In this document: positions 1 through 64,000 of the stretch, one piece after another | Numbering within the stretch: the first letter of the stretch is position 1 | Layout: each line of letters starts with the position of its first letter | From: Haladaptatus sp. QDMS2 | GTDB lineage: Archaea > Halobacteriota > Halobacteria > Halobacteriales > Halococcaceae | Direction: 5' to 3' | Assembly (NCBI RefSeq): GCF_029338295.1 | Contig: NZ_CP119791.1 | Coordinates: 682,001 to 746,000, forward strand | DNA: 64,000 nucleotides | The notes under the pieces: model-generated | What the model was told of the DNA's origin: nothing | The model's database searches: none | Seen by the model: only the letters and a program-made list of their open reading frames with translations | Made by a program: the position numbers and the translations under genes

Positions 1-682
1 TCTCCGGGGTGAGCGCAGGGTCCTCGATGACCGCCTCGGGGAGCCCTTCGATGACGCGCCGATAGAGTTCGGGGTCGGGTTCCTGGTCTACGTCCGTCCC
101 CTCGTACTGGCCTTTCAGGTCGCAGACGCGCACCGCGCCGGTCGCCGCGAGTTCGGCGACGAGGGCGTCGTCCCACTCGCTGGTCGGGTCGAGTTTGAAC
201 TCGTAGTCTCCATCGAACGAGAGCCACGTCTCGATGCGGTCTATCGAGGCGTCGGGGAGGCGCGTCGAGACGACGAACCGGACCGGGTCGTAGGTCAGGT
301 CAAGCGCCTCGGCGAGGTTGGTGTCGGCCTGCCTGAGCGCGAGGTCGAGGGCGGCGCTCTCGAATCCCCACCGCCGGTATTCACGAAAGTCGGGGCGGCC
401 CGGCTCGCGGCCGTGAAAGAGGTCCGTCTCGCCGAGGTGAGCGGAGAACTCAGCAAACGTCCACTCACCTTCGAGGTCGAACGTGGGGGCGGCGTCCACG
501 AGGGCGCGGTGGTCTTCGGCCTCGTAAGTCACGTCTTCGCCACGACCGGTTTCACCGTCCCCGGACAGGGAGACTGTGGTCGAAAGTCGGGTGAAGTCAC
601 TCGATGTTTCTGCTTCGTGGAGGTCGTACGAGACCGCGGAGATGGTGAGCGGCAGGTCTGAAAGCGCATCGAACAGTGCCAT
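1..682 (-). CDS. Enolase-superfamily protein, N-terminal part (runs off the window)
   Basis: The frame is open from an ATG at 682 to the window edge (227 codons) with haloarchaeal codon use. Residues 105-118 read WGFESAALDLALRQ, the segment joining the N-terminal capping domain to the barrel in muconate-cycloisomerase / o-succinylbenzoate-synthase-like members of the enolase superfamily. The metal-binding barrel lies outside the window, so substrate cannot be judged. It lies 29 bases beyond the small symporter-associated gene on the same strand, so it may be the last gene of the tenA-symporter unit, but it could equally be an unrelated conserved haloarchaeal enolase-like protein. Confidence 0.7.
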   Translation of the reverse strand, partial: MALFDALSDLPLTISAVSYDLHEAETSSDFTRLSTTVSLSGDGETGRGEDVTYEAEDHRALVDAAPTFDLEGEWTFAEFSAHLGETDLFHGREPGRPDFREYRRWGFESAALDLALRQADTNLAEALDLTYDPVRFVVSTRLPDASIDRIETWLSFDGDYEFKLDPTSEWDDALVAELAATGAVRVCDLKGQYEGTDVDQEPDPELYRRVIEGLPEAVIEDPALTPE

Positions 683-711
683 GTACCCGCTTCGGGTGGA
701 ATGCAGAAAAG

Positions 712-828
712 TTAGGTCCCGCGCCAGTCCGTGACGACGGCGTAGATTTCGTAGGCGAAGATGGCGATGACGAGTGCCACCGACCCCCAGGCGAGGGCGG
801 TAAACAGCGTCTGTCCAATTGCGCTCAT
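712..828 (-). CDS. Tiny one-helix membrane protein, probable symporter accessory subunit
   Basis: A 38-residue frame, read directly from the sequence because it is short. It starts MSAIGQTLF, has one hydrophobic helix (about residues 8-31) and ends VVTDWRGT. Its ATG overlaps the TGA of the upstream sodium:solute symporter by four bases, the arrangement expected for translational coupling. Very short one-helix accessory proteins are known beside SSS and NSS transporters. Assigning this one as a subunit of the neighbour rests on position and shape, not on a recognised motif. Confidence 0.65.
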   Translation of the reverse strand: MSAIGQTLFTALAWGSVALVIAIFAYEIYAVVTDWRGT

Positions 829-2348
829 CGTTCTTCACCGCCGTCCGTTCGCAGGTCGTCGATTTGCCGCACTTCTCGCGAGAGTTGTCCGAGGTCGAAG
901 CGCCCGGGAGTCACCTGTGAGAGCACGAGAATTGCGACGCCGGACACGACTGCCGCGCCGACGAACGAGTTGAAGAACGACGCCGTCGGGAGTTGGTCGC
1001 CAACCACTGGCAGGAGTGCGAGTGGGGCGCGCAGCGTCGGGAAGTACGCGAGGCCGACGACGAGGCCGAGTAGACTCGATACGAGTGCGCCCACGCCAGT
1101 CGCCTTCGCCGAGTAAAGTCCGTAGAGCAGCGGGATGAACGTCGCGGCGGCGAGCAGGTCGGCGACGAGGAAGATAGTCAGGACGCTGTAGCCCTGCGCG
1201 CCGACGAAGATTGCGGCGAGCGCGACGACGACGGTGAGCGCACGCGCCGCTTTGGTGAGCGTAGACCGGTCGGGGTCGTCCATGATGAGCGGCAGGTCGG
1301 CAGTGACGATGCTCGCGATGGCGTTGAACAGCGTGTCTGCGGTGCTCATCACGAGCAGGATGGCGAGGATGACGACGACGAGCGTCACCCACTCGGGGAA
1401 CGCGGCGTCCAGCACGAGGAAAAAGGAGATGTCCGCGTTGTAGCCCGCGCCGAACTCCGTGGTGACGAGGCCGAGGCCTGAAGCGGCGAGACCGAACAAC
1501 CCGGCGAGGAACACCATCGGAATCACGGTAATCGCGGCGATGGTGAACGACCGGGCGAGCGTGCGCTCGTCTTTCGCGGCGTAGATGCGCTGCCACCACG
1601 CCTGATTCAGCATTTCCGCTGCGAGTACGGCGACAGCGATGTACGCGCCGAATTCGAGGCCCGGCAGGAAGCCGGGGTCGAGCAGACTCGGGTTCGTGTC
1701 CGCGACGGTCTGGTAGATTTCGCCCGTCCCGCCGAGGGCGAGCAGTGCCCCGGCGAAGCCGATGGCGAGGATGGGCAGGATGACGAGCGTCTGGACGGTG
1801 TCCGTGAAGATGCTCGCCTTCAGGCCGCCGTAGCCGGTGTACGCGAGGACGAACAGGCCAACGAGCGCCGCCGTCTGCCACGTCGGTACTCCGGCGACGA
1901 GCGAGAGCGCGCCGGCGATGCCGGTCATCTCCGCGGCGAGGAAGATGAACATGTACGTGATGCTCACGATGAGGACGTAGGCGTACATCGCGCCACCGTA
2001 GCGCGCGAGGGTGTACTCGGTGATGGAGTGGCCCTCGGGGATGAGTTCGCGGATGCGCGGCCCGATGACGATGAAGGCGAACAGCGGAAGGGCGCTGCCG
2101 ATGGCGTAGCCGAGCACGGCCGTCAGTCCGCCGAAGGCCGCCCCTGCCTCGGCCGGACTGAAGAGAATCCACGCGCCCATCCCGGAGGCGATGAGCGTCG
2201 CGGTGGTCATTCCACTGCCCGTCGAGTTGCGGGCAGTGATGAAGTCTTCCACCGAATTAATGCGGCCGCGAGCGTACCACGTGCCGAGCGCGGCAAAGAC
2301 GAACAGCGTGAGGACGGTGAGGCCGAGAGCGAGGCCCGCACTTACCAT
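825..2348 (-). CDS. Sodium:solute symporter (SSS family)
   Basis: A 507-residue, strongly hydrophobic protein with about 13 predicted membrane helices, the usual SSS size. Family signatures are visible: an ARGRINSVEDFITA segment after the first helix, EGHSITEYTLARYGG, and GGLKASIFTDTVQT in the middle, matching the GGlkAviwTDviQ stretch typical of SSS carriers. It should use the inward sodium gradient to import an organic solute. It lies about 75 bases after the second TenA-family gene on the same strand and overlaps the tiny downstream membrane gene, so it is probably co-transcribed with both. The TenA context suggests a pyrimidine or thiamine-related solute; this is inference. Confidence 0.88.
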   Translation of the reverse strand: MVSAGLALGLTVLTLFVFAALGTWYARGRINSVEDFITARNSTGSGMTTATLIASGMGAWILFSPAEAGAAFGGLTAVLGYAIGSALPLFAFIVIGPRIRELIPEGHSITEYTLARYGGAMYAYVLIVSITYMFIFLAAEMTGIAGALSLVAGVPTWQTAALVGLFVLAYTGYGGLKASIFTDTVQTLVILPILAIGFAGALLALGGTGEIYQTVADTNPSLLDPGFLPGLEFGAYIAVAVLAAEMLNQAWWQRIYAAKDERTLARSFTIAAITVIPMVFLAGLFGLAASGLGLVTTEFGAGYNADISFFLVLDAAFPEWVTLVVVILAILLVMSTADTLFNAIASIVTADLPLIMDDPDRSTLTKAARALTVVVALAAIFVGAQGYSVLTIFLVADLLAAATFIPLLYGLYSAKATGVGALVSSLLGLVVGLAYFPTLRAPLALLPVVGDQLPTASFFNSFVGAAVVSGVAILVLSQVTPGRFDLGQLSREVRQIDDLRTDGGEER

Positions 2349-2423
2349 CGTCTCACCTCAGTGCGATTAGTCATACACCTCTCTCTGACAGGGGCGCAAT
2401 TAAACGTTGGTAATACCACTCAA

Positions 2424-3086
2424 TTATACCTGGTCGTAGGCGGCGTCGAAGAAATCGACTTCGAGGTCGACAGTCCGGGTGAACAGGCGACGAACGCGCT
2501 CCTTGCGCCGAGGCGAGAGCGTTCGTCCACACTCGTCGACCTGTGTTCGAAGCCACTCGACGAACGCCGTGAATTCGGGCGTCGCGTGCATCGAAATCCA
2601 CTCGTCGTGGTAGAATCGTTTCGGGGTCGCGTCCGCGTGGGCAGTGGCCCAGGTGAGATACACCCACTCGGCAGGCAACAACACGGCGAGCGATTCTGCG
2701 TACCCGCCTTGATGGGTCGCCCGGACGAACAAGTCTTCGAGAGACTGCGTGACCGGCAGCAGTTTCGGATTGGTCCACTCTTCCTCCGGGACTGCGAGCG
2801 CGTCGAACGACCGCTCGAAGTAGTCGTTCTCCTCACCTGTGAGCGTGGCGAGAAACGACGTGAGCCGACGTTTTTCGGCCATCGTCGTGGCGTCTGCGAT
2901 GGCACTCCCGACGAGTCCGGCGAGCGCTTCCACGAACGCGAAATCCTGCACCAGATATCGGCGAAACACGTCGTTCGGAAGCGTTCAGTCTGCCAGTTCT
3001 CGGGTGAACCGATGCTCCGTGGCCGCGGTCCACGCGGGCTCAGACTGACTCCGAAGGGAGGCAGAAAACCGTGGCTGGTCGCTCAC
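2424..3086 (-). pseudogene. Second TenA-family gene, broken by an in-frame TGA
   Basis: The frame begins with a GTG at 3086 that overlaps the stop of the upstream tenA copy by four bases (GTGA). It encodes 220 codons of TenA-like sequence, but codon 34 (2985-2987) is TGA. The residues around it read RELAD-stop-TLPNDVFRRYLVQD, where TenA proteins have a glycine (the upstream paralogue has VELGEGTLST). One base change, GGA to TGA, explains it. A restart at GTG 2969 would give 181 residues lacking the first helix. The position that holds the catalytic Cys in thiaminase II (LLPCMW in the neighbour) is Ala here (LLPAEW). It may be a real nonsense mutation or a sequencing error. Confidence 0.75.
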
Positions 3087-3748
3087 ACAGACCACTGCTC
3101 CTCGCGCCACGCTGCGTCCCAGAAGCGGTACTCGTAGCGAAACGAGGTGAGAAAGCGGTCGGTGAACTGCTCGCGGTCTGCCGGACTGGCCCGACCGGCC
3201 ACCTCGTCAAGCAGGTCGAGACACCATTCGGTGAGTTCGGTGAACTCCTCACTCGCGTACATCTCGATCCACGCGGCGTACTGCTCGTGGTCTGGTTTCC
3301 CGCGCACGTCGAGGTGTCTGCCGGTCTGATTGAACCCCCACATACACGGCAAGAGTGCGGCGACGAGGTTACCGAAGGACTCGGTTGCGGCCGTCCGGAC
3401 GAGGAAATCGGTGTACGCCTGCGTGGTCGGCGAGGGTTTCGTTCGTTCCAGGTCGGCTTCGCTGATTCCGAATTCGGCGGCGTACTCGCGGTGGAGGTCC
3501 ATCTCGGTGTTGACGGTCTCTTCGAGAAGCGTTGCGAAGGTTCCCATCTCGTCGAGCGACGGGGCATTTGCGGCTCCGAGCGCGAACACGCGACTGTAGT
3601 CGACGAGGTAGACGTAGTCCTGTTTCACCCAGTATTCGAACGGGTCCGTAGAAAGCGTCCCCTCGCCGAGTTCGACGACCATCGGGTGGTCGAGAATCGC
3701 TTCGAGGATGGGGCGGCCCTCCTCGCAGAGTGATTCTGCGAATGACAT
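3083..3748 (-). CDS. tenA: TenA/thiaminase II family protein
   Basis: At 221 residues this is the normal TenA length. The all-helical TenA fold is indicated by an N-terminal DHPMVVELGEGTL segment, KQDYVYLVDYSRVFALG, and AALLPCMWGFNQTG with the cysteine that is nucleophilic in thiaminase II. The C-terminal helix ends FWDAAWREEQW. TenA enzymes hydrolyse aminopyrimidine breakdown products of thiamine to hydroxymethylpyrimidine for salvage. It is the first gene of a minus-strand run (TenA, broken TenA, symporter) and shares an 82-base divergent promoter region with the cobalamin adenosyltransferase gene. The exact substrate is not visible from sequence. Confidence 0.88.
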   Translation of the reverse strand: MSFAESLCEEGRPILEAILDHPMVVELGEGTLSTDPFEYWVKQDYVYLVDYSRVFALGAANAPSLDEMGTFATLLEETVNTEMDLHREYAAEFGISEADLERTKPSPTTQAYTDFLVRTAATESFGNLVAALLPCMWGFNQTGRHLDVRGKPDHEQYAAWIEMYASEEFTELTEWCLDLLDEVAGRASPADREQFTDRFLTSFRYEYRFWDAAWREEQWSV

Positions 3749-3800
3749 AACTGGCCTTCGCAGACCGACGGGAAAACTATTCGCCCCGGCCTGGCCCGGC

Positions 3801-3807
3801 TATAAGT
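3801..3807 (+). promoter_or_regulatory. TATA box for the cobalamin adenosyltransferase gene
   Basis: TATAAGT lies about 28 bases before the ATG at 3831, the spacing expected if transcription starts at or next to the start codon (leaderless mRNA). It also supports choosing 3831 over the in-frame upstream ATG at 3708. Confidence 0.6.
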
Positions 3808-3830
3808 CGGTCCCGCCCCTCGATACGGAC

Positions 3831-4364
3831 ATGAAGATTTACACCAAACGCGGCGACGAGGGGAAGACCGACCTCTCGAACATGGCGCGCGTCTCGAAGG
3901 CGAGCCACCGAATCGAAGCCTACGGGAGCGTAGACGAGGTGAACGCGCTGGTCGGCGTTGTCCGACCGACGGGCTACGACGACGTAGACGAGATGCTTCG
4001 GTCGATTCAGAATCACCTCCACATCGTGCAGGCGGACTTCGCGAATCCCGACCCGAAGGCGGACGCGCCCGTGATTCGCGACGAACACGTCGAACAATTG
4101 GAGACGTGGATGGACGACCTCGATACGGAACTCGACCCGCTCAAGAGCTTCATCCTGCCCTCGGGCAGCGAACCCGGCGCGAAACTCCACCACGCCCGGG
4201 CGGTCTGTCGCCGGGCAGAGCGTCGTGCCGTCGCGCTCATCAACGAAGAGGAGGCGAACCCGGCGGCGGTGAAGTACCTGAACCGGCTCTCTGACGCGCT
4301 GTTCGTCCTCGCACGCGTGGTCAACAAACGCGAGGGCGTCCCCGAAGAGTCCCCCACCTACTGA
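3831..4364 (+). CDS. Cob(I)alamin adenosyltransferase, PduO type
   Basis: The 177-residue protein starts MKIYTKRGDEGKTDL, the characteristic N-terminus of PduO-type ATP:cob(I)alamin adenosyltransferases, and continues with RIEAYGSVDEVNALVG and FILPSGSEPGAKLHHARAVC followed by RRAERR, the ATP and cobalamin binding helices. It transfers the adenosyl group of ATP to cobalamin to make coenzyme B12. The start at 3831 matches the family start and sits one TATA spacing downstream of TATAAGT. Its 3' end overlaps the convergent adenine deaminase gene by seven bases. Coenzyme B12 would serve methylmalonyl-CoA mutase downstream of the carboxylase at 20-24 kb. Confidence 0.92.
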   Translation: MKIYTKRGDEGKTDLSNMARVSKASHRIEAYGSVDEVNALVGVVRPTGYDDVDEMLRSIQNHLHIVQADFANPDPKADAPVIRDEHVEQLETWMDDLDTELDPLKSFILPSGSEPGAKLHHARAVCRRAERRAVALINEEEANPAAVKYLNRLSDALFVLARVVNKREGVPEESPTY

Positions 4365-6091
4365 GCGTCGGGCGTCAACCCGACCAGTTCCTGTGCCAGC
4401 ACGTCCGCGTAGCCGTGTGGGGTCAGCTTGAGGGTGGGGACGCCGAGGAAGGTGAGCGTCGCCACCGCGAGCATCGGCTGGTCGGCTTCGACGCCGCGCT
4501 CCCAGAGCGCCTCGCGCACCGCCCGCACGCCTGCTGCGGCCTCCTCGATTGGGACGTCTGCGACGACGCCCGCGACCCGGCAGCGGTGTTCGGCGATGAT
4601 TTCGCCCTCGTCCACCACGGCCCACCCGCCGCCGATTTTTGCGACGTGGGCTATCGCTTGCTGTATCGCCTCGTCGGTCGCGCCGACGGCGACGGTCATT
4701 CCTGCCTCCCAGACGGTGGTCGTCGCCACCGCACCTGAGCCGAGGCCGAAGCCCGTGAGAAAGCCCACGAACGCCTCGTGGTCGCTGTCGGGGTGGCGGT
4801 CGATGGCGACGACTTTGAGCACGTCGCGCTCCGGTGCGGCCCTGAGTGTGCCCTCTGCCTCGGCGGGTTCGACCGTCGCCATCCTCGAGAACAGGCCGGT
4901 GACGTACTCGATGGCGCGAACGCGTCCGCCTCGTGTGACGGTGGCTGGGACGCTCAGGTCGAGCGAGTCGGGGAGACCCACGCTATCGTAGAAGTGGGCG
5001 GGGTAGTCGTGGGGTCGGGGAGAGACAGTTGCGTCTCCGTTCTCGACGACGAATTCACCTCCCGAGATGACGGTTTCGACCGCGACCGATTCGAGGTCGG
5101 AGAGAAGGACGACGTCCGCCCGTGCGCCCGGCGAGAGGGTTCCTCGGTCGCGAAAGCCGAAGTGGCGGGCCGGATTGAGAGTGGCCATGCGGACGGCGTC
5201 TTCCGGGCTGACACCTGCTTCGATGGCACGGCGGACCACCCGGTCCATGCAGGTTCCTGCCTGCAGGTCGTCGGGCCAGAGGCTGTCGGTCGAGAGCGAA
5301 AGGTCCGCCGCGCCGACCTCCTGGTAGGCGTCTGCAATGGCCGCCGTGTCGTCGCGGATGGTTCCCGACCGCCCGATGACGTGGATGCCGTTTTCGAGGC
5401 GTTCTATCACCTCGTCGCCGGAAATCGCCTCGTGGTCGTTGTCGATGACCGAAGCGAACGCTTGCAGATTGGTCCCTTTGCAGCCAGCCCCATGGCCGCT
5501 GATTGGCTTCCCTGCCTCGCGGGCGCGTTCGTAGAGGTCGAAAAGTGGCGGGTCGCGCCCGACGACGTGAATCCAGTCCACCTCCCCGACGCCAACGACG
5601 CTGGGGTGCGAGAGAAGTGCGGTGAGTGCGTCTTTCTCCGCGTCGTCCGCCCACGCGGGACTGAAGGTGTTCACGAGCGGCTGTGGCGTGAGCGTGGCGA
5701 ACACCGAGACGGGGAGGCCGTCGGTGGCGGAGAGCAGCTCCGAGACGCCTTCCGCTCCGTACATCGGCCCCATTCCCGTCACCTCGGTGACGACGCTGGT
5801 CGTCCCGCCTTCGAGGACGGAGGGGTAGGCGTATTCGAAGGCGTGCTGGGCCTCTATGTGCGTGTGGGCGTCGATGAACCCGGGGACGGCGACCTGCCCC
5901 GTGGCATCCACGACGGTGGTGTCGGGGCCGACCACTGACCCTGAGTCTGCGGGCAGCGCGGCGATGCGATCACCGACGATTGCGATGGCGCGGTCGTGTT
6001 GGTCGCCCGTCTCTGGGAGCAGGACGCTCGCGTTCTGGATGACGAGGTCTGCGGGGGTGTTGCCGAGGGCCACGTCCTGTAGACGGGTCAT
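4358..6091 (-). CDS. ade: Adenine deaminase
   Basis: The 577-residue protein has the adenine deaminase (Ade/YerA) layout: an amidohydrolase barrel with VPGFIDAHTHIE near residues 70-83, GHGAGCKG for the next metal-ligand histidine, SLSTDSLWPDDL for the catalytic aspartate, then the Ade-specific C-terminal domain containing FLTGFGLGSGAVATT, HVAKIGGGWAVV and the terminal FLGVPTLKLTPHGY. It converts adenine to hypoxanthine and ammonia in purine salvage. It follows the MBL hydrolase gene with a four-base overlap, so the two are co-transcribed, and it converges on the adenosyltransferase gene. Confidence 0.93.
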   Translation of the reverse strand: MTRLQDVALGNTPADLVIQNASVLLPETGDQHDRAIAIVGDRIAALPADSGSVVGPDTTVVDATGQVAVPGFIDAHTHIEAQHAFEYAYPSVLEGGTTSVVTEVTGMGPMYGAEGVSELLSATDGLPVSVFATLTPQPLVNTFSPAWADDAEKDALTALLSHPSVVGVGEVDWIHVVGRDPPLFDLYERAREAGKPISGHGAGCKGTNLQAFASVIDNDHEAISGDEVIERLENGIHVIGRSGTIRDDTAAIADAYQEVGAADLSLSTDSLWPDDLQAGTCMDRVVRRAIEAGVSPEDAVRMATLNPARHFGFRDRGTLSPGARADVVLLSDLESVAVETVISGGEFVVENGDATVSPRPHDYPAHFYDSVGLPDSLDLSVPATVTRGGRVRAIEYVTGLFSRMATVEPAEAEGTLRAAPERDVLKVVAIDRHPDSDHEAFVGFLTGFGLGSGAVATTTVWEAGMTVAVGATDEAIQQAIAHVAKIGGGWAVVDEGEIIAEHRCRVAGVVADVPIEEAAAGVRAVREALWERGVEADQPMLAVATLTFLGVPTLKLTPHGYADVLAQELVGLTPDAQ

Positions 6092-7035
6092 GTTCGCTCG
6101 TAGACGATGACCCCGCCGTTTTCGTGGGCCGTGACCTTCCCGCGCGATTCGAGGACGTCCAAATGGCCCACGGCCTCGCTCATGCCTGGGAAGAACTCGG
6201 TGACGGGGAGGTCGCCGAACAACTCACCCATGATTTCGACCGCCGTCGTCGGCCCGTCTACGAGGCCGTACACCTTCTCCGTCCGCGCTTCGTGGGCGTC
6301 GAGCATCTCTCCGATTCGCTCGGTGGGATTCTCGATAATGGTCCGGTGGCCAGGGAGGAAGCGGTCGTACTCCGCTTCTTCGAGTCGGCGTAGCGATTCG
6401 TTGAACGCAGGAAGGGGACGTGGCCGTTCGTCTTCGCCGGGTTCCGGCGGCTGAAGCAGCGGATTCGGCGTAATCTCGTTCAGGACGTTGTCGCCGACGA
6501 TGGCATGACGCTCGTTACCCTCGTCGAACGCGAAGATGAGTTCGCCGATTGCGTGGCCCGTCACCCGCTTTGCGACGAGGGGTTCGCCGTTGATTTCGAT
6601 GCGGTCGTCCTCTGTGACTTCCGTGTCCGTCTCGACGCTCGGCGCGTAGGAGAGGTAGGATTCGGGAAGGTCCACGACCGCGTTGGCCGTCGCCGCGGAC
6701 ATCCCGTTGCGCTCGAAGAAATCGGCGAAGAACGTCTGCTCGTGCTGCAGTCGTCCGGGGAAGTCGGCCATGATGCGGGCAGCCTCGGGACTCACGACGA
6801 CGCTCGCGCCCTCGGCTTTCAGTCGTGAAGCCAGTCCGAAGTGGTCGGGGTGGGGATGGGTGACGACGACCTGTCGGAGGTCTGCCGGCGTCATTCCGTT
6901 CGCTTCGAGTCCGTCCAGGAGAGCCGCCCACGCCTCCTCGCTATCGGGACCGGGATCGACGACCGTCCGGCCCGAGAGATAGGCGTTTACCGCCCCGACC
7001 CGAAACGGCGTGGGAATCGAAAGCCGTGTGAACAT
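6088..7035 (-). CDS. Metallo-beta-lactamase-fold hydrolase
   Basis: The 315-residue protein starts at ATG 7035 (MFTRLSIPTPFRVGAVNAYL), chosen over the longer frame from 7203 because the extra 56 residues look like non-coding sequence. The zinc motif THPHPDHFGLA (HxHxDH) is near residue 75, a later HAIGELIF supplies another ligand, and FLPGHRTIIENP is near residue 235. The C-terminal winged-helix-like end (about residues 235-315) resembles LACTB2-like MBL hydrolases. The substrate is unknown. It is upstream of and overlaps ade by four bases. Confidence 0.85.
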   Translation of the reverse strand: MFTRLSIPTPFRVGAVNAYLSGRTVVDPGPDSEEAWAALLDGLEANGMTPADLRQVVVTHPHPDHFGLASRLKAEGASVVVSPEAARIMADFPGRLQHEQTFFADFFERNGMSAATANAVVDLPESYLSYAPSVETDTEVTEDDRIEINGEPLVAKRVTGHAIGELIFAFDEGNERHAIVGDNVLNEITPNPLLQPPEPGEDERPRPLPAFNESLRRLEEAEYDRFLPGHRTIIENPTERIGEMLDAHEARTEKVYGLVDGPTTAVEIMGELFGDLPVTEFFPGMSEAVGHLDVLESRGKVTAHENGGVIVYERT

Positions 7036-7204
7036 ATCACGAACTTCCGGCCGCGTCGCTAAAACAATTTGTGACAGGGCGGCATGGGACGGGTGCCTCA
7101 GAACGGGTGATGCCCACGGCCTGTAGGGGGTGTTCGCCGCACTCATCCAAGTCGGCATTGGGACAGACGCCGACTGCGACGAACGGTCGTCCACCGCCTG
7201 CAAG

Positions 7205-7220
7205 TTTAGGTCTGCCTAAA
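7205..7220. promoter_or_regulatory. DtxR/SirR-like inverted repeat
   Basis: TTTAGG, spacer TCTG, CCTAAA: a perfect six-base inverted repeat with a four-base spacer. It resembles the TTAGGnnnnnCCTAA core bound by DtxR/IdeR-type metal-dependent repressors, which exist in haloarchaea as SirR/Idr proteins. It lies in the divergent region between the MBL gene and the coiled-coil gene. Which promoter it controls, if either, is not evident. Confidence 0.45.
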
Positions 7221-7318
7221 ACAACCAAAAGTGTTGTGGTTTCGGTTCCGACGTTGATTTTTTCGAGGTGTCCCGTATCTGAAAATCCTTGACGAGAGTA
7301 CTGTGAGTGGCACAAGGG

Positions 7319-7326
7319 TTTTATTT
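7319..7326 (+). promoter_or_regulatory. TATA box for the 90-residue coiled-coil gene
   Basis: TTTTATTT is centred about 26 bases before the ATG at 7348, consistent with a leaderless transcript and with 7348 as the start rather than the upstream GTG at 7303. Confidence 0.55.
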
Positions 7327-7347
7327 GGTGTTATCGTTATAACAGGT

Positions 7348-7620
7348 ATGAACAAGCACTTTGAAGATACCCAGTACTACCTGAAGCGCGCGAGTGAGAC
7401 GGCAAAGCGCGGCGTCACGGAAGAACTCTCTCCAGTTCAGGAGAAATTCCGCTCGATTACCGGCCGCGAGGAGGAGCCAGAACTATCCCGAATCGACGAA
7501 ATTCGAGAGGAGCTTCGAAAGCTGCAGGACCGCGCCGAGGGTGAAACCCGCGAGGCAATCGCGAGTGCGCGCTCGCGCCTCGACGACTACCGAAGCCAGC
7601 GCTCGGAAGCGTCCGACTGA
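7348..7620 (+). CDS. Small charged coiled-coil protein (haloarchaeal conserved)
   Basis: A 90-residue protein beginning MNKHFEDTQYYLKRASETA, almost entirely helical and charged, with predicted coiled coil between about residues 45 and 85 (EEELRKLQDRAEGETREAI region). It has no membrane segment or cysteine. It resembles a family of short haloarchaeal proteins known only as a domain of unknown function (I believe DUF7553). It is monocistronic with its own TATA box, and tRNA-Val follows on the same strand after about 60 bases. The function is unknown. Confidence 0.75.
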   Translation: MNKHFEDTQYYLKRASETAKRGVTEELSPVQEKFRSITGREEEPELSRIDEIREELRKLQDRAEGETREAIASARSRLDDYRSQRSEASD

Positions 7621-7683
7621 GCTGTTTTTTCGGCAGTCGAAAGTAACCCTTAAGGTTAGCCGCCGGAAACGAGGTACTGCAGA

Positions 7684-7758
7684 GGGTTGGTGATCTAGTC
7701 TGGTTATGATACCTCCTTCACACGGAGGAAGTCGGCAGTTCAAATCTGCCCCAACCCA
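7684..7758 (+). tRNA. tRNA-Val (CAC)
   Basis: The acceptor arm GGGTTGG (7684-7690) pairs with CCAACCC (7751-7757), with A as discriminator. The anticodon stem CCTCC/GGAGG encloses the loop TTCACAC, giving anticodon CAC (valine GTG codons). The T arm GGCAG/CTGCC encloses TTCAAAT. No intron is present and CCA is not encoded. Confidence 0.93.
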
Positions 7759-7804
7759 CTACTTCTGTCGCGAGCAACTCCGCGAGCGACTGCTGTTGTG
7801 ACGC

Positions 7805-7865
7805 GGGGCAGTTTGAACCAGGGAGCGAGCAGCGCGAGCGACCAAGGTTCAAATCTGCCCCAACC
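7805..7865 (+). repeat. Duplicate of the tRNA-Val 3' end with an adjacent inverted copy
   Basis: GTTCAAATCTGCCCCAACC at 7847-7865 repeats 19 bases of the tRNA-Val 3' end (7738-7756) exactly. Just before it, GGGGCAGTTTGAACC (7805-7819) is a near-perfect reverse complement of GGTTCAAATCTGCCCC (7846-7861), lacking one base. The loop between them is GA/GC-rich. Copies of a tRNA 3' end downstream of the gene are typical of attachment sites left by integrative elements; only about 90 bases separate the tRNA end from this copy, so no element remains. Confidence 0.6.
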
Positions 7866-7870
7866 TGTTG

Positions 7871-8089
7871 TCACACTACAAGCCCAATCGACACGAGTAG
7901 AAAGCCGAACAGTCCGAGAACTGAGGCGGAGACATACGCGTAGTCTCGTTGTTTCTTCGCGGCTTTTTCGGGGTCGGTTTGCCACTCCGCACCGTCGACC
8001 CAGTTTCGAGAGAATGACTGTGGGGCGAGCGCGCTCCCGGCAGCGAGCGCGAACATGAAGAGCCCAGTAACGACGACGAGCGGTTCCAT
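7871..8089 (-). CDS. Small two-helix membrane protein
   Basis: The 72-residue frame begins MEPLVVVTGLFMFALAAGSA and ends VLGLFGFLLVSIGLVV. The two hydrophobic segments flank a charged central loop (about residues 27-50, DGAEWQTDPEKAAKKQRDY). Codon use and the membrane hairpin pattern support a real gene. No family is recognised; it may be a conserved haloarchaeal membrane protein. Confidence 0.65.
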   Translation of the reverse strand: MEPLVVVTGLFMFALAAGSALAPQSFSRNWVDGAEWQTDPEKAAKKQRDYAYVSASVLGLFGFLLVSIGLVV

Positions 8090-8178
8090 GGCGATACTTG
8101 TTGACTGGGTGTCATGAACGTTCGGAAGGACACCGGCGTGCGTCCTAGCTGAGCCATGGTCAGTCGGTCGTTCACCTC

Positions 8179-8763
8179 CTATCGGCTCAGTTGGCCGTCT
8201 CGGTCGGCCCGGTCAACAGCCACCCCGAGCAGGAGCATTCCGAGGCCGAACGGCCACGTGAACAGGATCGGTGCGAGGTCGAAGCCGAGTGCGGTAGCCA
8301 TCGGGTCCCAGAGGAGTTTGTCGGTGACGGCGAGCATCGGCAGCGAGACGGTCAGGAGCCAGGTGGCGGCGCGTGGGCCGTCGGTGCGGAGCAGGGAGAT
8401 GCCGAGGAGCGTCCCGGCGGCCACGGCAAACGGGAAGGCGGCGAACACGAGTAGTCTACCGATGGCGGGATTCACGAGTCCGGCCACGCCGCCGGCGACC
8501 ATGGCGGCGAACGCGAGTGCCATCGCGAAGACGGCCACCTTTCCGGTCCAACCTCGGACGAAGGTGGCGGCCACGCCGGGTAGCGACCCGAGGAGAAGGG
8601 CAGCAGCAACGGCGACCCACACCTGTCCGACGGTGTTCGTCGCGGGGATGGGCAGGCCGTTGAACTGGCCGGTGAGGAGGACGCCGAAGACGAGCAGTCC
8701 GGAGCGCGCGCCGTGCCGTTTCGAACCCACGGCTGGGGCGTCCCGTCGAAGCGTCGTATTCAT
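8179..8763 (-). CDS. Polytopic membrane protein of unknown function
   Basis: A 194-residue protein from ATG 8763 (MNTTLRRDAPAVGSKRHG), with roughly six hydrophobic segments. The longer frame from 8940 adds a stretch of poor composition that would lie beside the promoter of the zinc-ribbon gene. The protein is Ala/Gly/Leu rich, with a conserved-looking LFTWPFGLGMLLLGVAVDR near the C-terminus. No named family is recognised. It sits between two other small minus-strand genes. Confidence 0.65.
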   Translation of the reverse strand: MNTTLRRDAPAVGSKRHGARSGLLVFGVLLTGQFNGLPIPATNTVGQVWVAVAAALLLGSLPGVAATFVRGWTGKVAVFAMALAFAAMVAGGVAGLVNPAIGRLLVFAAFPFAVAAGTLLGISLLRTDGPRAATWLLTVSLPMLAVTDKLLWDPMATALGFDLAPILFTWPFGLGMLLLGVAVDRADRDGQLSR

Positions 8764-8873
8764 ACCCACAAGAACCGTGCGCTCAGGACAAAACTGTTGT
8801 TCGGGTTGCACGAACGCACGGCTGGTTGCCGTGGTGCATTCTGGCGGTGGCAGTGAGGCGAGGGGTGGGTTCG

Positions 8874-9020
8874 CTACTTGCGAATTCCCTCGTCGGTGGC
8901 GGCCACGCCGAGGATGTAATCGCAGGTCGGGCAGACCCACTGGGAGACGAGGATTTGTCCCTCCTCGATGACTTCTTCGACGGCCGAGACGGTGTTTTCG
9001 CAGTATGGACAGATTCCCAT
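8874..9020 (-). CDS. 48-residue zinc-ribbon protein
   Basis: The short frame starts at ATG 9020 (MGICPYCENTVSAVEEV). It has two CxxC pairs, CPYC at residues 4-7 and CPTC near residues 30-33, separated by a predicted beta hairpin (EGQILVSQWV), which together form one zinc ribbon. Such micro zinc-finger proteins are numerous in haloarchaea and few have known partners. The frame continues upstream to 9857 only because it shadows the aldo/keto reductase gene on the other strand. Confidence 0.78.
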   Translation of the reverse strand: MGICPYCENTVSAVEEVIEEGQILVSQWVCPTCDYILGVAATDEGIRK

Positions 9021-9173
9021 GGCCGGAGATGTGGGGGGTTGAGAATAGCTCTTTTCGCCGTAACGAGTCTCTGATGCCCGCTCGCTACTGACACCGATGG
9101 GCACGCGGAACGTGGGGCGTTTGAAATCCCCGTAGCCCAAATTCTCTTTTGTCGCCGAGTCCAAAACTCGCGC

Positions 9174-9971
9174 ATGGAAGACGAACCAGAGATGCCGCGA
9201 CTCGGTCTCGGCACCTACGACATGAAGGGCGACGAGGCGGCTGACGCCGTCGAGACGGCCATCGACATTGGCTATCGCCACATCGACACGGCCCAGCACT
9301 ACGACAACGAGGAGGCGGTCGGACGAGGGATTGCGCGGGCTGACGTCCCGCGCGAAGACCTGTTCGTCGCGACCAAAATCTGGCACGACGACCTCGGATA
9401 CGACGACGTCATCGAGGGCGCACAGGAGAGCCTCGACCGACTCGGCCTCGATTACATCGACCTGCTGTACGTCCACTGGCCGGCGGGCGACTACGACGCA
9501 AAAGACACGCTCGCTGCGTTCGACGAACTGTACGAGGAGGGCGTCATCCGCCACGTCGGCGTCTCCAACTTCACGACCGACCTGCTCGACGAGGCACAGG
9601 AATACCTCGACGCGCCAATCTTCGCCCATCAGGTCGAGTGCCACCCGCTGCTCCAACAGCGTAACCTCCGCATCTACGCCGCTGGTCACGACATCGAGCT
9701 GGTCGCCTACTCGCCGATTGCTCGCAACGAAGTTGCAGAAAACGAGGACATCAAGGCCGTCGCCGAGAACTACGACGCGACGCCCGCCCAGATCAGTCTC
9801 GCGTGGCTGCTCGCGAACGGCATCGTCCCGATTCCGAAATCGAGCGACGAGGAACATCTGCGGGCGAACTACGAGAGTCTCGACATCGAACTCACGCAGG
9901 AGGACAAAGAGCGCCTCGACAACCTAGACGACGAAGAGCGCCTCATCGACCCGGACTTCGCCCCCTGGTAA
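9174..9971 (+). CDS. Aldo/keto reductase
   Basis: The 265-residue protein has the AKR barrel signatures: MPRLGLGTYDM at the start, GYRHIDTAQHYDNEEAVGRG carrying the catalytic Asp and Tyr, and VGVSNFTTDLLDEA in the middle. FVATKIW near residue 60 holds the catalytic Lys, YVHWPAGD the catalytic His, and IPKSSDEEHLRANY the NADPH 2'-phosphate-binding Lys region. It reduces an aldehyde or ketone with NAD(P)H; the natural substrate is not evident. It starts about 150 bases from the divergent zinc-ribbon gene and converges with the SDR gene. A paralogue lies at 24.4-25.2 kb. Confidence 0.93.
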   Translation: MEDEPEMPRLGLGTYDMKGDEAADAVETAIDIGYRHIDTAQHYDNEEAVGRGIARADVPREDLFVATKIWHDDLGYDDVIEGAQESLDRLGLDYIDLLYVHWPAGDYDAKDTLAAFDELYEEGVIRHVGVSNFTTDLLDEAQEYLDAPIFAHQVECHPLLQQRNLRIYAAGHDIELVAYSPIARNEVAENEDIKAVAENYDATPAQISLAWLLANGIVPIPKSSDEEHLRANYESLDIELTQEDKERLDNLDDEERLIDPDFAPW

Positions 9972-9985
9972 TTCGGTCAGACCGG

Positions 9986-10693
9986 TCAGACGTGCTTCGT
10001 CAGGCCGCCGTCTACCCGGAGATTCTGTCCGGTGACGTAACTCGATTCGTCTGAGACGAGGTACGCGACGGCGTCGGCGATTTCTTCTGTCCTCGCGGCG
10101 CGATTCATTGGAATCTGCGCGCGAGTTTCGTCATCGATTTCGTAACTGTCTGCGAACCCGGGGAGCACGGCGTTCATGCGGATTCCCTCGCTCGCGTAGC
10201 GGTCTGCGTAGAGTTTCGTGTAACTGCCGAGCGCCGCCCGAAGCACGGAGGAGACGGGGAACTCGGGACTCGGCTCGAACGCAGAGAAGGTGGAGATGTT
10301 GACGATTGCTCCGCCACTGTCCTGCTGGCGCATGATGGGCGTGACGAGGCGGGCCATTCGAACCGCGTTCAAGAAGACGAGTTCGAACCCTGTCTGCCAA
10401 TCTTCGTCCGGAATCTCGCCGATGGGGCCTTTCGGCGGGTGGCCGGTGTTGTTCACCACGGCGTCGATGCGGCCGTAGGTGTCGCGGGCGGCCTCGACCA
10501 GCGCGGCGAGGTCGTCGGAGTCGGTCACCGACCCCTCGAAACCGACGCCGCCGAGGGCTTCTGCCACGTCGATTGCTCCACCGGACTTCGAGAGAAGAAC
10601 GGGTGTATAGCCGTCTGCGGCCAATTTTCGGGCGCTCGCGGCACCGATACCGCTGCCCGCCGCGGTCACGATTGCAACTCTGGAAGCGTCCAT
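9986..10693 (-). CDS. Short-chain dehydrogenase/reductase (SDR)
   Basis: A 235-residue classical SDR. The cofactor motif TAAGSGIGAASARKL (GxxxGxG) is near residues 10-24, VNNTGHP (NNxG) near 80, and the C-terminal YLVSDESSYVTGQNLRVDGG is typical. The usual YxxxK appears altered: after the expected serine region (NISTFSAFEP) the sequence reads SVLRAALGSYTKLYADRYA, where the Tyr-x3-Lys of the active site is not obvious. It might therefore be an atypical or weakly active member. Confidence 0.82.
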   Translation of the reverse strand: MDASRVAIVTAAGSGIGAASARKLAADGYTPVLLSKSGGAIDVAEALGGVGFEGSVTDSDDLAALVEAARDTYGRIDAVVNNTGHPPKGPIGEIPDEDWQTGFELVFLNAVRMARLVTPIMRQQDSGGAIVNISTFSAFEPSPEFPVSSVLRAALGSYTKLYADRYASEGIRMNAVLPGFADSYEIDDETRAQIPMNRAARTEEIADAVAYLVSDESSYVTGQNLRVDGGLTKHV

Positions 10694-10755
10694 ACAGTAC
10701 CCACAGTGGTACTGACTTTGTGGGTTCTGAAAGCGGAAGGGGTTCCCGGTGACGT

Positions 10756-11865
10756 TCAGTCGTCTGCGGGTGCGGGCACTTCGTGGTCGCTGATGGTCGC
10801 CTTCGGTAGGAGCGTCTTCTCGAAGTCGAACTCGTCGAGGGCCTTGCCTTCGCGAACCTTCGTCGGCCAGTCTGGGTTCGCCAGTGCGCTCGTGCCGAGG
10901 GTGATGAGCGCGGACCCTGACTCGATTACGTCGCGGGCGCTCGCCGGGTCGCCGAGGCCGCCGTTTGCAATGACTGGTGCGTCACCGTGCTCGACTGCCG
11001 CCTCAGCGAGCGTTGGGCCGTCGTCGGCAAACGTCGCTGCTGTCGCGTCGCCGTCGATCGTGTGGATGTAGTCTGCGCCGGTCTCACTGACCGCGCGGAA
11101 ATAGACTTCGGCGTCGTCCTCGCCGCCGTCCCATTTGTGTTCTTCGTCGCTCACCATCGCCTGCGAGAGGCGGACGCCGACGACGAAGTCCTCGGGAGTC
11201 GCGTTCTGAACCGCCTCGATGACCTCTCGGGTGAGTCGAACGCGGTTCTCGGCGGAACCGCCGTATCCGTCTTCGCGTTCGTTGTACTCGGCGGAGAGGA
11301 ATGTATTGAGGAGGTAACCGTTCGCGCTGTGAATCTCGACGCCGTCGAATCCCGCCGCTGTGGCCCGTTCTGCGGACGCGGCGAATCCCGCTACGACGGC
11401 GTCGATGTGGTCGGTCGTCATCTCGGTCGGGACGGGAAATTCGCCTTCACCGCCGTAGAGTGGGCTCTGTTCGCCCTTCGGCTGGACGGCGGAAGGGGCG
11501 ATGGTCTCGTCGGTGTAGCGGTTACCCTGCGCCTGCGACCCGGCGTGCATGAGCTGGGCGAAGACGGCACTGTCCTCGTCGTGAATCTTCTCGATTACCG
11601 GCTCCCAGGCGGCCGCCTGCTCGTCGGTGGCGAGTCCGGGCTGATTGTGGTAACCCTGGCTGTGTGCCTCGTCGGTGTACACGCCCTCGGTGATGAGAAA
11701 CGAGAAGCCGCCGCGAGCGAACTTGGCGTAGTAGCGAGCCATCTCAGGTGTGGCGTGCCCGTCTGCCGTGGCGCTCGTGCGGGTCATCGGCGCGAGGCCG
11801 ACACGGTTGTCGAGAGTGAGCGATTCGAGATCGAACGGATCGAAGAGGGTATCGTCTGTTGGCAT
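10756..11865 (-). CDS. NADH:flavin oxidoreductase, Old Yellow Enzyme family
   Basis: The 369-residue protein starts at ATG 11865 (MPTDDTLFDPFDLESLTLDN); the frame is open further upstream to 11955 but that part lacks family similarity. OYE features are NRVGLAPMTRTSA, FAQLMHAGSQA, the substrate-binding GFDGVEIHSANGYLLNTFLS followed by YGGSAENRVRLTREV, and VIANGGLGDPASARDVI with LGTSALANPDWP for FMN phosphate binding. It would reduce activated alkenes or serve as a dienoyl-CoA-type reductase, but it lacks the C-terminal FeS and FAD domains of the long forms. It starts beside a large geneless region. Confidence 0.9.
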   Translation of the reverse strand: MPTDDTLFDPFDLESLTLDNRVGLAPMTRTSATADGHATPEMARYYAKFARGGFSFLITEGVYTDEAHSQGYHNQPGLATDEQAAAWEPVIEKIHDEDSAVFAQLMHAGSQAQGNRYTDETIAPSAVQPKGEQSPLYGGEGEFPVPTEMTTDHIDAVVAGFAASAERATAAGFDGVEIHSANGYLLNTFLSAEYNEREDGYGGSAENRVRLTREVIEAVQNATPEDFVVGVRLSQAMVSDEEHKWDGGEDDAEVYFRAVSETGADYIHTIDGDATAATFADDGPTLAEAAVEHGDAPVIANGGLGDPASARDVIESGSALITLGTSALANPDWPTKVREGKALDEFDFEKTLLPKATISDHEVPAPADD

Positions 11866-12645
11866 GACCGGATTCTGGGCACGGACGGCAAAAGCCGGCG
11901 GGCGGGTGTGCGAACCAGCTACCGTCCCGCCGTGATTGATTGTGTGATATCTCAACTGAGACGTTCGGACGATTGGCCAGTGGACGACTCTCGCTCCGTC
12001 GGTTGCTTTTCGGTCGTGAAATCCGCCGAGTGTACGCTTCGGCGACGGTGGCGGTATAGAAAATAGAAGATTTTGAAATTTATCGGAAATTCTCCTCTAA
12101 ACGTTTCTATATTCTCTGTCTTACTAGGCACCTTCGATACTAAAACGACCTATTATTGACCTTATAGCCAACTTTTATCACCCCGTTCGTCCTTGCTGTG
12201 GATGTAATGTGTGAAACAGACGCGAAACGAGGTGGGGGTGGTCGATAGGACTCGCCACCCTCGGATCGATTACCACAATGACCACCATGGTCGTGCAAGC
12301 TGTACTATGGGTTAGCCACCCGGACTGACGCTGGGATGCGTCAGTCGCCTCTTTTGCTGGGTCAGGCACCAGGCCTCCCCTGGCATTTTACGTCAACGAA
12401 CTGTCAACCTAACCGACGGTAAGGATACTCGCTGTGTGATATACTTTCTCCCATTCAGTGCACGCTGACTGTCGGCAAAACTATCGCGTTAAGGTCGGCT
12501 GAAACCGGGAGACTGAGACGGTGAGAAACGTTGACACCCACAATTATTCCACCCTCTTCGATGATACGATAATCTCCAACAATCATGTACGCTTACGAGA
12601 CATCTTTTTCTCCTCAGCGTGCATTGTTTTATTCGGTGTAATACC
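11866..12645. other. 780-bp region without a convincing gene
   Basis: The left half (about 12050-12180) is unusually AT-rich for this genome. The right half holds a TATA-like TTTTAT (12173-12178), short overlapping frames with stops, and two hairpins listed separately. The minus-strand frame 12178-12369 has no protein-like features. The stretch before 12646 contains the promoter of the DUF378 gene. An unannotated small RNA or the remains of a lost gene are possible. Confidence 0.55.
12323..12389 (+). ncRNA. Two consecutive hairpins with a T-run, possible small RNA end or attenuator
   Basis: GACTGACGC (12323-12331) pairs perfectly with GCGTCAGTC (12338-12346) around a six-base loop. Then CCAGG (12369-12373) pairs with CCTGG (12379-12383), followed by ATTTTA. 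The second hairpin plus T-run resembles an intrinsic terminator. Upstream, at about 12276, is a 16-codon frame (MTTMVVQAVLWVSHPD) whose stop lies inside the first hairpin. A TATA-like box lies near 12175. A transcribed structured RNA is inferred, not shown. Confidence 0.35.
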
Positions 12646-12915
12646 ATGCAGTATGAAGGCAGAATTCGGGCAAACTTCCTGGACTGGGCCTCGCTCATCC
12701 TCGTCATCGTGGGTGCGTTAAACTGGGGTCTGATCGGGATTGGGGGCTTTATCAATGCAAACTGGAACGTGGTGAATCTCATCTTCGGGTCCATCCCGAC
12801 GCTTGAGAACCTCATCTACCTCCTCGTCGGCCTCGCGGGCGTCTACGAGCTGTACTTCGCGTACCAGCTCTACGACGCACGCAGCGAGCGCCCGATGACC
12901 GAAAAGCCCGCCTAA
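12646..12915 (+). CDS. DUF378-family small membrane protein
   Basis: An 89-residue protein from ATG 12646 (MQYEGRIRANFLDWASLILV). It shows the DUF378 pattern: VGALNWGLIGIGG in the first helix, a short loop WNVVNLIFGS, and a second helix YLLVGLAGVYELYFAYQLY. The family consists of short two-helix membrane proteins of unknown role, common in bacteria and haloarchaea. It has its own promoter region and faces the convergent sucCD operon. Confidence 0.88.
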   Translation: MQYEGRIRANFLDWASLILVIVGALNWGLIGIGGFINANWNVVNLIFGSIPTLENLIYLLVGLAGVYELYFAYQLYDARSERPMTEKPA

Positions 12916-12990
12916 GCTTCGACTTTTTCGACGACACACCACCCCGTGAGCGGTCGCTCACGCCGTCAGTAAAAGAAAGGAAAAACCGAG

Positions 12991-13860
12991 TTAGAGGAAC
13001 TCTTCGATGTGGTCTGCGACTTCCTCTGGAGTGTCGCCCACTGGAACGCCCGCGTCGTTGAGGGCGTTGATTTTGGACTCTGCGGTGCCCGTTCCAGAGC
13101 CGGAGACGATCGCGCCCGCGTGGCCCATGCGCTTTCCTGGCGGGGCCGTGCGACCGGCGATGAAGCCAGCGACTGGCGTGTCCATGTTCTCTGCGATGTA
13201 CGCAGCGGCTTCCTCTTCGTCCTCGCCACCGATTTCACCGCACATGACGACGGCTTCGGTCTCTGGGTCGTTTTCGAACGCTTCGAGCGCGTCGACGAAC
13301 GACGTGCCGATGATTGGGTCGCCACCGATACCGATGGCCGTGGTCTGGCCGATGCCGCGCTGGGTCAGGTTGTCGACGACCTGGTAGGTGAGCGTCCCCG
13401 AGCGGGAGACGAGACCGACGTTCCCGTCGGAGAAGATGTTGCCTGGCAGGATGCCGAGTTTCGCCTCGCCCGGCGTGATGAGGCCTGGACAGTTTGGCCC
13501 GATGAGTCGGGTGTCGACTTCCTGCAGACGCTTGTAGACCTTCGCCATGTCCTGGGTCGGAACGCCTTCCGTGATGGCGACGACGAGGTCCAAGTCGGAG
13601 TCGAGTGCCTCGAAGATGGCGTCCGCGGCGAACGCCGGTGGGACGAAGACGACAGAGGCGTCTGCGTCTTCTTCTTCGACGGCTTCACTGACGGTGTCGT
13701 AGACGGGAACGCCCTTTACTTCCTGCCCGCCCTTGCCTGGCACGGCGCCGGCGACGACGTTCGTCCCGTACTCCATCATCTGTTCAGTGTGGAACTTGCC
13801 TTCGCCGCCCGTAATCCCCTGGACGACGACGCGAGTGTCCTTGTCTACGAATACACTCAT
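12991..13860 (-). CDS. sucD: Succinyl-CoA ligase (ADP-forming), alpha subunit
   Basis: A 289-residue subunit of full length. The Rossmann CoA-binding domain begins [20 protein letters not shown] and includes [31 protein letters not shown] is near residue 122. The phosphorylated histidine lies in [13 protein letters not shown] near residue 245. It interconverts succinyl-CoA and succinate with nucleotide phosphorylation in the TCA cycle. It is the second gene of sucCD, its ATG overlapping the sucC stop by four bases. Confidence 0.96.
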
Positions 13861-15002
13861 TGCTGGACCTCCTTTGCGCGTGCAACGGCCGCTTGAACGG
13901 CGGATTCGAGCGTGCCTTCGACCTGCACGAGGTCGGTGTTCAGAATCTCCATGCCCTCTTCTGCGTTCGTCCCGGCGAGACGCACGACGACGGGCTTTGG
14001 AATCTCGTCGAAGCTTTCGAGTGCCTCGTTGATACCCTTCGCCACCTCGTCACCGCGGGTGATGCCGCCGAAGATGTTGAAGACGACCGAATCGACGTTC
14101 GGGTCGGAGAAGACCATGTCCAGTGCGTTCGCCACACGGGAGGCCTTCGCACCGCCACCGATGTCGAGGAAGTTGGCTGGTTTGCCGCCGTAGTAGTCGA
14201 CGAGGTCGAGCGTCGTCATGACGAGGCCCGCACCGTTGCCGATGATGCCGACGTTACCCTTGAGGCGGACGTAGTCGAAGCCGTACTCGCCGGCTTTGCG
14301 CTCTAAGTCGTCCTCGTAGGCTTCTTCTTCGAGTTCGGCGAGTTCCGGCTGGCGAAACAGCGCGTCGTCGTCGATGTTCATGACCGCGTCGGCCGCGATG
14401 ACGTCGCCGTCCGAGGTGACCATGAGCGGGTTGACTTCGATGTCGCTCGCGTCCTTGTCGTCCCAGAGCTGGAACAGCGTCTGGAGAATCGAGGAGACTT
14501 CGCGGGCGACGTCTGCGTCCACACCGGCCCCGTAGACTGCACGACGGGCCTGGTATGGGTGCATGCCAAACGCCGGGTCGATGTGCTCGCGGGCGATGGC
14601 CTCGGGCGTTTCTGCTGCGACCTCTTCGATGTTGACGCCACCTTTCGTGGAGACCATGGCGACGGGTTTGCCCTCGCCGCGGTCCATCGTCACACCGACG
14701 TAGAGTTCGTCGACGAAGTCCACGGCTTCCTCTACGAGGACGCTCTCTACGGTGTACCCTTTGAGGTCCATGCCGAGGATGTCGTCGGCTGCCGCTCGCG
14801 CCTCGTCCTCGTCGGATACGAGTTTGATGCCTCCGGCCTTGCCACGTCCGCCCACGTGGACCTGCGCCTTTACAGCGACGGGATATCCAAGCGACTCTGC
14901 AGCCTCGACAACCTCGTCTACGGTGGTTGCGAGCTGGGAGTCCGGCGTTGGAATCCCCGCGTTTGCGAAGATGTCCTTCGCTTGATACTCGTGCAGCTTC
15001 AT
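13857..15002 (-). CDS. sucC: Succinyl-CoA ligase (ADP-forming), beta subunit
   Basis: A 381-residue ATP-grasp subunit beginning [20 protein letters not shown]. The nucleotide-binding segment [17 protein letters not shown] follows, with EVNPLMV for magnesium binding, [19 protein letters not shown] and [15 protein letters not shown] at the interface with the alpha subunit. It forms the alpha/beta enzyme with the overlapping sucD. A promoter-like TTTAA lies about 30 bases before the ATG on the minus strand. Confidence 0.96.
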
Positions 15003-15180
15003 ACGTATATTACCGTGTGAACACGTCGCTTAAATCCCTTTCATTCGGACTCCCGGTTCTTGCCGCTACCAGTCCCCGTGTGGCAATATCTGCGGGGATT
15101 GCCAGCACGAGACACACTACCGTCGCCATCGAATCTCCGACAGGCGTACGCTTTTGCGGAGGGCGGCCGTCAACTCGGCC

Positions 15181-16137
15181 ATGCGCGCCGTACGGTATCA
15201 CGAACACGGTGGAACAGACGTACTCACCACAGAGGAACTGATGCGCCCGGAACCGGCAGCAAACGAACTGCTGGTCGCGGTTCACGCGGCCGGAATCAAC
15301 CCCGTCGACACCTACTTCCGCGAGGGATCGTACAAACCCGCCACGCTCCCGTGGATTCCCGGCTCCGACGTCGCCGGCGTCGTTTCCGCCGTCGGGGACG
15401 ACGTGACTGAATTCAAGGCAGGCGACGAAATCTACGCGACCGGTCTCGGGAACGACCACCCCGGAACCTGCGCCGAGTACGCCACGGTTCCCGTCGAACT
15501 GGCCGCGAGTCTTCCCGACTCGGTCAGCTTCGAGCAGGCCGCCGCCGGGGCACTCGTCGGCGTCACCGCCTGGCAGTCGCTCATCGCGACAGCGAATCTC
15601 CAGCCAGCCGAGACGGTGCTCATCCACGGCGGGAGCGGCGGCGTTGGTCACATGGCCGTCCAGATTGCGAACGCGACCGGCGCGACGGTGGTCACGACCG
15701 CCTCGCCGAAGTACCACGACGACCTCGACGCGATGGGTGCAGACGTGGTCCTCGACTACGCGCGCGACGACCTAGAGGACGCAATCGAGGAAGTCGGCAA
15801 GCCGGACGTCATCCTCGACCACCGCCTCGACGAGTATCTCCCGCTCGACTGTGCGGTCGCGGCGAAGGGCTGTCGCATCGTCGCCATCGGCAACGAGGAC
15901 CAAGAAGCGACGTTCCCGAGCGTGCCAGCCGCCCGCGCGAAGACGCTGTCGGTCCACCACGTCTCGATGTTCAACACGCCCGACATCGGCGACGTTCTCT
16001 CGCGACTCGCCACGCTCATGGAGGCGGGGGCCCTCACGCCGCGAGTGCACCAGACGTACGACTTAGCCGAGGTCGGTGCGGCCCACGACGACGTGTTGGC
16101 GGAGAGTTTCCTCGGGAAACTCGTGGTCACGCCCTGA
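15181..16137 (+). CDS. NADPH:quinone reductase / zinc-independent medium-chain dehydrogenase
   Basis: The 318-residue MDR protein starts at ATG 15181 (MRAVRYHEHGGTDVL). It has the quinone-oxidoreductase features GINPVDTYFREG, PGSDVAGVVSAVGDDV, and the nucleotide motif HGGSGGVGHMAVQIA near residue 147. Catalytic zinc ligands of alcohol dehydrogenases are absent. It probably reduces quinones or enones with NADPH. It is transcribed away from sucC, and the SDR gene follows after 45 bases on the same strand. Confidence 0.9.
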   Translation: MRAVRYHEHGGTDVLTTEELMRPEPAANELLVAVHAAGINPVDTYFREGSYKPATLPWIPGSDVAGVVSAVGDDVTEFKAGDEIYATGLGNDHPGTCAEYATVPVELAASLPDSVSFEQAAAGALVGVTAWQSLIATANLQPAETVLIHGGSGGVGHMAVQIANATGATVVTTASPKYHDDLDAMGADVVLDYARDDLEDAIEEVGKPDVILDHRLDEYLPLDCAVAAKGCRIVAIGNEDQEATFPSVPAARAKTLSVHHVSMFNTPDIGDVLSRLATLMEAGALTPRVHQTYDLAEVGAAHDDVLAESFLGKLVVTP

Positions 16138-16182
16138 CCCGGCCGCCCCACCTTTATCCTGTTTCCGCACTAACCGGTTGCT

Positions 16183-16881
16183 ATGAGTGTCGAGTTCGAT
16201 TTCTCGGGAACGGTGGTCGTGGTAACCGGCGCGAGCGGTGCGCTCGGAAGCACTGTCGCAAACGAGTTCGCGAAAGCCGGCGCGACAGTCTGCGCGGCGG
16301 ACGTGGTCGAACCGGACGAGGGGACGCTCGTCTCGGGAATTACGTTCTACGAGGGCGATTTCACGGACGAAACGGACGTCAAATCGACGTTCGACGAAAT
16401 CGCAGATACCCACGGACAGGTGGATGCCCTCATCAACATTGCCGGGACCTGGAAGGGCGGAACGCACATCGAAGAAACCGACGTGGACACCTTCGACATG
16501 CTGTTCTCGGTCAACCTGAAGACGATGTTCCTCGCGAGCAAGCACGCGATTCCGCACCTCAAAGAGACTGAGGGTGCAATCGTCTCGACGAGTGCCCGCG
16601 CCTCGCTCGAAGGCGGCGAGGGTGACGGCCCCTATCGTGCCGCGAAGGCCGGTGTTCGACTCTTGACGGAGACGATTGCAGAGGAGAACAAGGGAACCGT
16701 CCGGGCAAACGCCATCATGCCGAGCGTCATCGACACGCCACAGAACCGGGAGGCGATGCCCGATGCCGACCACGATAAATGGGTCGAACCAGCAGAAATC
16801 GCCCGCGTCATCATGTTCCTCTGTAGCGACGCCGCCGATGTGACCAGCGGCGCGGCGGTGCCGGTGTACGGCGAAGCTTGA
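16183..16881 (+). CDS. Short-chain dehydrogenase/reductase (SDR)
   Basis: A 232-residue protein with the SDR dinucleotide motif VTGASGALGSTVANEF near residue 13, LINIAGTWKGG (the NxAG region) near 82, STSARASLEGGEGDGPYRAAKAG with the active Ser and Tyr-x3-Lys near 143-159, and the C-terminal FLCSDAADVTSGAAVPVYG. It is spaced 45 bases from the quinone reductase gene and may share its transcript. The substrate is unknown. Confidence 0.9.
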   Translation: MSVEFDFSGTVVVVTGASGALGSTVANEFAKAGATVCAADVVEPDEGTLVSGITFYEGDFTDETDVKSTFDEIADTHGQVDALINIAGTWKGGTHIEETDVDTFDMLFSVNLKTMFLASKHAIPHLKETEGAIVSTSARASLEGGEGDGPYRAAKAGVRLLTETIAEENKGTVRANAIMPSVIDTPQNREAMPDADHDKWVEPAEIARVIMFLCSDAADVTSGAAVPVYGEA

Positions 16882-17157
16882 GCCGTCTCCGACATCGCGT
16901 GACGGCGGGTCGAACCATTCAGTGATGTCGAACACGTTCTGATTTTTGCATGAAATTTAACATTGAAAGCTAGCGGCGGCGACTGCAACGCGTCCAGGTT
17001 TGCTCCCATAGACTTTATGTTCGTGCAATATTTGCTAGTTGGTACGTCGCTGGTCGCTAGATTCTCTGCTGCTGGTTTTACTATGATTGAATATTGATAA
17101 ATCCGACTAGCCTCGGTGGGTGGTATTCTGTGGCGACCGTTCCGTGTCGTCATTTCA

Positions 17158-17191
17158 CACATGTCCGATTAGGAAACCTAACAGTCATGTG
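17158..17191. promoter_or_regulatory. Nested palindrome, possible operator of the NSS transporter pair
   Basis: The core TTAGG, AAA, CCTAA (17169-17181) is a perfect inverted repeat. It is flanked symmetrically by CACATG on the left (17158-17163) and CATGTG on the right (17186-17191). The element ends about 28 bases before the TATA box and 61 before the start codon, where a regulator could act. Confidence 0.45.
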
Positions 17192-17218
17192 GTTGGTAGG
17201 TCGCGGAAAATCGGGACA

Positions 17219-17225
17219 TTTATTT
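17219..17225 (+). promoter_or_regulatory. TATA box of the first NSS transporter gene
   Basis: TTTATTT lies about 31 bases before the ATG at 17253, giving at most a very short leader. Confidence 0.5.
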
Positions 17226-17252
17226 GACCGATACTGATAGGGGGTTTCACAC

Positions 17253-18590
17253 ATGAGTGAAAGAGAGACATGGGCAACGCGGATGGGGTTCATCCTCGCG
17301 GCCGTCGGCAGCGCCGTCGGCCTCGGGAACCTCTGGCAGTTCCCCTTCAAGACGGCGACCAACGGTGGGGCGGCGTTCCTCATCGTTTACATCGGCGCGG
17401 TCCTCGCCATCGGTTTCCCGGCGATGCTCGCCGAGTTCGTCATCGGGCGACGAACCAACCTGAACACGATTAGCGCGTTCAAGAAACTCGGCTACGGCAA
17501 CTGGCGCATCGTCGGCGCGCTCGGCCTCTTCACCGGGTTCTGGATTCTGTCGTACTACTCCGTGGTTGGCGGCTGGGTACTTCGCTACCTCGGCGGCAGC
17601 GCCACGGGCGCGTACTTCAGTGCGCCCGGTGAGTACTTCGCCACGATTTCGATGGGACCAGAGGCACTCGCACTCCACGCCGTGTTCATGGGCATCACCA
17701 TCGGCATCGTCGCCTTCGGCATCGAGGGCGGCATCGAGAAGGCAACGAAGCTGATGGTTCCGTCCATCATCTTCATCATGGTCGGCCTCGCCGTCTTCGC
17801 GTTCATCAGCGACTCGGGCGCGGCCATGGAAGCGTACGCATACTTCCTCAACCCCGACCTGAGCGTCGTCCGAGCGAACTTCGGCGACATCGTCCCGTTC
17901 GCCGTCGGACAGGCGTTCTTCTCACTTTCACTCGGCATGGGTGCGATGATTACCTACGCTTCGTACCTCGGTAACGACGACAATCTCGCGAAAGACGGCC
18001 TCGCTATCGTCTTCCTTAATTCGGTCGTCGGCATCCTCGCAGGCCTCGTCGTCTTCCCGTTCCTGTTCGCACAGGGCATCAGCCCTGACACGAGCGGCCC
18101 CGGCGCGCTGTTCGTCGCCGTCGCCGGCGCGCTCGCCGAACTCGGAGCCATCGGACAGGTCGTCGGCGTCGTCTTTTTCTTCGTCGTCCTGATTGCTGCT
18201 CTCTCGTCGGCAATCAGCCTGCTCGAAGTCGTCGTCGCCTACGTCGTGGACAACACCAGCGTCAGCCGCAAACCCGCTGCCTTTGCCATCGGGGGCGTCA
18301 TCTTCGCCCTCGGTATCCCTTCTGCACTCGACACGGCGTGGCTCGGCTGGTTCGACACGCTCGCCTACAAGTTCCTCTTGCCATTCGGCGTCCTCCTGCT
18401 CCTGCTGTTCGTCGGCTGGGTGCTCGGAGGCACTGCGAGTACAGAACTGCTCAAAGGTATGAAAGACCGAACGACCTTCAGCCTGACGTGGCTCTGGACG
18501 GTTAGAACGCTCGTTCTCCTTGGCGTCGTCGTGACCCTCGGCTTCGGCATCCAGACGCTGATGGAAGAAGGCATCATGCCGCCGGTTTAA
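17253..18590 (+). CDS. Sodium-dependent transporter, NSS family (first copy)
   Basis: The 445-residue protein starts MSERETWATRMGFILAAVGS and carries the neurotransmitter:sodium symporter signature AVGLGNLWQFPFKTATNGG in the first helix, with the unwound GxxxGxxN region that binds sodium and substrate. About 11-12 membrane helices follow, and SLGMGAMITYASYLG matches the sixth-helix substrate region. It imports an amino acid or related solute with sodium. A very similar gene follows in the same direction. Confidence 0.95.
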   Translation: MSERETWATRMGFILAAVGSAVGLGNLWQFPFKTATNGGAAFLIVYIGAVLAIGFPAMLAEFVIGRRTNLNTISAFKKLGYGNWRIVGALGLFTGFWILSYYSVVGGWVLRYLGGSATGAYFSAPGEYFATISMGPEALALHAVFMGITIGIVAFGIEGGIEKATKLMVPSIIFIMVGLAVFAFISDSGAAMEAYAYFLNPDLSVVRANFGDIVPFAVGQAFFSLSLGMGAMITYASYLGNDDNLAKDGLAIVFLNSVVGILAGLVVFPFLFAQGISPDTSGPGALFVAVAGALAELGAIGQVVGVVFFFVVLIAALSSAISLLEVVVAYVVDNTSVSRKPAAFAIGGVIFALGIPSALDTAWLGWFDTLAYKFLLPFGVLLLLLFVGWVLGGTASTELLKGMKDRTTFSLTWLWTVRTLVLLGVVVTLGFGIQTLMEEGIMPPV

Positions 18591-18716
18591 GGGCGCTAAT
18601 CCTCACCATTTTTACCCCGAAATCGGCCGCCTGAGCGGCTGTATCGCCATGTTATTGGGGAGTTGACTAATCGCAACTCGAAAGTAACTTAGGTGCGCCT
18701 TTGCGAGTGCGTTCCA

Positions 18717-20147
18717 ATGACACGAGAAACCTGGGCAACCCGAGTTGGGTTCATTCTCGCGGCCGTCGGCAGCGCCGTCGGACTGGGGAACATCTGGCGG
18801 TTCCCCTGGATGACGGCGGAAAACGGCGGCAGTGCCTTTCTCATCGTCTATCTCGGTATCGTGCTCCTCGTCGGCGTCCCCGGTTTGCTGGGCGAATTCG
18901 TCATCGGACGGCGGGCGAAACGCAACCCTGCGGGCGCACTCAAGAAACTCTCTGGCTCCCGGGCGTGGGAACTCGTCGGTGGGTTCAGCGTCGTCACCGC
19001 GGTCGTCTTGCTGTCGTTCTACAGTGTCGTCGGCGGGTGGATTCTGCGCTACTTCCTCGCCAGTCCGACCGGCGCGTACTTCGGGTCGCCGGGTGGGTAC
19101 TACGACTCCATCGCATTCGGAACCACCGGGTCCGTCGGTTTCGGCCTTGTCTTCCTCGTGCTGACCGGTATCATCGTCTTTGCCGGTGTGCGCCGGGGCA
19201 TCGAAGTCGCCACGAAAGTGATGATGCCGGCCATCGTCGCCCTGTTGCTCGCGCTCGCCGGGTGGGCGTTCTTCCAGCCGAACGCGATGGCGGGGTACGA
19301 TTTCTACCTCGGGGCCGACTGGGGCTACCTGCAAGCGAACTTCTTTGACATCCTTCCGGCCGCCGCCGGACAGGCGCTGTTCACCCTCTCCATCGGTGCG
19401 GGGACGATGATTACCTACGCCTCGTACCTCGGCGAGGACCGGTCGCTCCCGTTCGACGGGTCGGCAATCGCCGTCCTCAACACGTTCGTCGGTGTGCTCG
19501 CGGGCCTCGTCGTCTTCCCACTGCTGTTCAGTTTCGCCCCCGACGCGGCGGGCACGAGCGGGCCGGGCGCGCTGTTCGTCGGCATCGCCGGAGCGTTCGC
19601 GAACCTTCCGTCCGTCGGTGGGATTTCGACGGGAATCCTCATCGCCACCCTGTTTTTCGGTGTGGTGACCCTCGCGGCACTGTCGAGTTCCATCAGTATG
19701 CTCGAAATCCCTGTCTCATTCCTCGTGGATGAGTTCGGCATCGAGCGCAAGTACGCCACCGGCGGGATGCTCGCGCTGGTGTCGCTCACGATGACGGTCA
19801 ATGCACTCCGGCCGCCGGTGTTCGAGTTCATCGCGGGCACGCTCGTCGACCTGATGCTCACCGCTGGACTGCTCGCGTTCCTGTTGTTCGTCGGCTGGGT
19901 GCTCGGCCGGGACGCCATCGACGAATTCGCGAAGGGAGCGTCCGATTTCGGTCGCTCACTCGCGTCGCCGTGGCTGCTCGCCGTCGGCGTCCTCCTCCCG
20001 CTGTTCTTGCTGTTCACGCTGCTCACGGGCATCTTCGGGGCGCTCGGCATGGCGGGTGCAATCGAGACGTGGATGACCGTTGTGCTCAGCGTCGCCCTTG
20101 GACTGGTGGCCTTCGCCGGCCTCCGGGGTCCGACCTCCGTCCTGTAA
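18717..20147 (+). CDS. Sodium-dependent transporter, NSS family (second copy)
   Basis: A 476-residue NSS transporter from ATG 18717 (MTRETWATRVGFILAAVGSA), with AVGLGNIWRFPWMTAENGG in helix 1 and SIGAGTMITYASYLGED in helix 6. It differs from the first copy mainly in the last quarter (extra C-terminal helix). In helix 1 it has IWRFPW where the first copy has LWQFPF; NSS transporters normally have Arg in that extracellular gate, so the first copy's Gln is the unusual one. The two genes are 126 bases apart, long enough for a separate promoter. Confidence 0.95.
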   Translation: MTRETWATRVGFILAAVGSAVGLGNIWRFPWMTAENGGSAFLIVYLGIVLLVGVPGLLGEFVIGRRAKRNPAGALKKLSGSRAWELVGGFSVVTAVVLLSFYSVVGGWILRYFLASPTGAYFGSPGGYYDSIAFGTTGSVGFGLVFLVLTGIIVFAGVRRGIEVATKVMMPAIVALLLALAGWAFFQPNAMAGYDFYLGADWGYLQANFFDILPAAAGQALFTLSIGAGTMITYASYLGEDRSLPFDGSAIAVLNTFVGVLAGLVVFPLLFSFAPDAAGTSGPGALFVGIAGAFANLPSVGGISTGILIATLFFGVVTLAALSSSISMLEIPVSFLVDEFGIERKYATGGMLALVSLTMTVNALRPPVFEFIAGTLVDLMLTAGLLAFLLFVGWVLGRDAIDEFAKGASDFGRSLASPWLLAVGVLLPLFLLFTLLTGIFGALGMAGAIETWMTVVLSVALGLVAFAGLRGPTSVL

Positions 20148-20219
20148 ATTCGACAACTGTCGAAGGGAGATTTGCCTCCTTGCGGAACCCTTTTTGTGGC
20201 GCTTCTGTATCGACCTAGC

Positions 20220-20249
20220 ATGAATGCGGTATGGGGTGATTCCCCGTGA
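20220..20249 (+). CDS. Possible nine-codon leader ORF before the carboxylase operon
   Basis: ATG at 20220 opens a frame of nine codons (MNAVWGDSP) whose TGA overlaps the GTG start of the carboxyltransferase gene as GTGA. The strong ribosome-binding sequence GGGGTGAT lies inside it. The arrangement would couple translation of the leader to the main gene. It is too short to judge by composition, so it rests on position alone. Confidence 0.35.
   Translation: MNAVWGDSP
20233..20240 (+). promoter_or_regulatory. Strong ribosome binding site for the carboxyltransferase gene
   Basis: GGGGTGAT matches the archaeal anti-Shine-Dalgarno (GGTGAT core) and ends five bases before GTG 20246 and eleven before the in-frame ATG 20252, favouring GTG as the start. 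Confidence 0.6.
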
Positions 20250-21796
20250 CCATGGAAGAGAAGATCGAGGAGCTACGCGAGAAACACGAGGAAGCCCTCC
20301 TTGGCGGCGGCGAAGACCGAATCGAAGCCCAGCACGACAAGGGCAAACTCACCGCGCGCGAGCGCATCGACTACTTCTTAGACGACGATACGTTCACCGA
20401 GTTCGACCAGTTGCGCACCCACCGGTCGCACAACTTCGGGATGGAAGAACAGCAAATTCCCGGCGACGGCGTCGTGACGGGCTACGGCGAAGTGGACGGG
20501 CGCACTGTCTTCGTGTTCGCTCACGACTTCACCGTCTTCGGCGGGTCGCTCGGTGAAGTGTTCGCCGAGAAGGTCGTGAAGGTGATGGACAAAGCCATGG
20601 AAGTCGGCGCTCCAATCATCGGGCTAAACGACTCTGCCGGCGCGCGGATTCAGGAAGGCGTCGTCTCGCTCGCGGGCTACGCGGACATCTTCCACCGCAA
20701 CCAACAGGCGTCGGGCGTCATCCCACAGATTTCGGCAATCATGGGGCCGTGTGCCGGCGGCGCGGTGTACTCCCCCGCCATCACGGACTTCATCCTGATG
20801 GTCGAGGACACGAGCCACATGATGATTACCGGCCCGGAGGTCATCAAGACCGTCACGGGCGAAGAAATCACGATGGAAGAACTCGGCGGGGCGGGCGCTC
20901 ACAACACGAAGAGTGGCGTCGCCCAGTTCTCGACGGCCGACGAAAAGGAAGCCCTCGACGACATTCGTCGCCTGCTCTCGTACATGCCCTCGAACAACGT
21001 CGAGGACCCACCACGCGTCGAACCGTGGGACGACCCAGAGCGGATGGACGACGAACTCAAGGAAGTCGTCCCGGACCAGCCACAGAAGCCCTACGACATC
21101 GTCAACGTCATCGACAAAGTCGTCGACGAGGGTTCGTTCTTCGAAGTTGCGGAGAAGTACGCACGAAACATCACCATCGGCTTCGCCCGACTCGACGGCC
21201 ACGCCGTCGGCGTCGTGGCGAACCAGCCGAAGATTAACGCAGGCACCCTCGACATCGACTCCAGTCTGAAGGGCTCTCGCTTCGTGCGCTTCTGTGACGC
21301 CTTCAACATCCCAATCGTGACGTTCGTGGACGTGCCCGGGTTCATGCCCGGCACCGACCAGGAGCACAACGGCATCATCAAACACGGCGCGAAACTGCTC
21401 TACGCCTACTCCGAGGCCACGGTGCCACTGCTCACCGTCATCACGCGCAAGGCCTACGGCGGCGCCTACGACGTGATGGCCTCGAAGCACCTCGGGGCGG
21501 ACGTGAACTACGCCTGGCCGACGGCGGAACTCGCCGTGATGGGGCCACAGGGCGCAGTGAACATCCTCTACCGCAAGGAACTGGCCGACGCAGACGACGT
21601 GGAGGAAAAGCGCCAGCAACTCATCGACGAGTACCGCGACGCCTTCGCGAACCCCTACGAGGCCGCGGAGAAGGGCTACGTAGACGACGTCATCGAGCCA
21701 CAGGAGACGCGTCCGCGCCTCATCCAGGACCTGAAGATGCTCCGGACGAAACGCAAGAGCCAGCCGGACCGCAAACACGGCAACATCCCACTCTGA
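20246..21796 (+). CDS. pccB: Acyl-CoA (probably propionyl-CoA) carboxylase, carboxyltransferase subunit
   Basis: A 516-residue crotonase-fold carboxyltransferase. N-terminal half: [30 protein letters not shown] and [18 protein letters not shown]-terminal half: [20 protein letters not shown] and [19 protein letters not shown], which form the biotin and acyl-CoA pockets. It transfers the carboxyl group from carboxybiotin to propionyl-CoA or acetyl-CoA. The residue four after the AYGG glycines is Asp (GGAYD), a position associated with propionyl-CoA preference in actinobacterial homologues. It is the first gene of a three-gene operon with a small subunit and the biotin carboxylase. Confidence 0.94.
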
Positions 21797-21797
21797 G

Positions 21798-22058
21798 ATG
21801 AACGTAGAAGACCTCCTCGCCGCACTCGACATCGACGACGCGGACGCAGACGAGGCCGCCGCCATCGCCGCCTCCATCGGCGCGCACTTACAGGACCTCG
21901 CCGCCGCCGCGGCGGACGCAGACGAGGAGACGTGGGAGGGCCAGCGCTGGACGTTCGCTGGCCGGATGGAGGCGCTCCAACAACGTACCGTTCGGGTTCC
22001 CGACGGTGCCCCGCAAAGCGCGTGGGCGGCCGCAGGCCGAACCGATAGAATGAGATAA
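21798..22058 (+). CDS. pccX: Small carboxylase subunit, PccX-like
   Basis: The 86-residue protein is acidic, with an Ala/Asp-rich helical first half and a C-terminal half containing [14 protein letters not shown], which resembles the W-x-x-AGR-x-E motif near the end of short acyl-CoA carboxylase epsilon-type subunits. It starts one base after the pccB stop and ends 29 bases before the biotin carboxylase gene. In Haloferax mediterranei a small gene in exactly this position, pccX, is needed for propionyl-CoA carboxylase activity. The assignment here rests on position, size and that motif. Confidence 0.78.
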
Positions 22059-22087
22059 CCGGATATTCAACACACCCATATTCACAA

Positions 22088-23881
22088 ATGTTCGATAAGG
22101 TTCTCGTCGCCAACCGAGGTGAAATCGCAGTCCGCGTCATGCGTGCCTGTGAAGAGCTCGGTATCGGCACCGTCGCAGTGTACAGTGATGCAGACAAAAA
22201 CGCCGGTCACGTCCGCTACGCGGACGAAGCGTACAACATCGGTCCAGCCCGCGCCGCGGAGTCCTACCTCGACCACGAGGCTGTCATCGAGGCCGCAGAG
22301 AAGGCTGATGCAGATGCCATCCACCCCGGCTACGGTTTCCTCGCGGAGAACGCAGAGTTCGCCGGCAAAGTCGCCGACGCGGGCATCACCTGGGTCGGCC
22401 CGAGTTCGGAATCGATGGAGCAACTCGGCGAGAAGACGAAGGCTCGCAAACTGATGGAGGCCGCAGGCGTCCCAATCGTCCCCGGGACGACGGACCCCGT
22501 CACCTCCGGCGAGGAAGTCGAAGCCTTCGGCGAGGAACACGGCTTCCCCGTCGCCATCAAGGCAGAGGGTGGCGGTGGCGGCCGCGGGATGAAGGTCGTC
22601 AACTCCGCGGAGGAAGCGCAGGACAAGTTCGAGTCGGCCCAGCGCGAGGGTGAAGCCTACTTCGACAATCCGTCCGTATACGTCGAAAAGTACCTCGAAG
22701 CGCCACGCCACATCGAGGTGCAGATTATCGCAGACCAGCACGGCAACGTGCGCCACCTCGGCGAGCGCGACTGTTCGCTCCAGCGCCGCCATCAGAAGGT
22801 CATCGAAGAGGGGCCAAGTCCGGCCCTCTCCGACGAACTCCGCGCCGAAATCGGCGAGGCCGCCCGCCAGGGTGTCATGGCCTCCGACTACGTGAACGCG
22901 GGGACCGTCGAGTTCCTCGTCGAGGACGGCGAGTTCTACTTCCTCGAAGTGAACACCCGGATTCAGGTCGAACACTGCGTGACCGAGGAAATCACGGGCA
23001 TCGACATCGTGAAGTGGCAACTGCGAGTCGCCATGGGCGAAGAACTCGGCTTCGAACAGGAGGACGTCGAAATCGAGGGCCACGCGATGGAGTTCCGCAT
23101 CAACGCCGAGAACGCGGCGAACAACTTCGCACCCGCCACCGGCACACTCGAGACGTACGCCCCGCCGGGCGGCATCGGCGTCCGCATGGACGACGCGCTC
23201 CGCCAGGGCGACAAAATCGGCGGCGACTACGACTCGATGATTGGCAAGCTCATCGTGTACGGCAAAGACCGCGAGGAGTGTATCGCCCGGTCGAAGCGCG
23301 CGCTCAAGGAGTTCGACATTGAGGGCATCGTGACGGTCATCCCGTTCCACCGCCTCATGCTCACCGACGAGCAGTTCGTCGCGGGTACGCACACGACGAA
23401 GTACCTCGACGAGGAACTCGACGTCGAACGCATCAAGGACGCTCAGGAAAAGTGGGGGCCGACGAAGACCGGCGACGCCGAAGACGAGGAGACGGTCGAA
23501 CGCGAGTTCGTCGTCGAAGTCAACGGCAAGCGCTTCGAGGTCAATCTGGAGGAACACGGCGCACCGGCCGTCGCCGCAACCGCGTCGAGCGGCAAGAAGC
23601 AGTCCTCCGCCCCGCGCCCATCGAGCAAGAACGGCGACGACAGTGACTCTGGAAGCGCCCCGACAGACGGCCAGCAGGTCAAAGCCGAGATGCAGGGTAC
23701 CATCCTCGCCGTCAACGTAGACGAGGGCGACGAGGTCACCTCCGGCGACGTCGTCTGCGTCTTGGAAGCCATGAAGATGGAGAACGACGTGGTCGCCAGT
23801 GCCTCTGGTACTGTCACACACGTCAGCGTCTCCGAAGGCGAGAGCGTCAACATGGGCGACGTGCTCATCGTCATCGAATAA
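22088..23881 (+). CDS. pccA: Acyl-CoA carboxylase, biotin carboxylase plus biotin-carrier subunit
   Basis: The 597-residue fusion begins [20 protein letters not shown], the standard biotin carboxylase start. The ATP-grasp glycine loop [14 protein letters not shown] is near residue 160, and [19 protein letters not shown] with [12 protein letters not shown] completes the active site. After a Ser/Lys linker (about residues 500-525) comes a biotinyl domain with the target lysine in [13 protein letters not shown] near residue 562. It carboxylates its own biotin with bicarbonate and ATP and hands it to the product of the first gene in this operon. Confidence 0.95.
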
Positions 23882-23968
23882 TCGCGTCTCGCTTTTCGAT
23901 TTTTCAGGCGGTGAGCGACTGCATCACTCGACCAAACCCAAAAGAGCCTCGCGCACCAATACACCGCC

Positions 23969-24376
23969 ATGAGCGAGCAACCAGCCACCCGAGAGGTCCC
24001 AAAATCTGACGACGAGTGGCGAGAAATCCTCACCGAGGAGGAGTACAAAGTCCTCCGCGAGCAGGGGACGGAACCGAAGTACACCGGAGAGTTCATCGAC
24101 AAGGACGACCCCGGCACATACACCTGCAAGGGATGCGGCCAGAAGTTGTTCACCTCGGATACGAAGTTCACCTCCTCGGGGTGGCCGAGTTTCTACGACG
24201 CCATCGAGGGGGCAGTCGAGTTCGAGCGTGACACCAGTCACGGGATGGTTCGCACCGAGGTCCACTGCGCGAACTGCGGCAGCCACCTCGGGCACATCTT
24301 CGACGACGGGCCGAACCCCACTGGGAAACGCTACTGCATCAACTCCATCTGCCTCAACTTCGAAGAAGAGGCTTGA
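23969..24376 (+). CDS. msrB: Peptide-methionine (R)-S-oxide reductase
   Basis: The 135-residue protein shows the MsrB pattern: EWREILTEEEYKVLREQGTE, two zinc CxxC pairs (CKGC and CANC), FTSSGWPSFYD, GMVRTEVHCANCGSHLGH and the catalytic cysteine in GKRYCINSICLNF. It reduces methionine-R-sulfoxide in oxidised proteins. It has its own promoter region after the carboxylase operon and ends one base before the convergent aldo/keto reductase gene. Confidence 0.96.
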   Translation: MSEQPATREVPKSDDEWREILTEEEYKVLREQGTEPKYTGEFIDKDDPGTYTCKGCGQKLFTSDTKFTSSGWPSFYDAIEGAVEFERDTSHGMVRTEVHCANCGSHLGHIFDDGPNPTGKRYCINSICLNFEEEA

Positions 24377-24377
24377 G

Positions 24378-25175
24378 TTACTGGTTCCACGGCGCGGCGT
24401 CGAATTCGACGGTGCGCTCCTCGCGCTCGATGCCGTCTATCTTCGCGATATCTGCGTCGGTGAGCGTCAGGTCACGCGCGGCAAAGTTGTCGGCGATGTG
24501 CTCGCGGCTGGTCGCCTTCGGGATGACCTTCGCACCCTTTTCGCGGAGCCACGCGAGGCTGACCTGAGCTTCGCTCACGTCGTGCTCGCTGGCGATTTCC
24601 TGCAGTTCTGGAATGTCGAACACCTCATCCTGCGCGAGTGGCGAGTAGGCGACGAAGTGGTGGTCCTCGTTTTCTGCCATCGCTCTGAGTTCGTCCTGCT
24701 GGCAGAGCGGGTTCATCTCGACCTGATGGGCGTAGAGCGGTGCGGAGAGCTGGCCGAGCGCCTCGTCGAGCAGGTCCGGGGTGAAATTCGAGAGCCCGAC
24801 GTGGCGAATGAGGCCGTCGTCGTACAGTTCGTCGAACGCCCGCAGGGTTCCCTCGGGGTCGTACTCCCCGAGTGGCCAGTGGACGTAGAGCAGATCGAGG
24901 GTGTCCACGCCGAGCCTGTCGAGGCTCTCGCGAGTCGTGGAGAGAACGTCTTCGTAGGCGAGATTTCCGGTCTCGACTTTGGAGGCGAGGAAGACGTCCT
25001 CGCGTGGAACTGCCGCGTTCTCGATTGCTTCGCCGGCAGCGGCTTCGTTGCCGTACTCCTGGGCGGTGTCGATGTGGCGATAGCCGACGTCGAGTGCCGT
25101 TTCGACGCTCGCGACACACTGGTCGTGGTCGTCTTGAAGGTACGTCCCGAGGCCGAATGCGGGGAGGTCGTTCAT
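24378..25175 (-). CDS. Aldo/keto reductase (paralogue)
   Basis: A 265-residue AKR of the same type as the one at 9174. MNDLPAFGLGTYLQDD opens it, GYRHIDTAQEYGNEAAAGEA carries Asp and Tyr, LASKVETGN holds Lys, LLYVHWPLGEYD the His, and VGLSNFTPDLLDEAL follows. It probably reduces aldehydes or ketoacids with NAD(P)H. It is separated from the convergent msrB by a single base. Confidence 0.93.
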   Translation of the reverse strand: MNDLPAFGLGTYLQDDHDQCVASVETALDVGYRHIDTAQEYGNEAAAGEAIENAAVPREDVFLASKVETGNLAYEDVLSTTRESLDRLGVDTLDLLYVHWPLGEYDPEGTLRAFDELYDDGLIRHVGLSNFTPDLLDEALGQLSAPLYAHQVEMNPLCQQDELRAMAENEDHHFVAYSPLAQDEVFDIPELQEIASEHDVSEAQVSLAWLREKGAKVIPKATSREHIADNFAARDLTLTDADIAKIDGIEREERTVEFDAAPWNQ

Positions 25176-25517
25176 GGTTCGTGAAAGCGGTGTGGGAAAG
25201 TTAACGAGTTCGACTCGGTGGCGCTGTCATTCGCCTGGGTAACGGGTCTAAAATGACGTCCGTCGAGGAAACCGGTGAGCGTACGATTCAGTCCGGTCGG
25301 CGTAACTCGACGGGAGTCGCGTGCCTCTGACGGTTGCGGTAAGTCAGCACGCCCGTGTCGGGGGGACGCCACGGGCGGTTGAGGTGGGTGGGGGTAGGGG
25401 TACACTTCGATTTCGGTCCACGAAGCGTGGGATTGCTCACTTTCCGCAACTGCACTCAGTACTCTTCGAGACATAGGTTCGTACACTAGTCATTTCGTAC
25501 GATGGACGGTGTGAACT
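25176..25517. other. 342-bp intergenic region between two minus-strand genes
   Basis: A minus-strand frame (25172-25486) crosses it but is rich in Pro, Arg and Ser with no recognisable fold and was not called. The right edge contains the CTAG-centred inverted repeat at the end of the sensor-regulator gene. Nothing else is evident apart from promoter sequence for the aldo/keto reductase. Confidence 0.5.
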
Positions 25518-25532
25518 CTAGTCACCTAGAGT
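25515..25532. repeat. Inverted repeat at the end of the sensor-regulator gene
   Basis: ACTCTAG, spacer TCAC, CTAGAGT: a perfect seven-base inverted repeat overlapping the TAG stop (25518-25520) of the minus-strand sensor-regulator gene. It could form a short hairpin at the mRNA 3' end. Confidence 0.5.
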
Positions 25533-28322
25533 CGCCTCGAATACGAGTTCGAACAGTTTGCGCTCTGCGGCCCGCAGATGGTAGAGATACGTCGGCGAGG
25601 AGATGTCGAGATGGTCTGCGAGTTCTTCCGCCGAACTGTGTCGTGGCCATTCGAAAAAGCCCCCGTAGTACGCGATTTTGACCGCCTCTGCCTGGCGGGG
25701 CGTCAGGCCTTCGAGGAATCGGCCGCGAATCTCGGTCACCGATTTTGCGGGCCGCGAGACCTCTCTTCGCGCGACGAGTCGAATCCGGGGATAGACGTCT
25801 TTGAGGGCGTGGACGAACGCTCGAACGGGCGCGGTCGCTGGCAGGCGGATGACGAGCGTGGAGTTCCCGTCGGTCGATTCGTGTGATTCGAGTGACGCAC
25901 CAAATCTGGCGATGACGGGCAGGATGTTCAGTTCCGTGATGACTGCCTCGTATATCGCGCTCGTCGTTTCTGCCACCAGTAGACGCACGGACTCGATGGT
26001 CTCGGAGACGGCGAGGAACTCGGCTTCGGAGCGCTCTCCGCCGTCCTGGACGCCGATATATGCGATTGCCGTCTCGGTATCTTCGGGGACGTATCCCTCC
26101 AGGGTTACCGTACAGCCGAATCCCGCAGAGAGCTGGTTGAGCAACGAACTCTCGTCGTCGCTTTCGAGTTCGAGTTCGAGGGCTGATTCGGTGAGCGTCG
26201 AGGATTTTCGCACAATCGATTCGAGCGCGTAGCCGATGAGCTGGCCGAGTTCCCCGATTATCTCCTGTTCTCGCTCTCCGAAGGTGAACGCCTCCTCTGC
26301 GTGTAAAAAGAGGATACTCTCTGCCATGTGGCGGCCAATCGGAACCGCGGCGACGGCGTTGTAGGACCCGGAGAGTGCGTCCTTGCGCAGCGACCGCCAC
26401 TCGGGCACGGCGAGGACGTTCTGGACCACCTGAACGACGTTCGTATCGAGCGCGTCTTGCCCGAGTGCGAACAGTGGGGCGTCCGGGCCGGCGGCGGCTT
26501 CGAGCTGTGCGGCGTACTGGGAGGAAATCCCCGCCTGCACCACCTGCGTGAACCCGCCGTTTACGGGTTCCCCGACCCAGGCGAACGCGTACTTCGACGA
26601 CGCCTGCAACTGCTCGCAGACGGCGTGGAGTATCTCTTCGCGACTCCGCGCCTGCAACAGCGACCGGTTGATGCGTCGAATCGTGTCGTTGATCTGGTTC
26701 AGGTGAGCGAGCGCCTCGGTCTGTTCTGCCAGTCTGCGGTCGCGGTCGCGTATCGCGCGCTCGGTGTCTGCTCGTTCGAGGGCGTTCTCGACGTACACAG
26801 AGAGGAGGTTCGCCAGTTCTTTCGCCGAGGTGGAGAGCTTTGGCTCGGTCTGGGACCCGGCGACGAAGACGCTGTGGACGCCGATTGGTATCGCCAGACA
26901 GCTGCGAAGCGGTTTGTCGATGGGGCTGTCGTCCGGGTCTGCGTCCTCGATGTACGCCGGTTCGCCTGAAACGAAGATGTTCCAGAGGTTCGAGCCGCGT
27001 GGTTCGGCGTTCCGTTCACCGTCCAGTGTCGGCGTGGCATCGACGAGTGTGTCACCGGTTTCGTCGAGGTGATAGAAGGTACTGACAGGGAGTCCGATGA
27101 TGTCTTTCGCCGCCCCGATTGCGACGTTGTACACCGCCGGGGCCGTCGTACAGGTGATAAACTGGGTCGCCGTTCGGTGGAGTTCGGTGAGTGCTCGTTC
27201 GTAGCGCGCCTGGTCCGTGATATCCTTGATGTGTGCGAGAAGCGCCCGCTCGCCGTCGAAGACGATGGGTTTCGAGATGGCTTCGACGATTCGCTGCTGT
27301 CCATTTATCAACACCTCACGCTGGAGTGGCATTTCGACGTCCCCACCAGTGAGCAACTGCTCGATGAGTTCTGTCGCCTCGTCGTGGTCGTCCTGTGGGA
27401 GGAAATCGAAGATTCGCGCACCGAGGACGGTTTCGCGGTCCTGACTGACCATCGAGAGGAACGCTTCGTTCGCGAACACGAGCGTGTCGTCCGTCGTTAC
27501 GACGATCGGGTCCGGCGAACCTTCGACGAGCGTCCGATATCGGGTCTCGCTCTCTTCGAGTGCCCGTTCTCGGACCACTTGCTCCGATATGTCGCGACCG
27601 ATGCCACAGCGACCGATTGGCGCTCCATCCGGGCCGGAAAGCGGGATGCTCCGGAACTCGTAGGGCAACCGGTCGCCGCCTTTCGTGTACACGTCCATCT
27701 CGATGACGACCGGCTCAGTCGCCGGGAGCGCCTGCAGGTGTTGTCTGACCCGGTCTCTTTCTTCCGGGGCGACGAGTTCGACGATGTCGATTGCCGCGAG
27801 TTCCTCGTCCGTGTATCCGCTCACCGTTCGCAGGGCACCGTTCCACTTCACGAGCCGGTTTTCCGGGCTGTAGATGTAGAAGATGTCCTCGATGCCGTCC
27901 AGAATCGTCTGCTCTCCGTCGGCGATTGCGCCGTTGTCGGCCGCTCGTTCGACGGCGCTTTCGATTCTGTCCGGCAGTGTGAACAGGGCTGTGGTCGGGA
28001 CGTAATCGATAGCGGGGTCTGCGGCGACGAGTGACGCGACGTGAATTGGGGCTGACTCGGCGACGCAGATGAGGGGAAGCGTCGGAAATGCGGGACGGAG
28101 CCGTTTGACGGACTCGAAAAACTCGTCTCCAGCGACGAGGACGAGGCAATCGAACACATCCCGCTGTAGTCGCGCTTCGATGGCGTCGCTGTCCGGTTCG
28201 AGGCTGGTAGAAAACGTGGTCGAAGGTACGGACTCTTCGAGCACTGCAAGCACCGGGCCCGACTCGCCGTCACCCCCTACCAACACCGCGTATTCGCGGG
28301 AACGCGAGTCCGCAGGGTACAT
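25518..28322 (-). CDS. PAS/GAF sensor with bacterio-opsin-activator (HTH_10) output
   Basis: The true start is ATG 28322 (MYPADSRSREYAVLVGGDGE), giving 934 residues; the longer frame upstream overlaps tyrS. Domains in order: a receiver-like N-terminal fold without clear phospho-acceptor (1-125), PAS 1 (about 135-255, DGIEDIFYIYSPENRLVKWN), PAS 2 (about 260-385, SPDPIVVTTDDTLVFANEAF), GAF 1 (about 390-535), a short coiled coil, GAF 2 (about 575-715), a Bat-type domain (about 735-875) and the HTH_10 DNA-binding end LTPRQAEAVKIAYYGGFFEW. Proteins of this layout are haloarchaeal one-component regulators responding to light, oxygen or redox signals. No target is evident nearby. Confidence 0.92.
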   Translation of the reverse strand: MYPADSRSREYAVLVGGDGESGPVLAVLEESVPSTTFSTSLEPDSDAIEARLQRDVFDCLVLVAGDEFFESVKRLRPAFPTLPLICVAESAPIHVASLVAADPAIDYVPTTALFTLPDRIESAVERAADNGAIADGEQTILDGIEDIFYIYSPENRLVKWNGALRTVSGYTDEELAAIDIVELVAPEERDRVRQHLQALPATEPVVIEMDVYTKGGDRLPYEFRSIPLSGPDGAPIGRCGIGRDISEQVVRERALEESETRYRTLVEGSPDPIVVTTDDTLVFANEAFLSMVSQDRETVLGARIFDFLPQDDHDEATELIEQLLTGGDVEMPLQREVLINGQQRIVEAISKPIVFDGERALLAHIKDITDQARYERALTELHRTATQFITCTTAPAVYNVAIGAAKDIIGLPVSTFYHLDETGDTLVDATPTLDGERNAEPRGSNLWNIFVSGEPAYIEDADPDDSPIDKPLRSCLAIPIGVHSVFVAGSQTEPKLSTSAKELANLLSVYVENALERADTERAIRDRDRRLAEQTEALAHLNQINDTIRRINRSLLQARSREEILHAVCEQLQASSKYAFAWVGEPVNGGFTQVVQAGISSQYAAQLEAAAGPDAPLFALGQDALDTNVVQVVQNVLAVPEWRSLRKDALSGSYNAVAAVPIGRHMAESILFLHAEEAFTFGEREQEIIGELGQLIGYALESIVRKSSTLTESALELELESDDESSLLNQLSAGFGCTVTLEGYVPEDTETAIAYIGVQDGGERSEAEFLAVSETIESVRLLVAETTSAIYEAVITELNILPVIARFGASLESHESTDGNSTLVIRLPATAPVRAFVHALKDVYPRIRLVARREVSRPAKSVTEIRGRFLEGLTPRQAEAVKIAYYGGFFEWPRHSSAEELADHLDISSPTYLYHLRAAERKLFELVFEATLGD

Positions 28323-28436
28323 CGCGGACACGATAGTGTTGGTACGCTGGGAGGTGAGATAATCTCGCCGTTTCTCACGGTGGACGATTGTACAGAGAAT
28401 CAAACCCTTTAACCACGGGCCACGGCAACCGGGACT

Positions 28437-29474
28437 ATGGACCGAGAGGAGCGCGTACACCTCGTTTCGCGCAATACAGAGGAGGTCGTCACCGAGGAGG
28501 AACTGGAGGCCATTTTCGACGAAAAGGAGACGCCCACTGTCTACATCGGGTACGCTCCGACCGGCGAGATGCACATCGGGCACTTCACGACGATGCGAAA
28601 GCTTGCGGACTTTCTCAACGCTGGCCTGAAGGTGAAGGTGCTGGTCGCCGACCTGCACGCTCATCTGGACGACGAGAAGAGTCCGTTCGACTTGCTCGAC
28701 GCCCGGACCGACTACTATCAGGAGGCCATCGAGGGCATGATCGACGCCGCCGGTGCGGACGGGTCGCAAATCGAGTTCGTCCGGGGACGCGACTTCGAAC
28801 TCGATAGCTGGTACTCCCTCGACTTGCTTCGCATGGCCGCGGACACGACCATCAGTCGCGTCCAGCGTGCGGGCAGCGAAGTCGTCCGCCAGAGCGACAA
28901 CCCGAAACTCGGCGGCCTCATCTACCCGCTGATGCAGACGCTCGACATCCCCGCGCTCGACGCCGACATCGCCTACGGTGGCATCGACCAGCGCGGCATC
29001 TACATGCTCAGCCGCGAGATTCTCCCAGAACACGGCTACGAGGCTCCTATCTGCGTGTTCGCCCCGCTGCTCTCCGGCCTCACGGGCGGCAAGATGAGCG
29101 CTTCGGACGAATCCTCGAAGGTGAACCTCACCGACGACGAGGACGACGTCATCGTGAAGATAAACGACGCCTACTGCCCGCAGGGTGAAGTCGAGGAAAA
29201 CGGCGTCCTCGAATACCTCCGCTTCCTCGTCTTCCCGATTCTCGCAGAGCGCGGCGAGACCTTCGTCATCGAGCGCCCGGAGAAGTACGGCGGCAACATC
29301 GTCTACGAGTCGTACGACGAACTCGAAGCCGATTTTGTGTCAGAAGAACTGCACCCGCTCGACCTGAAGAACGCGACGGGTGCGTACATCTCGGACATCA
29401 TCGACCCGATTCGCGAACGCTTCGCCGACCAGCATGACCTCCTCGCCGACGCCTACCCCGAGAAATACGCCTGA
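28437..29474 (+). CDS. tyrS: Tyrosyl-tRNA synthetase, archaeal type
   Basis: The 345-residue class I synthetase has its HIGH motif in YIGYAPTGEMHIGHFTT near residues 35-51 and KMSAS in GGKMSASDESSKVNL near 220, the archaeal/eukaryotic form of KMSKS. YPLMQTLDIPALDADIAYGG and GIDQRGIYML form the tyrosine pocket. It charges tRNA-Tyr. It diverges from the sensor-regulator gene with about 114 bases between the starts. Confidence 0.95.
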   Translation: MDREERVHLVSRNTEEVVTEEELEAIFDEKETPTVYIGYAPTGEMHIGHFTTMRKLADFLNAGLKVKVLVADLHAHLDDEKSPFDLLDARTDYYQEAIEGMIDAAGADGSQIEFVRGRDFELDSWYSLDLLRMAADTTISRVQRAGSEVVRQSDNPKLGGLIYPLMQTLDIPALDADIAYGGIDQRGIYMLSREILPEHGYEAPICVFAPLLSGLTGGKMSASDESSKVNLTDDEDDVIVKINDAYCPQGEVEENGVLEYLRFLVFPILAERGETFVIERPEKYGGNIVYESYDELEADFVSEELHPLDLKNATGAYISDIIDPIRERFADQHDLLADAYPEKYA

Positions 29475-29572
29475 GCGCGACACTGCTTTTCGCCGTGTGA
29501 CCCCGTAGCAATTACATTCGTGTAACGTGGGGGCATCTATCCACCCTGGTTACACCAATGTCAGCTAAATCA

Positions 29573-29578
29573 TATATT
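29573..29578 (+). promoter_or_regulatory. TATA box upstream of the doxX leader ORF
   Basis: TATATT lies about 28 bases before ATG 29604, which would make that ATG the first codon of a leaderless transcript, ahead of the doxX start at 29675. Confidence 0.55.
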
Positions 29579-29603
29579 CGCGTGGGTCCGAGCCAGTAAC
29601 GTG

Positions 29604-29675
29604 ATGCAACCAGCTACCCACACGAAATTCAGTATCGTCGTGCAACCTCGTCGGCCCGAGGAGGTGCGCAAATAA
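29604..29675 (+). CDS. 23-codon leader ORF overlapping the doxX start
   Basis: The frame opens at an ATG positioned one TATA spacing from TATATT, encodes 23 residues (MQPATHTKFSIVVQPRRPEE and three more) and stops with TAA sharing a base with the doxX ATG (TAATG). The strong ribosome binding site GGAGGTG (29660-29666) for doxX lies inside it, eight bases before the ATG. This looks like a translated leader coupled to doxX; the peptide itself matches nothing I recognise. Confidence 0.45.
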   Translation: MQPATHTKFSIVVQPRRPEEVRK

Positions 29676-30094
29676 TGGTGTTCGAGACGACCGGTGCGGC
29701 GGTCGCGTTCCTGCTCGCTCGTGTCCTGCTCGGCGGGATGCTCGCGTTCACCGGATTCAACCACTTCATGCAGACCGAACAGATGACTGGCTACGCTGAC
29801 ATGAAGGGCGTGCCCGCGCCGAAGCTCTCGGTGCTCCTCTCTGGAGGCCTCCTCGTCTTCGGCGGCCTCTCGGTGATTCTCGGGTTCTATCCCGTCGTCG
29901 GAGCCGGCGCGCTCGCGGTGTTCCTCCTCGTCACGACGCCGAAGATGCACGACTTCTGGAATGCGCCGGCAGACCAGCAGCAGTCGGAAATGACGGCCTT
30001 CCTGAAAAACGTCGGCCTGCTCGGTGGCGTGCTCCTCTTGCTCGCCCTCGGCGGCGTGACGTGGCCCTACGCGGTGGGCGTGGGCCTGTTCTGA
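29675..30094 (+). CDS. DoxX-family membrane protein
   Basis: The 139-residue protein has four membrane helices in the DoxX arrangement: FLLARVLLGGMLAFTGFNHF in the first, then GYADMKGVPAPKLSVLLSGG with a Gly-rich second helix, PKMHDFWNAP and a final helix ending AVGVGLF. DoxX proteins are often linked to sulfur or redox metabolism and membrane quinones, but their biochemical role is mostly undefined. A leader ORF and strong ribosome binding site precede it. It converges with a small cysteine-containing protein gene after seven bases. Confidence 0.9.
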   Translation: MVFETTGAAVAFLLARVLLGGMLAFTGFNHFMQTEQMTGYADMKGVPAPKLSVLLSGGLLVFGGLSVILGFYPVVGAGALAVFLLVTTPKMHDFWNAPADQQQSEMTAFLKNVGLLGGVLLLLALGGVTWPYAVGVGLF

Positions 30095-30101
30095 GCGTCG
30101 G

Positions 30102-30323
30102 CTAGCACATCTCTTCGACGCTGACGAACGACCCCTCCGCCGCGGAAATCCACGTCGTCAGCCGCGCCTCCTCGCTCGCGTTGAGCGGGAAGAGCGTACA
30201 CTCGTCGGGTTCGTCTTCGTATGGTTCGACGATGTGGCAGAGTGGCTCTGCCACGTCAAGTGCTGCCCACGCATCGCCGGTCGTTTCCACCCCACTCCCC
30301 TCTCCTACTGCGTTGTTGAACAT
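30102..30323 (-). CDS. Small acidic haloarchaeal protein
   Basis: A 73-residue protein from ATG 30323 (MFNNAVGEGSGVETTGDAWA); a GTG at 30347 is an alternative start. The core CHIVEPYEDEPDECTLFPLN and TTWISAAEGSFVSVEEMC resembles a short haloarchaeal family of unknown function (I believe DUF7511). Three cysteines occur, one at the C-terminus, but not in a clear zinc motif. It has no membrane segments. Confidence 0.7.
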   Translation of the reverse strand: MFNNAVGEGSGVETTGDAWAALDVAEPLCHIVEPYEDEPDECTLFPLNASEEARLTTWISAAEGSFVSVEEMC

Positions 30324-30418
30324 GGTGTTATATCGGTTGTTAGTCACCGTTCGACCCCCCAGTCTCTCACTGACAGTCCCACGTGCCAGTGATATCGCTT
30401 GTGTAATCAGCAGTCTCC

Positions 30419-30425
30419 TATAAAA
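30419..30425 (+). promoter_or_regulatory. TATA box upstream of the flavin reductase gene
   Basis: TATAAAA would place the transcript start near 30447-30452, about 100 bases before the flavin reductase ATG. A 61-codon frame begins at 30452 and overlaps that gene, but its protein looks non-coding. Confidence 0.5.
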
Positions 30426-30552
30426 CCCTGCCTACTTTTGGCTGAACAACCATGAGGGTCGTACACGTTCCGTCACCAGCACCCTCATTTGTACCCGGCG
30501 CTGAACCACAGGCATCTCGCAGGCGGGGCGATCCCGTCCGGGCACACTACTC

Positions 30553-31140
30553 ATGGAAATCGACCCAACCACGCTCGATGGAACGTTGTACAGAACGCTC
30601 GCCGCCGGCGTCGTCCCCCGGCCAATCGCGTGGGTGAGTACCCGCAGCGAAGCCGGCGTCGATAACCTCGCGCCGTACTCGTTTTTCAACGTCGTGAGCG
30701 TCGACCCGCCGACGATAATGTTCGCGCCCGTGGACCGCGGCGACGACCTCAAAGACACGCCGAAGAACGTCCTCGACACCGAGGAGTTCGTCGTGAACGT
30801 CGTCACCGAGGAGTTCGCGACACAGATGAACGAGAGTTCCGCGACGCTCCCTCACGGCGAAAGCGAGTTCGACCACGCCGGCTTGGACCGCGTGGCATCG
30901 ACGAAGGTGGCTCCACCGCGCGTCGCAGGCATCAAGGTCGCCTACGAGTGTCGCCTCACCGACTTCGTGGACGTCGGCGCGTCCTCGATGGTCCTCGGCG
31001 AAGTCGTGAACGTGTACGTCGACGATTCGGTGACGACAGGCGGCAAACTCGACGTGGAGAAACTCGATGCCGTGGGCCGTCTCTCTGGAAGTTGGTACGC
31101 GAAGACGACGGACCGATTCTCGCTCGAACGCCCGGAGTAA
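30553..31140 (+). CDS. Flavin reductase-like FMN-binding protein
   Basis: The 195-residue protein has the flavin-reductase-like split barrel: RPIAWVSTRSEAGVDNLAPY then SFFNVVSVDPPTIMFAPV, the FMN-binding hallmark, followed by NVLDTEEFVVNVV and KVAYECRLTDFVD. Haloarchaeal and bacterial members reduce FMN or act in flavin-dependent reactions. It ends directly against the convergent small gene at 31141 with no spacer. Confidence 0.9.
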   Translation: MEIDPTTLDGTLYRTLAAGVVPRPIAWVSTRSEAGVDNLAPYSFFNVVSVDPPTIMFAPVDRGDDLKDTPKNVLDTEEFVVNVVTEEFATQMNESSATLPHGESEFDHAGLDRVASTKVAPPRVAGIKVAYECRLTDFVDVGASSMVLGEVVNVYVDDSVTTGGKLDVEKLDAVGRLSGSWYAKTTDRFSLERPE

Positions 31141-31467
31141 TCAGAACTGGTAGCGACGCTCGTCGTCGCGCTGGGGGTAGTCGTAGCCGCCGCCGGTCAT
31201 GTCCTCGTAGGTCATCCCAGAGAGGTACTCGTCGTAGGTCACGTCGTAGCGCCGTCGGAGGTGGAAATCGAGCGTCCCGCGGTCGACGATGGACTGGAAC
31301 AACAGGTGGACCGCCCGGCGGACGAGCTCGTCCGGGTTGTCAGGTTCGAGGGCGGTGGTGAGCATGGCGAGTTCGTTTTTCGTCTCCCGGTCGAGCGACA
31401 CGGGCAGCGAATCGTCGAGTGCGGTATACTGATGCTCGATGTCTTCCGACAGGTCGTCGAGACTCAT
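31141..31467 (-). CDS. Conserved haloarchaeal protein of unknown function
   Basis: The 108-residue acidic protein starts MSLDDLSEDIEHQYTALDDS. A helical middle (LDRETKNELAMLTTALEPDN and a following VRRAVHLLFQSIVDRG) looks like a ribbon-helix-helix or dimer domain. The C-terminal part is YDEYLSGMTYEDMTGG with a Tyr/Asp-rich tail. No named family is recognised. It could be a small DNA-binding or adaptor protein. Confidence 0.7.
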   Translation of the reverse strand: MSLDDLSEDIEHQYTALDDSLPVSLDRETKNELAMLTTALEPDNPDELVRRAVHLLFQSIVDRGTLDFHLRRRYDVTYDEYLSGMTYEDMTGGGYDYPQRDDERRYQF

Positions 31468-31509
31468 AGCGGGTAGGTGGGTGGCCGTGGCAAAACGATT
31501 TTCGCCTGC

Positions 31510-31680
31510 TCACTCGGTGGTGCGATTTTCTGCGTCGATAATCGACCCGAACACGTACCAGAACAGGGCACCGAAGACGGCGGAGAAGCCAAAAATCGTC
31601 GCTCCACTATCGCGAGAGAAAACCCCCACAACGAGGCGCACAATCCTCACCAGAAAGAGTGCGACGCGCCTGGTTTCCAT
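31510..31680 (-). CDS. 56-residue membrane protein
   Basis: Read directly from the minus strand: METRRVALFLVRIVRLVVGV, a charged turn FSRDSGA, then a second hydrophobic segment TIFGFSAVFGALFWYVFGSI ending IDAENRTTE. Two helices, a positively charged N-terminus and reasonable codon use suggest a genuine small membrane protein. It lies between RidA and the hypothetical gene on the same strand. It is otherwise unrecognised. Confidence 0.55.
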   Translation of the reverse strand: METRRVALFLVRIVRLVVGVFSRDSGATIFGFSAVFGALFWYVFGSIIDAENRTTE

Positions 31681-31713
31681 ACCCTCCACCCGAGGCGGGT
31701 TTCAGGAACCTTC

Positions 31714-32112
31714 TCAAAGTGGTGGCTCTGTAACCACGGCCTCGGCTTCGATTTCGACGAGCATCGCCGGGTCGATGAGTCGGCGTACCTCCACCATGCT
31801 CGTCGCCGGGCGAATCTCTCCGAACACCTCGCCGTGAGCTCGGCCAATCGCCTCCCAGTCGTCGATGTCGGTCACGTAGATGCGCGTTCGAATCACATCT
31901 TCGAAGCCTGCGCCAGCTTTTTCGAGCGCCTTGCCCACATTTTCGAGGGTTTGCTTCGTCTGGGCGGCGGGGTCGTCTTTGCCGACGATGGTCCCCGATT
32001 CGTCTGTGGCTGTCGTTCCCGAGACGGACACGCGGTTTCCGACACGAACCGCCCGCGAATACCCTACAAGCTGTTCCCACTCCGTCCCACTCGACACGTT
32101 CTGTCGGTCCAT
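31714..32112 (-). CDS. RidA family (YjgF/YER057c/UK114) protein
   Basis: At 132 residues it is the family size. It contains GYSRAVRVGNRVSVSGTTAT, QTKQTLENVGKALEKAGAGF then VIRTRIYVTDIDDWEAIG, and the C-terminal RPATSMVEVRRLIDPAMLVE. The Arg of RTRIYVTD and a C-terminal Glu form the deaminase pocket. RidA hydrolyses reactive enamine/imine intermediates made by PLP enzymes; members without this function exist. It diverges from mutY. Confidence 0.92.
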   Translation of the reverse strand: MDRQNVSSGTEWEQLVGYSRAVRVGNRVSVSGTTATDESGTIVGKDDPAAQTKQTLENVGKALEKAGAGFEDVIRTRIYVTDIDDWEAIGRAHGEVFGEIRPATSMVEVRRLIDPAMLVEIEAEAVVTEPPL

Positions 32113-32178
32113 GCTGTCTCCACCACGGGATACCAGAAAATCACTACCCCTAAACGCGCGCTTTTCCTACCCCTCGGC

Positions 32179-33090
32179 ATGTCTGATGTTCAGTGGTCCC
32201 TGTCCGAGGACCTGCCTGCGGTCCAGCAGGCGCTGGTCGAGTGGTACGAGGCGGACCACCGCGACTTCCCGTGGCGGCGGACCGACGACCCCTACGCCAT
32301 TCTCGTCTCCGAGGTGATGAGCCAGCAGACGCAACTGGGGCGCGTCGTCGAGGCGTGGGAGGCGTTTCTCGAAAACTGGCCGACTCCGCAGGCGCTCGCC
32401 GACGCAGACCGCGCCGACGTGGTTGGCTTCTGGAGCGAAATGAGCCTCGGGTACAACAACCGGGCGAAGTACCTCCACGAGGCCGCCCGGCAGGTGGTCG
32501 AGGAGTTCGACGGCAAGTTCCCAGAGACTCCCGACACCCTCCAGGAACTGATGGGCGTCGGCCCGTACACCGCCAATGCGGTGGCAAGTTTCGCCTTCAA
32601 CAAGGGCGACGCCGTGGTCGACACGAACGTAAAGCGCGTCACGTACCGTGCCTTCGACCTACCCGACGACGATGCCGTCTTCGAGGAAGCGGCCAACCGG
32701 CTCATGCCCGAGGGCGACTCCCGCGTCTGGAACAACGCCATCATGGAACTCGGCGGGATTGCGTGCGGAAAAGTCCCCGACTGCGACGGGGCGCAGTGCC
32801 CGTGGCGAGCGTGGTGTCACGCCTACGAGACGGGCGACTTCACCGCGCCGGACGTGCCAACTCAGCCGAAATTCGAAGGGAGTAGACGACAGTTCCGCGG
32901 GCGCGTCGTGAACGTCCTGAAGGAGTACGATTCGCTCACCCTCGACGAACTCGGCCCACGCGTCCGGGTCGATTACACACCCGAGGGTGACCACGGCCGC
33001 GAGTGGCTCGCCGGACTCCTCTCCGACCTCGACGCGGACGAACTGGTCGAGTTCGACGCCGCGACGGGCGAGGCGTCCCTGCGTCGCTGA
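32179..33090 (+). CDS. mutY: A/G-specific adenine glycosylase
   Basis: The 303-residue protein starts at ATG 32179 (MSDVQWSLSEDLPAVQQALV); upstream frame to 31477 overlaps other genes. HhH-GPD features: FPWRRTDDPYAILVSEVMSQ with catalytic Glu, MGVGPYTANAVASFAFN with the helix-hairpin-helix, DTNVKRV with the catalytic Asp, and an iron-sulfur loop CGKVPDCDGAQCPWRAWC. The cysteine spacing there is C-x5-C-x4-C-x5-C rather than the usual C-x6-C-x2-C-x5-C. The C-terminal segment is short, lacking a full MutT-like domain. It removes adenine opposite 8-oxoguanine. Confidence 0.93.
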   Translation: MSDVQWSLSEDLPAVQQALVEWYEADHRDFPWRRTDDPYAILVSEVMSQQTQLGRVVEAWEAFLENWPTPQALADADRADVVGFWSEMSLGYNNRAKYLHEAARQVVEEFDGKFPETPDTLQELMGVGPYTANAVASFAFNKGDAVVDTNVKRVTYRAFDLPDDDAVFEEAANRLMPEGDSRVWNNAIMELGGIACGKVPDCDGAQCPWRAWCHAYETGDFTAPDVPTQPKFEGSRRQFRGRVVNVLKEYDSLTLDELGPRVRVDYTPEGDHGREWLAGLLSDLDADELVEFDAATGEASLRR

Positions 33091-33137
33091 CGGCAGAAAC
33101 CACCTCACTTTTGACGACCCGGCGGCGAATCGAGACT

Positions 33138-33719
33138 ATGGCACCTACCCCTCACGTCGTCGCCGTTTGTGGAAGTCTGCGCGACGAGAGTTTCACCAGA
33201 ATCGCCCTGCGTCACGCACTCGACGAGGCGGAGCTAGCGGGGGCGACGACGGAACTCGTTGACCCTCGCGGGCTCGACATCCCGATTTTCGACGCCGATA
33301 ACAGGGAACCCGGCGACGTGCCGGAACTCATGGCAACCCTCCAGCAGGCAGATGCCATCATCCTCGGGACGCCTATGTACCACGGGTCGTACTCCTCGCC
33401 GCTCAAGACCATCCTCGACTACGCTGGATTCGACGAATTCGACGACAAGACGGTCGGGTTGCTCGCGGTCTCTGGCGGACGTTTCCCGACCACCGCCCTC
33501 GAACATCTCCGGAGCGTCGGCCGGTCGCTCGGCGCGTGGGTACTCCCCCACCAGGCCGCGATTCCGGGCGTCCGAAACCAGTTCTACGACGAGGAGTTCG
33601 TCGACGAAGACATGGAAAAGCGGGTTCGCACGCTGGGCCGTCGTGTGGTGCAGTTCTGGAACATCGAGGCTGACCCGGACACGGTCGAGAGCGAAGAGAA
33701 CGTCGGCGCGAGCGACTAG
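33138..33719 (+). CDS. NADPH-dependent FMN reductase
   Basis: A 193-residue flavodoxin-like protein from ATG 33138. VAVCGSLRDESFTRIAL holds the FMN-phosphate loop (GSLRxxS), ILGTPMYHGSYSSPLKTILDY is the isoalloxazine loop, and LLAVSGGRFPTTALEHLR follows. It reduces FMN or quinones with NADPH. It follows mutY after 47 bases in the same direction and may share a transcript with it. Confidence 0.92.
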   Translation: MAPTPHVVAVCGSLRDESFTRIALRHALDEAELAGATTELVDPRGLDIPIFDADNREPGDVPELMATLQQADAIILGTPMYHGSYSSPLKTILDYAGFDEFDDKTVGLLAVSGGRFPTTALEHLRSVGRSLGAWVLPHQAAIPGVRNQFYDEEFVDEDMEKRVRTLGRRVVQFWNIEADPDTVESEENVGASD

Positions 33720-33754
33720 CGGTTCCTGACTGTCTGCCCGCCGTGATTGACAAC

Positions 33755-33760
33755 TATTTT
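33755..33760 (+). promoter_or_regulatory. TATA box of the thymidine kinase gene
   Basis: TATTTT lies about 29 bases before the ATG at 33787, giving a leaderless transcript. Confidence 0.5.
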
Positions 33761-33786
33761 GATGCTAGCTCGTTCGTCTACAGGGT

Positions 33787-34371
33787 ATGCACGCAATCAC
33801 CAACAGCGGGTGGATCGAGGTGGTCTCCGGCTGTATGTTCTCCGGGAAGACAGAGGAGTTGCTCCGCCGACTCAGGCGCGCTGAAATCGCCGGGCAAGAG
33901 GTGGCGGCGTTCAAACCCTCCATCGACGACCGCTACGGAACCGAAACCATCGGCTCGCACGACGGCGCGAAGTGGGAGGCGCTCGTCGTGGACCCTGACG
34001 ACCCCGGGCCGGAAATCTTCGAGGCACTGAACGGCGAGCAGGTCGTGGGCATCGACGAGGCCAATTTCTTCTCCGACGAACTCGTCGCCGTCTGCGAGGA
34101 CCTCGCGGCTGACGGTCGCCGGGTCATCGCGAGCGGGCTGGACCAGACCTTCCGAGGCGACCCGTTCGACCCGGTTCCTGACCTCATCGCCGTCGCCGAG
34201 TACGTGGACAAGGTTCAGGCCATCTGCGTCGAGTGTGGCGAACCGGCGACCCGCACCCAGCGGTTCATCGACGGCGTTCCAGCCCACGAAGACGACCCGA
34301 CGATTCTCGTGGGCGCAGAGGAGAGCTACGAGGCGCGCTGTCGCAACTGTCATACCCTTCGCAGCGACTAG
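33787..34371 (+). CDS. tdk: Thymidine kinase, type II
   Basis: The 194-residue kinase has the Walker A loop SGCMFSGKTEELLRRL near residues 14-29, the second nucleotide/metal region VVGIDEANFFSDELV near 88, FRGDPFDPVPDL in the lasso region, and a zinc site made by CVECG and CRNCHTLRSD at the C-terminus. It phosphorylates thymidine with ATP for dTMP salvage. The short gap to the next gene (seven bases) suggests a shared transcript. Confidence 0.96.
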   Translation: MHAITNSGWIEVVSGCMFSGKTEELLRRLRRAEIAGQEVAAFKPSIDDRYGTETIGSHDGAKWEALVVDPDDPGPEIFEALNGEQVVGIDEANFFSDELVAVCEDLAADGRRVIASGLDQTFRGDPFDPVPDLIAVAEYVDKVQAICVECGEPATRTQRFIDGVPAHEDDPTILVGAEESYEARCRNCHTLRSD

Positions 34372-34378
34372 ACCACCT

Positions 34379-34975
34379 GTGACTCAGTGGGTCGAAAACC
34401 CGACCGGCGGACGTGACCGCGGCCCGGTCGCGCTCGCGCAGGCGTGGGTCGAAGTGCTCGTCCGCCCTCGACGATTCTTCCGCGCAGCGGTCGCGCCCGG
34501 CGACCAGGCTCCTGGCCTCGTGTTCGCCGCGCTCGTCGTCAGCGTGGAGGAAGCGACTCGCTTTCTGCTCGTCGAGAACGCCTATCCCGTCCTCGGCGGG
34601 CAACCCGCGCTCTCGTTCGTTTTCGCGCTCGCGCTCGCCGCCCTCCTCGTCGCACCGGCGGCGCTGCACCTGACCGCGGCGGTCCAGACGCTCATCCTGA
34701 TTCCGTTCGCGCCCGAGCGCGGCGGCGTGAGCGAGACGGTGCAGTTGCTCGCCTATTCTGCGGCCCCCTGCGTGTTCGCGGGACTTCCGATACCCGAACT
34801 CCGGGTCGCCTGTACGGCGTACGGTGCGTTTTTGCTCATCCTCGGCGTTCACCGCGTCCACCGCGTCTCGATGCCGCGTGCGGCCGTCCTCGGTGCGATT
34901 CCCGCGGCCATCATCTTCGGCTTCGGGTTCCGCGGTTTCGCGGCGCTCGAAACGGTGCTCCTCGGTATCGTTTAG
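34379..34975 (+). CDS. YIP1-family membrane protein
   Basis: The 198-residue protein starts at GTG 34379 (VTQWVENPTGGRDRG), seven bases after tdk. WVEVLVRPRRFFRAAVAPGD is the typical cytosolic start of haloarchaeal Yip1-domain proteins, followed by about five membrane helices. YSAAPCVFAGLPIP near the middle and a short loop GVHRVHRVSMPRA also fit. The function in archaea is unknown. Confidence 0.8.
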   Translation: MTQWVENPTGGRDRGPVALAQAWVEVLVRPRRFFRAAVAPGDQAPGLVFAALVVSVEEATRFLLVENAYPVLGGQPALSFVFALALAALLVAPAALHLTAAVQTLILIPFAPERGGVSETVQLLAYSAAPCVFAGLPIPELRVACTAYGAFLLILGVHRVHRVSMPRAAVLGAIPAAIIFGFGFRGFAALETVLLGIV

Positions 34976-34999
34976 ACCCCGCGCCCACAAGGGGCGGGC

Positions 35000-35263
35000 A
35001 TGCTCACGCTCAGCCTCTCTGAGTTCATGGTCGAGTTGAAAGACGGCGCGCTCAAGAACGTCGGGCCGGCGAACAAGTCCGCGACGGCGAAGTTGTTCGA
35101 CGTGACCGAGGCGGAAGTACGGGAGTTTGGCGACAAACGCGTCAAACTCGTGTTCCACGACGAGGAGGGAAACGAGGTGCAGGTCGCCCTGTTCCCCGAG
35201 GACGCCCGAAACATCCGTGAGGGACTCCAGTCGCTCGAAGCAGACAGTCCGGTGTTCGAGTAG
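35000..35263 (+). CDS. Small conserved haloarchaeal protein
   Basis: The 87-residue acidic protein starts MLTLSLSEFMVELKDGALKN and ends EADSPVFE. Predicted structure is beta-rich with two helices; VREFGDKRVKLVFHDEEGNE resembles a compact beta domain. No membrane segment or metal motif is present. It begins 24 bases after the YIP1 gene and about 60 before the RecJ-like gene, all in one direction. The function is unknown. Confidence 0.75.
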   Translation: MLTLSLSEFMVELKDGALKNVGPANKSATAKLFDVTEAEVREFGDKRVKLVFHDEEGNEVQVALFPEDARNIREGLQSLEADSPVFE

Positions 35264-35320
35264 TTTGCTGACAGCAGGAATCCGATAACCGTTTTAGGCC
35301 GGGACCGTTTTTACCGGCTA

Positions 35321-37435
35321 ATGGATAAGTGTATCATCTGTGGGGCCGATGCTAACGGCCCAATTTGCGACGTCCACCAGGAGGACGTCGTCTTCGAGTT
35401 CACTGGTAACCGACCCGGACAACTGAAACCCGGCCGCTTCTACAAAGGCTCGGTCGACGGCTTCGCCGAGTTCGGTGTGTTCATCGACATCGGCGACCAC
35501 GTCACTGGTCTGCTGCACAAGAGCGAACTGGACCGGCGCCTCGACTCCCTCGACTGGGACACCGACGACGCCGTCTACGTGCAGGTCAAGAAGGTTCACA
35601 ACAACGGCAACATCGACCTCGCGTGGTCCATCCGGCAGGCGGACAACGAGTTCCGCGGCAAACTCATTCAGACGCCAAGCGGCGACGAACTCCCCGAGAA
35701 CTCGCCGAAGAAAGAAAAGCGCGCCGTCGTCCGACAGACGCTTTCTGACAAGCAGAAAGCCAAACAGGAAAAGGACGAGGCACGCCGCAAGCAAAAGCAG
35801 GCAGAACAGCAAACGGAACGACAGTCTGAACAGCAAGCAGACCAGCAAACCGAAACCGAGACCGAGCGCGAAACGCCAGACGAGACGCCCGCGACGCCGG
35901 CAGAATCCGACGAAGACGACGGCGTCACCTACGAGCGCGTCGAAATCGGCACCCTCTCTGACCACGTCGGCCAGAAAGCCCGCCTCGAAGGCACCGTGAC
36001 CGGTGTCCGACAGACGAGCGGCCCGACCGTGTTCACCGTCCGCGACGAGACTGGCACCGTCGATGCGGCCGCGTTCGTTGAAGCAGGCGTCCGCGCCTAC
36101 CCCGAAGTCGAAGTCGGCGACATCGTCGGCCTGAACGGAGAAGTCGAGATGCGCCGCGACGAACTCCAGGTCGAAACCGAAGACCTCGACATCCTCGAAG
36201 GTGGCGAGCGCGACGCCGTCGAAGGCCGACTCAAGAACGCTCTCGACGCCCGTGCCCGTCCCGAAGCGGCCGAACCGCTCGCAGAAGACGAAATCGTCTC
36301 CGCCCTCTCCGAAGAAATCCGAGACGTCGCGACGGCCATCCGCCGCGCAGTCATCGAGGGTCGCCCAGTCATCGTCCGCCACAGCGCGACGGTAGACGGC
36401 TACCTCACCGGGGCCGCAATCGAGCGTGCGACGCTGCCTCTCATCCGCGAGGAACACGCCCGCGAAGACGCGGTTTACCACTACTTCGACCGCCGCCCGC
36501 TCCAGGACGGCGTCTACGGCATGGACGACGCAACCGGCGACGTCACCAACATGCTCTCAAACCGCGACCGCCACGACGAGCAGTTCCCACTGTTCGTGCT
36601 CGCCGCCGCTGGCTCCACGAAGGAGTCCTTAGACGGCCTCGAACTGCTCGACATCTACGGCGCGCCGAAGGTCGTCATCGACGCGGCCGTCGCAGACGAG
36701 GAGATTGCAGCCGTGGTTGACACCATCGTCAACCCGAACCTCGCAGACGAGTCCTTCGACGCGAACGTCACGAGCACCGTTCTCGGCGCGAACGTCGCCG
36801 CGAACGTCAACAACGGCGTCCGCGACGATCTCGCACACCTTCCCGCGGTTAGCTTCTGGGAGAACGCCCCGGCACAGTACGTCGACCTCGCCGCCGAGGC
36901 TGGCTACGACGAAGCAGCCACGCGCGAACTCCGTGAAGCAATCGCGCTCGAAGCCTACTACCAGTCCTACGAGGACAAACGCGAGGTCATCACCGACCTC
37001 CTGTTCGGCGAAGTCGGCGGCCTCGCGAGCCACATCGCCCAGCAGTTCCGCACGAAACTCGACGACGAACTCGAAACCGCAGAGGCCAACTTAGATTACG
37101 TGGACGAAGGCGGCGTCAACTTCGCCGTCCTCGACACCGACGCTTACACGAACCGGTTCGACTTCCCGCCGACGGAACTCCTCTTAGACGAGGTCCACCG
37201 TCGCAACCGCGAGGGCGAACCGTTCGTGACCATCGGCCTCGCAGACGACGAGATTCACATCCGCTCGACCACGGCTGTTGACGTCCGCGAAATCGCCGAA
37301 GCCGCCCGCCTCCGCGTCCCGAACGCGGGTGTCACGCCGCGCAGCGCACACGACGGAAAACTCGAATTCCTCGTCGGCGAACGCGACGCCGTTCTCGACG
37401 CCGTCATCGCGACGGTTGCAGAAAAGCTCGCGTAA
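35321..37435 (+). CDS. RecJ-like DHH-superfamily protein with S1 and OB domains, catalytic residues lost
   Basis: The 704-residue protein starts with a zinc-ribbon-like MDKCIICGADANGPICDVHQ. It continues with an S1 domain (about 30-108, KGSVDGFAEFGVFIDIGDHV), a Gln/Glu/Lys-rich linker (about 125-200), an OB fold (about 208-290, ARLEGTVTGVRQTSGPTVFT) and a DHH/RecJ-like half from about 325. Motif positions are changed: HSATVDG where RecJ has HxDxDG, LAAAGS where an Asp is expected, and IDAA in place of DHH. This suggests a non-nucleolytic scaffold, perhaps with single-stranded nucleic acid binding. Haloarchaea are known to carry inactivated RecJ/Cdc45-type paralogues. Confidence 0.85.
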   Translation: MDKCIICGADANGPICDVHQEDVVFEFTGNRPGQLKPGRFYKGSVDGFAEFGVFIDIGDHVTGLLHKSELDRRLDSLDWDTDDAVYVQVKKVHNNGNIDLAWSIRQADNEFRGKLIQTPSGDELPENSPKKEKRAVVRQTLSDKQKAKQEKDEARRKQKQAEQQTERQSEQQADQQTETETERETPDETPATPAESDEDDGVTYERVEIGTLSDHVGQKARLEGTVTGVRQTSGPTVFTVRDETGTVDAAAFVEAGVRAYPEVEVGDIVGLNGEVEMRRDELQVETEDLDILEGGERDAVEGRLKNALDARARPEAAEPLAEDEIVSALSEEIRDVATAIRRAVIEGRPVIVRHSATVDGYLTGAAIERATLPLIREEHAREDAVYHYFDRRPLQDGVYGMDDATGDVTNMLSNRDRHDEQFPLFVLAAAGSTKESLDGLELLDIYGAPKVVIDAAVADEEIAAVVDTIVNPNLADESFDANVTSTVLGANVAANVNNGVRDDLAHLPAVSFWENAPAQYVDLAAEAGYDEAATRELREAIALEAYYQSYEDKREVITDLLFGEVGGLASHIAQQFRTKLDDELETAEANLDYVDEGGVNFAVLDTDAYTNRFDFPPTELLLDEVHRRNREGEPFVTIGLADDEIHIRSTTAVDVREIAEAARLRVPNAGVTPRSAHDGKLEFLVGERDAVLDAVIATVAEKLA

Positions 37436-37471
37436 TCGGACCTTCTCTCCGTTCTCACCACCCGTGAGTGA

Positions 37472-38068
37472 CTACGTTGCGTCGAGGTCGAAACGCACGA
37501 TTGGACGGGTCTTCTTGCGCCGGGCGACTTCGACGAACCCCGCCTCCGCGAACGCGCTCGCAAAGCCGTACCACGCCGAGGTGGGTGAAACGCGCTCGCC
37601 CTGCGGGTCCACTGGGTAGCCTTCGAGCACGGAGCCACCCTGCTCGCGGACGTACTCTTTTGCGGCTTCGAGGAGGGCGACGGTGAGTCCCCTCCCACGC
37701 GCGGCGCGGTCGACGTAGAAGCATACGATGGACCAGACGAGCGTGTCGTCTATGGGCTTCATGACGGGCGAACGGGCGAGTCTGCCAAATGTCTCGCGTG
37801 GGGCGACCGAGCACCAGCCCGCCGGTTCCCCATCGAGAAATGCGAGGATACCCGGTCTTCCGTCGTCGTGGATGATGTCGTGCATCTGCTGGCGGTTTGC
37901 CGCGCCGCGGTTCGCGTTGTACTCCGCTTGTGTCTGTCGGTTCCACATACACCAGCAGCCGTCACAGGCCCCGCTCTCGCCGAACAGGGTCTCGAAGTCC
38001 TCCCAGCGGTCGGGCGTGACGACGTGGAATTCGAGGACTTCGGGCGGATTTACGGTGGGACGCGCCAT
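37472..38068 (-). CDS. GNAT-family N-acetyltransferase
   Basis: The 198-residue protein starts at ATG 38068 (MARPTVNPPEVLEFHVVTPD). The acetyl-CoA motif is IVCFYVDRAARGRGLTVALL near residues 120-139, with WCSVAPRETFGRL before it and SAWYGFASAFAEAGFVEVAR after. An N-terminal CDGCWCMWNR cluster is typical of a GNAT subfamily sometimes annotated as YoaP- or SatA-like. The substrate is unknown. It is divergent from elp3. Confidence 0.87.
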   Translation of the reverse strand: MARPTVNPPEVLEFHVVTPDRWEDFETLFGESGACDGCWCMWNRQTQAEYNANRGAANRQQMHDIIHDDGRPGILAFLDGEPAGWCSVAPRETFGRLARSPVMKPIDDTLVWSIVCFYVDRAARGRGLTVALLEAAKEYVREQGGSVLEGYPVDPQGERVSPTSAWYGFASAFAEAGFVEVARRKKTRPIVRFDLDAT

Positions 38069-38190
38069 GGTGCCACTACAGCGGGTGGCCACAAATACGT
38101 GTGCCAACTGGGGCCACGGACCCCGAACCGACGGTTTTCGAGCGACAATCTTATTCGCAACACGCCACGACCTACCCATAGCAACAGCTG

Positions 38191-39852
38191 ATGCGAACTG
38201 ACACGCAAGACCCGACGGAGACCGAGGCGTTCGAGCAGGCCTGTGCTGAGCTCGTAGACCGGATTCTCGCCGGCGACATCACGAGCGACAATTTGGAGAA
38301 AGAGAAACTGAACGTCTGTTCTGCGTTCTCCTCACCGAAGGTTCCAAAGAACACCGAATTGCTCGATTATGGCCCGTTCGAGCGTCGTGAGGAACTCATC
38401 GAAGTCCTCCAGCGAAAGCCGGTTCGGACCGCCTCCGGCGTCTCGCCGGTGGCCATCATGACCAGTCCGCACATGTGCCCCCACGGGAAGTGTCTGTACT
38501 GCCCCGGCGGGCCAGCCTCCGAGTTCTCCAGTTCGCAAAGCTACACCGGTCACGAACCCGCCGCCGCCCGCGGCGTCCAGAACGACTACGACCCCTACGG
38601 GCAGGTCACACTCCGCCTCGAACAGTTGCGTGAGATCGGCCACCCCGTGGACAAGGTCGAACTCATCCTGATGGGCGGGACGATGACCGCCCGGAGCCAC
38701 GACTATCAGGAGTGGTTCGTCAAACGCGCACTCGAAGCCCTGAACGACTACGACGTTGACAAGCGCCCAGAACCAGCAGAGGGCGTGAGCTTCGCCCAGG
38801 ATTTTGACGACTACGAATTCAAATATCTCGAAGATGTCATTGCCGAAAACGAGACGGGCGACATCCGCAACATCGGGACCACCTTCGAGACGAAACCAGA
38901 TTGGTGTGACCCGGAGCAAATCGACCGGATGCTCGACCTCGGCGGGACGAAAGTCGAGGTGGGCGTTCAGACGACCTACGAGCGCGTAAACCGCGATATG
39001 CATCGTGGGCACGGGATTCAGGCGTCGCTCGACGCCAACCAGCGCCTGCGCGATGCCGCGTTTAAGGTCGGCTTCCACATGATGCCCGGCCAGCCCGGGA
39101 TGACACGCGAGATGTGTGTCGAGGACTTCCGCCAACTGTTCGAGAAACCAGACTGGCGGCCCGACTTCCTCAAAATCTACCCGACGCTCGTGGTTCGGGA
39201 CACCATCACCTACGATATGTGGCGACGCGACGAGTACGAGCCACTCGACAACGAGGAGGCCGCGGACATCGTCGCCGAGGTCATGGACATGATTCCGCCG
39301 TACACCCGTCTCCAGCGCGTCCAGCGCGACATCCCCGCGGACTTCATCGACGCCGGCGTCTGGAAGTCCAACCTCCGTCAACTCGCAGAACAGCGACTGG
39401 AGGAAAAGGGTGGTAAATGCCGCGACATCCGCGCCCGCGAAGTCGGCATGAACGACGAGGACCCCGACCCCGAGAACATCGAGTTACAGGTTCTCGAATA
39501 CGAAGCCGCAGGCGGTACAGAACACTTCATCAGCTTCGAGGACCCCGTAAAGGACCTCCTCATCGGCTTCTGTCGCCTACGCTTCCCCGGTAACACGGTG
39601 CGCCGGGAACTCGACAACGCCGCGCTCATCCGCGAACTCCACGTCTACGGCAACGAAATCGGCGTTGGGAAAGGCGAGGGCGACTGGCAACACCGCGGCT
39701 ACGGGAAGAAACTCCTCGCCCATGCGGAGGAACTCGCCCGCGACGCCGGCTACGACAAGATGAGCGTCATCTCCGGCGTCGGCGTCCGCGAGTACTACCG
39801 GAAGAAACTGGGCTATCACCAGGACGGTCCGTACGTCTCGAAACACCTCTGA
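38191..39852 (+). CDS. elp3: Elp3, tRNA uridine-34 carboxymethylation enzyme
   Basis: The 553-residue protein fuses a radical-SAM domain to a GNAT domain as in archaeal Elp3. SPHMCPHGKCLYCPGGPAS near residues 91-109 binds the iron-sulfur cluster. GQPGMTREMCVEDF, IRAREVGMNDEDPDPENIEL and the acetyl-CoA-binding WQHRGYGKKLLAHAEELA follow, with YYRKKLGYHQDGPYVS at the end. It makes cm5U at tRNA position 34 from acetyl-CoA. It is transcribed alone, divergently from the GNAT gene. Confidence 0.96.
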   Translation: MRTDTQDPTETEAFEQACAELVDRILAGDITSDNLEKEKLNVCSAFSSPKVPKNTELLDYGPFERREELIEVLQRKPVRTASGVSPVAIMTSPHMCPHGKCLYCPGGPASEFSSSQSYTGHEPAAARGVQNDYDPYGQVTLRLEQLREIGHPVDKVELILMGGTMTARSHDYQEWFVKRALEALNDYDVDKRPEPAEGVSFAQDFDDYEFKYLEDVIAENETGDIRNIGTTFETKPDWCDPEQIDRMLDLGGTKVEVGVQTTYERVNRDMHRGHGIQASLDANQRLRDAAFKVGFHMMPGQPGMTREMCVEDFRQLFEKPDWRPDFLKIYPTLVVRDTITYDMWRRDEYEPLDNEEAADIVAEVMDMIPPYTRLQRVQRDIPADFIDAGVWKSNLRQLAEQRLEEKGGKCRDIRAREVGMNDEDPDPENIELQVLEYEAAGGTEHFISFEDPVKDLLIGFCRLRFPGNTVRRELDNAALIRELHVYGNEIGVGKGEGDWQHRGYGKKLLAHAEELARDAGYDKMSVISGVGVREYYRKKLGYHQDGPYVSKHL

Positions 39853-39916
39853 GGGCGCTCCCGGAGACCGTTTCACGGATTATGCCGAGAATAACGACTG
39901 TTCTACGCGCCTGATA

Positions 39917-39923
39917 ATAAATA
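39917..39923 (+). promoter_or_regulatory. TATA box of the exported M14-like gene
   Basis: An ATAAATA sequence about 32 bases before the ATG at 39952, preceded by a purine-rich stretch that could act as a transcription factor B recognition element. Confidence 0.45.
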
Positions 39924-39951
39924 CCCCCTGATGCTAACACACGTACAATAA

Positions 39952-40890
39952 ATGGCAGCGAGAGGACGCAGGCGAGCAGTGTTGGCCGCAATCGTAGCCG
40001 TCGTCGTGGTCGCGAGTGCAGGCGCCGCGCTTTTTGCAACCGGTGACGGGTCGGCTCCCTTGGACGCTGATGCGGTCCCTGACCCACCGGGTGCAGCGGG
40101 TGCCCAGCAGACGACAGCGACCACGCCGCGCACGCCGTGGCCGACGCCCGAACCGTTCCCGAACCCCGACATGCAGGTCCTCTCGGAGTCCGACAACCAG
40201 ACCGTTTCGACGTACAAACTGGCCCCCGGAACGGTGAACGAGACGGAGGTGTACGTCGTCGAATCGAGCGAACCGGGACCGACCGCGCTCGTCGTCGGTG
40301 GGATGCACGGCAACGAGGTGTCGGGCTTTACCGCGGCTCACAACATCGCCAACTGGACGATAGAACGGGGCACGCTCGTCGTGATTCCAGAGGCTAACAA
40401 GGCCGCGGTGACGACCCGGACGCGCAAAGCCTTCGGCACCGACCTGAACGACGAGTTCCCCGTCGGCGGCGTGTCCAACTCCACGCTCGCCAACGCCATC
40501 TGGACCGCCGTCGAGTACCACGACCCGGACGTCGTCATCGACCTCCATAGCTCGAAGGGCATCTACAAGGTGGACGAAGGCGGCGTCGGGCAGGCAATCT
40601 TCCCCGGCGCGACGGGCACCGCCCGCGAAGACACCGCCGCGGCAATCAACTATCTCAACGAAAACGAGGTACCCGACGAGATGCAGGAGCACAAGTTCAA
40701 ACGCGGAAACATCCTCAAAGGCTCCGGCAAATCGCTGACCCGACGGGTGGTCGGCGACCTCGGCGCGTCGGCCATCCTGATTGAAACTGCAAAACGCGAC
40801 ACGACACTCGACCAACGCGTCCGCTGGACCGAGGTAGCGGTGCGAGTGATTCTGTCCCGACACGGGATGGTGGCCGCGCCCGGGACGTGA
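39952..40890 (+). CDS. Exported succinylglutamate desuccinylase/aspartoacylase-like metalloprotein
   Basis: The 312-residue protein begins with a basic N-terminus and a hydrophobic helix (residues about 8-27, VLAAIVAVVVVASAGAALFA), then a Pro/Thr linker, so it is secreted or membrane-anchored. The catalytic domain has VVGGMHGNEVSGF (zinc His and Glu, near residue 112), FGTDLNDEFPVGG (the NxxR-like region) and VVIDLHSSKGIY (third ligand, near 195). A glutamate acting as general base should follow. It belongs to the M14-like AstE/AspA group; the substrate is unknown, possibly an amide or peptide outside the cell. Confidence 0.83.
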   Translation: MAARGRRRAVLAAIVAVVVVASAGAALFATGDGSAPLDADAVPDPPGAAGAQQTTATTPRTPWPTPEPFPNPDMQVLSESDNQTVSTYKLAPGTVNETEVYVVESSEPGPTALVVGGMHGNEVSGFTAAHNIANWTIERGTLVVIPEANKAAVTTRTRKAFGTDLNDEFPVGGVSNSTLANAIWTAVEYHDPDVVIDLHSSKGIYKVDEGGVGQAIFPGATGTAREDTAAAINYLNENEVPDEMQEHKFKRGNILKGSGKSLTRRVVGDLGASAILIETAKRDTTLDQRVRWTEVAVRVILSRHGMVAAPGT

Positions 40891-40913
40891 TTGAAGCTGG
40901 AGTACGCGGGTCG

Positions 40914-40984
40914 GCCGTGGCGGATTTCTTCGGTCACGCGCCGGCATGGCTTCGCTGTCGGCGCGGACTAGTTCACGCCACGGC
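40914..40984. repeat. Nested stem-loop A before rqcH
   Basis: Outer stem GCCGTGGCG (40914-40922) pairs perfectly with CGCCACGGC (40976-40984). Within it, CGCGCCG (40937-40943) pairs with CGGCGCG (40959-40965). The nested arrangement mirrors stem-loop B. It begins about 24 bases after the stop of the preceding gene. Confidence 0.6.
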
Positions 40985-41042
40985 ACGGCTTGCCTCGCCA
41001 ACTGGCTCGGCGCTGCTGCCGGCGGAGTAGTTTCTCTGGTCA

Positions 41043-41093
41043 CTCCACGGCATCGAATGCGCCACCTCCCGGTGGCGCGAGTCAGCCGTGGAG
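41043..41093. repeat. Nested stem-loop B before rqcH
   Basis: Outer stem CTCCACGGC (41043-41051) pairs perfectly with GCCGTGGAG (41085-41093); inside, GCGCCACC (41059-41066) and GGTGGCGC (41071-41078) form an eight-base-pair hairpin with loop TCCC. It shares CCACGGC/GCCGTGG with stem-loop A, so arms of A and B could also cross-pair. Confidence 0.65.
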
Positions 41094-41106
41094 GACACTA
41101 CTAACG

Positions 41107-41112
41107 ACATAT
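41107..41112 (+). promoter_or_regulatory. Possible TATA box of rqcH
   Basis: A CATATCTT sequence about 31 bases before the ATG at 41141 lies just after stem-loop B; if used, the hairpins would not be in the rqcH mRNA. Confidence 0.4.
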
Positions 41113-41140
41113 CTTTCCCACACCACCCGCTTGTACCGAT

Positions 41141-43252
41141 ATGGACCAAAAACGGGAACTGACGAGCGTCGACCTCGCCGCGCTCGTCACGGAGTTCGGG
41201 TCGTACGAGGGGGCCAAAATCGACAAGGCCTACCTCTACGACGACGACCTGCTCCGGCTGAAGATGCGTGATTTCGAACGGGGGCGCATCGAACTGATGA
41301 TCGAAGTCGGCGAGCAAAAGCGCGCACATCTCCTCGCGCCAGAGCACGTCCCGGACGCGCCGGGCCGCCCGCCGAACTTCGCGATGATGCTCAGAAACCG
41401 GCTGTCGGGGGCTGATTTTGCCGGCGTCGAACAGTTCGAATTCGACCGCATCCTCTCGTTCCACTTCACGCGCGAGGACCAGGACACGACTATCGTCGCA
41501 GAACTGTTCGGCCAGGGGAATCTCGCCGTCCTGAACGAGGACAACGAGGTCATCAGCAGCTTGGAGACTGTTCGGCTGAAGTCGCGGACGGTCGCACCGG
41601 GGTCGATTTACGAGTTCCCCTCCTCGCGATTCCACCCGTTCAAGGCGAGTTTCGAGCAGTTCGTCGCGCGAATGGAGCAATCCGACACGGACCTCGTGCG
41701 GACGCTCGCGACCCAACTCAACTTCGGGGGCCTCTACGCTGAGGAACTCTGTACTCGCGCCGGCGTCGAGAAGGCGAAGGACATCGGGAACGCCACCGAA
41801 GACGAGTTCCAGGCGCTCTACGACGCACTGACGCGACTGAAGGACTCGCTCACGCCGGGCAATCTGGAACCCCGTCTCTACACCGACGAGGACGGCCGGC
41901 CCGTGGACGTGACGCCGATTCCGCTCGAAGAGCACGAGGACCTCGACGCCGAGGCGTACCAGACGTTCAACGCGGCGCTCGACGAGTACTTCGTCAAACT
42001 CGAAGCCGACGACGCGAAACAGCGCGGGAAACCCAAACAGAGCGCCGGGAGCAATCGACCCGATTTCGAGGAACGAATCGAACGCCAACAGCGCATTATC
42101 GAACAGCAGGAACAGGCCATCTCCGGGTTCGATGAGCGCGCGGACGCAGAGCGAGCACGCGCAGAACTGCTCTACCGCGAATACGACCTCGTAAACGACA
42201 TCCTCTCGACGGTCAAGGGCGCCCGCGAGGAGGGCGTCCCGTGGCGCGAAATCGAGGAGAAGTTCGCAGAGGGCAAAGAACGAGGGATTCCTGCCGCCGA
42301 ATCCGTCGTGAACGTGGATGGCTCCACCTCGACGGTCACGATTACTATCGACGACTACAAAATCGACCTCGACACGACGCAGGGAGTCGAACACAACGCA
42401 GACCGCCTCTACACCGAGGCAAAGCGCATCGCGGAGAAGAAGGAAGGTGCGCTCGCGGCTATCGAAGACACTCGCGAGGAACTCGAAGACCTCGAGCGCC
42501 AGCGCGACGAGTGGGAAGCGGGCGACGAAGACGACGCGGACGAAACCGAGGAAGCAGAAGAAATCGACTGGCTCACAGAACAATCGATTCCGATTCGCAA
42601 GAACGAGCAGTGGTACGAGCGCTTCCGCTGGTTCCACACGTCGGACGGCTTCCTCGTCATCGGCGGGCGCAACGCAAACGACAACGAGGAACTCGTAAAG
42701 AAATACCTCGACAAGGGCGACCTGTTCTTCCACACGCAGGCCCACGGTGGCCCAATCACGATTCTCAAGGCGACCGGCCCGAGCGAACCGGCCCGCGACG
42801 TAGACATCCCCGAACAGAGCAAAAAGGAGGCAGCGCAGTTCGCCGTCTCCTACTCTTCGGTCTGGAAAGACGGCCGCTTCGCTGACGAAGCGTACATGGT
42901 GAACAAAGACCAGGTGTCGAAGACGCCCGAGAGTGGCGAATACTTAGAGAAGGGCGCGTTCACGATTCGTGGCGACCGGACCTACTTCAAGAACACCGAA
43001 GTCGGCGTCGCCGTTGGAATCCGTTGTGAACCGCGAACCGAAGTCATCGGCGGGCCGCCGTCGGCTATCGAGAAGCAGGCGGTGACCACCATCGAACTCG
43101 AACCCGGCCAGTTCGCCCAGAACGACATGGCGAAGATGTGCTATCGCGAGTTCCGTGAGCGCTTTACGGACACGTCGTTCGTCAGGAAAGTGGCGTCACC
43201 GGACAAAATTCAGGAGTTCCTCCCGCCGGGTGGGAGTCGGATGCGCGAGTAG
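41141..43252 (+). CDS. rqcH: RqcH/NEMF-type ribosome quality-control factor
   Basis: The 703-residue protein starts MDQKRELTSVDLAALVTEFG and has the NFACT layout: an N-terminal NFACT-N domain, HhH-like region (about 195-235), a long acidic coiled coil (about 300-475, interrupted near residue 345 by a KFAEGKERGIPA loop), and the C-terminal NFACT-R domain with WFHTSDGFLVIGGRNANDNE and KGDLFFHTQAHGGP near residues 495-545. RqcH binds stalled large ribosomal subunits and promotes tailing of trapped nascent chains. Pelota, which acts on stalled ribosomes, is encoded 1.4 kb downstream. Confidence 0.94.
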   Translation: MDQKRELTSVDLAALVTEFGSYEGAKIDKAYLYDDDLLRLKMRDFERGRIELMIEVGEQKRAHLLAPEHVPDAPGRPPNFAMMLRNRLSGADFAGVEQFEFDRILSFHFTREDQDTTIVAELFGQGNLAVLNEDNEVISSLETVRLKSRTVAPGSIYEFPSSRFHPFKASFEQFVARMEQSDTDLVRTLATQLNFGGLYAEELCTRAGVEKAKDIGNATEDEFQALYDALTRLKDSLTPGNLEPRLYTDEDGRPVDVTPIPLEEHEDLDAEAYQTFNAALDEYFVKLEADDAKQRGKPKQSAGSNRPDFEERIERQQRIIEQQEQAISGFDERADAERARAELLYREYDLVNDILSTVKGAREEGVPWREIEEKFAEGKERGIPAAESVVNVDGSTSTVTITIDDYKIDLDTTQGVEHNADRLYTEAKRIAEKKEGALAAIEDTREELEDLERQRDEWEAGDEDDADETEEAEEIDWLTEQSIPIRKNEQWYERFRWFHTSDGFLVIGGRNANDNEELVKKYLDKGDLFFHTQAHGGPITILKATGPSEPARDVDIPEQSKKEAAQFAVSYSSVWKDGRFADEAYMVNKDQVSKTPESGEYLEKGAFTIRGDRTYFKNTEVGVAVGIRCEPRTEVIGGPPSAIEKQAVTTIELEPGQFAQNDMAKMCYREFRERFTDTSFVRKVASPDKIQEFLPPGGSRMRE

Positions 43253-43254
43253 GC

Positions 43255-43686
43255 TCAGGCGATTCTGTCCGCGAGTCCTGCGGCGATGGGGATGCGCGGG
43301 GTCTTGCCCTGGTAGGCCCGGACCATCATGTAGATCCACAGCGCGAACGAGCCGACGGCGAACACGAGGTACACGAGGCCGAGCAGCAGCGACAGGATGC
43401 TGAACAGGGCGAACGACCCGCCGTTGCCGACGAACAGCAACGACGTGAGTATCGTCCCAATGAAGCTCAGGACGATGCTGATGACGACGATGACCGCAGA
43501 GAGCGCGATGCTCTGGGCAGCGTGGAAGCGCACGAACTCGTTTTCGGGCTCGACGAAGTACATGATGATACCCGTGATGAATCCGAGGAGGTACGAGAGC
43601 GCTCCCGCGACGTTTTCGTCTAACCCGGTTCCCGATTCACGGGTTACTTGCGTCTCGTCCATTGGTTGAGTGGTTTCAGTAGCCAT
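43255..43686 (-). CDS. DUF4870-family membrane protein
   Basis: The 143-residue protein has a soluble Thr/Glu-rich start followed by NVAGALSYLLGFITGIIMYF, VEPENEFVRFHAAQSIALS and two further helices. This is the DUF4870 (Tic20-like) pattern, in which the FHAAQS stretch lies between helices one and two. The end is a short basic tail. It converges on rqcH after two bases. The function is unknown. Confidence 0.87.
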   Translation of the reverse strand: MATETTQPMDETQVTRESGTGLDENVAGALSYLLGFITGIIMYFVEPENEFVRFHAAQSIALSAVIVVISIVLSFIGTILTSLLFVGNGGSFALFSILSLLLGLVYLVFAVGSFALWIYMMVRAYQGKTPRIPIAAGLADRIA

Positions 43687-43860
43687 AGACCCTAGAGAGA
43701 CGGTGTGACGAGGCTATTGGTATGCGGGGCTTACATTTTAGAAGTCCGACAGATGGGTGGCGGCAATCGATTCATCATCAGTTAATTTGAACGGTCTGTC
43801 GAAATTGTCTGTGACACCAGTGCGAGCAGTCGGCGCGCTAATATTTCCCACATTGTTTAG

Positions 43861-43872
43861 TATAAAATATAA
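43861..43872 (+). promoter_or_regulatory. TATA box of the DUF4013 gene
   Basis: TATAAAATATAA is a strong archaeal TATA box about 34 bases before ATG 43901, supporting that start over the longer frame from 43757. Confidence 0.55.
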
Positions 43873-43900
43873 GATGTATGGCGGCCAAGGGCTAGTCGTA

Positions 43901-44590
43901 ATGCTTAGTGAAGCACTGTCATATCCGCGGAACGGTGACAACTGGCTCAAGACCATCGCGATCGGAGGTGTTCTGACGTTGCTCAGTTTCCTCATCGTCC
44001 CCATCTTCCTGGTGCAGGGATACTTCATGCGAATCCTGCGCTCGGCAGTGCGGGGTGAGGCGGGCGCACCGGAGTTCGACGAGTGGATGGACCTGCTGAC
44101 CGAAGGGCTCATGTCGTTCGTCATCGCCCTCGTGTACGTCGGCATCCCCGGCATCATCTTCACCGTCGGGATGTTCGTGCTGGGATTCGGCGCGGTAGCA
44201 GGCGCACAGACTGGGTCGAGCGGCCTGATGGCTGGCCTCGGCATCGTCGGCCTCCTGTTCGGCCTCGTGATGTTCGTCGTCCTGTTGCTCGCCGGGTACG
44301 TCGTCCCAGCGGCGATGGCGAACTTCGCGACCAAGCAGTCGTTCGGCGCTGGCTTCGAGTTCGGGACCGTCATGAGCATCGCGCTCACCAGCGACTACCT
44401 CGTCGCCTGGTTGCTCGCCATCGTCGTCTCCATCGTTCTCGGAACTATTGCAGGGATGCTCACGGCGATTCTCGTCGGCATCTTCCTGCTGTTCTACGTC
44501 CAGATGATGGTGTACTACCTCTACGGACGGGGCTACGCGAACGCACAGGAGACGACTGGTCCGCGGCCCACGGCACAGACTGCTGACTAA
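43901..44590 (+). CDS. DUF4013-family membrane protein
   Basis: The 229-residue protein starts at ATG 43901 (MLSEALSYPRNGDNWLKTIA), the usual DUF4013 opening (YPR..DNWLKTI then a membrane helix). Then follow LVQGYFMRILRSAVRGEAGA, DEWMDLLTEGLMSFVIALVY and about six membrane segments. It is common in haloarchaea and has no known function. Pelota begins 39 bases later on the same strand. Confidence 0.88.
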   Translation: MLSEALSYPRNGDNWLKTIAIGGVLTLLSFLIVPIFLVQGYFMRILRSAVRGEAGAPEFDEWMDLLTEGLMSFVIALVYVGIPGIIFTVGMFVLGFGAVAGAQTGSSGLMAGLGIVGLLFGLVMFVVLLLAGYVVPAAMANFATKQSFGAGFEFGTVMSIALTSDYLVAWLLAIVVSIVLGTIAGMLTAILVGIFLLFYVQMMVYYLYGRGYANAQETTGPRPTAQTAD

Positions 44591-44629
44591 TCAGTAGGCA
44601 CTTACGGTCGCAGAGACGACCAATAGGCA

Positions 44630-45697
44630 ATGCGAATCGCGAGCCGGACACGGACAGAGGGCGGCCGCGAGCGAATCGTGCTCGTGCCCGAAAGCCTCGA
44701 CGACCTCTGGCATCTCACCTATATTTTAGAACCCGGAGACCACGTCTCGGGCGACACGACCCGCCGCATCCAGCGCGACGACGACATGATGCGCGACACG
44801 GGCGGCGAACGCGAACACATGAACGTCACCATCGAAGTTGACGAGACGGAGTTCCACAAGTTCGCGAACCGCTTGCGGGTTGGCGGCACCATCGTCGGCT
44901 GTTCGCGCGAAGACCAACTCGGCTTCCACCACACGCTCAACGTGGAGGAACGCGAGGAAATCACGGTCGAGAAAGTGTGGCAGGCAGACCAGTTAGACCG
45001 ACTCGAAGACGCCGTCGAAGCCACCGAGAATCCCGACGTGGCCATCGTGACGGTCGAGGAGGCGCAGGCCTACGTCCACACCGTCGCCCAGTACGGCACG
45101 GAGGAGTACGCCTCGATTTCCGGGCCGACGGGGAAAGGCGAGTACGCTCGCTCTCGAAGCGAACTGTTCGAGGAGATTGCGAGCGTCCTCTCGCACTTGG
45201 AGGTGGACGCCATCATCCTCGCGGGACCGGGATTCACCAAGCAAGACGCGCTCAAGTTCCTCCAGGAGAACGCGAAGGACATCGCCGAGAAGATTACGAC
45301 GGTGGACACGAGTTCCGTCGGCGACCGCGGGGTCCACGAAGTCCTGAAGCGTGGGGCGGTCGACCAGGTGCAGGCGGAGACCCGAATCGCCGAGGAGGCC
45401 GAACTCATCGACACGCTGATGGAGAACATCGCACAGGACGCGAAAGCCGCCTACGGCGTCGAAGAAGTGCAGAAAGCCTCCGACTACGGCGCAATCGAGA
45501 ACCTGCTCATCTTGGACGAACGCCTCCGCATGGAACGGGGCGGACAAGGCGACTGGGACTTCGACGTGAACGACCTGATTCAGGCCGTAGAACAGAAAGG
45601 CGGCGAAGTCACCGTCTTCTCCAGTGAGTTCCCACCGGGCGAGCAACTCTCGAATTTAGGCGGGATTGCGGCGATTCTCCGCTACCGGTTGCAGTAG
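44630..45697 (+). CDS. pelA: Pelota, mRNA surveillance and ribosome rescue factor
   Basis: The 355-residue protein has the archaeal Pelota three-domain layout. The N-terminal Sm-like domain has [20 protein letters not shown] and DTTRRIQ, the central eRF1-like domain includes [18 protein letters not shown] and [18 protein letters not shown], and the C-terminal L7Ae-like domain has [10 protein letters not shown] and [12 protein letters not shown]. It pairs with archaeal EF-1-alpha to split ribosomes stalled on broken mRNA. It ends directly against the convergent MBL gene with no spacer. Confidence 0.96.
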
Positions 45698-46459
45698 TCA
45701 CTCTTCGTCGATACCGAGCGACAGTCCATCTTTCGCGAACCGTACGTCTCCCTCGTAGTGTTTTCCGATGGAATCGAGCATCTCGCGGTGTTTGCCGTCG
45801 GTGTGGGGGTAGAGGTGCGTCAGATAAACTCGTCCAATGTCGAGACCAGCGAGCGACTCGCCGAGCTGGCTCGGCGTCGGGTGGTTCGACACGTCGATTT
45901 CGTCCGGGAAGGAACAGTCGTGAGCCAACACGGCGGAGCCTTCTGCAAACTCGGCCAGTTCGCGGATCGCCTCTGAATCGCCCGAGAAGGTGAACACTGG
46001 GCCGTCGCTGCCGGTCGGGGTGAATCGGTAGGCGAGACAGTACATGGAGTGGATGGTCTCCCTCGCAGTGATGTCGAAGCCCTTGAGCGTGAATGGTGCA
46101 TCCGGGTCGACTTCTTGAAGTTCCAGTTCGACTCGGCCTTTCAGATAGTCGTGAACGTCGAGCAGGTCGCTCACGAGGTCCGCGGTTCCTTGCGGTCCGA
46201 CCACCGTCAGCGATTCTTCCCCCGCCAACCAGCGGGCCTTGAGGAGAGGCAGGAGGTCCGCGATGTGGTCTAAGTGGTGGTGGGTCAGCAAAACTGTGTC
46301 AACGGCTTCGTAGCCCGCTTCCGTGCGAGCGAGCGCGTTGAGGACGCCACTCCCACAGTCCACGAGCAGTCGCTCGCCGTTCGATTCGAGGAGGATGCCG
46401 GTCTGGTTGCGCTCCCCTGTCGGCATTGCGCTGCCAGTCCCGAGAAACGTCAGTCGCAT
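45698..46459 (-). CDS. MBL-fold hydrolase, ribonuclease Z-like
   Basis: The 253-residue protein starts at ATG 46459 (MRLTFLGTGSAMPTGERNQT). LVDCGSGVL and TVLLTHHHLDHIADLLPLLK (HxHxDH, near residue 65) form the zinc site, with LAHDCSFPDE and VYLTHLYPHTDGKH supplying later ligands. It belongs to the ribonuclease-Z / arylsulfatase-like branch and may hydrolyse a phosphodiester, though the flexible arm of tRNase Z is not apparent. It is convergent with pelA. Confidence 0.85.
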   Translation of the reverse strand: MRLTFLGTGSAMPTGERNQTGILLESNGERLLVDCGSGVLNALARTEAGYEAVDTVLLTHHHLDHIADLLPLLKARWLAGEESLTVVGPQGTADLVSDLLDVHDYLKGRVELELQEVDPDAPFTLKGFDITARETIHSMYCLAYRFTPTGSDGPVFTFSGDSEAIRELAEFAEGSAVLAHDCSFPDEIDVSNHPTPSQLGESLAGLDIGRVYLTHLYPHTDGKHREMLDSIGKHYEGDVRFAKDGLSLGIDEE

Positions 46460-46500
46460 ACAGAACCAGACGCCCGCCTGCGGAAAAGGACTTTTCCTCG

Positions 46501-49167
46501 CTACCTCGCCCACTCGACCATGCGGGCGTAGAGGTCCATCGTCGAGAGCGCACCCTCGTCGCCGACGAGGACGAGTGCCTTTTTCGCCCGGGTGAGGGCG
46601 ACGTTCACGCGGCGGTGGTCCTTGAAAATGGGGCTGTCGAGCGTCTCCGTCGTCACGAACGAGACGATGATGACCTCCTTGCTCGACCCCTGGAATCGGT
46701 CTACCGTGTCCACAGCAACCGCTTCCGGCACTGCTCGCGAGATTTCTGCTACCTGCGCCCGATACGGCGCGATGACGCCGATGTCCTCGTGGGGGACGCC
46801 AGCGGCGGCGTAGGCAGCCACCACGTCAGCGACGGCCGTCGCTTCGTCCGGGTTCGTGTTCCCGACCGCCTTTCCGTCCGGGTCCACGAACGAGACGGTT
46901 TCGCTGAGATGCGCTGGGAGCGCCGTCGCGTCCACGCCCGGCAGTTGATCGATGCGCTGGGCGGCCACCTCCGGGGTCGCCGGACGGAGTTTGCCGCCGT
47001 AAAATTCCCGCGAGGAGAACGCCTGAATCTTCTGTGCCATGCGGTACTGGCGGTCGAGCATCACCGAGGCCTCGGGAAACTGCTCGTGGAGTCGCTCGAA
47101 CAGCGACCGCGAGAGGTCGCGGTCTTCGTCTTCGGGTTCGGATTGCACGACTGGCGGCAGTTGCTCGTGGTCGCCGACGAGGACGAACCGCGTTACGAGG
47201 TTGATGGCCGCGAGGGTTCCCGGTTCGGTGAGTTGGGCCGCTTCGTCGACGAGCGCCACGTCGAATTCCTGTTCGCGCATCATCCGCGAGCCGCAGGCCG
47301 CCGTCGTGGCCGCGACGACGGGGGCGTCGTTGACTTTCGCCGCCTGCGCGGTTGGGTCCCCGCGCGTCTCCAGGCGTTTGTCCTGCATGTCGTGGCGAAC
47401 GCCAGTTTCTGACCCGACGCGCACGAAGTCCTCGAATCCCTGGTCGCGGAGGGCTTCGAGGGCGTTGTCCACCGCGCGATTCGTGAACGCAGAGAGGAGC
47501 ACGCGGTCGCCGCGCTCTACGAGAGCCCGAATAATTCGGGCGATGGTGTACGTCTTCCCCGTCCCGGGCGGGCCGTGAATCAGGGCGCAGTCTTCACAGG
47601 TGACGGCGAGGTTCACTGCGGCGTTCTGTGATTCGTTATTGTCGATGTACGTGACCTGTTCGTCGCGGAATTCGGGTTCGCGACGGCCGAAGAGGATGTC
47701 CTTGCGGCGGACCTCACCCGTGAGAATCGCGTCGTGGAGCGCGACGAGCATCCGGTCTGCCGAGAGTTCGGATGGATACACGTCGAGACGCCGAAATTCG
47801 ACTGGTTCGTCGGTGACGACGGTGATGTCGGAGCCGAGTTTCTGGATGCGCCCGAGTTCGGCGTGGCCCTGGACCGGGTCGCCGTCGCTCGCGAGTACGA
47901 CGTCGCCCTCTCTCAGCTTCGACACTGGGTCCTCACACGTCGCGTAACACTCCCAGCGACCGTCGTCGAGTTGCTGCTGGCCGGCGGGTTCCAACTCGAT
48001 GAGTGCGAGGTCGGCGTCTGCACGCTCTGCTGCCGTCTGTTTCCAGAGTTTCGCGTACTCCGCGTGGACGGCACGGCGCTCGTGTTCGACGAGACGGTAG
48101 AACTGCTCGAAGTAGTCGCGTTCCTCGTCGGGGACGGATGCGCCAATCGTCCCGGCTTTCGAGTGCTGGCCGAGTCGCCCGGCGATGACCATGCAACTGT
48201 CGCGCTCGAAGCAGTACTCGCACTTCGCGTTCGCCTCTTCGCCGGTCGGGACGGACATGTCGTACTCCATCGCGGCGATTTCGTTGCGTTTTCGCAGGAC
48301 GAACGCGAGAAAGCCCTTGCCCATCGAGAACTCTTTGGCTGGCGAGAGGTCGCCGGTGGCCTCTGCGCGGTCGAGCGCGGCATTTTTCGTGTAAAGCAGG
48401 GTTCCCGTGTCGGGCATCTCCCCACGGTCTGAGAGCAGGAGCGAGTAGCAGGCGACCTGCACCTTGTCGTGGAATCGAGGCTCTCGATTCGTGTTCTTCC
48501 CGGTCTTCAGTTCGACGGGATTTCCCCGGCGGAGGGCGTCGGCGCGGCCCTTGATGCCGTAGGTCTGGCTGATGAGCATCTGCTCGCTGCGCCAGTTATC
48601 TTCGGTTCCGAGCGTGCCCTGGGCCAGCCAGCCTTCGATGGCGCGGGCGTTCGCTTTCACGTCCTCGCGAACCTCCTCGACGTCTTTTTCGAGCAATCCG
48701 AGGTCGAGACCAGCCTCCTCAACGCGGTCTGCGACGGCTTCGTCCAAGTTGCCTCCCCGAAGGAGGTCGCCGAACACCTCGTGGACGATGGTCCCCTTGA
48801 TGACGGGGTAGTTGAGCGGGATGCCGGTAATCTTGTTGAGGTAGTACATCCGCGGGCACTGCACCCACGAGCGGATGTCGGTCACGTTCACGAGGAAGGC
48901 GGGCTCGACGACGACCATCGTCTCCTTGGTCGTCGAGTACTGCGTTTCACCCTGATACTCGCGCTCGCTTGCGTCCTTCACCACGAGTTCCATGCCGGGT
49001 TCGAGATAGTCGGCGGTCTCTGCCCACTTCCCCCAGAGCGTGAGTTTCACGGGGTCTGCCTGCCCGTCTTCGGGGCGGAGCGTGACCTCTGCGAGGTCGC
49101 TCTCGCCGTATTTCGTGTTGACTTGTCGAACGTCCCCTACCTCGACGACGGGTCCCCGTAGATGCAC
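46501..49167 (-). CDS. Dna2-like nuclease-helicase with N-terminal OB fold
   Basis: The 888-residue protein is taken from GTG 49167, 27 bases after an AAAAAT/TTTTT box on the minus strand; GTG 49215 is an alternative. Domains: an RPA-like OB fold (about 1-95, RGPVVEVGDVRQVNTKYGES), a RecB-type nuclease with FeS cysteines (WVQCPRMYYL, KGTIVHEVFG, GRADAL, VELKTGK, then CEYCFERDSC), an insert, and a superfamily-1 helicase from about 525 with HGPPGTGKTYT, VDEAAQL, LVGDHEQLPPVV, LDRQYRM, VDRFQGSSKE and NVALTRAKKAL. Such proteins process replication or repair flaps. The nuclease half is related to Cas4. Confidence 0.92.
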   Translation of the reverse strand: MHLRGPVVEVGDVRQVNTKYGESDLAEVTLRPEDGQADPVKLTLWGKWAETADYLEPGMELVVKDASEREYQGETQYSTTKETMVVVEPAFLVNVTDIRSWVQCPRMYYLNKITGIPLNYPVIKGTIVHEVFGDLLRGGNLDEAVADRVEEAGLDLGLLEKDVEEVREDVKANARAIEGWLAQGTLGTEDNWRSEQMLISQTYGIKGRADALRRGNPVELKTGKNTNREPRFHDKVQVACYSLLLSDRGEMPDTGTLLYTKNAALDRAEATGDLSPAKEFSMGKGFLAFVLRKRNEIAAMEYDMSVPTGEEANAKCEYCFERDSCMVIAGRLGQHSKAGTIGASVPDEERDYFEQFYRLVEHERRAVHAEYAKLWKQTAAERADADLALIELEPAGQQQLDDGRWECYATCEDPVSKLREGDVVLASDGDPVQGHAELGRIQKLGSDITVVTDEPVEFRRLDVYPSELSADRMLVALHDAILTGEVRRKDILFGRREPEFRDEQVTYIDNNESQNAAVNLAVTCEDCALIHGPPGTGKTYTIARIIRALVERGDRVLLSAFTNRAVDNALEALRDQGFEDFVRVGSETGVRHDMQDKRLETRGDPTAQAAKVNDAPVVAATTAACGSRMMREQEFDVALVDEAAQLTEPGTLAAINLVTRFVLVGDHEQLPPVVQSEPEDEDRDLSRSLFERLHEQFPEASVMLDRQYRMAQKIQAFSSREFYGGKLRPATPEVAAQRIDQLPGVDATALPAHLSETVSFVDPDGKAVGNTNPDEATAVADVVAAYAAAGVPHEDIGVIAPYRAQVAEISRAVPEAVAVDTVDRFQGSSKEVIIVSFVTTETLDSPIFKDHRRVNVALTRAKKALVLVGDEGALSTMDLYARMVEWAR

Positions 49168-49191
49168 GCCTGCACTCTGTGGCGAGCGGGC

Positions 49192-49196
49192 AAAAA
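49192..49196 (-). promoter_or_regulatory. TATA-like box for the Dna2-like gene
   Basis: AAAAAT (TTTTT on the minus strand, within GATTTTTGCC) is centred 27 bases before GTG 49167, the spacing that favours a leaderless start there. Confidence 0.45.
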
Positions 49197-49270
49197 TCCT
49201 GCCCGTTTCAGCCACCTGCTGCGTTCGGAAGGGCTATTCGACGGGTGTCCCGAATTCGTGTGTACAAAGA

Positions 49271-49871
49271 GACCAGTTGCAGTTCTACGCCCTCTATCTC
49301 ACCCGGTTTGCCGCCGGCTTTGGTCTCGTGACCCTACTCACGTTGCTTTCTGAATATATCGACCTGCTCAACCCCTCCAGGTTCGTCCTCGGCCTGTTCG
49401 TCACCTCGCTCACGCTCGCCCAGACCGTCGCCGTCATTCCGCTCGCCTACGGTGGCGACCGCTTCGACAAACGGCTCATCCTCGTCGGGAGTCTCCTCGT
49501 CAGCATCGCGGCCTACGTCGGGTTCGCGCTGGTCGATTCGACGACTGGCTTCCTCCTTGCCCGCGTTCCTCCCGCTGGTCGCCCTGAGTGGTCTGCTCGG
49601 TGTCGCAGACAGCCTCCGTGAACCGGCGAGCATGGCGCTGTTCGCACACGAGGGGAGCGAGGGTGGCGGCGTGGCGTCCAGTTTCGGTATCCGCGAACTC
49701 GTCTGGCGACCGGGCAGCGTCGTCGCGCCCATCGTGGCGGGCGTCGTCTGGGCCCGTTTCGGCATCGAGTGGGTGTTCTTCATCGGCGGCGGGGCGGCCC
49801 TCTCGGGCGTGCTCACCTTCGCCGGCATCCTCTACGCCACCCACGGAACGGACGCACTGAGCAGTTGGTAG
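49271..49871 (+). pseudogene. Broken MFS transporter: middle lost, halves out of frame
   Basis: The first part reads DQLQFYALYLTRFAAGFGLV and through to GFLLAR, the start of a major-facilitator protein (helices 1-3 with GGDRFDKR, matching MFS motif A). After 49560-49565 the protein-like sequence continues in another frame (AFLPLVALSGLLGVADSLRE to HGTDALSSW), which corresponds to the last three or four helices. About 250 residues are missing between them, and no good start codon is visible. The join lies on CCCGCG, consistent with a deletion between short repeats. A non-functional remnant. Confidence 0.8.
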
Positions 49872-49961
49872 GATTCCAGCAAGGTATCTGCGCCACCCTG
49901 CAAACGGGCAAAAAGTGATGAGGGGCGATACATTCATCCTCGCCCCCGGACTACGAGTGGT

Positions 49962-50510
49962 ATGCGCGTACGGGACTGGCAGGACATTCTCGCAGACGTC
50001 GTCGAGAGCGGCGCGGACGCGGGCGACTGGCGGGCCGTCGCTGGCAATCGGTCGCGGGGCCTCGGCGAGGATTTGTACATCGGGCACCCGAAAGCCGGCG
50101 TCTTCCAACTCAAGACGTACGCGAAAAACCCCTTCGAGGTGAAGGGCGTTGGCACGCGCGTCGCCCGACGAATCGACGACGACATCGAGCCCTTCTTCCC
50201 GAACGAGAAGGTCGGCGGACGCTTTGGCATTCAATCTCCTATTGACGAGTCGAAGGCAGAACGGGCGGGGAAGAAACTCACGGAGATTCTGAACGCTCAC
50301 GCCGCCGCGCCGACGACGCCGAACGACTTCTTCGAGGACGTCATGGGCGCACTGGAAAGTCCTGCCTTCGGCCCCCTCGAATTCGACCGCACCGAGCGGT
50401 CTGCAAAACTCGGGGACCTCGCGTCGACGTTTGAGGAGGCGGAGAAACTGCTCTCGGCCGAACTCGACGACCTCATCGAGGAAGACGAGGTCGGCCGCGG
50501 CTTCATGTGA
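49962..50510 (+). CDS. Conserved haloarchaeal protein of unknown function
   Basis: The 182-residue protein starts MRVRDWQDILADVVESGADA. It has a compact N-terminal domain including LGEDLYIGHPKAGVFQLKTY followed by KGVGTRVARRIDDDIEPFFP, which resembles a nucleic-acid or metal-binding fold, and a helical C-terminal half with a Glu/Leu-rich segment (EEAEKLLSAELDDLIEEDEV). Codon use and length support a real gene. I recognise it only as a haloarchaeal conserved protein. Confidence 0.75.
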   Translation: MRVRDWQDILADVVESGADAGDWRAVAGNRSRGLGEDLYIGHPKAGVFQLKTYAKNPFEVKGVGTRVARRIDDDIEPFFPNEKVGGRFGIQSPIDESKAERAGKKLTEILNAHAAAPTTPNDFFEDVMGALESPAFGPLEFDRTERSAKLGDLASTFEEAEKLLSAELDDLIEEDEVGRGFM

Positions 50511-50587
50511 CCGGCGATCGAACGCACGGACGTTAAGATGCAGGCGGCCGTTTTCCGACGTATGACTCTCTGCGAGGAATTCCACTG

Positions 50588-50818
50588 ATGGTCGGGCCCT
50601 TATCGAGCGAGGAGCGAACGGAGGCGACGACGCGGCTGAAAATTGGGTTCGTGTTGCTGGTCGGCTTCTCGGCCGGGCTGATCACCCTTCCTTCTGAGCC
50701 GACGTTCGTCGAATTCGGTGTGGCGTTCCTCGCCGGGTCGGCGCTCGGCGTGTTGCTCGTCTGGCTCGTGTTTCCCGGAACTGGCGACATCGCGGGCGAC
50801 GCACGCAGACGCCGGTGA
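50588..50818 (+). CDS. Small two-helix membrane protein
   Basis: A 76-residue protein starting MVGPLSSEERTEATTRLKIG, with helices at about 18-36 (VLLVGFSAGLITL) and 42-63 (FGVAFLAGSALGVLLVWLVF) and a basic tail DARRRR. The pattern fits a small membrane hairpin with both ends inside. No family is recognised. It follows the unknown-function gene after 77 bases in the same direction. Confidence 0.62.
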   Translation: MVGPLSSEERTEATTRLKIGFVLLVGFSAGLITLPSEPTFVEFGVAFLAGSALGVLLVWLVFPGTGDIAGDARRRR

Positions 50819-50883
50819 AGCGGACAGCGATGTCGGAATCACACGATTGATTACCGTGAAAATGAGAGTTCCAGTGAGAACAG

Positions 50884-52053
50884 ATGGCACGAGCAAGCAT
50901 CGTGGGAGCCGGCATGACGAAGTTCGGCGTCCACGAGGAAACCTTACCTGAACTCTTCTCCGAAGCAGCCCTTCCAGCGATGGACGACGCCGGTGTCGGA
51001 GCCGGAGACGTAGACGCATTCTATCTCGGCAACGCGATGGGCGGACAGACAGAAAACGACACGCACCTCGCGCCGACGCTCGCCTCGCACGTCGGCATCG
51101 CGGGCGTTCCGTGTCAGCGCTTCGAGGACGCGTGTGCGACCTCTTCGAACGCCTTCAAACACGCCGTCCAGGACGTGGAGTCCGGACTCCACGACGTGGT
51201 CCTCGTCGGCGGGGTCGAACGCTGTACCCCTGAGACGGGCCTCGGCACCGGCGAGATGACGCGCATCTTCGCCTCCGCCAGTCACCGCCAGTACGAACAA
51301 CCGACGGGGCTCACCTTCCCCGGCGTGTTCGCGCTTCTGACGAAACGACACATGTTCGAGTACGGCACGACCGAGGAGCAACTGGCCGCCGTCGCCGTCA
51401 AGAACCACGCTCACGGTGCGCTCAACCCGCGCGCACACTTCGGCCGAGACATCACCGTCGAGGACGTCGTCGACTCGCCTATCATCGCCGACCCGTTCCA
51501 CCTGATGGACTGCTGTCCATTCTCCGACGGCGCGAGCGCGGTCATCGTCGTCTCCGACGACCTCGCAGCGAGTTTCGACGCAGAACCCGTGGACGTGACC
51601 GGCGTCGGCCACGGCACGGACATCGTTCCGCTCTCCGACAAACCCGACCTCCCGGCCACGATGTCGGCCCGGCGGGCCGCACAGCAGGCCTACAAGCAGG
51701 CGGGTATCACGGCCGATGACGTAGACTTCGCCGAAGTCCACGACTGCTTCACCGGCGCGGAGGTCATGGCCTCCGAGGCACTCGGCCTGTTCGAGGACGG
51801 ACAGGGAGGCCCGGCTGCGGCAGAGGGACGCACTCGCATTGACGGCGACATGCCAATCAACCCGAGTGGCGGCCTGAAAGCGAAGGGCCACCCGATTGGG
51901 GCGACTGGCACGGCACAGATCGTCGAACTCGTCGAACAACTCCGCGGCGACGCTGGCGACCGGCAAATCGAAGATGTCGAAACGGGTATCGCCCACAACC
52001 TCGGTGGCGACGCCGGTACCACGCTCGTCTCGGTCCTGGAGGTGCGCGCATGA
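50884..52053 (+). CDS. Thiolase-family acyl-CoA acetyltransferase (SCP-2-like)
   Basis: The 389-residue protein begins MARASIVGAGMTKFGVHEET, a thiolase start. The nucleophile cysteine is at residue 84 in FEDACATSSNAFKHAV, a histidine is in FAEVHDCFTGAEVMA and the C-terminal region NPSGGLKAKGHPIGATGTA carries the second catalytic histidine. The last motif HNLGGDAGTTLVSVL differs from the classic thiolase CxGxG. Such archaeal thiolases work with HMG-CoA synthase and a DUF35 partner in the mevalonate pathway; the partner gene overlaps here by four bases. Confidence 0.9.
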   Translation: MARASIVGAGMTKFGVHEETLPELFSEAALPAMDDAGVGAGDVDAFYLGNAMGGQTENDTHLAPTLASHVGIAGVPCQRFEDACATSSNAFKHAVQDVESGLHDVVLVGGVERCTPETGLGTGEMTRIFASASHRQYEQPTGLTFPGVFALLTKRHMFEYGTTEEQLAAVAVKNHAHGALNPRAHFGRDITVEDVVDSPIIADPFHLMDCCPFSDGASAVIVVSDDLAASFDAEPVDVTGVGHGTDIVPLSDKPDLPATMSARRAAQQAYKQAGITADDVDFAEVHDCFTGAEVMASEALGLFEDGQGGPAAAEGRTRIDGDMPINPSGGLKAKGHPIGATGTAQIVELVEQLRGDAGDRQIEDVETGIAHNLGGDAGTTLVSVLEVRA

Positions 52054-52430
52054 GCCAACTCGAGATTCCCGAACACCTGAAGTACGACAGCTGGAGTGAA
52101 GCACTGAAACAGGGCACGCTGCTCGGCCAGGAGTGTGCCGACTGCGGCCACCAGACCGCCGCGCCGAAAGCCGCGTGCGTCCGCTGTGGTAGCCGCGATA
52201 TCGAAACCATCGAACTCGAAACCACCGGCGAAGTGTACTCCGAGACGACCATCGCCGTCTCTCCCGTCGGTTTCGAAGCCGGCTACAAAATCGCCATCGT
52301 CCACCTCGGCGAGGCCAAAGCGGTCGGCCGCGTTTCCGGCGACGTGGAGATCGGCGACACGGTGACGTTCTCCGGCGCGTTCGAACACGACGGCCAGCCG
52401 ACGCCGCAATTCGAAGTCGTCTCCGAATAA
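52050..52430 (+). CDS. DUF35 / OB-fold acyl-CoA-associated zinc-ribbon protein
   Basis: The 126-residue protein has a helical start (LEIPEHLKYDSWSEALKQGT), a zinc ribbon with CADCG at residues about 29-33 and CVRCG near 45, and an OB fold ending the protein (EVYSETTIAVSPVGFEAGYK to FEVVSE). In methanogens and other archaea the DUF35 protein holds acetoacetyl-CoA thiolase and HMG-CoA synthase together so the intermediate is channelled. Its ATGA overlap with the thiolase gene supports joint action. Confidence 0.9.
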   Translation: MSQLEIPEHLKYDSWSEALKQGTLLGQECADCGHQTAAPKAACVRCGSRDIETIELETTGEVYSETTIAVSPVGFEAGYKIAIVHLGEAKAVGRVSGDVEIGDTVTFSGAFEHDGQPTPQFEVVSE

Positions 52431-52498
52431 CCCACACTCGTCTTTTTCTCTCGAAACAGCGGTTCTGTTACTGTGCGAGCAGTCGTCGCAATGGTTGG

Positions 52499-52945
52499 CT
52501 AGCCTGCCAACTCTCGCCGAAGCAACACGACGCCAGCACGGACGAGAATGCCGACACTGAACGCGAGCGACCCGAGGACGACGCCGGCGATGGCGAAGAA
52601 GGCAAGTCCATCCCACTCGAAAACGACGGAAAGCTGCTCGCGAATCGATAGCCTCGAAATCCCGAAGAAAGCGTGGTCTGCGGTGAAGCCGAGGAGCGAG
52701 GCAAAGGTGCCGAGCCACGCGAACAGGAGGCCGTTCTGGGAGTAGCCGATTCCGAAGGCGGCAGCCATCCCGACGAGCGCCGCGTCGCCCGGGATAATCA
52801 TGAGACAGCCCCCGACTTCGAAGAAACCGAGCGCGTACCCGGCGAAGGTGAACAGGAACAGGGAACTGCAGAGGGCTGCCCAGAACATTCGGTACGATGC
52901 GGTTCGATTCGTACCGAGGAGGACCGATTGGAGGGACGGGCGCAT
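52499..52945 (-). CDS. Four-helix membrane protein of unknown function
   Basis: The 148-residue protein begins MRPSLQSVLLGTNRTASYRM and has four hydrophobic segments (for example WAALCSSLFLFTFAGYALGF and LFAWLGTFASLLGFTADHAF). No channel or transporter motif is visible. It converges with the DUF35 gene. Its frame has normal composition. It is otherwise unrecognised. Confidence 0.65.
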   Translation of the reverse strand: MRPSLQSVLLGTNRTASYRMFWAALCSSLFLFTFAGYALGFFEVGGCLMIIPGDAALVGMAAAFGIGYSQNGLLFAWLGTFASLLGFTADHAFFGISRLSIREQLSVVFEWDGLAFFAIAGVVLGSLAFSVGILVRAGVVLLRRELAG

Positions 52946-53058
52946 ATCTCCAGTTTATTGGTCAATTACTTACCAGTTCGTCCGGACCAGTGTCCCGATA
53001 GCCGTCAACCTATCAGATTGCCTGAAAGCATTTATGGGCACATTTGAATGGTGGAATT

Positions 53059-53775
53059 ATGTCCCCCCGTTCTCGCAGACACGTCCTCCGGTCCGGCGTC
53101 GTTTTCGCCGCCGCACTCGCGGGATGTGTCTCTGACTCGCCGCCACTTGGTGGCGATGGTGAAACGACCACGCAGGGACCGACTGCTACCGACGCGTCGA
53201 CGCAGACAGCCGCGACTCCAACCGAAACACAGACTCCGGCGTACGACACGTCGGTGCTCACGACCAGTGCGAGTGTCGTTACGCAAGCGACCGCGGACCA
53301 TCCGGCAGTCGTCAAGCTGCGCCTCACGAACGAAGGCGAGGAGGCGATTCCCATCCAACCCACGGAGGGCGGCGGCTATCCGCTCGAATACTTCCCCACG
53401 CTCGACGGCTCCGAGACGAACCTCGTGCTGTACCCGCGGGAACCGACTCACTGGCAGTTCTTCGGGGGCGACGAACTCGCCGACTCACAAACGAACGGCT
53501 GCTGGCGGTTCGTCACGGAGGAAGGTGAGAAGCCTCGGGAGGGGGTCCAGCAGCTGGGGTCTGCGGTGACCATCGAACCTAGGAAGTCGTACACCATTCG
53601 CCACGAGGTGTACGACCAATCCCCAGAGGGGCCGTGTAGGTCGGCCGGTGAGTATCGTTCGTCACAATCGCTCATGCTTGCGGAGACGCACGAAGAGGGG
53701 CCGACGAAAGCGTTCGAGTACACGCTGACCGTCGCCGGGTCGGGCGATATCTCCGTCGTCGCCAATAAACAGTAA
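53059..53775 (+). CDS. Secreted lipoprotein with Thr-rich linker
   Basis: The 238-residue protein starts at ATG 53059 (MSPRSRRHVLRSGVVFAAAL). The Arg-Arg near residues 6-7 and the lipobox AAALAGC (Cys about residue 23) mark a Tat-exported lipoprotein, followed by a Thr/Asp-rich linker. The folded part (from about 60) is beta-rich with two further cysteines (GCWRFV and GPCRS) that could form a disulfide. It resembles haloarchaeal surface proteins of unknown function; an Ig-like fold is possible. Confidence 0.75.
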   Translation: MSPRSRRHVLRSGVVFAAALAGCVSDSPPLGGDGETTTQGPTATDASTQTAATPTETQTPAYDTSVLTTSASVVTQATADHPAVVKLRLTNEGEEAIPIQPTEGGGYPLEYFPTLDGSETNLVLYPREPTHWQFFGGDELADSQTNGCWRFVTEEGEKPREGVQQLGSAVTIEPRKSYTIRHEVYDQSPEGPCRSAGEYRSSQSLMLAETHEEGPTKAFEYTLTVAGSGDISVVANKQ

Positions 53776-53803
53776 CCGCCCGCAACCGCTCGGTTTCTGC
53801 GAT

Positions 53804-54766
53804 TCAGGCGACCCGGGCAATCCAGCGTGCCGGGTTCTCCAACTCGTCTTTCGTCGGTAGGTTCTCTGGCCGTTCCCAGACCAGTGCGGCCGTCTCGATG
53901 TCGCGGACTTCGGCCACCGTCTCGAAGAACTCTTTACCGAGTTCGTACTGACGGCGTTTCATTCCCATGCCGAGCATTCGGCGGACCAGTTGTGCGACGG
54001 GGCCGCCGCCCTTGCGTTTCTCGTCTAGTTTCCGTCGGAGGTCTGCGTACTCGCCGTCGAAGGCGTGGTCCATGATGAGTTCTGCATACCCCTCGACGGA
54101 GGTCATCGCCACGTTCAGTTCGGTGAACGCCTCGCGGTTCAGGTGTCCGCCGGAGAGGTCTTCGATGCCCTCGCGCATCTGCGCTTCGAGATGGTCAGAG
54201 AGCCACGGTGCAGCGCCGAACTCGGCGGCGTGGGCCACTTCGTGGAAGGCAATCCACCGGCGGAAACGCGGGAACGGGACGTCGAGCATGTCGGCCACCT
54301 TCTCGATGTTCGGGTGGACGAAGTAGAGGCCGTGGTCGATTTGCTCCTTGGATTCCTCTGCGAGCAGGAGCGGGTCGTACTGCCCAAGGACGTTGTTCGC
54401 GAGGAAGGAGAGCGCGAAGGCCATCGTCGCCGTGTTCACGACCCGGGCGACGCCCGGAATCATCGACAGCTGCTGGTCTTCGAGCGGGGCCATGACGCGC
54501 TCGAAGGTGGTGATGTTCGCGTCTACCCAGTGGTGTCGGTGCTGGATTTCGACGGTTCGGGGCACGTCGAAATCGATGCCGGACACCTCACGAACCCGCG
54601 AGCGGGCGTCGCGGACGTCGTCCGCATAGCCCTGCTGGGTTGACTCGTCTAGCGACAGGTCGCCGGGGTCAGTCGCGGCCTTGGTCGCCTCCGCGACAGC
54701 GTGCCAGTCGATGGGGCCGTCGCCCGAGGCGTTGGTGACCGCTCTGACGCTACGAAAGAAGTTCAC
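53804..54766 (-). CDS. Zinc-dependent metalloprotease-like protein (zincin, DUF2342-type)
   Basis: The 320-residue protein starts MNFFRSVRAVTNASGDGPID and carries the zincin signature WIAFHEVAHAAEFGAAPWLS (HExxH) near residues 170-189. MEFGSGP is absent but a conserved VNTATMAFALSFLANNVLGQ and YDPLLLAEESKEQ precede it, and the end is helical. Related actinobacterial and haloarchaeal proteins have been linked to F420-era metabolism by context only. The substrate is unknown. Confidence 0.85.
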   Translation of the reverse strand: MNFFRSVRAVTNASGDGPIDWHAVAEATKAATDPGDLSLDESTQQGYADDVRDARSRVREVSGIDFDVPRTVEIQHRHHWVDANITTFERVMAPLEDQQLSMIPGVARVVNTATMAFALSFLANNVLGQYDPLLLAEESKEQIDHGLYFVHPNIEKVADMLDVPFPRFRRWIAFHEVAHAAEFGAAPWLSDHLEAQMREGIEDLSGGHLNREAFTELNVAMTSVEGYAELIMDHAFDGEYADLRRKLDEKRKGGGPVAQLVRRMLGMGMKRRQYELGKEFFETVAEVRDIETAALVWERPENLPTKDELENPARWIARVA

Positions 54767-54803
54767 GGATTGTCTTGGGATGGGCTGGTAAAATGGGTTG
54801 TGC

Positions 54804-55169
54804 CTACTCCAGGTCGACTTCCGACTCGCCGCCCTTGAGTTTCTTTACGACCATCGCCGCGCCGACGAGGAACAGAAGCGCGAGGAGGACGCCTTTCCCA
54901 CCGACTGGTTTCGCGCGTCCGGACTCGTCGTCGCCGTCTTCGATTTCGATTTCCGTCTCCGATTCGGTATCGATTTTGTCGATGTTACTTTCGCTGTCCT
55001 TGTCCGAGCGGCGAAGGCGGCTGAGCCGCCCTCCTTTCTTCGACTCGGACGACTCGTCTGCAGTCGATTTACTGCCCTTTTTGCCACTCGTCTTGCTGAA
55101 GGACGGTTTGATGTCGAAATTACCGTCTTCGCCGTGCAGGTGGACCTCGAACAGGGTGAAGTTCGCCAT
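54804..55169 (-). CDS. Haloarchaeal protein with acidic linker and one membrane helix
   Basis: The 121-residue protein starts at ATG 55169 (MANFTLFEVHLHGEDGNFDI), a beta-like N-terminus, then a Lys/Ser/Glu/Asp low-complexity middle (about 27-88) and a C-terminal membrane helix (KGVLLALLFLVGAAMVVKK). The order suggests a surface-exposed or cytosolic head tethered to the membrane. No family name is known to me. It is divergent from the M42 peptidase gene. Confidence 0.68.
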   Translation of the reverse strand: MANFTLFEVHLHGEDGNFDIKPSFSKTSGKKGSKSTADESSESKKGGRLSRLRRSDKDSESNIDKIDTESETEIEIEDGDDESGRAKPVGGKGVLLALLFLVGAAMVVKKLKGGESEVDLE

Positions 55170-55251
55170 ACTATACCCTTGGCTCACCAACTGTTTAGTG
55201 GTTGTGGCCTGCTTCGGGAGATTGATACGTTACCCTCACCGAAACTGGGCC

Positions 55252-56310
55252 ATGGACGACACACACCGCGCCTTTCTCGACTCGTTGCTCGACGCGGCGA
55301 GTCCATCCGGTTTCGAACTCCCGGCCCAGCGCGTCTGGGTGGAGTACGTCTCGCAGTTCGCAGACGAGGTCACCACCGACGCCTACGGCAACGCCATCGC
55401 CGTCTACGAAGGCGGCGACCCCAAACTCGCACTCACGGGGCACGCAGACGAAATCGGGTTCATCGTCCGAACTATCACGGACGACGGCTACGTCATGCTC
55501 GACCGAATCGGTGGGGCGGACAAGACCGTCTCGCGTGGTCAGCACATCATGGTTCACGCCGGAGACGGGCCGGTTCCGGGCGTCGTCGGCCAGGCAGCCA
55601 TCCACCTGCGCGACCCCGAAGACGAGAAAATCTCCGACATCACCGAACAGCACGTCGACATCGGCGCGAGCGACCGGGAGGAGGCCGAGGAACTCGTCGA
55701 AATCGGTGACGCCGTCACCTTCTCGACGACGCGTCAGGACCTCCACGGGACGCGCCTCGCCGCCCGGGGAATGGACAACCGCATCGGCATCTGGGCCGCC
55801 GCAGAGGGACTCAGGCGGGCGGTGGAGGCGGACGTGGACGCGACGGTGTACGCGGTGAGCACCGTCATGGAAGAGATTGGTCTACAAGGTGCGAAGATGA
55901 TCGCCCACGACCTGAACCCGGACGTGGCCATCGCCGTGGACGTGACCCACGCGACGGACAGTCCCGACGCGCCCTCGAACAAGGGCGGCGACATTTCACT
56001 GGGCGAGGGACCGGTCGTCGCCCGCGGGTCGGCCAACCACCCGACAGTGGTGGACCTGGCCCGACAGGCAGCGGAGAAGGCCGAAATCGACGTGCAATTG
56101 CAGGCGGCGGGGTCGTTCACCGGCACAGACGCTGACGCCTTTTTCACGACTCGCGGGGGCATTCCCTCCCTCAATATTGGGCTGCCGAACCGCTACATGC
56201 ACACGCCGGTCGAGGTCATCGACACCGAGGACCTCTCTGCGATGGCTGACCTGCTCTGTGCTATCGCGGACCATGCCTCCGAATACGGGGAGTTCTCCGT
56301 CTCGCTTTGA
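55252..56310 (+). CDS. M42-family metallopeptidase (deblocking aminopeptidase type)
   Basis: The 352-residue protein starts at ATG 55252 (MDDTHRAFLDSLLDAASPSG). Metal ligands and catalytic residues are in place: LTGHADEIGFIV (His), RGMDNRIGIWAAAE (Asp), STVMEEIGLQGAK (Glu pair), AVDVTHATD (Asp) and LPNRYMHTPVEVID (His). M42 peptidases form large hollow complexes that trim peptides. The frame before 55252 is open but does not resemble the family. Confidence 0.94.
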   Translation: MDDTHRAFLDSLLDAASPSGFELPAQRVWVEYVSQFADEVTTDAYGNAIAVYEGGDPKLALTGHADEIGFIVRTITDDGYVMLDRIGGADKTVSRGQHIMVHAGDGPVPGVVGQAAIHLRDPEDEKISDITEQHVDIGASDREEAEELVEIGDAVTFSTTRQDLHGTRLAARGMDNRIGIWAAAEGLRRAVEADVDATVYAVSTVMEEIGLQGAKMIAHDLNPDVAIAVDVTHATDSPDAPSNKGGDISLGEGPVVARGSANHPTVVDLARQAAEKAEIDVQLQAAGSFTGTDADAFFTTRGGIPSLNIGLPNRYMHTPVEVIDTEDLSAMADLLCAIADHASEYGEFSVSL

Positions 56311-56354
56311 GACAGGCCGGTACGTTTAATACCGCGACGAAGGGCCGTATGGGT

Positions 56355-56540
56355 ATGAGTGGACGACCGCTCGACGTCCTCGAGGCGTCGTTAGGGGAGG
56401 AAGTCACCGTTCGCCTGAAAGACGGCGAGGTGTTCACCGGCGAGCTTGCCGGCTACGACCAGCATATGAATCTCGTGGTTGAGTCGGATGAAGACACAAC
56501 CATTATACGCGGCGATAACGTCGTCACGATTACTCCATGA
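56355..56540 (+). CDS. Lsm (Sm-like) archaeal RNA-binding protein
   Basis: The 61-residue protein starts [20 protein letters not shown] and carries the Sm1 motif ([20 protein letters not shown]) and Sm2 motif ([13 protein letters not shown]). Archaeal Lsm proteins form seven-membered rings that bind U-rich RNA. It overlaps the L37e gene by four bases (ATGA), an order conserved in archaea. Confidence 0.95.
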
Positions 56541-56710
56541 CTGGTGCAGGCACTCCAAGCCAGGGTAAGAAGAACAAGACGACGCACGTAAAGTGTCGTC
56601 GCTGCGGGAACAAGTCCTACCACATCAAGAAGAAGGTCTGTGCGTCCTGCGGCTTCGGGAAAACGGCAAAGCGCCGTGAGTACGCCTGGCAGTCGAAAGC
56701 CGGCGAATAG
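56537..56710 (+). CDS. rpl37e: Ribosomal protein L37e (eL37)
   Basis: Read directly: 57 residues starting [20 protein letters not shown]. It has the eL37 zinc finger (CRRCG and CASCGFG, about residues 20-41) and the conserved [12 protein letters not shown] tail. It is a component of the large ribosomal subunit. It shares a transcript with lsm and is followed by two strong hairpins. Confidence 0.95.
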
Positions 56711-56723
56711 ACGCGACGAACGT

Positions 56724-56743
56724 GCGGCCGCGGTTGCGGCCGC
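56724..56743. terminator. GC-rich hairpin after lsm-rpl37e
   Basis: GCGGCCGC, loop GGTT, GCGGCCGC: an eight-base-pair perfect hairpin starting 13 bases after the L37e stop. It is not followed by a T-run, so it may act as an mRNA 3'-end structure rather than a terminator. Confidence 0.5.
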
Positions 56744-56764
56744 GTAGCAGTTCTCTCTATGCTT

Positions 56765-56785
56765 CCTGTGGGACCAGCCCACAGG
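56765..56785. terminator. Second hairpin after rpl37e
   Basis: CCTGTGGG, loop ACCAG, CCCACAGG: another eight-base-pair perfect hairpin about 22 bases downstream of the first, before the purF promoter region. Confidence 0.5.
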
Positions 56786-56860
56786 GTGCGTGTTGTTCTC
56801 ATCCGACCCAGCGCACCGCTACCCGTACCACTCTCCATAAGCGGGCGTTCCCCACCATCG

Positions 56861-56882
56861 AATATACACGAACGTGTATATT
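56861..56882. promoter_or_regulatory. Perfect palindrome upstream of purF
   Basis: AATATACACG, spacer AA, CGTGTATATT is a perfect ten-base inverted repeat. The right arm contains a TATA-like TGTATATT. It lies about 70 bases before the purF ATG. Its length and symmetry suggest an operator for a dimeric regulator, plausibly of purine synthesis. Confidence 0.6.
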
Positions 56883-56921
56883 TGCGTGAAAACTACAGGC
56901 GATTACGACACAATGGCGGGG

Positions 56922-56928
56922 GTTTTTA
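56922..56928 (+). promoter_or_regulatory. Second TATA-like box before purF
   Basis: TTTTTAG is centred about 28 bases before ATG 56953, which would give a leaderless purF mRNA with the palindrome upstream of the promoter. Confidence 0.45.
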
Positions 56929-56952
56929 GGGTTGGCCACCACACCATCGACC

Positions 56953-58407
56953 ATGGCAGATGGGCGGGATTCCCCACACACCCAATACGGCTTGACCGAA
57001 AAGTGCGGCGTCGTCGGCATCTCGCTGGCCGACCGGGCCGCCGCTCGACCCCTCTACTACTCCCTGTACGCACTCCAGCACCGCGGCCAGGAGTCTGCGG
57101 GCATCGTGACTCACGACGGCTTCCAGCAGTACAGCCACGTCGAGATGGGCCTCGTCGGCGACGCCTTTACGCTTTCAGACCTCTCGGGCCTCCACGGGCG
57201 CGTCGGTATCGGTCACGTTCGCTACCCGACGGCGGGCAGCGTCGATTCGAGTTGTGCCCAGCCCTTTTCGGTCTCGTTCAAGAGCGGGTCGCTCGGCCTC
57301 GCCCACAACGGCAATCTGGTAAACGCAGACCAAATTCGCGAAGAACTCGAAGGCCAGGGCCACGCCTTTACCTCCGACGGCGACACCGAGGTCATCGCCC
57401 ACGACCTCGCGCGAAACCTCTTAGACGGCGACCTGATTCGAGCCGTGAAGAAGACCATGAACCGCATCCACGGGTCGTACGCACTCACCATCATGCACGA
57501 CGACACGGTGATGGGCGTCCGTGACCCGGAGGGGAATCGCCCACTCGTCCTCGGCAAACTCGAAGACGGCTACGTGCTGGCCTCCGAAAGCGCGGCCATC
57601 GACACGCTGGACGGCGAACTCGTCCGCGACGTTCGACCGGGCGAACTCATCGTCCTCGCCGAAGACGGGTCCGAGTACGACTCCTACCAACTCGTCGAAC
57701 AGGAGAACACGGCACACTGCTTTTTCGAATACGTCTACTTCGCCCGCCCGGATTCGGTCATCGACGGCAAACTCGTCTACGAGGTGCGTCGGGAACTCGG
57801 GCGCAAACTCTGGGAGGAGAGCGGCATCGAGACGGACGTCGTCATGCCCGTGCCCGACTCCGGCCGCGCGTTCGCCTCCGGCTACGCGGACGCCGCTGGC
57901 GACGGCGTCGAGTTCGCAGAAGGCCTGATGAAGAATCGCTACGTCGGGCGGACGTTTATCATGCCGACACAGGACGAACGCGAGCGAGCAGTCCGACTCA
58001 AATTGAACCCCATCAAGTCCACCGTCGAGGGCAAGACGGTCACCCTCATCGACGACAGTATCGTCCGGGGGACGACCTCGAACCAACTCGTCCAGTTGCT
58101 CAAAGACGCTGGCGCGACGGAGGTCCACATGCGCATCGGCGCACCCGCCATCATCGCGCCGTGTTACATGGGTATCAACATGGCTACTCGCGAGGAACTC
58201 ATCGCCGCCGACAAGACGACGGCGGAGATTCGCGACGTCATCAACGCCGATAGCCTCTCCTATCTCTCCATCGACGCAATTGCGGAGACGCTCGACAAAG
58301 AGCGCCTCGACCTCTGTCTCGGCTGTGTCACTGGAGAGTATCCGTACGATATCGACGGTGAAGAGACCGACCGGAACGTCGCCAGACCGGTGCTGTCGGA
58401 CGATTGA
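56953..58407 (+). CDS. purF: Amidophosphoribosyltransferase
   Basis: The 484-residue protein starts at ATG 56953. Seventeen residues precede the catalytic cysteine of the glutaminase domain in EKCGVVGISLADRAAA, consistent with a propeptide removed to expose Cys, as in the Bacillus-type enzyme. HRGQESAGIV and GHVRYPTAGS are glutaminase motifs; the PRPP loop is TLIDDSIVRGTTSN near residue 365. Cysteines in NTAHCFF, APCYMG and CLGC are placed for a [4Fe-4S] cluster. It catalyses the first committed step of purine synthesis. The palindrome upstream is a likely control site. Confidence 0.96.
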   Translation: MADGRDSPHTQYGLTEKCGVVGISLADRAAARPLYYSLYALQHRGQESAGIVTHDGFQQYSHVEMGLVGDAFTLSDLSGLHGRVGIGHVRYPTAGSVDSSCAQPFSVSFKSGSLGLAHNGNLVNADQIREELEGQGHAFTSDGDTEVIAHDLARNLLDGDLIRAVKKTMNRIHGSYALTIMHDDTVMGVRDPEGNRPLVLGKLEDGYVLASESAAIDTLDGELVRDVRPGELIVLAEDGSEYDSYQLVEQENTAHCFFEYVYFARPDSVIDGKLVYEVRRELGRKLWEESGIETDVVMPVPDSGRAFASGYADAAGDGVEFAEGLMKNRYVGRTFIMPTQDERERAVRLKLNPIKSTVEGKTVTLIDDSIVRGTTSNQLVQLLKDAGATEVHMRIGAPAIIAPCYMGINMATREELIAADKTTAEIRDVINADSLSYLSIDAIAETLDKERLDLCLGCVTGEYPYDIDGEETDRNVARPVLSDD

Positions 58408-58414
58408 ACGTCCG

Positions 58415-58975
58415 TCAGAAGATGATGTAGAGCAGCAGGTAGACGCCGATTCCCATCGAGAACGACACGAGCCAGAGCGCCGCGGCGACCCGGCCGACGC
58501 GCTTGTGGTTCGATTTCGGAATCTCGTTGATGGGGCGCGTCACCGCCGTCAGTACCACGTAGTAGAGCAGCGGGATGCAGACGATGGCGAACACCATGTG
58601 GACGGCGAGAAACGGGTAGTAGAGGTAGAGTTTTACCGTCTCTGGACCCGCAAAGCTGGTCGTCCCGACGGAGGCGATGCGATAGAGATAGAGTAGCAGG
58701 AACAGGGCGAACAGGCCGAGCGCCGTGAGCATGGCTGCGCGGTGTTTCAGAATCTGTCCCTGTCGAATCCAGCGCCATCCCTGGACGATGGTGAGGATGG
58801 CGACGAAGCTGATGGCGGCGTTCGCGTGGGGAATTGCGTCGTAAACCCATGCTGGTGCGCGTGGCAGGACGCCTGCTGGAATCGCGCCGAGGACGGCCCC
58901 GAACACGAGCGCCAGCGAGATGGCCGTGAGCAGGCCGGTAAGGGCTGGCACACGGTCTCTGGTGAGGACCTCCAT
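58415..58975 (-). CDS. DUF420-family membrane protein
   Basis: The 186-residue protein has five membrane segments, with LPRAPAWVYDAIPHANAAIS, GWRWIRQGQILKHRAAMLTA and VKLYLYYPFLAVHMVFAIVC followed by INEIPKSNHKRVGRVAAALW. The histidines in PHANA, KHRA, VHM and NHKR sit at helix ends, as in DUF420 proteins, some of which assist cytochrome-oxidase assembly. It converges with purF after seven bases. Confidence 0.9.
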   Translation of the reverse strand: MEVLTRDRVPALTGLLTAISLALVFGAVLGAIPAGVLPRAPAWVYDAIPHANAAISFVAILTIVQGWRWIRQGQILKHRAAMLTALGLFALFLLLYLYRIASVGTTSFAGPETVKLYLYYPFLAVHMVFAIVCIPLLYYVVLTAVTRPINEIPKSNHKRVGRVAAALWLVSFSMGIGVYLLLYIIF

Positions 58976-59083
58976 GCGTCTTCTTGCGCTTGCGGACGGA
59001 TAGCCGTTACTCGTTGCTTTCAGCCGACGGCGCGATTTAACTCAGTTATAACCATCATCGTGTCGCGCCACCTATACGAGCAG

Positions 59084-60232
59084 ATGACGCTACGCCGCCG
59101 CCACTTCCTCGTGACTGCTGGACTGCTCTCTCTTTCAGGCTGCTCCGTCACCCAGCCGGAACCGACCACGACCACGCGCACGGGAGACGACGAACCGACG
59201 ACCACGACCACGACGCAGACGAGCACCCCCACAGCGACTCCAACGGAGACCCCCACCCCGACGGAAACCGAAACGCCGACCGAAACCCCCACCGAGACAG
59301 AAACGCCGACTGAGACGCCCGTCGAGACACCAGCAGAAAACGAAGACGCACGAGCAGCCCTCACTCGCGCCGACTTCCACGTCGCCGAGGCCGTCGAGAT
59401 TTACAGCGACTTCGGGAACGGCGGGTTGATTCTCGGCGTGACCGGCGCGACCGAGGGATTCTCCTGGACGCGCGTCGCCAACAAGGTCCGCGAATCGTGG
59501 GACGAACTCGACACCGCGGACGCACTCGGTTCGGACGCCCAGCGCGAGCGCAGCGCACAGCTTCGTGACGTTGGCGAGTTCCTCCGCCTCGCAGCGCGGT
59601 GTCAGGACCGCCTCGTCGTCGCCTATCAGGAGACGGTCCGGGCGACCGACGGGCTTTACGCAGCCGACAATTTCGAGTTTACGGCGGGCCTCAACCGCGC
59701 CTCGGATGCGAGGACCAGCGCGACGAACATCCTCGAACGGATTCGCGAGGACACAGATCCCGAGAACACCCGTGCGACGGAGGCGCTCTCTATCTCCGAG
59801 TACGAGCAGAAACTCGCCCAGTTCGAAGACGAACTCACGGCGAATGCGGCGCTCGCCGACCTGCTCCGCGACCTCGACACGGCACTCGGGATCTACGAGG
59901 AGGCGGTTTCCGCGCTGTTCGCGACAGAGTACGCCACTGCGATGGAGGACTTCGAGGAGGTCATCGGCGAACTCGACGTGCTCATCGAGGATTTCGCGGA
60001 CCTCGATCGCCCACGGGCCTACGACTCGCTCGTCTCCGAGCTGGAAGCCGCCACGTCGGTCTTACAGGACGCAGCAGAAGACCTGCGCGACAGCGCGATT
60101 GCCGGCGACGAAGACGACGACGCCACCCGCGACGACGCCCTCGAGGACGCGAGAGCGCGCCTCATGGCGAACGCAACGGTCGCCGAAATGGCACTCGCGG
60201 AAGCCGTCGTGGACGGCGAATTCAGCGCCTGA
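59084..60232 (+). CDS. Secreted lipoprotein with Thr/Glu/Pro-rich linker and helical domain
   Basis: The 382-residue protein starts at ATG 59084 (MTLRRRHFLVTAGLLSLSGC). Arg-Arg plus the lipobox LSLSGC (Cys about residue 20) mark a Tat lipoprotein. Residues about 25-85 form a TxTPTETPT-type repeat linker, a mucin-like spacer. The rest (about 90-382) is almost entirely helical and acidic, possibly a four-helix-bundle or coiled-coil domain. The function is unknown. Confidence 0.78.
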   Translation: MTLRRRHFLVTAGLLSLSGCSVTQPEPTTTTRTGDDEPTTTTTTQTSTPTATPTETPTPTETETPTETPTETETPTETPVETPAENEDARAALTRADFHVAEAVEIYSDFGNGGLILGVTGATEGFSWTRVANKVRESWDELDTADALGSDAQRERSAQLRDVGEFLRLAARCQDRLVVAYQETVRATDGLYAADNFEFTAGLNRASDARTSATNILERIREDTDPENTRATEALSISEYEQKLAQFEDELTANAALADLLRDLDTALGIYEEAVSALFATEYATAMEDFEEVIGELDVLIEDFADLDRPRAYDSLVSELEAATSVLQDAAEDLRDSAIAGDEDDDATRDDALEDARARLMANATVAEMALAEAVVDGEFSA

Positions 60233-60272
60233 CAACAACGGGTTTACGTCCCGGGCGGTCTCTCCTTTTCGT

Positions 60273-61025
60273 ATGCGCATCGAGAACAGTTTCATTCCCG
60301 TTCGGGGGGTCGGTGAAGGGACCGAGCGCTCTCTCTGGCAGTCGGGAATCACCCACTGGGACGAGTTCGACCGCGACGCCGTCTCGGCGCGGAAAGCCGA
60401 CGCGATAGAGCAGTTCATCGAGACGGGGTACGAACGCCTGGACGCAGGCGACGCCCGCCACTTCGACGACATCTTCCCGTCCGGCGAGCAGTGGCGTATT
60501 TACGAGAACTTCGCAGACGACGTCTGCTTTTTCGACATCGAAACGACGGGCCTCAGCCACCACAATTCCGTCGTAACGACGGTGAGCTTTCACCAGAACG
60601 GCGAGACGACCACACTCGTCCGCGACGACGACCTGACCGCTGACGCACTCTCTGCCATCTTCGACGACGCGAAGGTCATCGCCTCGTTCAACGGCAAGCG
60701 CTTCGACGTGCCGTTTCTCGAAGGGTCGTTCGACGTGAACATCGACCACCCTCACATCGACCTCATGTACACCTGCAAGAAGCTTGGCCTCTCCGGCGGG
60801 CTGAAGCAGATTGAGAAAGATATCGGCATCGACCGTGACGAACCCGACATCACGGGCCGAGACGCCGTTCGCCTCTGGAAGGAACACGAACGCGGGAAAG
60901 ACGGGTCGCTCGACACGCTCGTCAAGTACAATCGCGCCGACACGGTGAATCTGGAGACGCTGATGCAGACGGCCACTCGCCGCCTCCACGAGAACGTGTT
61001 CGAGGCTGGCTGCAACGGGAACTGA
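60273..61025 (+). CDS. RNase H-like 3'-5' exonuclease domain protein (YprB type)
   Basis: The 250-residue protein starts at ATG 60273. The N-terminal 80 residues hold a helix-hairpin-helix-like stretch (GVGEGTERSLWQSGITHWDE). The DEDD exonuclease core has CFFDIETTGLS near residue 86, ASFNGKRFDVPFLEG, HIDLMYTCKKLGLSGGL and VKYNRADTVNLETLM near the C-terminus. It is related to YprB-type exonucleases and probably degrades single-stranded DNA or RNA 3' ends. Confidence 0.87.
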   Translation: MRIENSFIPVRGVGEGTERSLWQSGITHWDEFDRDAVSARKADAIEQFIETGYERLDAGDARHFDDIFPSGEQWRIYENFADDVCFFDIETTGLSHHNSVVTTVSFHQNGETTTLVRDDDLTADALSAIFDDAKVIASFNGKRFDVPFLEGSFDVNIDHPHIDLMYTCKKLGLSGGLKQIEKDIGIDRDEPDITGRDAVRLWKEHERGKDGSLDTLVKYNRADTVNLETLMQTATRRLHENVFEAGCNGN

Positions 61026-61217
61026 ACGACTTTTTCACTTCGCTCACGCGGTTCGACGTTCGTACTCAGCGAGCCGACTGCTCACCGATGGACCTCTACA
61101 GGACACTATCTGTCGAGACTACCGGCTGTTGAATATTGGTTCCGTAGTAAGTTTGTGCGTGGGTGCTGTCTCTGAGACGAGCACCCGCACTGTGGCGCAA
61201 ATGAATGCGCCGGGCAG

Positions 61218-61302
61218 TGCGTGGGACCGGATTTGAACCGGCGGACCTCTACAGGACAGCGCCCTCAACGCTGCGCCGTTGGCCTGGCTTGGCTACCCAC
61301 GC
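61218..61302 (-). tRNA. tRNA-Leu (GAG)
   Basis: On the minus strand the acceptor GCGTGGG pairs with CCCACGC; A is the discriminator. The anticodon stem CAGCG/CGCTG encloses TTGAGGG, giving anticodon GAG (Leu CTC/CTT). A long variable arm (TCCTGTAGAGGT region) is typical of tRNA-Leu. The T arm carries GGTTCAAATCC. No intron. Confidence 0.93.
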
Positions 61303-61473
61303 AAGCCGTTCTTTGTAAGCAATCTTTGTTTTCTCGGGGGTAAATAAAAGGGTGTTCATTTTCTGTCGGGGTCGGGAGGCGGTCACATGGCAGACGGCGG
61401 CCTGATTTGGCGGTCGGCTGTGCCCCGCTCACGAACGAGAAGTGCTTTTTCTCTCCGGCCGATACTCTCAGTT

Positions 61474-62721
61474 ATGCGACCCCGGACGGTCCTCGCCCTC
61501 GCCCTCGTTGTGGTCACCCTCGGCAGCCTGGTCGTCCTCGGCGCGACGAGCGTGTTGAACCCGAGTGGCACTCTCACCGAGCAGTGGGTCTCTGACACCG
61601 GGCGGTCCGTCCAATCGAATCATCACGCCCCCGCCGCGGGTCGGATTCACGGGCAACCGTGGGTGTACGCCCCCGTGAGCGGCCCCACTGACCCCGAGGG
61701 CTGTGCGCTGGTCGCCCTCTCGGGTAGCGACGGACAGACGCGCTGGACTCACGAAATTCCCGAGGAAGGCTGTGAAATCCACTCCGTCGCCGACCCGGCG
61801 CTCGCCGACTACGACGGCGACGGTACCCGCGAGGTCATCGCGGCCACGACCGAGCAGGCCGTCATCGCCTTCGACCCACTGACCGGCGACGAGGAGCTGC
61901 GCTACGAACTCGGTTCGTATGGCTACACCCAGCCTGTCGTCGCGGACGTGACCGGTGACGGCGCGTCTGAAATCGTCGTCGTGGACATCAAGGGAACCGT
62001 CGCGGTCATCCGCCCGGACGGGACCGCCCTCTGGACGACGAACCTCTCTACGTACGTGTGGGGTCAACCCGCCGTCGCGGACTTCGACGGCGACGGGGAG
62101 GGGGCAGAAATCGCCCTCAGTCTGTCGAATGGCGAGATTCGCCTGTACGAAGCGGACGGGACGGAACAGTGGACGAAACAACCGTTCGACGGGTCGATAA
62201 CCTGGATGACCACCGGGCAGGCAGACGACGACCCACAACACGAAATGGTCGTGGCGACAACCGCCGGAGTGGTCGGAATGGTCGATGGGGCGGACGGCAC
62301 AATCGAGTGGGAGCACTCCTTTGGCCGTCTCGCTGCGGTTCACGCCTTTGGCGACGGCGACCGCGACGGCGACTCAGAGGTGTACGCCACGGCCAAGGAC
62401 GGGAAACTCCGAAGCATGGACGCCGCCACGGGCGACATCGAGTGGGAGACGACCCTCACCACCGAGTCGGTCCAGATGATGCCGCCGCCGAAACTCGGCG
62501 ACGTGGACGGCGACGGCGAGGACGAACTGGTCGCCGTTTCGAACGACGGTATCGTGTCGGTCGTCGACCCAGTTTCGGGCGACGTCCTCGGCTCTAGCCA
62601 GCGGGACGTGCAGATTTTCACCCACCCGGCGCTCGCGGACACAGACGGTGACGGAAAAGCAGAAATTTACGTCATGTACGGCGACGGACGGGTCTTTGCC
62701 TTCGACTACGACGAGCGCTGA
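61474..62721 (+). CDS. Exported beta-propeller-like protein with Ca-binding VCBS/FG-GAP repeats
   Basis: The 415-residue protein starts at ATG 61474 with a hydrophobic signal or anchor (VLALALVVVTLGSLVVLGAT). At least six Dx[DT]GDG-type calcium motifs occur at regular intervals: DYDGDGTREV, DVTGDGASEI, DFDGDGEGAEI, DGDRDGDSEV, DVDGDGEDEL and DTDGDGKAEI, separated by beta-rich blades. This is the pattern of FG-GAP/VCBS propellers, some PQQ-like. Its end overlaps the convergent metal-binding lipoprotein gene by 16 bases. Confidence 0.85.
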   Translation: MRPRTVLALALVVVTLGSLVVLGATSVLNPSGTLTEQWVSDTGRSVQSNHHAPAAGRIHGQPWVYAPVSGPTDPEGCALVALSGSDGQTRWTHEIPEEGCEIHSVADPALADYDGDGTREVIAATTEQAVIAFDPLTGDEELRYELGSYGYTQPVVADVTGDGASEIVVVDIKGTVAVIRPDGTALWTTNLSTYVWGQPAVADFDGDGEGAEIALSLSNGEIRLYEADGTEQWTKQPFDGSITWMTTGQADDDPQHEMVVATTAGVVGMVDGADGTIEWEHSFGRLAAVHAFGDGDRDGDSEVYATAKDGKLRSMDAATGDIEWETTLTTESVQMMPPPKLGDVDGDGEDELVAVSNDGIVSVVDPVSGDVLGSSQRDVQIFTHPALADTDGDGKAEIYVMYGDGRVFAFDYDER

Positions 62722-63758
62722 AACGTCATCGGTTCCATGTCGATGAACGCGGTTTCGTACCCTTCGTGGCGGGCGACCTGCGGGACGATGTCCACGGTGA
62801 CGCCGAGTTCGTCCCACGAGGCGTCCGCGTCTACGAGGGCTCCGTAGTGGTAGTTCAGAGCTGGGTCGAGCGTCCGCGTGAACTGGAGTTCCGAAACCGT
62901 CTCACCGGCCGCAGAGAGCGTTCCAGAGAGCCCCATCGCAGGGATGACGTACTGATTGTACGGCGTCCGCGCGGACAGGGCGAGGTAGGCGTCGCCGTCA
63001 ATTCCCGCGGGTACCTCGTCGCCCGAGAGCAGAGTCGCGAGGAAGAAGGCATCCCCGCTCGTCGCCTCACCGACGAGCGTCCCCGGAAGGTCGTCTTTCG
63101 CCGGGACGGTGCCGTTCGGCATCATCTCCATGTTCATCGGTTCGAGCGCCCCGCGATTTCCAGCCTCGTCTTCGAGGAGACGGTAGGGCAGTTCCTCCAG
63201 TTTCGATTGGCTGAACTCGAAGTCGATATCGACGGACGCCGGGTCGCCGAATTTGTCCTGGAACGCGCCGGTTCGGCGGATGTTGATCCCGCCCACCGAG
63301 ATGGTCGCGGTGTAGGTGCCGTCACCGGACAGCGGCATGTTGTCCCCGTAGTGGAAGCCCATCTGCTGGGCGAGCATCGGGTAGATAACCTCCTCTTCGC
63401 CGTCGATTTCGACCGACAGGCCCGTCTCGGGGAGGACGACGCCCGTTTCCGGGTCCCAGACGGTGGCCATCAGGTGAACCGAATCGTCAGACTGTGCGTC
63501 CGTCCGCTGGGTAGCGCCCTCGTTCATGTTCCAGAAACGGTGGGGATAGCTGTACATCAGGGCGAACTGGTAGTCCCCGGATTTGCCCATGCCGACCATC
63601 TCCATGCCCTCTGCGTGCGTTGGAAGATAGACCGCGTTCGGGCGGAAGTCAGCGAGTGGGGGTTCGCGGACCGACCGAGTTTCGAACATCCCGGTACAGC
63701 CCGCGAGCGCGGCGGTTCCGACGACGCCGCTCGCCCGGAGAAAGGTGCGCCGATTCAT
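62706..63758 (-). CDS. Tat lipoprotein with P19/Tp34-like metal-binding domain
   Basis: The 350-residue protein starts MNRRTFLRASGVVGTAALAG with a twin Arg and lipobox AALAGC (Cys about residue 21). The first domain (about 45-180) resembles bacterial P19/Tp34 iron/copper-binding proteins: a Met-rich GMEMVGM region, HLMATVWDPETG, and MLAQQMGFHYGDNMPLSGDG with the Met/His ligands. A second related half follows (about 205-350). It probably handles periplasmic-type metal outside the membrane; which metal is unknown. Confidence 0.8.
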   Translation of the reverse strand: MNRRTFLRASGVVGTAALAGCTGMFETRSVREPPLADFRPNAVYLPTHAEGMEMVGMGKSGDYQFALMYSYPHRFWNMNEGATQRTDAQSDDSVHLMATVWDPETGVVLPETGLSVEIDGEEEVIYPMLAQQMGFHYGDNMPLSGDGTYTATISVGGINIRRTGAFQDKFGDPASVDIDFEFSQSKLEELPYRLLEDEAGNRGALEPMNMEMMPNGTVPAKDDLPGTLVGEATSGDAFFLATLLSGDEVPAGIDGDAYLALSARTPYNQYVIPAMGLSGTLSAAGETVSELQFTRTLDPALNYHYGALVDADASWDELGVTVDIVPQVARHEGYETAFIDMEPMTFQRSS

Positions 63759-63825
63759 TGCCGATTTCTTCGAACGGGCAAAGAAAGACGCTTCTGGTTC
63801 AGTTATCGAATGCGTGAACCAGTCT

Positions 63826-64000
63826 CATGCGACGGGGTTGAGAGGACGGTGGTTCGCTGCCAACCACGTCGAAAGCCCATCGAGGCCCGGAAAGAGCGTT
63901 CGGTGGTTGACGTTAGAGCGGTCGTGCCGGGCGCGAACCTCCCGTTTTCGCTCGGCGAGAAATTATCCTGGGCGGCTTTCGACTCTCGACAGCCCGGTTT
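63826..64000 (-). CDS. C-terminal end of an unidentified protein (runs off the window)
   Basis: The last 57 codons plus TGA (63826-63828), read on the minus strand, encode a basic helix (AERKREVRARHDRSNVNHRT) followed by LFPGLDGLSTWLAANH and PLNPVA. The NxRTLFPGLDGL pattern resembles the ends of FRG-domain proteins, but too little is present to be sure. It ends 67 bases upstream of the metal-binding lipoprotein gene on the same strand. Confidence 0.5.

Follow-up and report, generated by a model that had tools for sequence, protein, structure and literature searches.

A palindrome upstream of purF in Haladaptatus sp. QDMS2 is a candidate operator of a haloarchaeal purine regulon with a putative phosphoribosyltransferase-like reader

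Results and Discussion

We analyzed a window of 64,000 nucleotides (the whole stretch under study) from the genome of Haladaptatus sp. QDMS2. Within it, a palindrome precedes purF, the gene of amidophosphoribosyltransferase, which is the first enzyme of purine synthesis. Sequence comparisons suggest, with a probability that we put at about 85%, that this palindrome is the operator of a purine regulon and that it would be read by a protein combining a helix-turn-helix and a phosphoribosyltransferase domain (here, HTH-PRT). Purine synthesis is among the best-studied bacterial regulons; for the missing haloarchaeal purine regulator, candidates for both the operator and the protein are now offered. 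Table 1 gives the features concerned.

Table 1 Features of the putative purine regulon in Haladaptatus sp. QDMS2 (window positions, except for the HTH-PRT gene)
Feature	Position	Strand	Basis or remark
Putative palindromic operator	56861-56882	.	Core 18-mer TATACACGAACGTGTATA at 56863-56880 is the best match to the regulon motif
Probable TATA element TTTTTA, purF promoter	56923-56928	+	27.5 bases before the ATG; GG(G)TTTTTA conserved in most relatives
purF, amidophosphoribosyltransferase, likely target gene	56953-58407	+	ORF; TIGR01134, 538.7 bits, cut-off 350 (NCBIfam)
HTH-PRT gene	G000:C1:2562548-2563261	minus	NCBIfam name, adenine phosphoribosyltransferase NF006328

The palindrome and the purF promoter

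The palindrome lies within the 241-bp gap between the gene of an L37e-like small ribosomal protein (end at 56711) and the purF ATG, and it is made up of two arms around a central AA, AATATACACG-AA-CGTGTATATT. It had been predicted to be a perfect palindrome of 22 bases; the arms, 10 bp each, are indeed perfect, but the central AA is not self-complementary, so that the element is a 20/22 inverted repeat and not a strict 22-mer. The exact sequence is present in a single copy within the window. Its length alone is at the chance level, since the window contains two perfect inverted repeats with arms of at least 10 and a spacer of up to 8, while ten first-order shuffles gave 0 to 3, and about one such repeat is expected per window. 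Length was accordingly dropped as evidence of function, and the significance of the palindrome comes from the recurrence of the site before other purine genes. Apart from the purF palindrome, the window has a single perfect repeat of this kind (arms of 10, short spacer), a 20-base perfect palindrome at 51174-51193.

The center of the palindrome is 54 bp upstream of the TATA-like TTTTTA of purF, whose spacing probably fits a leaderless haloarchaeal promoter. The original prediction had placed the palindrome upstream of a second TATA box near purF, and this element, in its leaderless position, agrees with that description. Because purF has a TATA element there, a role as functional TATA box is improbable for the TATA-like segment within the palindrome. 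Alternatively, purF may start at an in-frame TTG (56932). A second, weak site 42 to 43 bp downstream at purF was plausible by eye, but we rejected it, as the position profile had no peak.

The region directly upstream of purF (56349-56711) holds an Sm-like (LSm) gene along with the L37e-like ribosomal gene, and in several relatives (loci L012, L017, L021, and L035) the LSm gene is likewise found upstream of purF. Downstream of purF (58742-60232) there is an ORF whose start region resembles that of a lipoprotein and which contains long Thr/Pro/Glu repeats (TPTETPTETE...).

Recurrence of the site before purine genes

The core motif of the regulon is TATnCACG-NN-CGTGnATA. When up to 3 mismatches were allowed, TATACACGNNCGTGTATA was found at 7 places in the 3.88-Mb genome, against 3 for the reversed control. 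The best position weight matrix (PWM) scores in this genome belonged to purF (32.1, the highest among all sites), the divergent purS-purQ/purU promoter (29.5), purL (20.4), and purC (17.3). The last three are the kind of further copies before purine genes that had been proposed as a check on the purF palindrome. The remaining matches (L005-L007 and L177-L182 among them) scored 12.7 at most and, as read, are not located before purine genes; more degenerate sites (for instance, at purD, purH, or folD) may lie beyond the reach of this mismatch-limited search.

Among 41 relatives, 29 sites were found, mostly at purine genes, versus 3 reversed-control sites. The genes beside them were purF, purS-Q/purU, purL, purK-E, purD, folD, purB/purN-H, and that of an NCS2 permease. 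Across 145 genomes of the order, there were 99 near-exact copies in 61 genomes versus 1 for the reversed control, with sites also before guaB and hpt/pbuX. We read 60 near-exact sites that were outside the motif-training set: 52 have a reference purine-set gene at most 450 bp downstream and, with 4 of the other 8 preceding guaB, hpt/pbuX, pbuX, and pyrB, a total of 56 out of 60 are located before nucleotide genes. Ten genomes (Haloferax, Halorubrum, Natrialba, Halorussus, and others) gave 41 sites at 2 mismatches versus 3 for the control, and 11 of the 19 sites read in this set are before purine-set genes. The pyrB (aspartate carbamoyltransferase) site, a near-exact one at 2001-2018 of locus L225 (G037:C17:3380-7397), is found ca. 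66 bp before the gene. It is a hint that pyrimidine synthesis may be cross-regulated in some lineages.

The position of the site is fixed for each target. The distance from its center to the start codon is 49.5 bp for purL (6 out of 6), 58.5 to 59.5 for purS, 62.5 for purN-H, 63.5 to 64.5 for purD, ca. 82 for folD, and 81.5 for purF in Haladaptatus sp. QDMS2. The purL, purS, purD, and purN-H sets share an A+T peak at -31 to -24 from the start, from which it follows that the putative operator is regularly upstream of BRE/TATA; at purL, it directly abuts a GAAA BRE-like element. Strict helical phasing between site and TATA was considered and rejected, as the distances (ca. 21, 33 to 36, and 54 bp), though suggestive, scatter too widely, and the value of 54 comes from the purF of this genome alone.

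A chance inverted repeat without function would explain the unexceptional length of the palindrome; given the order-wide recurrence before purine genes at fixed positions and the 99 copies versus a single control match, the sequence evidence, as far as it reaches, refutes this explanation, which we regard as scarcely credible. The palindrome is thus supported as the probable operator of a haloarchaeal purine regulon, conserved across species and enriched over the control. The genes preceded by the site take in the majority of those for purine synthesis, together with folD (one-carbon supply) and genes for the uptake or salvage of purines. The new purine regulon that the original prediction had envisaged gains support from the copies before several purine genes, both in this genome and throughout the order.

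A candidate regulator

A scan for phosphoribosyltransferases in the genome of Haladaptatus sp. QDMS2 retrieved HTH-PRT, a protein of 238 amino acids with an N-terminal helix-turn-helix, whose gene adjoins that of an NCS2-family (purine-type) permease. It scored 347 bits against NF006328 (PRK08558), above the curated cut-off of 184, although the name of this family, adenine phosphoribosyltransferase, rests on annotation. Against purR_Bsub (TIGR01743), it scored 44.5 bits, below the family cut-off of 258.7. Pfam gave weak HTH_3/HTH_31 matches together with Pribosyltran, and the N-terminal winged-helix domain of PurR was not found in this search.

A profile of 14 HTH-PRT orthologues had Bacillus subtilis PurR as its best solved relative (E value, 5e-12), followed by an adenine phosphoribosyltransferase (E value, 2e-6). 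The PurR match takes in the GYV segment ahead of the phosphoribosyltransferase fold and the PRPP loop. This loop, VLVVDDLIRSGET, is invariant in the 14 orthologues and was aligned to VLIIDDFMKAGGT of PurR (E value of ca. 5e-12). The helix-turn-helix segment LPAGDLNRYVNGHVLP, the putative recognition region, is likewise invariant over the 14 genomes. A Foldseek search with the AlphaFold model (mean pLDDT, 81) placed PurR among the top matches; other phosphoribosyltransferases ranked equally, and therefore the fold alone does not discriminate. The gene is also carried by Haloferax volcanii. The HTH-PRT family is perhaps not confined to haloarchaea, as Sulfolobus acidocaldarius, a control genome, scores above the NF006328 cut-off.

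Co-occurrence of protein and site

The purF promoter had the site in 14 of 15 genomes with HTH-PRT versus 0 of 15 genomes without the protein; the exception (G019) has HTH-PRT and no purF site. Across the 145 genomes, near-exact sites were found in 61 of 114 carriers of HTH-PRT versus 0 of 31 noncarriers (Fisher, 3e-9, a value that overstates independence, as the genomes are related). Joint gains or losses of protein and site are limited to a few clades (within families f1, f4, and f7). The near-exact search found no site in the other 53 of the 114 carriers, which may have more degenerate ones.

We also scanned 80 HTH-PRT loci with a motif trained on purine-set sites alone. There were 24 matches at most 100 bp before the HTH-PRT gene, 78 just after it (that is, before the NCS2 permease), and 13 elsewhere, while the reversed control gave 5 matches in 984 kb. 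In Haladaptatus sp. QDMS2 itself, neither the HTH-PRT gene nor that of its permease showed a clear site (best score, 7.8). Clear tandem sites upstream of the permease, with a spacing of 52 or 61 bp, are confined to some of the genomes. For instance, the Halorubrum permease promoter has two regulon-like sites 52 bp apart (L079, L084, L089, and L098), the first of which overlaps the HTH-PRT stop codon; the spacing is 61 bp in other genera. In the position profile of the HTH-PRT promoter, the highest value (z, 3.3) is at an offset of 42, but this coincides with the TATA region.

Together, these data point strongly to HTH-PRT as the candidate reader of the operator. The co-occurrence test would be satisfied equally by any regulator distributed like HTH-PRT, and in that case the regulon would be real, another transcription factor would read the site, and HTH-PRT would be a salvage enzyme within the regulon. 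Its score above the adenine phosphoribosyltransferase cut-off agrees with such a role, and sites near its gene would also be expected of a mere target, since it lies beside a purine-type permease. We nevertheless consider this unlikely, given an N-terminal helix-turn-helix with an invariant putative recognition region, a best solved relative that is a purine repressor and not an enzyme, and near-exact sites that were never seen without HTH-PRT in the 145 genomes.

The site could also be bound by the paralogous regulator GfcR, in a joint sugar and purine regulon. GfcR, known from Haloferax volcanii and Haloarcula hispanica, has the same helix-turn-helix plus phosphoribosyltransferase architecture; its role as a haloarchaeal regulator is proven, and it acts as an activator (PMC11519228). 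It differs from HTH-PRT in its family (NF045507), which is orotate phosphoribosyltransferase-like, and in its targets, which belong to sugar catabolism. Moreover, its distribution dissociates from that of the motif: GfcR is found in most motif-free genomes and was absent at the search threshold in seven motif-bearing ones (G028, G052, G056, G080, G132, G137, and G144). We rejected it as the reader of the site, a role that now seems very improbable. The genome of Haladaptatus sp. QDMS2 has two GfcR-type genes, L036 and L038 (C1:1871573-1872217 and C1:638313-638930), while most relatives have one.

The site of TrmB, TACT-N7/8-GAGTA, differs from the palindrome motif, and direct control of the purine genes by TrmB through the palindrome is, in our estimation, more improbable still. 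Weak binding of TrmB near purine genes was detected in Halobacterium salinarum (PMC4540570), but the same authors concluded that the purine genes need a TrmB-independent regulator (PMC3794607) and that the role of TrmB is indirect.

Possible mechanism and sign of regulation

If HTH-PRT reads the operator, its XRE-like helix-turn-helix would bind, as a dimer, the two half-sites TATnCACG, and its PurR-like phosphoribosyltransferase domain would sense PRPP and/or a purine nucleotide competing for the same pocket. HTH-PRT might recruit TBP/TFB when purines are short, and we give this activator role somewhat better than even odds; repression when purines are plentiful may be credited with a little less than an even chance. 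Two points tilt the balance slightly toward activation, namely the placement of the sites ahead of the promoter elements (at purL, right against the BRE) and the precedent of the paralogue GfcR, an activator. The word repressor, used in the original prediction, is not established, and a site upstream of BRE/TATA would suit an activator at least equally well. The position does not settle the sign, because repression by B. subtilis PurR is exerted from boxes immediately upstream of -35 (PMC8789054).

In H. salinarum, the purine genes are anticorrelated with purine levels, falling as purines rise, and their high expression in the trmB mutant goes along with low PRPP (PMC4540570). If the same system operates there, PRPP alone would be a less suitable signal than a purine nucleotide or base.

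More tentatively, the widespread archaeal HTH-PRT family could be a purine master regulator that pairs an XRE-type helix-turn-helix with a PurR-like sensor of PRPP or purine nucleotides and acts as an upstream activator, possibly also as an enzyme; we would rate this broader proposal as possible but short of probable. The finding suggests a transcription-factor role for a large family that is annotated as adenine phosphoribosyltransferase, and the presence of HTH-PRT in the genetic model Haloferax volcanii makes the question open to direct testing.

Comparison with known purine regulators

For H. salinarum, Todor et al. inferred a TrmB-independent purine regulator already present in the cell, and no PurR homologue was recognized (PMC3794607, PMC4540570). 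Their regulator was proposed without a site or a protein, whereas here there is a candidate for both. We found no description of the motif, or of HTH-PRT as a regulator, in the open-access literature searched.

The system resembles that of B. subtilis PurR in having a purine regulon with overlapping target genes and a phosphoribosyltransferase-fold protein (here, the candidate reader), and the PurR structures 1p4a, 1o57, and 7rmw are the closest solved ones to HTH-PRT. The PurBoxes of B. subtilis are also inverted repeats just upstream of the core promoter and have a CGAA core, compared to CG(AA)CG here (PMC8789054). However, the haloarchaeal site is a single palindrome of 18 to 22 bp with CACG/CGTG half-sites in an archaeal promoter, while PurR uses paired 14-bp boxes 16 to 17 bp apart. 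Instead of the winged helix of PurR, the N-terminal region of HTH-PRT gave HTH_3-like (XRE-type) matches alone, and this pairing with a PurR-like phosphoribosyltransferase domain is distinct from the bacterial one. Along similar lines, the PurR of Lactococcus lactis is a PurR-family activator of purine genes that responds to PRPP (PMC3547956), but it is bacterial, recognizes the PurBox AWWWCCGAACWWT, and has a DNA-binding domain other than that of HTH-PRT.
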